Source: Pseudomonadales bacterium (GTDB lineage: Bacteria > Pseudomonadota > Gammaproteobacteria > Pseudomonadales > Natronospirillaceae). From it: a DNA stretch of 32,326 nucleotides. The position numbers were made by a program, and so were the translations under genes. Positions 1 to 32,326 of this stretch are shown here, piece after piece. Position 1 is the stretch's first letter. Every line of letters begins with the position of its first letter. The notes beneath the pieces were generated by a model. The model was not told the origin of the DNA, made no database searches, and saw nothing but the letters and a program-made list of their open reading frames with translations. The stretch is from positions 13,389 to 45,714 of the forward strand of contig JALJPK010000002.1 in the NCBI GenBank assembly GCA_022968985.1, in the 5' to 3' direction.

Positions 1-2
1 TA

Positions 3-374
3 GACGTAACCCTTGAAAACGAAGACATCATTCGAATCCCCAAAAAAACCAATCTCATTATGGTGCATGGCCAAGTGACTTTCCCAACAGCGGTTGTGTA
101 CAACCCTAAATGGAAAATCAAAGACTACCTAGAAAACGCAGGGGGGTTATCAAACAAATCGGGTAACGTTGAAATATATGTATTAGCTCGAAACGGCAGC
201 GCCCACAAAATTAAAAAAACGTTATTTGGTTATAAAAGCAAAAACCTGATTCAGCCTGGTAGTGAACTTTATATATTACCGAAAGTTGACATTAAAGGTT
301 TCCAAGCTGTTAAAGAAGTGACTTCATTAATTTATCAAGTTGCGTTATCGGCTGGTGTGCTTTTAGCTCTCTAA
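3..374 (+). CDS. Capsule polysaccharide export protein, SLBB domain, C-terminal part (5' end outside window)
   Basis: The reading frame is open from base 3, so this is the last ~123 codons of a longer gene; the ATG at 60 is internal. The visible part has an SLBB-type beta-grasp unit (VHGQVTFPTAVVYNP then KDYLENAGGLS) and a short hydrophobic tail (LIYQVALSAGVLLAL). SLBB repeats of this kind occur in the periplasmic/outer-membrane Wza/KpsD polysaccharide exporters, and the tail resembles the C-terminus of KpsD-like proteins. It heads the capsule block and is followed by a terminator-like hairpin at 420-445. KpsD versus Wza type cannot be decided without the N-terminus. Confidence 0.78.
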   Translation, partial: DVTLENEDIIRIPKKTNLIMVHGQVTFPTAVVYNPKWKIKDYLENAGGLSNKSGNVEIYVLARNGSAHKIKKTLFGYKSKNLIQPGSELYILPKVDIKGFQAVKEVTSLIYQVALSAGVLLAL

Positions 375-419
375 GCCACTTTAAGTGGCAGTTTAAAATT
401 AATATTTACAAATAAAAAT

Positions 420-446
420 GTGCAACTATTGTTGCACGTAGTTTTT
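420..446 (+). terminator. Probable rho-independent terminator
   Basis: A perfect 7-bp stem, GTGCAAC (420-426) and GTTGCAC (431-437), with loop TATT, is followed by a T-run at 441-445. It lies 46 bases after the export gene stop and before the next start at 467. A second small hairpin (GCCACT/AGTGGC, 375-389) directly follows the stop and lacks a T-run. Confidence 0.55.
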
Positions 447-466
447 AATTTATAAAAAGTAGCCCT

Positions 467-1417
467 ATGAAAATCGCCATTATTGCTGACACATTCAGCC
501 TCACCATTTTGAAAATGCAACCAGATGTACAATGGGTTATTTTGCACCCATTGTATTGGCGTTTACAACTTAGTTTTCAGAAGGTTGATTTATTATTTGT
601 AGAATCTGCTTGGATGGGTAAAAACGGCCAATGGCGTCATAAAATTGCAAGTTACCCTAATAAACAACAAGACAATGTATTATTAAAATTAACTAAATAC
701 TGTAAAAAAAATAAAATACCGAGTGTATTTTGGAGTAAAGAAGACCCGGTACATTTTTCAAGATTTATAAACAGCGCCAAACTTTTTGATCATGTATTAA
801 CTACCGAACAAACATTATTAGATCAGTATAAAGCGGCATCAACAGAAATAAAGTCGGTTCAATTACAAACGATTTTTTTTCAGCCACTTTTGCATAACCC
901 AACAGTTGGTCAATTAAATAACACATTGTCTGATCAAATTGTATTTTGTGGTGGCTTATATAAAAAGGAATTTCCAGATAGGGCAGAACGTTTAATAAAA
1001 GTGACACAAACTTTTGATAAAAATGAATTAACGATTTTTGATCGTTTTAATAATGATCCAACTAATACCAATAGTTGGTCGTCTGTAAAAAATATTAATT
1101 GTTTACCTAGTTTTAATTTTTTAGAATCGAAATCTATTTACCAATCTGCTATTGCGCACATTAACGTTAATAGTTGTGATGATTCAAGCAGCATGTATAG
1201 CCGACGCTTAATCGAGTTATTAGCTTGTGGCGCTAAAGTAATTAATATCACCCAACATAAAAAGCAGACTCCGTTTAATAACTACGTGTTGTCTGCTAAC
1301 AGTATTAAAGAAATAAGAGAGGCAAAGGAACTGCCCAAACCACAAATTGATTTTGATTATTTATTACAAAATCATTCCATACATAATTTTATAAATAGAC
1401 TAGAAACGCTCGCTTAA
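467..1417 (+). CDS. CgeB-like glycosyltransferase
   Basis: A 316-residue protein with no signal peptide. It aligns by eye with residues ~243-560 of the 1298-residue protein at 4008: LLFVESAWMGKNGQW matches LLFIESAWRGKDDLW, IPSVFWSKEDPVHF matches IPTIFWNKEDPIHF, and SSMYSRRLIELLACG matches QSMFARRAYELLASN. That conserved block, with its E/D-H motif and the C-terminal R-x(2)-E-L-L-A element, is typical of CgeB/DUF3880 GT-B proteins. It probably transfers a sugar onto the growing capsule; donor and acceptor are unknown. The upstream SD is weak. It stands alone where its paralogue is fused to other modules. Confidence 0.7.
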   Translation: MKIAIIADTFSLTILKMQPDVQWVILHPLYWRLQLSFQKVDLLFVESAWMGKNGQWRHKIASYPNKQQDNVLLKLTKYCKKNKIPSVFWSKEDPVHFSRFINSAKLFDHVLTTEQTLLDQYKAASTEIKSVQLQTIFFQPLLHNPTVGQLNNTLSDQIVFCGGLYKKEFPDRAERLIKVTQTFDKNELTIFDRFNNDPTNTNSWSSVKNINCLPSFNFLESKSIYQSAIAHINVNSCDDSSSMYSRRLIELLACGAKVINITQHKKQTPFNNYVLSANSIKEIREAKELPKPQIDFDYLLQNHSIHNFINRLETLA

Positions 1418-1464
1418 ATAAAGTTAACAAAGGGCAACCTAATGTTAAGTGGTATTAAGTGCGC

Positions 1465-1469
1465 AGGAG
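1465..1469 (+). promoter_or_regulatory. Ribosome binding site deciding the wecB start
   Basis: AGGAG lies six bases before the ATG at 1476. The frame extends upstream to a GTG at 1449, but the SD falls between the two codons and the protein family starts at [13 protein letters not shown], so 1476 is preferred. Confidence 0.75.
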
Positions 1470-1475
1470 AAATTC

Positions 1476-2636
1476 ATGAAAGTAATGTTAGTATTTGGTA
1501 CTAGACCAGAAGCTATTAAAATGTGCCCTATTATATTGGCCATGCAAAAAAACCCACAAATTAAAGTGACGGTTTGTGTAACAGGTCAGCATCGCGAAAT
1601 GCTTGACCAAGTTTTAAACTTGTTTGAAATCAAACCCGATTATGATTTAAATATCATGAAACCTGGTCAAGATTTAACCGATGTTACGACCATGATTTTA
1701 CAAAAACTTAAAACAGTATTAAGTGAAGTAAAACCTGATCGAGTATTAGTACATGGCGACACTGCAACCTCTTTTGCTGCTACTTTAGCTGCTTATTATC
1801 AGCAAATACCTGTGGGCCATGTTGAAGCGGGTTTACGTACAGGTAATTTATATTCACCTTGGCCAGAAGAAGGCATGCGCCGATTAACAGGAACCATTGC
1901 TGATCAACATTACACCCCTACTGTTGGTTCACTTAAAAACTTGATAATGGAAAACACTGCCCCTGAAAGTATTTTTGTAACGGGTAATTCTGTGATTGAT
2001 GCATTGGTGGATGTTTCAGAACGCATTAACCGCAATGAAGGTATGCATGATGAATTAGCCCAGCGTTTTACGTTTTTAGACCCAAATAAAAGGTTGATTC
2101 TAGTCACTGGGCATCGCCGTGAAAATCACGGTGATGGTTTTGAAAACATTTGCAAAGCATTATCAATTTTAGCGAAACGTGACGACGTACAAATATTATA
2201 CCCGGTGCATTTAAACCCTAATGTTCAAGAGCCAGTAAATAGAAACTTAAAAGGTTTGGACAATGTATTTTTGATTGAACCTCAAGACTACTTGCCGTTT
2301 GTGTATTTAATGCAGCAAAGTTATTTAATTTTAACTGACTCAGGTGGTATTCAAGAAGAAGCACCTAGTTTAGGTAAACCTGTTTTATGTATGCGTGATA
2401 CTACTGAACGCCCTGCTGCTGTTAAAGCGGGAACCGTCCGCCTAGTGGGAACAAACTGCGATATGATTGTTGCTGAAACCACACGTTTATTAGACGACCC
2501 TATTGCTTACCAAGTAATGAGTCGTGCTAATAACCCTTATGGCGACGGCAAAACAAGTGAACATATTATTGATGCAATATTAGGTCAAGATGGCGCATTA
2601 AGTATGCAAATCGAACATACATTATTAGAAAAATAA
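1476..2636 (+). CDS. wecB: UDP-N-acetylglucosamine 2-epimerase (non-hydrolysing)
   Basis: Cytoplasmic enzyme that interconverts UDP-GlcNAc and UDP-ManNAc. From the ATG at 1476 it is 386 residues, the usual length. The family signatures are all present: [49 protein letters not shown] and [11 protein letters not shown]. Counting from this start puts D95, E117, E131 and H213 exactly at the residues known to be catalytic in the E. coli enzyme, which also supports the start. It is followed by wecC and precedes the large glycosyltransferases, so its role here is capsule precursor supply rather than enterobacterial common antigen. Confidence 0.95.
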
Positions 2637-2655
2637 TCATTTACTAATTCACTAG

Positions 2656-2680
2656 GGTTTAGTTCAGTTTGAGCTAAACC
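2656..2680 (+). other. Hairpin between wecB and wecC
   Basis: GGTTTAG (2656-2662) pairs with CTAAACC (2674-2680) around an 11-base loop that holds a further TCA/TGA match. There is no T-run, so it is more likely an mRNA processing or stability element than a terminator. The role is inferred only. Confidence 0.3.
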
Positions 2681-2706
2681 GTTAGCCACAAATTTAGGAA
2701 AAATTT

Positions 2707-3948
2707 ATGAACATATCAACCATTTCTGTCATTGGTTTAGGATACATCGGTTTACCAACTGCAGCAGTTATTGCAAGTAATGGCATTCGTGTTAAGGGTG
2801 TCGATATTAATCAAAAAACAGTAGATACAATTAACCAAGGCAAAATTCATATTGTTGAACCCGGCCTAGGTGAGTTAGTTAAACAAGCCGTTGCTGATGG
2901 ACACTTAACTGCACATACAAGCGCACAACCCGCCGACGCTTATTTAATTGCGGTACCTACACCTTTTAAAGGCGAAGATCACGAACCTAATTTGTCGTAT
3001 ATCGAAAGCGCTGCCAAAGCTTTAGCGCCATCGTTAGTGAAAGGCAATTTAGTAGTAGTTGAATCACCCTCCCCTGTTGGTGCCACTGAAAAAATGGCGG
3101 CTTGGTTGGCAGAAGTTCGCCCTGATTTAACATTCCCACAAAACAAAAAAGAAGGACAATCAGCTGAGATTTTAGTGGCGCATTGCCCAGAGCGAGTATT
3201 ACCAGGCCAAGTGATTCGTGAGTTAGTTGAAAACGATCGTATTATTGGTGGTATGGATCAAGAAAGCACCGATGCTGCTACCGCGGTTTATAATTTATTT
3301 GTTAAAAAAGGCAACTGCATTGCCACTAATGCACGCACAGCTGAAATGGCAAAATTAACAGAAAATGCAAGTCGTGACGCTCGAATTGCATTTGCCAACG
3401 AGCTTTCAATGATCTGTGATAAACAGGGGATTGATGTTTGGGAATTAATTGAATTAGCCAACTTACACCCTCGAGTGAATATTTTACAACCTGGAGCAGG
3501 TGTTGGCGGACATTGTATTGCGGTTGATCCGTGGTTCATTGTTAATCAAAACCCTAACGAAGCCAAAATCATTAACCAAGCACGTTTAACCAACGACTCC
3601 AAACCAGTTTGGGTTATGGATAAAATTGAAGCTGCGGTTAAAGATATTAAAAATCCAAAAATTGCATGTTTAGGGATGGCATTTAAACCTGACATAGATG
3701 ATTTACGTGAAAGCCCTGCATTAAATATTACTAAAAACTTGGCAACAAAAGGTTATGAAATTTTAGCAGTTGAGCCAAACATTAAAACTTTACCACAACA
3801 GTTTTCTGAATTAAGTAATGTTAAATTAGTAGAGTTAAGTGAAGCGATTAAACAAGCCGATGTGATTGCTATTTTAGTTAAACATAAAGAGTTTATTGGT
3901 TTGGACGTTCAAGCTGTTAACTGTCTTGATTTTGTAAATGCGGTTTAA
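2707..3948 (+). CDS. wecC: UDP-N-acetyl-D-mannosamine dehydrogenase
   Basis: NAD-dependent four-electron oxidation of UDP-ManNAc to UDP-ManNAcA (UDP-N-acetylmannosaminuronate). The 413 residues match the family length. The N-terminal Rossmann motif is GLGYIGLPTAA (10-20). The central domain has AEMAKLTEN with the conserved lysine K216. The active-site cysteine C270 lies in GAGVGGHCIAVDPWF. The C-terminal UDP-binding domain has GMAFKPDIDDLRESPA. It starts 70 bases after wecB and uses the product of that enzyme, so the two form a two-step pathway. A UDP-Glc or UDP-GalNAc type 6-dehydrogenase is possible on family grounds, but the WecB partner and the GHCIAVDPWF motif favour WecC. Confidence 0.93.
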   Translation: MNISTISVIGLGYIGLPTAAVIASNGIRVKGVDINQKTVDTINQGKIHIVEPGLGELVKQAVADGHLTAHTSAQPADAYLIAVPTPFKGEDHEPNLSYIESAAKALAPSLVKGNLVVVESPSPVGATEKMAAWLAEVRPDLTFPQNKKEGQSAEILVAHCPERVLPGQVIRELVENDRIIGGMDQESTDAATAVYNLFVKKGNCIATNARTAEMAKLTENASRDARIAFANELSMICDKQGIDVWELIELANLHPRVNILQPGAGVGGHCIAVDPWFIVNQNPNEAKIINQARLTNDSKPVWVMDKIEAAVKDIKNPKIACLGMAFKPDIDDLRESPALNITKNLATKGYEILAVEPNIKTLPQQFSELSNVKLVELSEAIKQADVIAILVKHKEFIGLDVQAVNCLDFVNAV

Positions 3949-4007
3949 CATTTGTTAATCGCATTTAAGTAAATTATATATAATTCACCAGATAAGAATA
4001 TACAACA

Positions 4008-7000
4008 ATGAAAAACAGACGTTCCTCAATTACAAAAGACAAAAGACAAAAATTCACACGCGCTGAACTTTTGACACAACTAGATAATCTTCAAACCGAT
4101 TTTGATTCGCAAAAAGAAAAATCGCGAATAAATGAAGATAAATTAAATGTAACGTCTGCAAATCTCAAAGATGCCCAATTAAAGTACAGAGGTGTCACGC
4201 AATCATTAACTACGGCACAAAAAGGAAAAAGTGAAATAGAGTTAAAACTAGCTGTATTTGAAGATATGGAAAAGGAACTACAAGATTTTAAAAACGAAGA
4301 CATAAAAACTAAAAGTGAAAACTCAATAAAACTAGCATTAAACAACGGTATTAATACAGATAAAAAGACAAATCAAATTGAGACACTAAAAGCTAGAATT
4401 GAAACAAATGATATAAAGGTTGAACTTGAGCAAGTAAAAATCACTTTAAAAAAACAAATATTAGCAACTAAAAAGATAAAGGATACTTTATCCTTTCAGC
4501 TAGGTCATCATCTAATATTTAGCTTTAAATCGTGGAGTAACTTTATATCCCTCCCAAAAAACCTACTAAATCTAATAACAGTATCAAACCAAAGAAAAGC
4601 TATTCAAAAAAACAAACAAAAAACCATTCAATATAAAGAACAGTCTATCGAGAGAAATAAAGTTAACTACAATGAATCTGACTTCAATACACTTTCATCA
4701 AATCATAAAATAGATAACATAAAAAATCTTAAAACTGCCTGTATTATGGATGAGTTCACATACAGTTCGTATTCACCAGAAGGTAATTTTTTACAGCTAA
4801 CACCTCAATTTTTTAAGGAAGAATTAGAAGCTTTTCAGCCCGAGTTACTATTTATTGAGTCGGCTTGGCGTGGAAAAGACGACTTATGGGGTGCAAAAGT
4901 TGGCCATATGAGTCAAGAAGTTGTTGAGATAATTAAATGGTGTAAGAACAAAAACATACCTACTATTTTTTGGAATAAAGAAGATCCCATACATTTTGAG
5001 ACATTTTTAAGTACCGCTAAATTATTTGATTATATATTTACAACAGATATTGACTGCGTACCTAAATACAAAAGCGCTCTTGAGCATGATCGTATTTTCT
5101 TTTTACCATTTGCGGCACAACCATTATTTAACAATCCTATTGAAAAATATGAAAGAAAAGACGCTTTCTGCTTTGCTGGTGCATATTATGTTAAATATCC
5201 TGAGCGTACAAAAGACCTAGGTAATTTCGTAATTAATTTCCCAGAATTTCGCTCTATTGAAATTTACGATAGAAATTTTGGAAAAACAGATATAAATTAT
5301 CAATTTCCGCCAGAATACACTCCATTCATAAAAGGTAGCTTGCCTTATAGTGAAATTGATAAAGCATACAAAGGTTATTTTTATTCTATAAATCTAAACT
5401 CCATAAAACAATCACAATCTATGTTTGCGAGACGTGCCTATGAATTATTAGCGTCAAATACAATTACAGTAAGCAATTTCTCACGCGGTCTACGTTTAAT
5501 GTTTGGTGACTTAGTTTTCACAAGTGATTCTGGCGAGCAAATAGTTAATCGATTAAAATCTTTAACTGACGATAAATTTTCTATGAGACAATTTAGATTA
5601 ATTGCTCTTAGAAAAATCATGTCAGAACATACTTATCAAGATAGATTCGCTTATATATATTCAAAAATTTCTGGAAAAAAAATACCTCAGCAATTACCAA
5701 CCATACTAGTTACCGCTTATGCCAAAACCCAAGAAAATGCATCATCATTAATTAATTCATTTTCTAAACAAAACTATTCACATAAAATTATGCATTTAAT
5801 TACTTCAACAGATTTTACTTTTCAAGGTGAAATTGACAAGAAGTTACATATCAACATTATATCGACTAAACAATCAAAAACTAAATCAACAACTGATCTA
5901 GGTAAATCTAATGACTGGATTTCAGTCATGGTTCCAGACGATTATTATGCTGAACATTATTTAGAAGATTTAGCGTTAGCAACTCGGTATGCGCCTGGAA
6001 AGGTAATAGGTAAAAATGCCTATTATCAATTTTCTGATAATAAAATAGGTTTAAAGAACATAAAATCTGTCTATAGCTTTACGAATTCAATTCTTGCTAG
6101 AGCAAGTATTTGCCGTATGGATAATTTAGATCATAATTTAAATACTTGGATGACATCCTTTGATACTTATAAATATACTGAAGAAAATATATTAAGTATC
6201 GACGAATTCTCTTATTGTATGAATGGAAACTTAGCAAACTCAAGCCAGCTAGAGTTCTTACAAATGCCTTTAATCAATCAAGGCATGCCTGTTGGCGAGA
6301 TGCAAAATCAAGCAGAAAACACACCTGCATTAATAGATAACAATTCAAACTTACCAACAATCAGCGCCACTGAATTGAGTGAGTTATTATTAACGCCAAA
6401 TACGTCAAAAATTATCTCAAAATTAGAAGGAGGTATGTGGGAATTTCAATCGACGTTAGATGATGGCAACCATGAATATTGGTATGCTAAAAAAGAACAT
6501 TCACCTCAAGAATTAAATGCAGCCCACAATCAGTTAAATATATTTTTAGAAACAACACCAGGGCTTAATTTACAATTTGTATTATTATTTTTAGATAACA
6601 ATAAGCAACGTATATCTCATGTAGTTAAAGCGTCAAATCGAAATAATAATATTGAAATCCCAGATGGGTGTGAATGGATTAGATTTGGCTTAAGAATATA
6701 CGCTGGAGGCACAGCCTCAATTTCTTCTCTGGTATTAGGGCACAAAACTCCTCAACCCAGTGAAGTAATGAGCAGCAATGAAATTCTTGTATTAACCAAT
6801 AACTACCCAAGTTACGATGATTTATATAAAAATGCATTTGTGCATAGCCGTGTAAAAGCCTATAAAACTAAAAATATAAATGTGGATGTATTCCGATTCA
6901 AAGCGGAACAAGAAGTATCGTTCCATGAATTTGAAGACATAGATGTAACAACTGGTAGCGTTGAAGTACTAAGCAAACAATTAGAAAATAACAAATATAA

Positions 7001-7904
7001 ACATATTCTGGTTCACTTTTTAGACGAAGCAATGTGGGAGGTAATCAAGCATAAACTAGATAATTTAAAAGTGACTGTTTGGGTGCATGGTGCTGACATT
7101 CAAGATTATCATCGACGCGCGTTTATGCATGAAACCACACAACAACATGAACAGGCCAAAGTATTAAGTGCGAAAAGAACAGATTTTTTGCTCAAGGTAT
7201 TAAAAACAATGCACAAAAATCTACACTTGGTTTTTGTATCACAATACCTTGCTGACTCAGTAATGGAAGACTTACCCATACAATTACCAAAGTCTTCATA
7301 CTCAGTAATACACAATCCTATTAATACCGATGTGTTTAATTATATTAAAAAACCCGCAGCACAACGAAAGAAAATTCTTTCCATCCGCCCTTATGCATCA
7401 AAAATATATGCAAATGATTTAGCAGTAAAAGCTGTTTTGGAATTATCTAAAGAAACATTTTTTAATGAACTTGAATTTCGTTTTATTGGTGATGGTATTT
7501 TATTTGAAGAAACCCTTGCTCCTCTAAGAGAATTTGAAAATGTCATTATTGAAAGACGTTTTTTGACACAATCAGAAATTGCAGACCTACATAAACAGTA
7601 CGGAGTATTTTTATGCCCTTCACGTATGGATACACAAGGTGTTTCACGAGATGAAGCTATGTCATCAGGGTTGATACCCGTTACTAACTCAGTTGCAGCT
7701 ATACCTGAGTTTGTAAATGATAAATGTGGGTTTTTATCTGATTCAGAGGATTATATAAATCTAGCAGAAAATATATCAATCCAGTATAAAAATATTGATA
7801 CGTTCAATTCAAAGAGCATCTTAGCATCACAGAGAGTATCAAATCAGTCATCGTCTCAATTAATATTGTCGAAAGAAATTGCGCTATTACATAATAAAGT
7901 ATAA
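4008..7904 (+). CDS. Multi-domain glycosyltransferase: coiled coil, CgeB-like, GT2-like, beta-sandwich, GT4
   Basis: A 1298-residue cytoplasmic protein. Residues ~15-165 are charged and coiled-coil-like. At ~162-190 is a basic, hydrophobic element (SFQLGHHLIFSFKSW) common before glycosyltransferase domains. Residues ~243-560 are CgeB-like and match the protein at 467. Residues ~563-760 look like a degenerate GT2 fold with the VPDDYYAEHYLEDLALATRY element (~638). Residues ~788-912 look like a beta-sandwich, possibly carbohydrate binding. Residues ~926-1298 are GT4 with WVHGADIQDYHRR, VFVSQYLADSV, VIHNPINTDVF and the donor-site block DTQGVSRDEAMSSG, in which the usual first Glu of the E-x7-E motif is Asp. 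It probably assembles the capsule repeat unit with two active sites. The gene is more AT-rich than wecB/wecC, suggesting separate acquisition. The SD is weak. Confidence 0.72.
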   Translation: MKNRRSSITKDKRQKFTRAELLTQLDNLQTDFDSQKEKSRINEDKLNVTSANLKDAQLKYRGVTQSLTTAQKGKSEIELKLAVFEDMEKELQDFKNEDIKTKSENSIKLALNNGINTDKKTNQIETLKARIETNDIKVELEQVKITLKKQILATKKIKDTLSFQLGHHLIFSFKSWSNFISLPKNLLNLITVSNQRKAIQKNKQKTIQYKEQSIERNKVNYNESDFNTLSSNHKIDNIKNLKTACIMDEFTYSSYSPEGNFLQLTPQFFKEELEAFQPELLFIESAWRGKDDLWGAKVGHMSQEVVEIIKWCKNKNIPTIFWNKEDPIHFETFLSTAKLFDYIFTTDIDCVPKYKSALEHDRIFFLPFAAQPLFNNPIEKYERKDAFCFAGAYYVKYPERTKDLGNFVINFPEFRSIEIYDRNFGKTDINYQFPPEYTPFIKGSLPYSEIDKAYKGYFYSINLNSIKQSQSMFARRAYELLASNTITVSNFSRGLRLMFGDLVFTSDSGEQIVNRLKSLTDDKFSMRQFRLIALRKIMSEHTYQDRFAYIYSKISGKKIPQQLPTILVTAYAKTQENASSLINSFSKQNYSHKIMHLITSTDFTFQGEIDKKLHINIISTKQSKTKSTTDLGKSNDWISVMVPDDYYAEHYLEDLALATRYAPGKVIGKNAYYQFSDNKIGLKNIKSVYSFTNSILARASICRMDNLDHNLNTWMTSFDTYKYTEENILSIDEFSYCMNGNLANSSQLEFLQMPLINQGMPVGEMQNQAENTPALIDNNSNLPTISATELSELLLTPNTSKIISKLEGGMWEFQSTLDDGNHEYWYAKKEHSPQELNAAHNQLNIFLETTPGLNLQFVLLFLDNNKQRISHVVKASNRNNNIEIPDGCEWIRFGLRIYAGGTASISSLVLGHKTPQPSEVMSSNEILVLTNNYPSYDDLYKNAFVHSRVKAYKTKNINVDVFRFKAEQEVSFHEFEDIDVTTGSVEVLSKQLENNKYKHILVHFLDEAMWEVIKHKLDNLKVTVWVHGADIQDYHRRAFMHETTQQHEQAKVLSAKRTDFLLKVLKTMHKNLHLVFVSQYLADSVMEDLPIQLPKSSYSVIHNPINTDVFNYIKKPAAQRKKILSIRPYASKIYANDLAVKAVLELSKETFFNELEFRFIGDGILFEETLAPLREFENVIIERRFLTQSEIADLHKQYGVFLCPSRMDTQGVSRDEAMSSGLIPVTNSVAAIPEFVNDKCGFLSDSEDYINLAENISIQYKNIDTFNSKSILASQRVSNQSSSQLILSKEIALLHNKV

Positions 7905-7972
7905 TTTTTCTTTATAAAATCCAAAATATGAATTTGGGTGCTTACGTACTTTCACTCAATTAAAGGTAAATC

Positions 7973-10900
7973 ATGATAAGTAAAAAAAAGTTATTTATAT
8001 CAGGTAGTTGCGTAACACGTGATGCATTTATGACTGATGATGCAGATATGACTTATCTTGCTCGTAGCTCATTAATCAGCGCTATGGCGACTGATTGTAT
8101 TAATTTAAAAAATTACCCTAATAACATTAAGTCTTCATTCCAAAACAGAATGGTTTGCATAGATTTATCAAAGAGTTTTACTAGTGAGTTAACTAGTAAA
8201 GAGTACGATTGTGTCTTACTTGACTTCATTGATGAGCGATTTGATATATGGATTAATAAAGATAAAATCGCCACGGTATCTCATGAGTTAAAAATATCAA
8301 ATTTCAATTTTGACAATGGTCGATTTATAAAGTCTGGTAGCGACGAGTGGTGGATTCTGTGGAATAAATCTTGGAAAAAATTCATTTTACTTATTGAAAA
8401 ATATAATCTTACCAAAAAAATATTAATAAATAATGTACGTTACTCTTATGACCCATCAGTAAATAAAGAAGACTCTGACCGTCACAACAGAGTCTTAGAC
8501 AACATTTACGAAATTGCATCACAAACTTTTAGTAATGATCATTTTATATTTATTAAAAAAGATACTTTCAACATAGACCATAAACATAAGTGGGGTTTGG
8601 CAGCCTACCATTATACAAGTGAAACTTATAATAAAATTAAAGATAGTGCTTTGATTAATTTTCCAATAAAAAACATTGACCCAAGTAAATTAAACAAGGA
8701 AAGCATCACGACGATTAACTATCATTTAACCTCTAGAGATTTGGATAAATTAAAAGCAAATATATTTAGTTATAATAATATTGATGATGCATGTGAAAAT
8801 CTATTAAGAGTTAATGGCATTCATTCCATCCCTCTTTCTGACAATTGTATCTTAGATATTTATGTATCAGGTATAGAGCACTTAAATGATAAAATTTTAG
8901 TTAATTTTTGTGGCGCTGCTAGCTTTAGAAAAAAATCTTCTGGACCATTTTTCTCAGGATTAGGAGTTTCATCAAGACTGAAAATTCCAATTATTGCAAT
9001 TGCTGACCCATCACTAGCGCTATCAAGCGACCTTGTTCTAGCTTGGTATGCTGGTAACCAATATGAGCCAAAATTAAATAATAAAATCGCCAACATACTT
9101 AATATTTTAGCAAAAAAAGAAAATAAAGAACTCATTATATTTGGTGGATCAGGAGGAGGATTTGCATCATTATCAGTTGCTAGTTACCTTAATGTCTCTG
9201 CCGAAATTTTTGTATGGAATCCGCAAACATCTATATCCAATTATGCAATTCAATTTGTTCTAGAATATATAGAAATAGCATTCCCATCCATTTTTTACGA
9301 TTTAGGTTTAAATGAAAAAAGTTCAGTAGACGAATTGTATTTTGCACTTAACAAATCAGGAATTGACCATGATTTAAAAAATCAAACAATCCCTGACAAT
9401 ATCAAAATTATTTATTTACAAAATTCAACAGATGGGCATCTTACAATACACGCCGAACCGTTTTTAACTAAAAAACAAAAACAGAAAAACATACTCCCAA
9501 TAATTGAATGTTTTTCAGAAGGCCATAATCCTCCTTCAAAAGAATTGGTTGATATGGCAATAAAAAGCCTTAATTGCAATAAAAGCATAACTGATAAAAA
9601 ACTTAAAATACTGAACTTCATACTTCTTAATAAGAAAAACTCAACTATGACAACATCAAATGAAACCATTGATAGCCCTTCGTTATCTACAGACGACATT
9701 GATGTTTACGCATTTATCAAAGAACATAAAATTTATGCAGAAGTTAAGCATGATATCCACAAAAAATTAAAATTTGCATTTTACTTACTGGAAAACGGTA
9801 AAGTAATAGAAAAAATATCTTACTCTATTAATAATAAAATAATATTCGAAAAAACAACAAATATAAAGAATGAATATACAGTACGGGGTTACGCTCTTCA
9901 AAAAAAACATAGAGTATTTATTGATTACACTATTAATACATGTGATATAAACCATCGTGAGCGCTCTATTCTGGAAGATACCGATAGAGATTTGAATTTT
10001 GAGAACATCATAAATTTGAGACTTTTCAGTAAAGTCAACATTGATAACACGCACATAATGTCAATCCCCTACTCAACTAATACTATACAGATAAATAATA
10101 ACTTTAATTGGGATGCTAAAGAGCATAACTTGTCAAGTAGCGATAGAATGTGGTTTTATTCACTAAATTACATTGGGAATATTATAGAGAAAAACGAAGT
10201 CAATAATATTTCATTAATTACTATTTTATTAAATTCTTATTTTAAATATGTTGATATAGAAAAAAACAGAAACATAATAAATAATATACCATCAGCCGAT
10301 CATGCTGCAGCAACAAGGTTATTAACACTTGTATCGACCTATTTATTTTTGAAAGCGAATAACATTGATGATATATATTTTATCAAAAGACTAATACATG
10401 AAATAATCATGAATATAAATTGGATAAGTGATAATAAAAATTACAGAGAAAATAATCATGGATTAATGTGTTCACAGGCACTTCTATTAACGTCTCAACT
10501 AGCATTAAGTAGTTTAAAAAACACTAGTAAACTAGCATTAAACCGCATAAGTAATCTGGCTTCTTTACAGTTTGATAGCAATGGATTATGTAATGAAAAT
10601 TCTATTGGGTACCATAACTTCAACGTACATATTTATAAAAAAATAATTAGTATAACTAAGTTATTCAATTTAAATTCTACTATTATAGAACAATTGAATT
10701 CCACAATTTTACTTGCCGAGCAAGCTACGATGAAAACAATATTACCAAGTGGTGAAATCCCACCAATTGGTGATTCGCCCAAATATAAAATAAATTTAGA
10801 AAACAAATATGGAAATTTCATATTCAAAGAAAGTGGATTTGCTGTTATTAAACGAAAAAATTTCTACTTATCAGTTATATGTGGAGGAAGAACTGAAATC

Positions 10901-11503
10901 CACAAACAAATGGACTGCTCTTCAATATATTTGAATGTAAATAATGAAGATATTATTATTGATTCTGGTTCTTATAGTTATAATAATAATGACATTCACA
11001 GGAAATGTATTGCTTCTAGCTTTGGGCACAGCGGATTATTTCACAAAAATATTGAAGGATTATTTAGGCATGAAATCATAAAAAAATACGGACCGATAGA
11101 AACTTCAATAAATTTAATTGTATTGGATCACATTGAAATTACTTGTACATATAAAATAGAAAAAATTGATTTTATATGTGAGAGAACAATAAAAATATTT
11201 GATTTGAAAAAAATTGTAATAACCGACAATTTTAATAGTACCGATGTAACTCAACGTTTTATAATGGCGCCTGATCTAAAGAATAAAACAATTGGGAATA
11301 ATATTAAATTCGAGGGCATTAACACTACTTGTTCAATAGTATCTAATGCTAAACACTTCGAAACCTTTTGTGGCTATGAATCAGAAGACATTGCTAGAGG
11401 GTGGAGCTCTTATACCTTCGGAGAACTGTTGGAAGCTAATGATATTTCATTTATGCCTAGTGGAAATACAACCACTATAAAAACCTATATAGATTTAAGT
11501 TAA
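7973..11503 (+). CDS. Fusion: DUF6270/SGNH-like, alpha/beta hydrolase, heparinase II/III-like protein
   Basis: A 1176-residue protein with no signal peptide. Residues 1-230 start with LFISGSCVTRDAF, the DUF6270 signature with an SGNH-hydrolase-like first block. Residues ~286-530 are an alpha/beta hydrolase: nucleophile elbow GGSGGG with S393, and D487 and H518 in the right order for a triad. Residues ~575-655 are beta-rich and Ig-like (FAFYLLENGKVIEKISYS). Residues ~684-940 are helical, like the toroid of heparinase II/III, and ~951-1176 are its beta-sheet domain, with H977 and D981 in EIHKQMDCSS followed by DSGSYSY. Likely roles are acyl transfer or removal plus cleavage or epimerisation of a uronate polymer, which fits the WecC product. 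Very AT-rich. The domain calls are by motif; activity of each module is unproven. Confidence 0.65.
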   Translation: MISKKKLFISGSCVTRDAFMTDDADMTYLARSSLISAMATDCINLKNYPNNIKSSFQNRMVCIDLSKSFTSELTSKEYDCVLLDFIDERFDIWINKDKIATVSHELKISNFNFDNGRFIKSGSDEWWILWNKSWKKFILLIEKYNLTKKILINNVRYSYDPSVNKEDSDRHNRVLDNIYEIASQTFSNDHFIFIKKDTFNIDHKHKWGLAAYHYTSETYNKIKDSALINFPIKNIDPSKLNKESITTINYHLTSRDLDKLKANIFSYNNIDDACENLLRVNGIHSIPLSDNCILDIYVSGIEHLNDKILVNFCGAASFRKKSSGPFFSGLGVSSRLKIPIIAIADPSLALSSDLVLAWYAGNQYEPKLNNKIANILNILAKKENKELIIFGGSGGGFASLSVASYLNVSAEIFVWNPQTSISNYAIQFVLEYIEIAFPSIFYDLGLNEKSSVDELYFALNKSGIDHDLKNQTIPDNIKIIYLQNSTDGHLTIHAEPFLTKKQKQKNILPIIECFSEGHNPPSKELVDMAIKSLNCNKSITDKKLKILNFILLNKKNSTMTTSNETIDSPSLSTDDIDVYAFIKEHKIYAEVKHDIHKKLKFAFYLLENGKVIEKISYSINNKIIFEKTTNIKNEYTVRGYALQKKHRVFIDYTINTCDINHRERSILEDTDRDLNFENIINLRLFSKVNIDNTHIMSIPYSTNTIQINNNFNWDAKEHNLSSSDRMWFYSLNYIGNIIEKNEVNNISLITILLNSYFKYVDIEKNRNIINNIPSADHAAATRLLTLVSTYLFLKANNIDDIYFIKRLIHEIIMNINWISDNKNYRENNHGLMCSQALLLTSQLALSSLKNTSKLALNRISNLASLQFDSNGLCNENSIGYHNFNVHIYKKIISITKLFNLNSTIIEQLNSTILLAEQATMKTILPSGEIPPIGDSPKYKINLENKYGNFIFKESGFAVIKRKNFYLSVICGGRTEIHKQMDCSSIYLNVNNEDIIIDSGSYSYNNNDIHRKCIASSFGHSGLFHKNIEGLFRHEIIKKYGPIETSINLIVLDHIEITCTYKIEKIDFICERTIKIFDLKKIVITDNFNSTDVTQRFIMAPDLKNKTIGNNIKFEGINTTCSIVSNAKHFETFCGYESEDIARGWSSYTFGELLEANDISFMPSGNTTTIKTYIDLS

Positions 11504-11549
11504 TATTGAATTTATTTTTATCATATTATAAAACTAGGACTATCAGAAC

Positions 11550-12899
11550 ATGAACAAAAAGTATTTTGGCACTGACGGTATTCGAGGAAAGGTAGGGCAA
11601 TTCCCGATCACTTGCGACTTTGCGATGAAACTTGGCTGGGCAGCTGGTAAAGTGCTGGCTAAAGGTGGAACTAAAGAAGTACTAATTGGTAAAGACACTC
11701 GTATCAGTGGGTATATGTTGGAGTCGGCTATGGAAGCGGGTTTGTCAGCAGCGGGAGTAAATATCGCTTTGGTTGGGCCCATGCCTACACCTGCCATTGC
11801 CTATTTAGCCTCCACTTTTAGAGCAGATGCCGGTGTTGTTATTAGCGCGTCGCATAATCCATTTTTTGATAATGGAATTAAATTTTTCTCCAATTCTGGG
11901 ACAAAATTAACCGACCAACAAGAAAGTGATATTGAACTAAAACTCGACATAGCCATTAGTGACGGTATTGAATGTGTGGACTCTGAACAGTTAGGGCGTG
12001 TGCGCCGTATTGATGATGCAGCCGGACGTTATATTGAATTTTGCAAAGGTATGTTTCCCTCGCATTTAAACTTAAATGATTTAACTATTGTTTTAGATTG
12101 TGCAAATGGCGCAGCTTATGATGTTGCGCCTAAGGTATTTTCAGAATTGGGTGCAAATTTAATTGTGATTAATGACAAACCCGACGGCATTAATATTAAT
12201 GAAAAATGTGGTGCGACTGATCTTAAAGCGCTTCAAATGTCGGTACTCAAACATCAAGCTGATTTAGGTATTGCATTAGATGGTGACGCGGATCGTGTGA
12301 TTATGGTGGACGCCAAAGGTGCGGTTGTAGATGGCGACGAGATTATGTTTATTCTTGCAAAAAGCGCTAAAAACCAAGGTGAATTAATTGGTGGAGTAGT
12401 AGGCACCGTTATGAGTAATTTGGGTTTACAAGTGGCTTTAGAAGAAAATGACATTGAGTTTGTACGCGCACAAGTGGGTGACCGTTTTGTGGTGGAAGAG
12501 TTAACCAAACGTGGTTGGAGTATTGGCGGCGAAAGCTCTGGACATATTTTGTCATTAAAACACGCTTCTACTGGTGATGGTATTGTGGCTGCGTTACAAG
12601 TTTTAAAAGCGTTATGTTTGGCTAATATGTCTTTAGAACAATACAAATCGGGCATGCGCCGATTACCACAGATTGTAATCAATGTTCGAATAAATAAACC
12701 CGCAACGCAGTTAATTGATTCGCAACATGTGCAAGACACCTTGGCTAAGGTCAACACATTAATGAATGGCGAAGGCCGAGTGGTTTTGAGAAAATCGGGC
12801 ACTGAACCTATGATTCGAGTGATGGTCGAGCATACTAATGACGACGACACTCAAATATATGCAAATTTATTAGTGGATGCTATTAAATCTGAGATGTAA
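11550..12899 (+). CDS. glmM: Phosphoglucosamine mutase
   Basis: Converts glucosamine-6-phosphate to glucosamine-1-phosphate, the step before UDP-GlcNAc. The 449 residues match the family length (~445). Visible motifs: [10 protein letters not shown] at the start, ISASHNPF with the phosphoserine S101, the Mg-binding DGDADR with D244, D246 and D248, the sugar-specificity loop GGESSGH, and the phosphate-binding [12 protein letters not shown]. It lies 46 bases after the heparinase fusion on the same strand. Its usual genomic place is next to folP/ftsH, so this may be a second, capsule-dedicated copy; the window cannot show whether another exists. Codon use is less AT-rich than in the gene just upstream. 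Confidence 0.93.
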
Positions 12900-12908
12900 C
12901 GTTAATTT

Positions 12909-13257
12909 GTAGGGTCGATATTTATATCGAAAAACATATTTGATATTGATATCAACCTTACGAGATCAGAAAAACATTTGATATTGATAATTGCTCGGCT
13001 TTGTTTCCTAAGTCGCCCTACCTATTACTTCCATGTAAATGTCCTGCATTATTTTAATAAACACCAACCCTTTAACGATGAATATCAACCTTACGTTTTT
13101 AGTTGTCAGGGCAAGCCTCTGACCTACAGATGTGGTGCTGCATTTGTAGGGTCGATATTTATATCGAAAAAAATTTGATATAAATATCAACCTTACGAGA
13201 TTAGTCTGAAGCATAATTCGATATTGAAAAATATTTGATATGAATATCAACCCTACG
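12909..13257 (+). repeat. REP-like repeat cluster A
   Basis: Holds five near-complete copies of an AT-rich REP-like unit: + copies at 12909-12930 and 13146-13167, and - copies at 12940-12962, 13175-13197 and 13235-13257. Fragments lie at 12978-12993 and 13076-13095. Each unit has a GTA(A/G)GG head and a T(C/T)GATAT-NN-ATATC(G/A)A hairpin. The first pair begins 10 bases after the glmM stop, so it may help end or stabilise that transcript. No gene is credible in this 375-base gap. Confidence 0.85.
13105..13127 (-). repeat. GC-richer REP hairpin of a second type
   Basis: On the minus strand a GTAG tetranucleotide (13127-13124) is followed by a hairpin with arms GTCAG-GGC and GCC-CTGAC, a two-base loop and one bulged base. 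This GTAG-plus-hairpin form is the classic layout of RAYT-mobilised REP elements. Just to its right, CTACAGATG (13124-13132) and CATTTGTAG (13141-13149) form an imperfect inverted repeat that joins this head to the next AT-type unit. Confidence 0.55.
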
Positions 13258-13274
13258 TTTTTTTGATTAGTTGC

Positions 13275-14330
13275 TTAGCTTTTATTAAACATGTCTCTGA
13301 TAAATAATTTTGGTTGAAAAATAAGTTTCATTATTTTTCGGCTGAATTTTTCAATTTTTGTACGCTGAATATTAGGTGGCTGATTAAAATAAGACTCACC
13401 CCCTAAATTTATTACCTGATCATTTAATGATAACTTCGATTCAGCTAAGCTTTGTTGCATTTTAGTTAGCAAATAATCCATATTGTTATTTTGATTGTTT
13501 TTATATTTTGAACCTAATCTTGTGCTGTGTGATAAATGCACGGTATAACAATGATTCGTTAAATTTTGTGCACTGTATTTAGAGAATAACATTCTAAACC
13601 CCTGTTGTTTTGAGGGGTTTTTACTGGCGTGATCGGTCAGATAGTCTTTTGGAATACCATAGATAGGATTATTGATCACTAAACGATGGATCAATTCTAA
13701 GTCCTCGCCTTTATGCCCTATAAATTTCTCATCAAAATTTCCTAATTTTAATAAATGTGCTTTTTGGCAAAGTAGAGTCGAAGTGGGTAATGCGATATGT
13801 TCGATACAGTTTTTGGCAGCTGAATTGACCTGATTAAAAATTGTTGAAAAAATAGATTGGTTTAAATCCGAATCTTGATTGATTGTTTTTTTCTGTTTGA
13901 GTATTAACTGGCTACTTTGTTTGGTGAGATATAAACAAGGGTACATACAAAAATGCTGTGGATTTGCTTTGATTTTTGTTAATTGAGTCTTAATGTCGTT
14001 AAATAATTGAGGACTACCTATTAAATCAATATCCCAAAATAATAAGTACTCACCTTTACTTGTTTTGATTCCGATATTTCTGGCGGTGCCAGGACTATAA
14101 GGACCTGTTGAAAAATCGGTGTTTATTATTTTGATATTCGACTGGTTCAGCTCACCCAATAAAGCGGTCGCTTTTTTAACGTACTTAGTTTCCCCTGAAA
14201 GTACAACAACATGCTCGGCTTGATTTAAATACCCATTATTATTAGTTAGACACAGCTGCAGACGATTTAAAATATATCGGCTATTTGAGTTTATGTGTAC
14301 TGGGTAAATCAAACTTAACGTTGATATCAT
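13275..14330 (-). CDS. GT2 family glycosyltransferase, capsule type
   Basis: A 351-residue GT-A enzyme without membrane segments. The nucleotide-sugar site is seen in SPGTARNIGIKTSKGEYLLFWDIDL, with the metal-binding D-x-D at D100 and D102 (this stretch is residues 79-103). The likely catalytic-base region is GHKGEDLELIHRL (E209, D210), followed by a basic tail rich in K and R. The layout fits the predicted capsule glycosyltransferases of COG4092, relatives of chondroitin-type polymerases. It points against the surrounding capsule genes and sits alone between REP clusters A and B, so it may be an inserted cassette. Donor sugar unknown. The SD is weak (AACAG). Confidence 0.72.
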   Translation of the reverse strand: MISTLSLIYPVHINSNSRYILNRLQLCLTNNNGYLNQAEHVVVLSGETKYVKKATALLGELNQSNIKIINTDFSTGPYSPGTARNIGIKTSKGEYLLFWDIDLIGSPQLFNDIKTQLTKIKANPQHFCMYPCLYLTKQSSQLILKQKKTINQDSDLNQSIFSTIFNQVNSAAKNCIEHIALPTSTLLCQKAHLLKLGNFDEKFIGHKGEDLELIHRLVINNPIYGIPKDYLTDHASKNPSKQQGFRMLFSKYSAQNLTNHCYTVHLSHSTRLGSKYKNNQNNNMDYLLTKMQQSLAESKLSLNDQVINLGGESYFNQPPNIQRTKIEKFSRKIMKLIFQPKLFIRDMFNKS

Positions 14331-14445
14331 CTGTTGATTTTTACTTTTATCAAAAAAACATTATAAACCGTTTGGTTGCTTTTGGATAATACATACATTG
14401 TGTTAGTACATACCAAGCTATGGTCTGGGTTTTGATGGTTGTTTT

Positions 14446-14640
14446 TTCGATATGAATATCGACCTTACGATTGGATAGATTGTGATTTTCGTTTTTCGTT
14501 ATAAATACCGACCCTACGATTGTTGATGATGTTTACGTAGGGTTGATATTTATATCAATGTTTTCTTCGATATGAATATCGACCTTACGATTGGATGGTT
14601 TTTGATTTTCGTTTTTCGATATCGGATTATGTCCTGACCC
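14446..14640 (+). repeat. REP-like repeat cluster B
   Basis: The 399-base gap between the glycosyltransferase and the protease holds - copies at 14446-14469 and 14566-14589, a + copy at 14536-14558 and a degenerate - copy at 14495-14518. A broken fragment with CGATATCGG and CCCTAC lies at ~14616-14643. The copies at 14536 and 14566 form an inward-facing pair. Nothing else is seen in this gap apart from the terminator at its right end. Confidence 0.82.
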
Positions 14641-14658
14641 TACTCTATAAATTTGACT

Positions 14659-14697
14659 CAAAAAAAAATGAGCCAACCTTTTTCAGATTGACTCATT
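14659..14697 (-). terminator. Rho-independent terminator of the metalloprotease gene
   Basis: Read on the minus strand, AATGAGTCAA (14697-14688) pairs with TTGGCTCATT (14676-14667) through ten base pairs with one G-U wobble, loop of 11 bases, followed by a run of T (A-run at 14660-14668 on the + strand). A second, fully symmetrical 12-bp inverted repeat (14708-14719 with 14724-14735) overlaps the stop codon and may add to termination or mRNA stability. Confidence 0.8.
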
Positions 14698-14729
14698 TAA
14701 TTTCATTAATTAATAATTGTTAGCAATTA

Positions 14730-15899
14730 TTAATTACCGTTACGACCTTCTTTAAGACCATAACGAATCCAATGCTGCAATGCAGCTAGATAGTTATTGT
14801 CGCCAAATGCATTTTTTAAATCATTATATCGATCTAAATAATTTGAAACATCAAATGAACTAGTAGATCGACGACCTTCTTTTAAGCCATATTGCGCCCA
14901 GTGTTTATGTGCAGCTAAATAATTAGTTGCACCAAATACTCGTTTTAAATCTGAATGACTACTTAGATAAAATTTAACATCAAAAGACTTAGAACTTTTA
15001 CGGCCTTCTTTAATTCCGTACACTTTAAAGTGGTTTACTGCTGCGGCATAGTTTGTACCAAATACACGTGTTAAATCACTGTATAAGCTAATGTACTCTT
15101 TAACATTAAAACTTGGAGAACTGACACGGCCTTCTTTTTTACCATGTTTATCCCAATGTTCTTTAGCGGCTTTAAAGTTAGACTTACCAAACGCTCTAGC
15201 TATATCATGGTTATATAAAAGGTAATAATCTGCAGAAAACGCAGGTAGATCATCATAACTAGAAAGAATTAACTTCTCACTGTCATAATATTTTTGCACC
15301 ATCACAATATCAGTTTCGCTTAGTTCGCCAGCTGCATTCCATTGTGGATTACAATAATTCATTACTGAATCTAAATCCCATTTACCAATATACACATCAC
15401 CATCAGTGCCTTGCGGCGAATCAGTACAGCTATCGGGAGTATCGGTACGATTTTGTTCATGTGCAAAACCTAGTGCGTGTCCAAATTCATGTATCGCAAT
15501 AACCTCTGAGCAATATTGCACGTCTGATTGACATGAAGGCGACCAATTATTGTAAGTGAAATTTAATACCATTCCGTTAGATAAACCATTTAAGTTTTTA
15601 CCTAACCCTTTTACATGTGGACCTACGTCACTTACTTGTATTCTAACGCCAGCACTGCCACTTGAACACTGCCCCCAGCCTGTAAATTCTGCTCTTGAAT
15701 TGTCTGACCAAGTATCAGAAACTGCATTTTGAATCCAAGATCGTTGGTTAGCTGAAGATTCAGTAAACGACTCCCAACAAACTGGAATTACATTGCTGTC
15801 ACATACTGAGGACGATAAGACATTACCTTCATCTTGCGCAATGGCAACCGAAGAAACACTTATAACAACTGGTAAAAATAACCCTTTAAAAAATCTCAT
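14730..15899 (-). CDS. Secreted metzincin zinc protease with four C-terminal repeats
   Basis: A 389-residue exported protein. The signal peptide is residues 1-21 (basic start, hydrophobic core, AIA before QDEG). The protease domain has the extended zinc site HEFGHALGFAHEQ, with ligands H137, H141 and H147 and catalytic E138, and a Met-turn SVMNYC (M180, Y182); this places it with astacin/matrixin-type metzincins. Several paired cysteines fit an extracytoplasmic fold. Residues ~217-389 are four repeats of ~40-45 residues with the pattern F-(D/N/S)-V-x(2)-Y-L, S-D-L, F-G, H-W, YG-(L/I/K)-K-EGR. Such repeats are seen in surface and adhesive proteins. A clear SD (AGGAA, six bases before ATG) supports the start. 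The role near the capsule genes is unknown. Confidence 0.83.
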   Translation of the reverse strand: MRFFKGLFLPVVISVSSVAIAQDEGNVLSSSVCDSNVIPVCWESFTESSANQRSWIQNAVSDTWSDNSRAEFTGWGQCSSGSAGVRIQVSDVGPHVKGLGKNLNGLSNGMVLNFTYNNWSPSCQSDVQYCSEVIAIHEFGHALGFAHEQNRTDTPDSCTDSPQGTDGDVYIGKWDLDSVMNYCNPQWNAAGELSETDIVMVQKYYDSEKLILSSYDDLPAFSADYYLLYNHDIARAFGKSNFKAAKEHWDKHGKKEGRVSSPSFNVKEYISLYSDLTRVFGTNYAAAVNHFKVYGIKEGRKSSKSFDVKFYLSSHSDLKRVFGATNYLAAHKHWAQYGLKEGRRSTSSFDVSNYLDRYNDLKNAFGDNNYLAALQHWIRYGLKEGRNGN

Positions 15900-16306
15900 A
15901 TATATTCCTATTTATATGTTTTTCATAATTAATATTTGATAAAATTATCAAACATTTTAATACAAGCACTTCATTATTTGAAGACACTCATAAATTAATA
16001 CTAGCATGTGATATTATAATTACACAATTAATACAAAAATTTATTTCAGCGAAAACCTAATAAAACTCATTTCTATTAACAAAAAACTCCCAGATCATTA
16101 CACAAAAAACAGCAACCAACTGGCATGGCTCCAACATTGCTTCACCAAATGTCATTAATTGAACAAAACCGGAGTTAATTATATTAATAAGCTAATAAAA
16201 TCGACTCGTTTGTAGATATTTAAAGGTTTCGATTTCCCAGTCATAGTGTTTAACTGCATTTACTTGTATTATCTGCTTTCTATTTTTTGTTTGATTACCC
16301 TCCTTC
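15900..16306. other. Divergent intergenic region between the metalloprotease and kpsC
   Basis: This 407-base gap holds no credible gene. Near the protease start is an 18-base palindrome, TTTGATAA-AA-TTATCAAA (15935-15952), a possible operator. On the + strand, TTGAAC (16159-16164) and TATTAA (16082+100, i.e. 16182-16187) with a 17-base spacer look like a sigma-70 promoter for kpsC. No REP unit is present here, in contrast to the neighbouring gaps. Confidence 0.35.
16159..16187 (+). promoter_or_regulatory. Candidate sigma-70 promoter for kpsC-kpsS
   Basis: The -35 box TTGAAC and the -10 box TATTAA are separated by exactly 17 bases. It would leave a leader of about 110-115 bases before the kpsC ATG. 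In AT-rich DNA such matches are frequent, so this is a weak call. Confidence 0.3.
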
Positions 16307-18592
16307 ATGACCTTTTCCAAATCTTTTTACACAAGTAGCCGCGGTATTGTAAAACAGACTGATTTATCTGTTTTTTTAGATGCAGATATTCACTCTTTAA
16401 GTGATTTTAAAAGCGCTAATAATTCTACAAAAGAGCAAGCGGTTGTTGGTTGGGGTAATAAAGCTAATACTCAAAAATCTGTGGAGTTTGCACAAAACAA
16501 TAACCTGCCATTTTATCGTTTAGAAGATGCGTTTTTGGGGTATTTTGGTCATCCTAGTAAACGTAATATTCGAGTAGGATTAATTAAGGACAGTCAGGGA
16601 ATTTATTATGATGCGTTTAATCATTGCGATTTAGAGGATTTTATTCAATTACCTTTATCTGCCGATGAATCATCACAAAGTATTAAAGATTTGGCTCTGT
16701 TTAAAGAGCTGCGCTTAAGTAAGTATAACGACCCTACTATTACCTCAACTGCAACTACCTCAACTGCAACTTCTGCTGCAATCCCAGCTACAACATCTAG
16801 CGATGTCGACCAAACTGACGATTATGTACTTTTGATTGATCAAACTTTTGCTGATCAATCGATTACATCGGGTGGCGCTAATCAAGATTGTTTTTTGTGG
16901 ATGCTGCTTGATGCTTTGTATCTTTACCCTAACTCTAAAATTATTATTCGTACTCACCCTGATGTTAAAGCAGGTAAAAAAACGGGTTGTTTTAAAGCCG
17001 ATTGGCTTAAATTAAGTGATCGAATTGAGTTAAATGATAAACCTATTAATGCAATTGATTTAATTGAACCAGCTTTGGCTGTGTTTTGTGTGACCTCACA
17101 AATGGGTTTTGAGTCGATTCTACAAAACAAAAAGGTATTCACTTATAGTACTGCTTTTTATACGGGTTTGGGTTTAACTCAAGATCGTATTCACTTTTTG
17201 AGTCATTTATCAGCTGCCGCTCAAATTCAATATTTTGATGATATTGGTTTTAACTACAGTACGAACAACAGTCTTATTAACATCAGTCAGTTTGAAGGTC
17301 TGTTTGAGTGCCATCAAACCAAACGTAATATTCGTTTATCTGATTATTGGTTGTCGTTAGATTTAGTCGCTAAAAAAACGGCGTTATTTTATGCCGCGAT
17401 GATCCGTTACCCCACTTATGTTCACCCCGACACTCAAACTATTTGTTCGTTAAATGAACTACTTAATTGGTTTAAAGTGCAACAACATTTTAAGCTTGAG
17501 ACTCAACACCCTATTGTACTGTTTGGTTTTAGCTTGTGGAAAAAATGGTTTATTCCCGCTTATATTCCGTTTAAACATCGACATAATTTAATATTTGTAT
17601 CGACTCACAATGCGTTACAAAAACAACTTAAAACCGGCTGTGATGTTGTAATTACTTGGGGTGCGGTTCGTGCCGAGAGCGTATCTAAGCTTTTAGAGCA
17701 TCAAACTTTATATTGTGTAGAGGATGGGTTTATTCGTTCTCAAGGCTTGGGAGTAGATTTAAAACGTCCGTCTTCATTGTGTTTTGACGATTTAAGTATT
17801 TATTACAACTCGTTAAAACCCAGTCGCTTAAATTCAATTTTACAAAATTCTAAACCTTTAATCGATACAAACAAACAAGTCCGTTATTTGATTAATGCGA
17901 TTAATTCTAATGGTTTAAGTAAATACAATGTGGGTCAACCCCTTGACTGTGAAATTGAATCGGCTATTAATCGAGCTAAGGGTGAGTCTAAAGAAATTAT
18001 TTTGATTCCTGGGCAAGTTATGGGAGACGCCAGTTTAAAATATGGCACCGGTGTTATTGACTCTAATATCAAACTAATCAAACAGGTTAAACAAGATTAC
18101 CCGGATGCGTTTATTATTTATAAACCTCATCCCGATGTGTTTGCTAGTAAAAAAGGCGATTTTACTGAGCTCAGTGTTGCTTATAAAAATTGTTCGTTGG
18201 TGTTAAACCAACAAGATATCGCGCTGTTATATCCACATATTGGTCGTTTATGTACCATGACGTCGTTATCTGGTTTTGAGGCGTTGTTGCGTGGTATTAA
18301 AGTGGATTGTTATGGTAAACCATTTTATAGCGGCTGGGGATTAACCCTTGATCATCATACTATAAGCGATCGGACTAATACTCTGTCGATAGAGCAATTA
18401 GTGGCCGCCACTTTGATTACTTATCCTCTGTATGTTAACTGGCGTACTTGGACATTTATGCAGCCTGAGGTTTTAGTTCACCAAATATCTGGTGCACATG
18501 TTAAAATTAAACCGACTGGTTTTTTTGCAAAAATGCACAAAAAAATGGGTTATTTAATTGAGTTATATCAAATGAGTCGTAAAACTTATTGA
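16307..18592 (+). CDS. kpsC: Capsule beta-Kdo transferase KpsC
   Basis: Two-domain enzyme that alternately adds beta-Kdo residues to the phosphatidylglycerol anchor of ABC-exported capsules, at the inner membrane face. The first domain (~1-370) shows VGWGNKANTQ, FYRLEDAFLGYFG and TSQMGFESILQNKKVFTY. The second (~395-750) shows TWGAVRAESV, CVEDGFIRSQGLG, IPGQVMGDASLKYG, YKPHPDVFASKKG and SLSGFEALLRGIKVDCYG. The 761 residues exceed the ~675 of E. coli KpsC, partly because of a Thr/Ser/Ala-rich insert at ~144-165 made by a 15-bp tandem repeat. No SD is obvious before the ATG. kpsS follows 68 bases later. Confidence 0.92.
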   Translation: MTFSKSFYTSSRGIVKQTDLSVFLDADIHSLSDFKSANNSTKEQAVVGWGNKANTQKSVEFAQNNNLPFYRLEDAFLGYFGHPSKRNIRVGLIKDSQGIYYDAFNHCDLEDFIQLPLSADESSQSIKDLALFKELRLSKYNDPTITSTATTSTATSAAIPATTSSDVDQTDDYVLLIDQTFADQSITSGGANQDCFLWMLLDALYLYPNSKIIIRTHPDVKAGKKTGCFKADWLKLSDRIELNDKPINAIDLIEPALAVFCVTSQMGFESILQNKKVFTYSTAFYTGLGLTQDRIHFLSHLSAAAQIQYFDDIGFNYSTNNSLINISQFEGLFECHQTKRNIRLSDYWLSLDLVAKKTALFYAAMIRYPTYVHPDTQTICSLNELLNWFKVQQHFKLETQHPIVLFGFSLWKKWFIPAYIPFKHRHNLIFVSTHNALQKQLKTGCDVVITWGAVRAESVSKLLEHQTLYCVEDGFIRSQGLGVDLKRPSSLCFDDLSIYYNSLKPSRLNSILQNSKPLIDTNKQVRYLINAINSNGLSKYNVGQPLDCEIESAINRAKGESKEIILIPGQVMGDASLKYGTGVIDSNIKLIKQVKQDYPDAFIIYKPHPDVFASKKGDFTELSVAYKNCSLVLNQQDIALLYPHIGRLCTMTSLSGFEALLRGIKVDCYGKPFYSGWGLTLDHHTISDRTNTLSIEQLVAATLITYPLYVNWRTWTFMQPEVLVHQISGAHVKIKPTGFFAKMHKKMGYLIELYQMSRKTY
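16742..16771 (+). repeat. 15-bp tandem repeat inside kpsC
   Basis: The unit ACCTCAACTGCAACT occurs twice in a row (16742-16756, 16757-16771) and codes for a T-S-T-A-T type linker. Its length is a multiple of three, so changes in copy number would keep the frame. Confidence 0.85.
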
Positions 18593-18660
18593 TTAAATAG
18601 AAGGGAATTTACTTTAATCGGTTTTTTATTTTAATCGTTTTAATAAGAAGTATTCAGCCA

Positions 18661-19845
18661 TTGTCTAATATCCTGTTATTACAGGGTCCGTTGGGACCCT
18701 TTTTTAAACAATTACAATCTGAACTGCAACGTTCGTTGTTGTTAAACGTTGACGTGCATCGTATTGTATTTAATGCTGGTGATCAGTTTTTTGCTGGTAA
18801 ACATCATGTTCATGCCTTTACCCAAGCACAAGATCAATGGGCACAATGGTTAAGCGATTTTGTAAAAACTTATTCTATTACGCATATATTGGTTTATGGT
18901 GATTGTCGTTTTTACCATAAAGCTGCAGCTGAAATTTGTGAAAATTTAGGTCTAAAGTTTTGGGCCTTTGAAGAAGGTTATTTACGCCCAAATCATATCA
19001 CCTGCGAACGTTTTGGCGCCAACGCCAACTCTAAAACCCATTATGAAGAAGTGCGCAATTGGCAAATTAAAGACGATTTAGATAACTTTGATGTGCGCAG
19101 TAGTTTTTATTACACTTTTTATTACGCGGCCGTGTTTTATTGGGCAATGTTATTGGGTAAGTCTAAATTTAAACTTTATATTCATCATCGTGATTCCAGC
19201 CCTATGCGCGAAGGTGCCGCTAAAATACGTTCGTTTTTGCGTCATTATTTGTATAAATTTAAACAAAAATCGCAGTTGAAATTTATCAAACAACATCCTT
19301 TCTTTTTGGTGCCATTACAGGTATTTAATGATTCACAATTAACTCACCATAGCCCGTTTGAGTCGATGCAGGCGTTTATTGAAACAACTGTTGAGTCTTT
19401 TGCTGTTCACTCTCAATCAGAAGACGTATTGGTTATTAAACACCATCCCGCTGATCGTGGTGAATGTAATTATCAAACGCTGATTGATCAATTAACACTT
19501 AAGTATGATTTGGTTAATCGATTAATTTATGTACACGACTTACACCTGCCTAGTTTACTTAAGCAGTGCAAAGGTGTGATTAGCATTAATAGCACTACGG
19601 TTTTGGGAGCGTTTCACCATAGCGCCCCGGTTAAGATTTTAGGCGAAGCGTTTTACGATATTAAGGGTTTGGCTTGTGAAGGTTCGCTTGATGATTTTTG
19701 GACAAAACCTACTGCTGTAAATCATGAATTTTATCTGCAGTTACGCGATTTTTTAAGACATACGAACCAATTTAACGGCAGTTTTTATAGTGATAAAGAT
19801 TTAGCCATTAAAAACTTCATCCACTTTTTTAAAGATAAAGTTTAA
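18661..19845 (+). CDS. kpsS: Capsule Kdo transferase KpsS
   Basis: Adds the first Kdo to the phosphatidylglycerol anchor; KpsC then extends it. The 394 residues match the family. Motifs: LLLQGPLGPFF at the N-terminus, YGDCRFYHKAAAEI, FEEGYLRPNHITCERFG, VIKHHPADRGE and INSTTVLGAFHHSAPV. The start is TTG at 18661: the conserved LLLQGP block begins five residues later, and no ATG or GTG lies in frame in the 60 bases upstream. The SD is weak. Its 3' end faces that of the PagL-like gene, 23 bases away. Confidence 0.92.
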   Translation: MSNILLLQGPLGPFFKQLQSELQRSLLLNVDVHRIVFNAGDQFFAGKHHVHAFTQAQDQWAQWLSDFVKTYSITHILVYGDCRFYHKAAAEICENLGLKFWAFEEGYLRPNHITCERFGANANSKTHYEEVRNWQIKDDLDNFDVRSSFYYTFYYAAVFYWAMLLGKSKFKLYIHHRDSSPMREGAAKIRSFLRHYLYKFKQKSQLKFIKQHPFFLVPLQVFNDSQLTHHSPFESMQAFIETTVESFAVHSQSEDVLVIKHHPADRGECNYQTLIDQLTLKYDLVNRLIYVHDLHLPSLLKQCKGVISINSTTVLGAFHHSAPVKILGEAFYDIKGLACEGSLDDFWTKPTAVNHEFYLQLRDFLRHTNQFNGSFYSDKDLAIKNFIHFFKDKV

Positions 19846-19868
19846 CTTTGTTTAATCGTTAGGTTTAA

Positions 19869-20447
19869 TCAAAAACTTAAAACAAGTGCCACTGTATGGG
19901 TTTCTAAGGTTGGATTATAATCGTATAAATCGGCATTCGACATATGTTGCCAGCTATAAGATAAGTTAATATTTTGCACAAGAGCGAACGCCACACCAAA
20001 ACGATATGAAAAATGCAACGGCCCACCATAACGTTTACGCCCAAAATCGTGTCTTGATAATAAATTAATCTTAGTTGCGCCTTCGAAACTGAGTCGGTTA
20101 TTTGTATTTAAAATCGGCACTTTATAAGCTAGACCCGCACTCCAAATCACACCATGTTTGTCATCTACTATTAACTTCGACACACCTAACTCGGCAAGAG
20201 GCATCAATAACGTTTTTGGGACTCGTGGTAAATCAATCTGCCAGAACATTTCCATTGTTGATATTGGCAATATTTGTTGCTCAGAAGGCAAACCGTAACG
20301 TACCCCAAATTTGTTCACCATTTTAACCACGGTACCGTTACTTTTTGGATAAACAGAATCGACGTTAACCAAATTGTCAGGTGATAATTCAATTGCATAC
20401 ACTGGATTGAATATTAAAAAACTTAACAACACATATAAGGTTTTCAT
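19869..20447 (-). CDS. Lipid A 3-O-deacylase, PagL family
   Basis: A 192-residue outer-membrane beta-barrel protein. The signal peptide is residues 1-18 (cleavage after PVYA). The C-terminal half has alternating aromatic/hydrophobic strands ending in F. The active site is in QHMSNADLYDYNP: H168, S170 and E182 keep the same spacing as H126, S128 and E140 of Pseudomonas PagL. It removes the 3-position acyl chain of lipid A. SD GGAG lies eight bases before ATG. Between ATTACTTA (20488-20495) and TAAGTAAT (20513-20520) a hairpin can form upstream of the start. The gene is convergent with kpsS. Overall similarity is confined to the C-terminal half. Confidence 0.8.
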   Translation of the reverse strand: MKTLYVLLSFLIFNPVYAIELSPDNLVNVDSVYPKSNGTVVKMVNKFGVRYGLPSEQQILPISTMEMFWQIDLPRVPKTLLMPLAELGVSKLIVDDKHGVIWSAGLAYKVPILNTNNRLSFEGATKINLLSRHDFGRKRYGGPLHFSYRFGVAFALVQNINLSYSWQHMSNADLYDYNPTLETHTVALVLSF

Positions 20448-20703
20448 TTTATTGGCTCCAAGAATTCATAACATGTCACTTATAATAATTACTTAAGGGG
20501 TGAACCTTTATATAAGTAATAGATTAGAAGTTATTTTTCCTGTTACCGTCTATATCAACGAAATTTAACGAAAAACACCTACTTTTTACCGAAAAAAATA
20601 TAAAAGGACATTTGATTACAGGGCTCGTAACAGTGAGTTTTTTTATGTGTGGAATTGTTTGAAAATTAGAATTTAACGGTGAGATTTGGTCATTTTTTGA
20701 ATA
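20448..20703. other. Intergenic region upstream of the PagL-like gene
   Basis: It holds the hairpin-forming inverted repeat at 20488-20520 (8-bp arms plus an inner AAGG/CCTT pair), which lies 41-73 bases upstream of the gene start and could be an operator or leader structure. The rest, up to the start of repeat cluster C, shows nothing recognisable. Confidence 0.3.
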
Positions 20704-20890
20704 CGTAGGGTTTTTATTTACGTAAGGTTGATATTTATATCAAATGGTCATGATGGCTGTTTTTCGATATGAATATCGACCTTACGTTTGGATTTTAATT
20801 GTCGTTTTTTCGATATGAATATCGACCTTACTTTAGATGATGATGTGTTACGTAGGGTTGAGATTTGCGTAAGGTTGATATTTATATCAA
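20704..20890 (+). repeat. REP-like repeat cluster C
   Basis: Downstream of the RAYT gene: + copies at 20721-20743 and 20868-20890, - copies at 20763-20786 and 20809-20831, and head-only fragments at 20704 and 20851. The copies at 20721 and 20763 form an inward-facing pair. The last + copy ends 47 bases from the RAYT stop. Confidence 0.85.
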
Positions 20891-20937
20891 TGGATTATGA
20901 GGTTGTTTTGTTATTCGAGATTCCAGATTATCCTTAC

Positions 20938-21384
20938 CTACAAATAATCCGAATTCCAATATGGGTATTCTTTTATATTTTGAACTAATTTTTTCCTTAG
21001 TGGATTCGCTACTATATATCGTGCGATTTCTTTTATGTCTTCATCTTTTCTGATTGTATGTTCGTAGTATTGTTTTTGCCAAAAAGCACCTTGCCTTTCT
21101 AACTGTTTGTTTAACGCGTATGCGGTTCGTCCTTTTAAATCACTCATCACTCGCTGTAATTTTTTATCTTGTATCTGGACTAATCCGTGAAAATGATCCG
21201 GCATTAATACCCATGTTATCCATTTACAATGCATCTGGGTTTCGTTTATTTTTATCTGTTGGCAAAAAATCGATGCTGCTTTATGTGCTTCGAATTGTGG
21301 CTCTCTGTTTTTTGTGTTGAATGTGATGAAGTATATTTGATTTGTTATTGATTCTCGTTTCTTTTGCAAATCGTCCCATGGCAT
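20938..21384 (-). CDS. REP-associated tyrosine transposase (RAYT), Y1/HUH superfamily
   Basis: A 148-residue single-strand DNA transposase. The HUH metal site is MPDHFHGLVQI (H64, H66), the catalytic tyrosine is Y123 in RYIVANP, and the linker region FWQKQYYEHTIR is typical of RAYT proteins. These enzymes cut and move REP elements by recognising a GTAG-like tetranucleotide at the foot of a hairpin. Here the gene sits between repeat clusters C and D, whose units carry such a head, so they are the likely substrate. SD AAGGA precedes the ATG by six to seven bases. All core residues are intact, so it may be active. It is on the short side for the family. Confidence 0.9.
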   Translation of the reverse strand: MPWDDLQKKRESITNQIYFITFNTKNREPQFEAHKAASIFCQQIKINETQMHCKWITWVLMPDHFHGLVQIQDKKLQRVMSDLKGRTAYALNKQLERQGAFWQKQYYEHTIRKDEDIKEIARYIVANPLRKKLVQNIKEYPYWNSDYL

Positions 21385-21451
21385 ATTTATTCCTTGATAG
21401 CCGTTAGTTTTTATAGCTTAGTTTAGTTTTCATTCGTAAGGATGTTATTTG

Positions 21452-21845
21452 CGTAGGGTTGATATTTATATCAATGGATCGTGAGATTTGTTTTTTCGAT
21501 ATGAATATCGACCTTACGTTGGAGGGTGTGGGTTTGTGATGTTTGTTTTTCGATATAAATATCGACCTTACGTTAGGTAGGTTGTGATGGTCATTTTTCG
21601 ATATAAATATCGACCTTACGTTGGGTAGATTGTGATGGTCATTTTTCGATATGAATATCGACCTTACGTTGGGTAGATTGTGATGGTCATTTTTCGATAT
21701 GAATATCGACACACGATTGTTGATGATGTTTACAAGGGCTGATATTTATATCAATGGATTTTGAGATTTGTTCTTTCGATATGAATAACGACCTTACGCT
21801 GTGGGTTTGTGATGTTTGTTTTTCGATATGAATATCGCCCCTACG
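21452..21845 (+). repeat. REP-like repeat cluster D
   Basis: Fills most of the 487 bases upstream of the RAYT gene. + copies: 21452-21474 and a head-damaged one at 21731-21754. - copies: 21495-21518, 21549-21572, 21597-21620, 21645-21668, 21693-21715 (damaged tail), 21775-21798 (one internal change) and 21822-21845. Pairs 21452/21495 and 21731/21775 face inward. No promoter or gene is clear in this gap. Confidence 0.88.
21549..21716 (+). repeat. 48-bp tandem array of REP-like units
   Basis: Four - strand units begin at 21549, 21597, 21645 and 21693, exactly 48 bases apart, each a 24-base repeat plus a nearly identical spacer (TTGGGTAGATTGTGATGGTC). The spacers are homologous, so the array arose by tandem duplication, not by separate insertions. 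Confidence 0.9.
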
Positions 21846-21871
21846 CTACGGTGATATCAATATTATTTGTT

Positions 21872-23296
21872 TTATTTTTCATCCAAAAAAACATGCCATT
21901 TTGGGCGACTGCAACTTTTTAAGAATGTCTCTTGGTTTGATTCTTCTGCTTTTTGTTTGCTCTCATTACCATCTAAAAACAACACCATTTTAAGTTGCTG
22001 TTGTTTTGAATTCTGTTCATCAAACACCATTTTGGCTATTGCATTGGCGGGCATGATTAATCGCCCTGCGATATTATTTAAGGGAAATTGAATGCCTTTT
22101 TGATTGTTACTTGGCTGATAACTTTTATATATTAATTCACTGCAGACTAATGCGTCGTCCTTTTGGAAATTAAAATTATAATCATAAGGCAGGCCGACGT
22201 AATAAAACGCATTAAACAGCGCTTTGGCTTTTTCTAACTTGGAAAGATTTGGCCTTAGTACTACTACACTGTCACAACAAAGTGATTGCTGTAAGGATGT
22301 AAATACTACACCTGGGGCGATTGATTCGATGACGTTTTTTTCATAGCCATTATCTTGAGTTAATGTGTTTTCAAATTTTATGGGATAATTATTTTTTAAT
22401 AAATCTGCATATTTTCCGCTTATAACTCCTTTTGTTTTGACCCACTTGATCACTTCTTCATCTTCAAAAAACTCATCACGTCGATTTGTATTACCCATAA
22501 ACAAAGCTGCGTGGGACCAAAACCCCGGTATACCTATATTGGTTGCCTGCCACTCTCTGCGCTGTAATAAGATATCACCTGGCTGTATTTTGCTTAATAT
22601 TTGACCCACTTGTTCTGGTATAATCAATGAATGTCCATTTCGCCAAACCTTGATATTACCAATTGTATTAGCCACGCCTTTTTGAATAGGAAACCAGGCT
22701 TTGAATGTGCCTGTTTTTAGAATATCTACGGCGTTTTTAAGTGTCAGCTTAATTGTATTGTTTTTTGCATAATCATAAATAATCGTTTTATCTTCTTTAT
22801 ACATTTTTTCTAATGATTCATCTAAATACTCTGAATTGCTTTTGTATATCAGAATTAATGCATGAAACCTTGTGGCCATTTTTACATTTAGGAAATGGAA
22901 TTTAAAACGTTTATATGCTGACTCTCCTAAGCCTAAATTTAAATTCTTTTGCTCAAGTAATTTAACTAAACTGGTTTCTTGTTCAATGATTTCAATAAAT
23001 TGTAATGCAAATCGATAAGCACTAAGAAATGAAATAAGCTGTAAATAGAATGTATTTCTTTTTTCTGTTGAGTTTAATATGTAATTACCTGATGTTTCAT
23101 TCACTATCGATTCAATAACAAAAATCGTTTCTGCAAAACATTGCCATAATTGCAGGGTTTGAATTTTTTGGTCTTTGCTGAGTAATTGTGTTTTTACTTG
23201 TTTGTTATTATTGAATTCTGTCGAATTAAGCTCTAATAACGCGATGATTCTTTTGGATTCATTTCTTTGAATATTAAGCTTATTTAGTGTCTTCAA
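21872..23296 (-). CDS. YiiX-like permuted papain-fold cysteine peptidase/amidase with helical N-terminal domain
   Basis: A 474-residue protein without a signal peptide. Residues 1-200 are helical and unrecognised. Residues ~235-440 carry the permuted NlpC/P60 (YiiX/YebB, LRAT-like) features: QPGDILLQRREW, the catalytic histidine H262 in FWSHAALFMG, and the nucleophile C385 in ALVCSELIYKSY. The family includes amidases and lipid-modifying thiol enzymes; the substrate here is unknown. The start is TTG, supported by a GGAG SD nine bases upstream; the next Met in frame is residue 140. The 3' end abuts repeat cluster D. A lipase- or acyltransferase-type role is as possible as a peptidase. Confidence 0.72.
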   Translation of the reverse strand: MKTLNKLNIQRNESKRIIALLELNSTEFNNNKQVKTQLLSKDQKIQTLQLWQCFAETIFVIESIVNETSGNYILNSTEKRNTFYLQLISFLSAYRFALQFIEIIEQETSLVKLLEQKNLNLGLGESAYKRFKFHFLNVKMATRFHALILIYKSNSEYLDESLEKMYKEDKTIIYDYAKNNTIKLTLKNAVDILKTGTFKAWFPIQKGVANTIGNIKVWRNGHSLIIPEQVGQILSKIQPGDILLQRREWQATNIGIPGFWSHAALFMGNTNRRDEFFEDEEVIKWVKTKGVISGKYADLLKNNYPIKFENTLTQDNGYEKNVIESIAPGVVFTSLQQSLCCDSVVVLRPNLSKLEKAKALFNAFYYVGLPYDYNFNFQKDDALVCSELIYKSYQPSNNQKGIQFPLNNIAGRLIMPANAIAKMVFDEQNSKQQQLKMVLFLDGNESKQKAEESNQETFLKSCSRPKWHVFLDEK

Positions 23297-23305
23297 TTTT
23301 TTCAG

Positions 23306-23309
23306 CTCC
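23306..23309 (-). promoter_or_regulatory. Ribosome binding site supporting a TTG start
   Basis: GGAG on the minus strand lies nine bases before the TTG at 23296-23294, and no ATG is near, so it decides the start of the YiiX-like gene. Confidence 0.6.
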
Positions 23310-23404
23310 GTTTAATACTGCCCTTTGCGCCATCTTTTAACTGTTATTATTTAAATTTGAGTATTTGGATTATATTTTATTTGGTTCTGTTGTTTTTAGT
23401 TTTT

Positions 23405-23427
23405 TTGATATGAATATCAACCCTACA
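23405..23427 (-). repeat. Single REP-like unit
   Basis: A lone - copy with the T-A version of the stem (TTGATAT-GA-ATATCAA form) and a slightly damaged head (CCCTACA), between the YiiX-like gene and the phzF remnant. It lies next to the duplication at 23475. Confidence 0.75.
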
Positions 23428-23474
23428 TTTTTGGATTTTCTTTATATCTTTGAGATTAGTCTTAGCATTTTTAT

Positions 23475-23599
23475 TTATTGGTTAATAAAGATTGTGCCAC
23501 ACATATAATCCACCGCTTTACCGGTTAACAGTACTTTGTCGTTTATTAATTCACAGCCTATTAACCCTGTGCTTTTTGATATTCCTGATGGCTTTTTTA
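23475..23599 (-). pseudogene. Duplicated 3' remnant of a phzF-like gene
   Basis: The minus strand here reads, in frame to a stop at 23475-23477, SKSTGLIGCELINDKVLL, TGKAVDYMCGTIFINQ. This matches the C-terminus of the intact gene next to it (SKRTGLVGCELIGDKVLL, TGKAVDYMFGSIFIES). By eye about 66 of 79 bases agree over 23502-23580 versus 23627-23705, an offset of 125 bases. It has no start or upstream domain, so it is a remnant of a tandem duplicate or of a replaced allele. Confidence 0.85.
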
Positions 23600-24385
23600 T
23601 TAGCTTTCTATAAAAATACTACCAAACATATAATCCACTGCTTTTCCGGTTAACAAGACTTTGTCACCTATTAATTCACAACCAACTAATCCTGTTCTTT
23701 TGGATAGTTGTTTGGCTGTTAACTTATTTTTATTTAATTGTTTGGCCCAAAATGGAGTTAATTCACAATGCGCAGAACCTGTTACAGGGTCTTCATCCAC
23801 ACCATACTTTGGAAAGAAACAACGACTCACAAAATCAACCGAATCGCCAAGGGCGGTAACAATGACACCTCTTAAGTCTAATGTTTTCAATTGGTCAAAA
23901 TCAGGTTTTATATTTTGCACATCTTGTTGTGATTTAAGCACAACTACATAATCGAACGCTGCAAGTACGCTGGCGCTTTCAACACATAGGGCTTCAAGTA
24001 ATGGTTCAGGGGCTTTTATTTCTAATGGCATCGTGGCAGGAAAACTAAGTTGGTAATCAGTATTCGTTTGGCTAACTTCTAATAAACCACTTTTAGTTGT
24101 AAATGAGATCACTTGTTTTGAATAGTTTAAATGCTTAAATAACACATGAGCTGCCGCTAACGTAGCATGACCACATAAGTCAATTTCAGCTTTTGGTGTA
24201 AACCATCTTAAGGCTATGCTTTGACCTTCGTCTACAAAAAATGCGGTTTCAGACAGGTTATTTTCTTCAGCTATTTTTTGCATTAGATCATCGTCGATCC
24301 ATTCGTTTAAAGGGCATACCGCCGCTGGGTTACCCTCAAATACTTTATCTGTAAATGCATCAACTTGATAAATTTTTAATTCCAT
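23600..24385 (-). CDS. PhzF family isomerase-like protein
   Basis: A 261-residue cytoplasmic protein of the PhzF/YddE diaminopimelate-epimerase fold. The N-terminus has the family block YQVDAFTDKVFEGNPAAVCPL and the proposed catalytic glutamate E46 in ENNLSETAFFV. The second half has DLCGHATLAAAHVLF and the PVTGSAHCELTPFWA loop. PhzF itself isomerises a dihydro-anthranilate in phenazine synthesis, but most family members outside phenazine clusters have unknown substrates, and no other phz gene is here. A 3' remnant of a second copy lies directly downstream. Confidence 0.88.
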   Translation of the reverse strand: MELKIYQVDAFTDKVFEGNPAAVCPLNEWIDDDLMQKIAEENNLSETAFFVDEGQSIALRWFTPKAEIDLCGHATLAAAHVLFKHLNYSKQVISFTTKSGLLEVSQTNTDYQLSFPATMPLEIKAPEPLLEALCVESASVLAAFDYVVVLKSQQDVQNIKPDFDQLKTLDLRGVIVTALGDSVDFVSRCFFPKYGVDEDPVTGSAHCELTPFWAKQLNKNKLTAKQLSKRTGLVGCELIGDKVLLTGKAVDYMFGSIFIES

Positions 24386-24435
24386 TTAAGCACTGCCTTT
24401 ATATTTTTGTTTAATATGATTTTGTAACATATACA

Positions 24436-25215
24436 TTATTCAATAATTTTTACTTTTTTATTAAAAATTCGACTTAGAATAAACATAGAACCGAATAGTG
24501 CCGCAAAACCTAACATTTGCCACTCTACAGGAAGATAGGTTGATTCAACATCACTAACCTCAATGCCACCTAATATATACGACCAAGAGTTAAAACAAAT
24601 ATGTGCAATTATCGATGGATAGAGGGAATAACTTTTAACATATAACCAACCAAGAAAGCAGCCAATAAACAATACAAAAAATGTCTGATCTGCATTAAAG
24701 TGAAATATAGCAAATAACATAGATGACAATAATATTGCATGTGTACTTCTTAGTCTTGATAATAATCCACGTAGTATTACCCCTCTAAAAACTAATTCTT
24801 CTGCAATGGGTGCAACTAAACATATACATATCACACCGAAAATGCCGGTAGAATATATATTGTTAAAAAATACAACCTCAGGGTTAATTCCAAAGATACT
24901 ATTTTGTAATGTCATAATAACATCTGAAGCAATTTGTAATCCGAACGTTAAAAATATGATTGGTACAAATACAACACTAATTAATTGTAATACCCTATTC
25001 ATTCCTGCATGACAAAGCATTGATATCGAAAGATTCATTTGCTTCATTGAATATATTAAAAGTATTGCAGTTGAAATGGTGACAACTAAAAAATAGGCAA
25101 ATGGGTCACCTGCTTGCCATCTTAAACCGATATATACCAGCGCTATTACTATTAATGTTTTTAGGAGTGATAAAGCTACTATCAATAATATTGATTGTTT
25201 AATATTTGGGAACAT
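24436..25215 (-). CDS. CPBP family intramembrane metalloprotease
   Basis: A 259-residue polytopic membrane protein with about seven hydrophobic segments. The CPBP (CAAX protease/Abi) motifs are all visible: EELVFRGVILRG with E139, E140 and R144, then FHFNAD with H172, then IIAHICFNSW with H205 and N209. These residues form the metal-dependent active site inside the membrane. Bacterial members process or protect small secreted peptides or act in stress and immunity; nothing near this gene shows its substrate. It is 50 bases from phzF on the same strand. Confidence 0.87.
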   Translation of the reverse strand: MFPNIKQSILLIVALSLLKTLIVIALVYIGLRWQAGDPFAYFLVVTISTAILLIYSMKQMNLSISMLCHAGMNRVLQLISVVFVPIIFLTFGLQIASDVIMTLQNSIFGINPEVVFFNNIYSTGIFGVICICLVAPIAEELVFRGVILRGLLSRLRSTHAILLSSMLFAIFHFNADQTFFVLFIGCFLGWLYVKSYSLYPSIIAHICFNSWSYILGGIEVSDVESTYLPVEWQMLGFAALFGSMFILSRIFNKKVKIIE

Positions 25216-25335
25216 TTTAAATCTACCTTGATGAATTTTTATTTTAGGTGGGATGATTTTTTACTTAACTTCTTACATGAAATCGATATACCGGAGATTT
25301 TATGCAAAGTTGCAGTACTCCAAGATGTAAATTAT

Positions 25336-25353
25336 TAGCGTATTCCTTTACGC
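25336..25353 (-). other. Stem-loop after cyaY
   Basis: AGCGTA (25336-25341) and TACGCT (25348-25353) form a 6-bp stem with a six-base loop 17 bases after the cyaY stop. It is not followed by a good T-run on the minus strand, so it is only a possible terminator. Confidence 0.25.
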
Positions 25354-25369
25354 TCTAATTTGTTACGAG

Positions 25370-25693
25370 TTAAAAATTGATTTTAACTTCGCCTTCATTT
25401 TGCTCTTGTAGCACTCTATTCACACAATCGTCTAAACATTCGCCACTTTTATCATCAAACCATTTTTGTTTGTCTGAATCATAATCAAAATGAAAACCAC
25501 CTGATTTTGCTGCGATCCATATTTGATAGCTGGCGCTTTGTCTTGATATGATCACTTGTGTTTTATTAGGATTGTGAATAATTAATGTGCCAGACTCGTT
25601 ATCAAAATCTAGGTCTTCTTCTAACTCATCAATGGCATCTTCGATAAACTCTTGGTAGTCATCAACTAATTGATGGAACTCATTACGTTGCAT
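25370..25693 (-). CDS. cyaY: Iron-sulfur assembly protein CyaY (frataxin homologue)
   Basis: A 107-residue cytoplasmic protein that binds iron and tunes the cysteine desulfurase IscS in Fe-S cluster assembly. Full length for the family. It shows the acidic first helix (DDYQEFIEDAIDELEEDLDFD) used for iron and IscS binding at residues 11-31, then TLIIHNPNKTQVIISRQ, the conserved IWIAAKSGGFHFDYD sheet, and a W followed by GECL. In many gammaproteobacteria cyaY sits beside lysA; here it follows chpC, 59 bases downstream. Confidence 0.93.
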   Translation of the reverse strand: MQRNEFHQLVDDYQEFIEDAIDELEEDLDFDNESGTLIIHNPNKTQVIISRQSASYQIWIAAKSGGFHFDYDSDKQKWFDDKSGECLDDCVNRVLQEQNEGEVKINF

Positions 25694-25752
25694 ATTGTTG
25701 CCTTAACTTTTATTTGAGCTGTTATATTTTGCTGATTGCTCAGTGAAACATT

Positions 25753-26235
25753 TTATAACGCTCGGATGATTAATGTCTCTAAATATTCAACATCGGGAAT
25801 AGTGGCTCGACCTAATGTAGTGGCTACGGCCATCTCTTCTACTCGCGAAAGGTCATCTTGATTCTCATCGTGTTTCAGATCTTCTGTTTTTACTTTTAAT
25901 AATTTTGGAATCCCTTGAATTACCATTGCAAAAAATGGCAATTCTTCTTGACCCGAAACATTATTACAAATAGCGATACGTGTATTTCGATTTAATGAAG
26001 GTTTGTTTTGAGATTCATCAATAATACCTTCGTAGCTCACCAATGGCACATTAAGTCCACGCCATTCAATGATTCCTAAAAACCAACTAGGTCGCTCTTG
26101 TAATGGTCTAGGTTGTATAAATTGAATCACTTCGGCAACACTTACGTTTGGCAATAATAAATTGTGATTGTCTAAGTGGATCATCAAACAGGCTATCTGT
26201 TCATCTGATCGTGTGTTTACTGGTGCTTCACTCAT
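25753..26235 (-). CDS. chpC: CheW-like adaptor protein (ChpC-like)
   Basis: A 160-residue protein with a single CheW domain that couples a chemoreceptor array to the CheA kinase. The pattern is LMIHLDNHNLLLPNVSVAEVI, then PSWFLGIIEWRGLNVPLVSYE (the conserved G-x2-W-R-G element), and TRIAICNNVSG. The start overlaps the chpB stop by four bases (ATGA), so the two are translated together. In Pseudomonas the order chpA-chpB-chpC follows the pil-chp genes, and the order here is the same. The gene symbol rests on that context. Confidence 0.8.
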   Translation of the reverse strand: MSEAPVNTRSDEQIACLMIHLDNHNLLLPNVSVAEVIQFIQPRPLQERPSWFLGIIEWRGLNVPLVSYEGIIDESQNKPSLNRNTRIAICNNVSGQEELPFFAMVIQGIPKLLKVKTEDLKHDENQDDLSRVEEMAVATTLGRATIPDVEYLETLIIRAL

Positions 26236-27257
26236 GTTATATCTGCCTTTTGTTGAGCCATACTCAATTTTATATGTTCAATTAGTTGTCTTGCCAACAT
26301 TTGTGGTGTGTCACGTATTGTCATCACCCCCGTTTCATACGCATGATCGGGCATTGAGCTTTGAATACAGCTTTGTTTGGATTGGCCCCAAACTAAACCA
26401 CCATTTTGTTTGATGATGGTTGCGCCTTGAGTGGAATCATTATCCATACCACTTAATATGATGCAATTGGCTTGTTGTTTAAACTGATTCGATACGTTTT
26501 CTAAAAGCTGGTCCAAACATGGTGCATACGCTCCTGCCCAAGGTTGATCCATCATATGCACACCATTATTCATTCTAAATTGAATTTCTCGATCAATGGG
26601 TGCGATTAATACTTCGCCATTTTTTAATTGCGATTGTGCGTTAGCAATACTAAAAGGTAATTCACTATGGCGCCCAATTGTATTTTCTAATGCACTTAAT
26701 CCACTTTGATCAATATGCTGCGCATAAATAAACGCGATAGGAATACTGCAAGGTAAACAATCGAAGAATGCTTTAACCGCTTGCGGACCACCTAAAGACG
26801 CACAAATCACCCAAACTTCACCGATATCGGTTTTGGTTTTAAACTGGAATGATTCATCTAAAGGGATTACGTTATGTGGTTGAGGTCCGTCTAAATGACT
26901 TATATCCAACTGCAAGGAGGCATTTTTATGCGGATCGGGTGTAACAAATTCTGCCATTTTTTCTATTAAACGGCGTTCCCATTTTGGGTAATTTTCATCA
27001 TTTCTTGGAGGAATTTCACCGTCGGCAAATATAATTGGTAGCTCGTCACAATCTAATAAGTCATCTAATAATTGCTGATGCAGATCCACTAACTGTAAAT
27101 CGACTATCCATAGACTCACCCCACCATCGTCGAGTTTATCTATTTGCACTTTTGATGGATCCAAACAAGCTACCACATGATAACCTGCCTGATTGATAAC
27201 CTTCTGTAGATGATGTTTTTGTAAAACAACATCTGCAATAATACCTACTTTTGCCAT
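26232..27257 (-). CDS. chpB: CheB-type protein-glutamate methylesterase (ChpB-like)
   Basis: A 341-residue cytoplasmic enzyme that removes methyl groups from chemoreceptor glutamates. The C-terminal domain (~145-340) has the CheB triad: S154 in CASLGGPQA, H181 in YAQHIDQSGLSAL, and D274 in LSGMDNDSTQG. The N-terminal ~110 residues look like a degenerate receiver: a hydrophobic strand VGIIADV lacks the usual acidic pair, though D53 (WIVDLQL) could fill the phosphorylation position. Regulation may therefore differ from classical CheB. It starts 12 bases after chpA and overlaps chpC by four. Confidence 0.85.
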   Translation of the reverse strand: MAKVGIIADVVLQKHHLQKVINQAGYHVVACLDPSKVQIDKLDDGGVSLWIVDLQLVDLHQQLLDDLLDCDELPIIFADGEIPPRNDENYPKWERRLIEKMAEFVTPDPHKNASLQLDISHLDGPQPHNVIPLDESFQFKTKTDIGEVWVICASLGGPQAVKAFFDCLPCSIPIAFIYAQHIDQSGLSALENTIGRHSELPFSIANAQSQLKNGEVLIAPIDREIQFRMNNGVHMMDQPWAGAYAPCLDQLLENVSNQFKQQANCIILSGMDNDSTQGATIIKQNGGLVWGQSKQSCIQSSMPDHAYETGVMTIRDTPQMLARQLIEHIKLSMAQQKADIT

Positions 27258-27269
27258 GTGCTTAACCTA

Positions 27270-30200
27270 TTATGCCTTAACCATATCAAGTTGTTCTTTG
27301 ATGGTTTCTAATAACGGGCCTTCTTGGAACGGTTTACCTAGGTATTCGTTTACACCAATACTTAATGCGCGTTCTTTATGTTTTTCACCGGTTCTAGATG
27401 TAATCATAATAATCGGTAAGTCGGAAATTGCAGGGTTATGACGCACACGAGTGGCTACTTCAAACCCATCCATTCTTGGCATTTCAATATCTAACAACAT
27501 GATATCAGGCACAACATCTTGTAATTGGGTAATCGCGTCTTGCCCATCTTTTGCCAGTATTACTTCATAACCATTACGCTCTAATAAACGTGAGGTTACT
27601 TTTCGTACTGTTACGGAGTCATCGACAACCATCACCACTTTAGCGCGATCCTCTGTGACTTCACGTACTGGTGTACCAATTTGTAAGCCAGTTGTTTGAT
27701 GATGATCAGATGCTAATACTGAGCGAATCATAGATGGTAAATCTAGAATTACAACAACGGAACCATCACCTAAAATTGTTGCGCCGGTTAAACCAGTTAC
27801 AGAAGTAAATTGTGGCCCGATTGTTTTCACTACGATTTCACGTGAACCTAATAATTGGTCAACATGTAATGCTAAGGTATGATCGTTATCTACACCGTGC
27901 ACTAATATTAATGGAATAGCAGCTGCATCACTTGGAATATGCGCTGGTACATTTTCATCCATTAATGAACCTAGATATTGAACTCGGTAATCTTTTCCTG
28001 AGTATCTAAATTTAGGAGCTCCGGGTTGGTAAAATTGCTGCATTTGAGCAGGAGATACTCGTACAATACCTTCAATTGAGTTAAGTGGTAATGCGTAAAT
28101 ATCATCTTGAATTGAGACCATTAACGCACGTGATAACGATACCGTTACAGGAATACGAATTGTAAATAAGCTGCCTTTGCCAACGGTTGAATCAATATTC
28201 ATTACACCGCCAAGTTGTTTCACTTCAGAATGCACAACATCCATTCCAACACCACGACCTGAAATTTGAGTTATTTTTTCAGCCGTTGAGAAACCAGCAT
28301 CTAAAATAAACATTAAGATTTCTTGGTCGGTTAAGTTTGAATCTTCGTTCATCAAACCTTTTTCAACTGCTTTTGCACGAATACGACTAATATCAATACC
28401 CGCACCATCATCACGTAATGTCAGTACCATGTACGAACCTTCACGCGCTAATGATAATTCAATTTTACCCGTTTTTGGTTTGCCTGCTTTTTCTCGAATA
28501 TTTGGCATTTCAATGCCGTGGTCAATTGAGTTACGTAACATATGCTCAAGAGGTGCAACCATACGCTCAAGTACGGTACGGTCTACTTCACCTTCGATAT
28601 TAAAGAATTCTAGTTCGGCTTTTTTGTTTAATTCTGAGGAAGTTTGACGAATGATTCGACGTAAACGCGGTGCAATACCAGAGAACGGTACCATACGGGT
28701 TTGCATCAAACCTTCTTGTAATTCGGTATTTATTCGAGACTGTTGTAATAGAATCGTTTCGGTATCACGAGTACGTTCTTTTAATGTATCTTGCAGATCG
28801 GCTAAATCCGAAGCGGACTCCATAATCGAACGAGATAGCTGCTGAATCGACGAATATCGATCCATTTCCAACGGATCAAACTCTTCTAGCTCTTCTTCTG
28901 CTTGTTCTTGGCGATACGCGACTTGCTCTTGTGTTTCGTTATCTAAACGACGAATTTGTTCGTTCATACGATCAATAGCGTTATGCATTTCACTTAATGT
29001 GAAGTTAAAATCCGCCATCTCTTGTTCTAAACGCGCACGTGAAATACTGGTTTCACCCGCCAAGTTAACCAAACCGTCTAAGACATTAGCGGCTACTTTA
29101 ACGGTTTCTTGATTTTGTCCAGGTCGTTTTTTATCGGATGCTTCTTGTTCTCCGGCTAATCGTTTTGCGTCATCTGCAATATCCATCGCCGTTTTTGGCT
29201 CGAGTGCAAGTTTCAGATTAGATAAAACTGAAGAGTCAAATTCAATGGCGTTATCGTAATTAGCTCCTTCTTTTGACTCAACTATTTTTGGTTCAACATT
29301 TTTTGGCTCGACAATATCGGATTCGATGGAATCTTCTAAACTAAGTGTTGAAATTGTATCGTTGGTTTCCCCACTGATCCAATCATCAATTTGACTGCCG
29401 ACTTCTTCTGAATTTGATTCATTTGAATCAACATTAAGATACTCATTAATAATGATTGTTGCTTCAACATCTAATTGATCAAGTTTTTCATCTAATTGAT
29501 CAAAAAAGGTTTCATTTTTAGTTTGAGTATCACTATTAATAACAAATAATTCTAATGCTTCAGCATTATTTGCTAAGCTGATTTTCTCAGCTAAATTAGC
29601 GCCACCTTTTATTGTGTGTAATACACGTTTTATTACATCACTTTGTTCGGTATCTTTTGGAGAGTAACGCCAAGCTAAACGAGCCTGAATTAATTGACCC
29701 AATAATGTTTGAGTTTCTTCAACAAAAATTCCTATTAAACTGTTGTCTTTATCTGGGTCATCACTAACTTGATCATAAGCTGATAAATTAAAACCGTTAC
29801 CAGCACAATAATTTTGTACACATTCGAATAAGAATCGATCATTTTTACAAAACATGGTTTCTTGAATATCTGAAACCATATCAGCCAAGCTGTTATTGCA
29901 ATTTTCAATCAATTCTATTAATGATTCATCTGCTATATACTTTTGATTAACGATACCTTCATATAAAAATTCCAGCTCATGCCCTAAATCACCAATAGGG
30001 GATATTTCGGCCATACGTGCCCCACCTTTTAAGGTGTGTAAGTCACGCTGTAGAATATGTACAGGTTCATGATTGCTGATGTCTTTTTTCCAAGTTTCAA
30101 ATTGAACCTGGATACTTTCTAATATTTCTTCTGCTTCTTCTAAAAATATTTCAATCAGATCTGGATCGGTATTAACTTCAAACAATTCAGTATCATCAAT

Positions 30201-32326
30201 AATAATACCCGATTCATTTAATACTAATTCAGGTTCTTCTATTATGGCTAATTCGATGTCTTCGGTTGGCTCATCATTATTAGAAAGTTCTTGTATCTCA
30301 TACCCTGCTTTATGCGATGAACAATAGTCTTTAATTTTATCAATTAACGTAGGGTCATAGTCAAATTGCCCCTGCGTTTCGATATCCTGTACCATATCGG
30401 ATATCTCATGCTGGCACAGATATAAAAGCTCAAAAATACTGTCATCACTTTGATATCGACCATCAAACAAACCTTCGTAGAGGAATTCAAGTTCGTGAGA
30501 TAAATCACCTAATGGACTGATTTGAGCCATCCGAGCGCCACCTTTTATGGTGTGCAAATCTCGTTGTAGATTCTCTACAAGGGTCAAATCGTTTGTATTT
30601 TCTTCCCACTGAATCAATAACTGGCGGATGTTTTCAACTAGCTCTGTGGCTTCTTCAACGAATATTTCAACTAAATCGTCATCAGCGGAGACAACAAATG
30701 ATTTTTTGTTTGTTGCTGTTGTTATAGTTTTTTCTTCACTATCAGAAGATTCAATTGTGAACTCGATTCCCGCTGTATCACCTTCATAACTCTGATCTAT
30801 AGCAAATTCGATTTCATTATCATCGGCTTCAGCTTCTAAATCTATTTGCTCGTCTGACAGGACTTTTAATTCTTCAGATAAGAACAAGGCGATTCGATCT
30901 TCAATATCTATTTGTATTTCTAACGTTTGTGCAGCGGCTAATCGATCCATTAAATTCACTAAAGCATCCTGTGCTTCTTTAGCAATTTCAATAAATTGAT
31001 TATTAATATTTTGTGAATCATCCATGCACATTTGATACATTTCTGCCAATTTTATCGACAAACTTTCAAATACTGGTTGAAAAGCAGTTTTTGAGAACTC
31101 TGTCAATTGCTGCATGTTGTCATGTAACTGCTTAATTTGATCTTGCTCAATATGAAGCAGATCCCATGAACCAGTCACTTCTTCAGAGTCGATGATAATA
31201 TCCATCGTGGCTGATAAGAATGTCTGTAATGGGTTTTCTTCGTCTTGTCCTTCTGGATTAGATTGGGCACCCACTAGGCGTGACATAATCTCATGAACGT
31301 ATTTGGCAAAACCCTGGGAAGATTCATTTGATTCTAAAAATTGAACTACGTCTGTTAAAGTATGCTCACATCTTTCGACTGTTTGTCTTAAAACTTCTAA
31401 TATTTCGTCGTCGGATTTAACATTTAACTGATGCATGGTTTGAATGAGCTTTTCAACGGGTGAAATCGCTTCGGCTAATTGCATCACACCAGCCATATGT
31501 GCGGCACCTTTTATTGTATGCAGAGCACGCTGTAATTCTTCACTTAATTCGGTATTAGGCCCTGCTTCTAAATAGGTTTTTACTGTTGTTAAATGACTCG
31601 CCAATTCTTCTGCAAAAATAACGTAGATTTGATCGTCGTCATCTTCTGTATTTTCAATTTCAACTAAAGCAGGGGTTTGTGCCTCTGTTTCTGAGTCTTC
31701 AGAAAAATCCCCACCAAATAAACTATCTAATGAGCCTTCATCTACTTCAAACTCAACAAATTCGGGATCTTCGCTTTTTATTTTTTTATTTCGTTTATCG
31801 TCATTGATACCTAACATGGCATCAGTAATAACTGGATCTTGAGTGACTTCGTCGCTTAGAATTGATAATTCAGGGATATCAGAGTTATCTTCATCCATTA
31901 ACGTTAACTCAGGTACATCTGTTATTTCGTCGTCAACTAATGATAATTCAGGGATATCAGAGTTATCTTCATCTAATAACGTTAATTCAGCAACTTCTGT
32001 TGTTTCGTCTTCAACTAATGTTAACTCAAGACTTCCACCTGCATCCTCTTCAAGTGCTGGTAATTCTGTTTCGGTTGGATCTTCAGATGAATCATCTTCT
32101 TGTAACGTTAATTCGATTGAATCTGTTTCATTTGAACTTTCTTCTAATCCAAAATCAATACCAATGTCGTACTCTTCTTCTAGTTCAACCTCTTGATCAT
32201 TATTTTGTACTTCTAAACTTGGTTGTTCTTCAAGGACATTTACATCGTTATCGTTTGAAACGATTCTTAACTTGTCTTTTTCACCCGTGGCTATTAAATT
32301 TGCTTGATCGGTTAATAAAGCAATTT
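27270..32326 (-). CDS. chpA: Hybrid chemotaxis kinase CheA/ChpA (PilL) type, N-terminus outside window
   Basis: The frame stays open from the stop at 27270 to the window edge, ~1685 codons, so the ATG at 31898 is internal. From the N-terminal side: an acidic Glu/Asp-rich region with repeats (31864-32019), four Hpt domains with phosphoacceptor histidines at 31518-31520 (HTIKGAAHM), 30552-30554, 30036-30038 and 29616-29618, then dimerisation, an HATPase domain (NSIDHGIE, DDGAGID, GRGVGMDVV), a CheW-like domain and a C-terminal receiver with phospho-Asp at 27489-27491 (LLDIEMPRMDG) and lysine in GKPFQ. This is the ChpA/PilL layout, which controls type IV pili and surface motility. It heads a chpA-chpB-chpC operon. 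Confidence 0.93.
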   Translation of the reverse strand, partial: IALLTDQANLIATGEKDKLRIVSNDNDVNVLEEQPSLEVQNNDQEVELEEEYDIGIDFGLEESSNETDSIELTLQEDDSSEDPTETELPALEEDAGGSLELTLVEDETTEVAELTLLDEDNSDIPELSLVDDEITDVPELTLMDEDNSDIPELSILSDEVTQDPVITDAMLGINDDKRNKKIKSEDPEFVEFEVDEGSLDSLFGGDFSEDSETEAQTPALVEIENTEDDDDQIYVIFAEELASHLTTVKTYLEAGPNTELSEELQRALHTIKGAAHMAGVMQLAEAISPVEKLIQTMHQLNVKSDDEILEVLRQTVERCEHTLTDVVQFLESNESSQGFAKYVHEIMSRLVGAQSNPEGQDEENPLQTFLSATMDIIIDSEEVTGSWDLLHIEQDQIKQLHDNMQQLTEFSKTAFQPVFESLSIKLAEMYQMCMDDSQNINNQFIEIAKEAQDALVNLMDRLAAAQTLEIQIDIEDRIALFLSEELKVLSDEQIDLEAEADDNEIEFAIDQSYEGDTAGIEFTIESSDSEEKTITTATNKKSFVVSADDDLVEIFVEEATELVENIRQLLIQWEENTNDLTLVENLQRDLHTIKGGARMAQISPLGDLSHELEFLYEGLFDGRYQSDDSIFELLYLCQHEISDMVQDIETQGQFDYDPTLIDKIKDYCSSHKAGYEIQELSNNDEPTEDIELAIIEEPELVLNESGIIIDDTELFEVNTDPDLIEIFLEEAEEILESIQVQFETWKKDISNHEPVHILQRDLHTLKGGARMAEISPIGDLGHELEFLYEGIVNQKYIADESLIELIENCNNSLADMVSDIQETMFCKNDRFLFECVQNYCAGNGFNLSAYDQVSDDPDKDNSLIGIFVEETQTLLGQLIQARLAWRYSPKDTEQSDVIKRVLHTIKGGANLAEKISLANNAEALELFVINSDTQTKNETFFDQLDEKLDQLDVEATIIINEYLNVDSNESNSEEVGSQIDDWISGETNDTISTLSLEDSIESDIVEPKNVEPKIVESKEGANYDNAIEFDSSVLSNLKLALEPKTAMDIADDAKRLAGEQEASDKKRPGQNQETVKVAANVLDGLVNLAGETSISRARLEQEMADFNFTLSEMHNAIDRMNEQIRRLDNETQEQVAYRQEQAEEELEEFDPLEMDRYSSIQQLSRSIMESASDLADLQDTLKERTRDTETILLQQSRINTELQEGLMQTRMVPFSGIAPRLRRIIRQTSSELNKKAELEFFNIEGEVDRTVLERMVAPLEHMLRNSIDHGIEMPNIREKAGKPKTGKIELSLAREGSYMVLTLRDDGAGIDISRIRAKAVEKGLMNEDSNLTDQEILMFILDAGFSTAEKITQISGRGVGMDVVHSEVKQLGGVMNIDSTVGKGSLFTIRIPVTVSLSRALMVSIQDDIYALPLNSIEGIVRVSPAQMQQFYQPGAPKFRYSGKDYRVQYLGSLMDENVPAHIPSDAAAIPLILVHGVDNDHTLALHVDQLLGSREIVVKTIGPQFTSVTGLTGATILGDGSVVVILDLPSMIRSVLASDHHQTTGLQIGTPVREVTEDRAKVVMVVDDSVTVRKVTSRLLERNGYEVILAKDGQDAITQLQDVVPDIMLLDIEMPRMDGFEVATRVRHNPAISDLPIIMITSRTGEKHKERALSIGVNEYLGKPFQEGPLLETIKEQLDMVKA
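31864..32019 (-). repeat. 78-bp tandem repeat coding acidic linker of ChpA
   Basis: Two units (31864-31941 and 31942-32019) of 26 codons each; a 31-base stretch is identical at 31864 and 31942. Each unit is two 13-residue halves of the pattern L-x-D/E-D/E-x(4-5)-(P/A)-E-L-(T/S), e.g. LMDEDNSDIPELS. Weaker half-units continue toward 32115. Confidence 0.8.

Follow-up and report, generated by a model that had tools for sequence, protein, structure and literature searches.

RAYT recognition of REPs is described in the work of Corneloup et al. (2021; PMC8266576), which rests on three purified RAYT systems and in which the loop bases T12, T13 and A15 were required by TnpA-Mb while N14 was free. RAYTs of group 3 (subclass 2.5) carry the motif DH[LF]H and are about 151 aa long; the position of E. 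coli E100 is described as 'fully replaced by D in subclass 2.5 and 2.7', an observation and not a criterion of the class (PMC6006769). As for the repeats, a GC-rich stem belongs to the wording used for REPs by Nunvar et al. (2010; PMC2817692), and subfamilies with compensating stem changes as well as heterodimers have already been reported for GTAG REPs (Di Nocera et al., 2013; PMC3733652). The locus described here lies in a window of 32,326 nucleotides, the whole stretch of DNA analysed, and its repeats together with the gene they flank are, as far as their sequences tell, a REP/REPIN system of the GTAG type that most resembles the Marinomonas kind.

Results

REPs surround a RAYT gene

The repeat has the form GTA(A/G)GG-T(C/T)GATAT-TN-ATATC(G/A)A, with a second stem pair (pair 2, the sixth from the loop) that is either C with G (C-type) or T with A (T-type). 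Defining window copies by at most three mismatches to GTARGGTNGATATNNATATCNA gives 23 copies in the span 12909-23426, in agreement with the approximately 23 near-complete head-plus-hairpin copies claimed by an earlier sequence-only reading, whose six example coordinates were correct or one base off. All 23 copies lie between the main open reading frames. The elements of the window are as follows, with inverted pairs of REPs given as REPINs.

12909-12961: REPIN of a C-type REP (plus strand, 12909-12930, GTAG) and a T-type REP (minus strand, 12940-12961, GTAA, loop CA)
13073-13094, minus strand: decayed T-type copy, right arm broken
13146-13196: REPIN of a C-type REP (plus strand, 13146) and a T-type REP (minus strand, 13175)
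13235-13256, minus strand: T-type REP, GTAG head
14447-14468, minus strand: C-type REP, GTAA head
14496-14517, minus strand: C-type REP with two stem mismatches
14537-14588: compact 52-bp REPIN of a T-type REP (plus strand, 14537) and a C-type REP (minus strand, 14567), spacer 8 nt
20722-20785: REPIN adjoining the RAYT gene, T-type REP (plus strand, 20722-20743) and C-type REP (minus strand, 20764-20785), heads outward
20810-20831, minus strand: C-type REP, GTAA head
20869-20890, plus strand: T-type REP, GTAA head
20938-21384, minus strand: RAYT (TnpA-REP), 148 aa, intact by profile matches and motifs
21453-21517: REPIN on the other side of the RAYT gene, T-type REP (plus strand, 21453-21474, GTAG) and C-type REP (minus strand, 21496-21517, GTAA)
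21550-21667, minus strand: tandem of three C-type REPs (21550, 21598, 21646), 48-bp period
21733-21797: REPIN of a T-type REP (plus strand, 21733, degraded head CAAG) and a C-type REP (minus strand, 21776)
21823-21844, minus strand: C-type REP, GTAG head, one mismatch
23405-23426, minus strand: T-type REP, GTAG head, outermost copy

A further copy at 21694, following the tandem, has lost its head. Two short open reading frames, 13008-13250 and 21404-21712, overlap some REP copies and look spurious.

Across the genome 118 places match the repeat with at most two mismatches, and a reversed control pattern matches nowhere. Closer analysis covered 212,081 bases, which contain 116 copies at up to three mismatches and 108 at up to two; at least 10 of the 118 genome-wide places fall outside these bases. 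The family thus defined has the intergenic position, paired stem and high copy number of REPs. It is also centred on the RAYT gene, as the sequence-only reading had it: REPs lie on both sides of the gene, whose contig holds 27 of the 80 exact copies against 0.76 expected by length. Foot and stem (GTAG + GG + 7) add up to 13 nt, which is within the 10-13 nt of REPs flanking group 3/subclass 2.5 genes. The loop was searched as NN; of 113 typed copies, 110 have T as the first loop base, and the second base is variable (T 71, C 32, G 8, A 2), which matches the result obtained with TnpA-Mb (PMC8266576). Stem positions other than pair 2 vary little among the copies in the 212,081 bases.

The GC-rich stem of GTAG-type REPs is not found here. 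At 0.24 the stem GC is the lowest of 40 loci scored (the window plus the 39 of 44 submitted homologue loci that had a scorable family, window copies being filtered slightly differently by a stem ending in GATAT). However, stem GC rises with local GC, and the fit predicts 0.42 at the GC of the window with a residual sd of 0.13. The AT stem, which the sequence-only reading thought might be unusual, is therefore extreme in rank and yet only 1.3 residual sd below the fit, so an anomaly beyond host composition was rejected; part of the AT-richness simply reflects an AT-rich host (34.5% GC over the 212,081 bases).

Judged by its profile matches, motifs and length, the gene at 20938-21384 is an intact RAYT of group 3/subclass 2.5 type, the intactness having been noted earlier as well. 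The product matches Y1_Tnp in Pfam (4.2e-15) and REP_Tyr_transpos in NCBIfam (5.7e-41; 139.8 bits against a cut-off of 80), and one solved structural relative is 4er8, a chain that we take to be E. coli TnpArep. Its HuH motif, DHFH with HFH at residues 64-66, fits DH[LF]H, WQ stands at residues 102-103, and YIVANP with the catalytic-type Tyr123 fits YI[VI]ANP, a Tyr being present at this position in 51 of 51 aligned rows. The length of 148 aa accords with the approximately 151 aa of the class. In a tree, which contains no named group-3 reference protein, the window RAYT falls among D-bearing homologues in one clade with G010 and Marinomonas-type RAYTs (98/89); it is 49% identical to a Marinomonas pollencensis RAYT. 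The genome carries other RAYTs, a 42% identical copy on contig C243 and a frameshifted one on C225, and these could act on the repeats too.

Pair 2 distinguishes the two ends of a REPIN

The sequence-only reading had claimed that both arms change together at pair 2, and this is observed. Pair 2 is coherent in 22 of 23 window copies, with the decayed copy at 13073 (T..T) the sole departure. When the pair was left as N...N at zero mismatches, the 80 exact copies genome-wide comprised 36 C:G, 44 T:A and no mixed forms; a search for C-A or T-G mixtures thus returns 0 of 80. The 116 looser copies of the 212,081 bases comprise 56 C/G, 57 T/A, two T..T and one C..A.

These two forms occupy opposite ends of a single unit. 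The inverted pair of REPs with heads outward occurs as a repeated unit: the 116 copies form 29 pairs of this kind within 60 bp, spread over 15 contigs, and 27 of the 29 (14 contigs) are C/T heterodimers. The exceptions, a T/T pair at C195:28906 and a C/C pair at C199:26257, indicate that heterodimery is not absolute. Neighbours with their heads inside are unlike in 12 of 13 cases where both types are known. Independent compensation within the genome was consequently rejected as the main reading, since a REPIN has the C:G form at one end and the T:A form at the other, and one old double change followed by copying of the unit explains the pattern. The within-genome covariation may be a single old event; when covariation is tallied across the copies of a mobile repeat, the same event can be counted many times.

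Predicted DNA folding energies at 37 C are -3.4 or -2.4 kcal/mol for single hairpins with a matched pair and -0.2 or -0.5 kcal/mol with a mixed pair. Whole-REPIN hairpins are predicted at -13 to -15 kcal/mol for heterodimers and -20 to -22 kcal/mol for homodimers. End asymmetry would thus weaken fusion into one long hairpin without abolishing it, given that the predicted energy of the long heterodimer hairpin (-12.6 kcal/mol) is still lower than that of the two hairpins formed separately (-5.6 kcal/mol).

Inner stems are replaced in relatives

The exact repeat was found in none of 21 other genomes of the taxonomic family. This does not speak against a tie between repeat and RAYT, and it is a weak test, since stems differ anyway in those relatives whose RAYT is related. 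RAYTs of G010 and of the Marinomonas type sit among REPs of the same scaffold as the window REPs. Five relatives gave 309 matches to a GTAG pattern, including seven of G011 that are unlisted; 150 rows were listed and 109 used in the pair count. Irregular-stem rows of other repeat families were left out (12 of G264, 3 of G283 and 26 of G207), and at the pair concerned these 41 rows are 19 T..G and 22 T..A. One other-family row, G264:C8:545219, was kept, and 10 of the 11 T:A rows of G264 belong to the family proper. Constancy of the T:A foot, C:G and T:A loop pairs in relatives is by construction, since the search patterns fixed those pairs.

Among 12 major stems of the relatives, chosen by the author, Watson-Crick changes affect both arms at pairs 2-6 of 7. 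Although the inner stem is replaced, the C/T asymmetry remains at pair six, counted from the loop, in this genome, G283, G264 and G010. Head-outward neighbours are C/T in 15 of 15 cases in G010 among the matches listed (35 of 187 places), in 8 of 9 in G283, where one copy is mixed at the pair (T..G), and in 1 of 1 in G264. The eight matches of G324 include GTCGAAT and GCCGAAT stems, three copies each, with no close head-outward pair, and the end difference of loci L142 and L132 lies at other pairs; the asymmetry is thus not a universal rule. Summed over scored loci, 13 of 59 homologue head-outward pairs are identical over the six inner pairs. No inference was drawn from G040 (six matches) or G371 (one match). 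The replacement of the inner stem on both arms across species supports selection on the hairpin. The sequence-only reading, which had taken covariation as evidence for selection on a folded strand, hence gains its support from the cross-species comparison and not from the copies of this genome.

The GTAA tag and Glu108

The shared GTA(A/G)GG head proposed earlier describes 106 of the 116 copies (GTAG 57, GTAA 49) and does not describe the other 10 (GTGG 1, other 9). GTAA thus makes up 49 of 106 GTAG-or-GTAA copies and lies outside the GT(A/G)G definition of the tag. A GTAA pattern in the five relatives gave three matches, fewer than the five that the controls gave in all, and the only REP-like one (G010:C22:4219) has a T..G pair. 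Uniqueness of GTAA to this genome was nevertheless rejected, as at locus L133 at least two copies with the stem GCAAGCT start with GTAA and one with GTAG (strand read); the RAYT there is D-bearing and has an in-frame TAG. An apparent GTAA at locus L126 is the back strand of a GTAG copy.

Residue Glu108 of the window RAYT aligns with residue 100 of the 4er8 chain. The Asp of subclass 2.5 is absent here, although it is present in 49 of 49 other aligned homologues, with Glu only in the window RAYT and E. coli. Residues 7, 9, 71 and 131 likewise differ from what at least 45 of 49 homologues have, and these four sites, at which the window RAYT departs from at least 90% of homologues, make Glu108 less exceptional. 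That Glu108 suffices for GTAA as a simple rule was rejected, as E. coli TnpA-REP combines Glu with GTAG.

Discussion

We favor the reading, with a probability of roughly 0.85, that the locus is a REPtron in which a group-3 (subclass 2.5) RAYT probably processes short REPs and the mobile unit is the REPIN, two inverted REPs with their heads outward. A single-stranded REP would fold into a 6-7 bp hairpin with a T-(T N)-A loop and a GTAG or GTAA tag 5' of it. If it behaves like the purified TnpA-Mb of Marinomonas, the enzyme would depend on the loop T while the tag picks a nearby cleavage dinucleotide, and the RAYT would cut and rejoin via Tyr123, with new copies settling mostly near its gene. 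The ends are matched internally but unlike each other, with C:G in one REP and T:A in the other, which leaves the short hairpins intact and would give a whole-REPIN hairpin two non-Watson-Crick positions (T.G, A.C).

What maintains the unlike ends can be read in more than one way, and heterodimery could be pure inheritance. Quite possibly, although at less than even odds, a founder effect is at work, with an ancestral REPIN that had C:G and T:A ends inherited by all copies and no selection on the fold within the genome. That C:G and T:A are the only pairs seen, sitting at opposite ends of the unit in 27 of 29 cases, and that the stem varies little outside pair 2 both accord with this. Against it, copies that vary at head base 4, the second loop base and the flanks keep both stem arms, part of this signal being ascertainment because the search pattern fixed the rest of the stem. 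In addition, the asymmetry survives inner-stem replacement in G283, G264 and G010, and there the arms would not have stayed paired through descent alone.

More tentatively, the C/T asymmetry may be selected because it hinders fusion into a long hairpin or cruciform and keeps each RAYT-ready hairpin perfect, a role that we infer. One changed pair is predicted to cost the long hairpin about 6-9 kcal/mol (37 C) with the REP hairpins intact, sixth-pair asymmetry is kept in this genome, G283, G264 and G010 and both stem forms occur in G324, and Di Nocera et al. (PMC3733652) suggest that heterodimers may escape enzymatic clearance. However, several group-3 loci have identical ends, Di Nocera et al. 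(PMC3733652) report homodimers in other families, and the long hairpin is still energetically favored.

We propose, though as an unlikely reading, that Glu108, a putative tag-contacting residue, and GTAA together represent one shift in RAYT/tag specificity and that the C/T end asymmetry is a selected device and not a relic. Under the TnpA-Mb guide model, in which the cleavage dinucleotide is chosen by base pairing with the tag, a GTAA tag would shift cutting from CT/CA to TT/TA. Such sites are plentiful in a genome this AT-rich (34.5% GC, 212,081 bases), and the shift would be a natural retargeting of a domesticated transposase. The flanks do not support this idea, in that frequencies of CT/CA near GTAG and TT/TA near GTAA in 10- and 20-nt flanks outside contig C112 do not separate the head forms as expected.

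Very improbable is an RNA role in which hairpins in transcripts, at the ends of genes, terminate transcription or stabilise mRNA and the RAYT is incidental, as the intergenic position of 23 of 23 window copies would suit it, like that of REPs generally, but the REP-strand stem is directly followed by A and not T in 51 of 56 C-type copies, so that the hairpin is not terminator-shaped (this is the wrong side for a T run), the single-stranded head GTA(A/G)GG beyond the hairpin is conserved (the search pattern included these positions), and clustering round the RAYT is not predicted.

The REPtron reading places the locus closest to Mb of Marinomonas sp. MWYL1, which by its published description (PMC8266576) likewise has a group-3 RAYT, a short perfect stem set off from a GTAG tag, a T-T-N-A loop and REPs concentrated near the gene. 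The differences are a GATAT/ATATC stem core, two G residues separating the tag from the T:A foot pair, as against one in the relatives examined, the GTAA tag in 49 of 106 copies, and Glu108 instead of Asp. The GTAG REP families of Di Nocera et al. (PMC3733652) share the GTAG tag, stems of mostly 6-9 bp, short loops that often fit TY, alternative complementary stem residues and head-outward dimers, some of them heterodimeric. Their tag is degenerate at positions 2 and 3, whereas here it is degenerate at position 4, and the terms 'GTAA', 'AT-rich' and 'Marinomonas' are absent from the main text of that paper. Published REPINs (Bertels and Rainey, 2011; PMC8049555) are also inverted REP doublets with a variable spacer that replicate; in contrast to these, 27 of 29 doublets here join one C:G-type to one T:A-type REP. 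E. coli TnpA-REP with its y and z REPs (group 2, 4er8) has an HuH-Y1 enzyme, a tag plus hairpin, unlike REP pairs and Glu at E100 in common with this locus, and differs in that the stems here are short and perfect without a bulge and the protein, at 148 aa, is shorter than the solved chain of 165.

This kind of repeat is therefore already known, and the AT-rich stem, the GTAA tag and one odd RAYT residue make the locus a useful variant. As a natural variant it combines two departures that may be matched, at tag base 4 and at residue 108, with numerous copies of each tag form; with all of these in one genome, the guide model is testable with one enzyme and few oligonucleotides. Moreover, a C/T asymmetry kept while genera rewrite the inner stem makes testable the question raised by Di Nocera et al. 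(PMC3733652) of why REP pairs frequently have unlike ends.

An AT-rich repeat family around an intact RAYT gene

The sequence-only reading had described an AT-rich, REP-like family centred on a RAYT (REP-associated transposase) gene. Specifically, the window, which has a GC content of 34.3%, contains 23 copies of a 22-nt element, GTA(A/G)GG + T(C/T)GATAT + TN + ATATC(G/A)A, between 12909 and 23426, confirming the repeats as first seen and counted. All 23 copies sit in the gaps separating the main genes, where they form five groups, two of which flank the RAYT gene. This gene and the other RAYT sequences of the genome (G000) are as follows.

20938-21384, minus strand: intact RAYT gene, 148 aa (Pfam Y1_Tnp, 4.2e-15; NCBIfam REP-associated tyrosine transposase, 5.7e-41)
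Contig C243, 10268-10699 (L069): second RAYT, open frame, 42% identical
Contig C225, 11462-11886 (L070, L071): RAYT split across two frames, parts 42% and 51% identical

TnpA-REP (4er8; 4.5e-7) is the sole match to the window RAYT among solved structures at an E-value of 0.001, and the protein carries the subclass 2.5 motifs as defined by Quentin et al. 2018 (PMC6006769). Its close relatives are found in genomes G264 (51% identity), G283 and G207 (both 49%) and G010 (49%, same family), as well as in Marinomonas pollencensis (49%). A tree built from 50 RAYTs and the E. coli protein groups the window RAYT with its counterparts in G010, G264, G283 and M. pollencensis as one clade (98/89). Its position within this clade is weakly supported (98/39), and the second RAYT of the genome branches next to the clade (100/93). 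Two near-palindromes, GTAGGTCGTAGC-TT-GCTACGTC, adjoin the broken RAYT on C225, indicating that other REPtrons (a RAYT with its REPs) were probably once present in this genome.

Two further features were observed in the window. A 114-nt segment is directly duplicated (77% alike) at 23468-23706, where the 3' end of a minus-strand gene (23600-24385) seems to be repeated directly past its own stop codon. An open reading frame at 14730-15899 resembles a secreted metalloprotease, with an HEXXH-type motif recognised by eye; its C-terminal part carries imperfect repeats of ~43 codons, three or four in number (families D10 and D13).

The full genome (4.80 Mb, 273 contigs) contains the pattern at 118 places when up to two mismatches are allowed, and the reversed control pattern at none. 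We tabulated the second stem pair, the sixth from the loop, by leaving it free (N...N) and allowing no mismatches. This gave 80 places, consisting of 36 C..G copies (C-type), 44 T..A copies (T-type) and no mixed copies; 27 of these 80 lie on the RAYT contig, where 0.76 would be expected from its share of the sequence. A larger set, drawn with up to three mismatches from the 212,081 bases around listed matches rather than from the whole genome, holds 116 copies (56 C..G, 57 T..A, 2 T..T and 1 C..A). Among the 113 typed copies the first loop base, which was free in the search, is T in 110, and the second is variable (T 71, C 32, G 8, A 2). A smaller group of copies carries GTAGGT, GTAAGT or GTAGGC ahead of TCGATAT...ATATCGA, frequently with AAGG or GAGTAAC tails; it occurs on contigs C21, C26, C33, C50, C195, C199, C225 and C257 and may represent a C-type subfamily that is older or distinct.

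C-type and T-type copies pair as heterodimeric REPINs

Neighbouring copies in the 116-copy set form 29 head-outward pairs within 60 bp, located on 15 contigs. A C-type copy is joined to a T-type copy in 27 of these pairs (14 contigs), the remainder being one T/T and one C/C, which indicates that the unit is a heterodimeric REPIN (two inverted REPs, heads outward). Free 50:50 pairing would give 27 of 29 with a chance of 8e-7, a figure that serves as a description and not a test given that the copies are related. Neighbours with their heads inside are unlike in 12 of the 13 cases where both types are known, with three more including an untyped copy. Direct neighbours are always alike (6 CC, 4 TT), as tandem duplication would predict.

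Since the C and T forms are the two ends of one element, one ancient double change may account for the covariation at pair 2 within this genome. The earlier claim that both arms change together holds in 80 of 80 exact copies, but it was slightly overread as within-genome evidence for selection on the fold.

Folding energies computed with DNA parameters at 37 C predict single hairpins of -3.4 (C-type) and -2.4 kcal/mol (T-type) when pair 2 is matched, and of only -0.2 or -0.5 kcal/mol when it is mixed. For the whole-REPIN hairpin the predicted values are -20 to -22 kcal/mol for homodimers and -13 to -15 kcal/mol for heterodimers. The long form is still favoured in a heterodimer (-12.6 kcal/mol versus -5.6 for two short hairpins), so the C/T asymmetry is predicted to weaken fusion into a long hairpin without abolishing it.

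Stem replacement among related genomes

The REPs of relatives share the same frame, with GTAGG, a foot pair T:A, a seven-pair stem and a T-TN-A loop, the constancy of the foot and loop pairs being in part a product of the search pattern, which fixed both. The inner stem differs, being GATAT in G000, AGCCT in G283, AG(C/T)CT in G264, GCCCT in G207, and GGGCT and GG(C/T)CT in G010. Over twelve hand-picked major stems, Watson-Crick changes on both arms are seen at five of seven pairs. The C/T asymmetry again lies at the sixth pair from the loop: among the matches used, C:G and T:A number 18 and 30 in G283 (plus one T..G), 3 and 11 in G264, 18 and 17 in G010, and 1 and 10 in G207. All 15 head-outward neighbour pairs in G010 (among 35 matches listed of 187 places) join unlike copies, as do, among the matches used, 8 of the 9 in G283 and the single one in G264; the matches used from G207 include no such neighbours. 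The more distant RAYT of G324 (39% identity) adjoins stems GTCGAAT and GCCGAAT, again a sixth-pair difference, with three copies of each among eight matches and no close head-outward pair among these. Judged from sequence comparison, cross-genus replacement of the inner stem with the C/T asymmetry kept supports selection on the hairpin more strongly than the covariation within one genome does.

G264 (C11), G283 (C25) and G207 (C6, C8, C21) also carry further GTAG-headed families whose stems are irregular (TTTCTCT/AGTAAGA, TTTGCCT/AGGCGAA), several of them in close arrays; these possibly belong to other RAYTs there.

The GTAA tag and Glu108

GTAA is the tag in 49 of the 106 copies that start GTA(G/A), whereas five relatives have 309 GTAG matches versus three GTAA matches, one of the three REP-like. 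The preceding base is C in 46 of 49 GTAA copies; for the 57 GTAG copies it is C in 28 and T in 24, and TGTAA was found twice in the fetched stretches of G000. With the RAYT contig excluded and like flanks collapsed, C precedes 27 of 29 GTAA and 20 of 42 GTAG tags (p 8e-5), which could mean that the mutations arose in a certain order or that the tag truly spans five bases.

Residue 108 of the window RAYT, aligned with E100 of the E. coli protein, is Glu, where all 49 other aligned homologues have Asp. Discussing the residues that contact the GTAG guide, Quentin et al. 2018 (PMC6006769) describe a complete replacement of E100 by D in subclass 2.5. We hypothesize, from this one case, that Glu108 and the GTAA tag are linked. 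Drift is a fair alternative to this link, since the window RAYT lies on a long branch (0.95) of the tree. Also against the link, E. coli combines Glu with GTAG, residues 7, 9, 71 and 131 of the window RAYT are equally unusual, and a D-bearing locus (L133, genome G696) has GTAA on copies of one stem. CT/CA and TT/TA in the flanks of GTAG versus GTAA copies show no difference of the kind that a Glu108-GTAA link predicts. At L133 the RAYT contains an in-frame TAG; beside it are REPs of stem GCAAGCT, of which at least two begin with GTAA, and three GTAG copies whose stem is GCCATCT.

Comparison with known systems

The group classification of RAYTs is reportedly that of Bertels and co-workers from 2017. 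We conclude that the window holds a group-3 REPtron that is real, intact and AT-rich and whose REPINs are heterodimeric. Neither compensation nor asymmetry is a new kind of finding, as Di Nocera et al. 2013 (PMC3733652) describe complementary stem subfamilies and heterodimers in GTAG REPs, with a heterodimer preference lacking an obvious explanation. The group-3 REP-Mb, as described by Corneloup et al. 2021 (PMC8266576), consists of GTAG, 2 nt, 5 bp and a 4-nt loop TTTA in which T12, T13 and A15 are required and position 14 is free; the present family likewise has T as first loop base in almost every copy and a variable next base.

Its stem GC of 0.24 is the lowest of 40 loci scored (the window plus 39 of the 44 homologue loci supplied). 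Stem GC tracks local GC over these loci (r 0.56), and the fit predicts 0.42 at the GC of the window (residual sd 0.13). In contrast to this AT-rich stem, the REPs of Nunvar et al. 2010 (PMC2817692) are described as GT(A/G)G followed by a GC-rich palindrome. Among the papers retrieved by literature search, none describes an AT-stem or GTAA-headed family in its title or the opening of its abstract. The departures from known systems are the AT-rich stem, the GTAA tag and Glu108.
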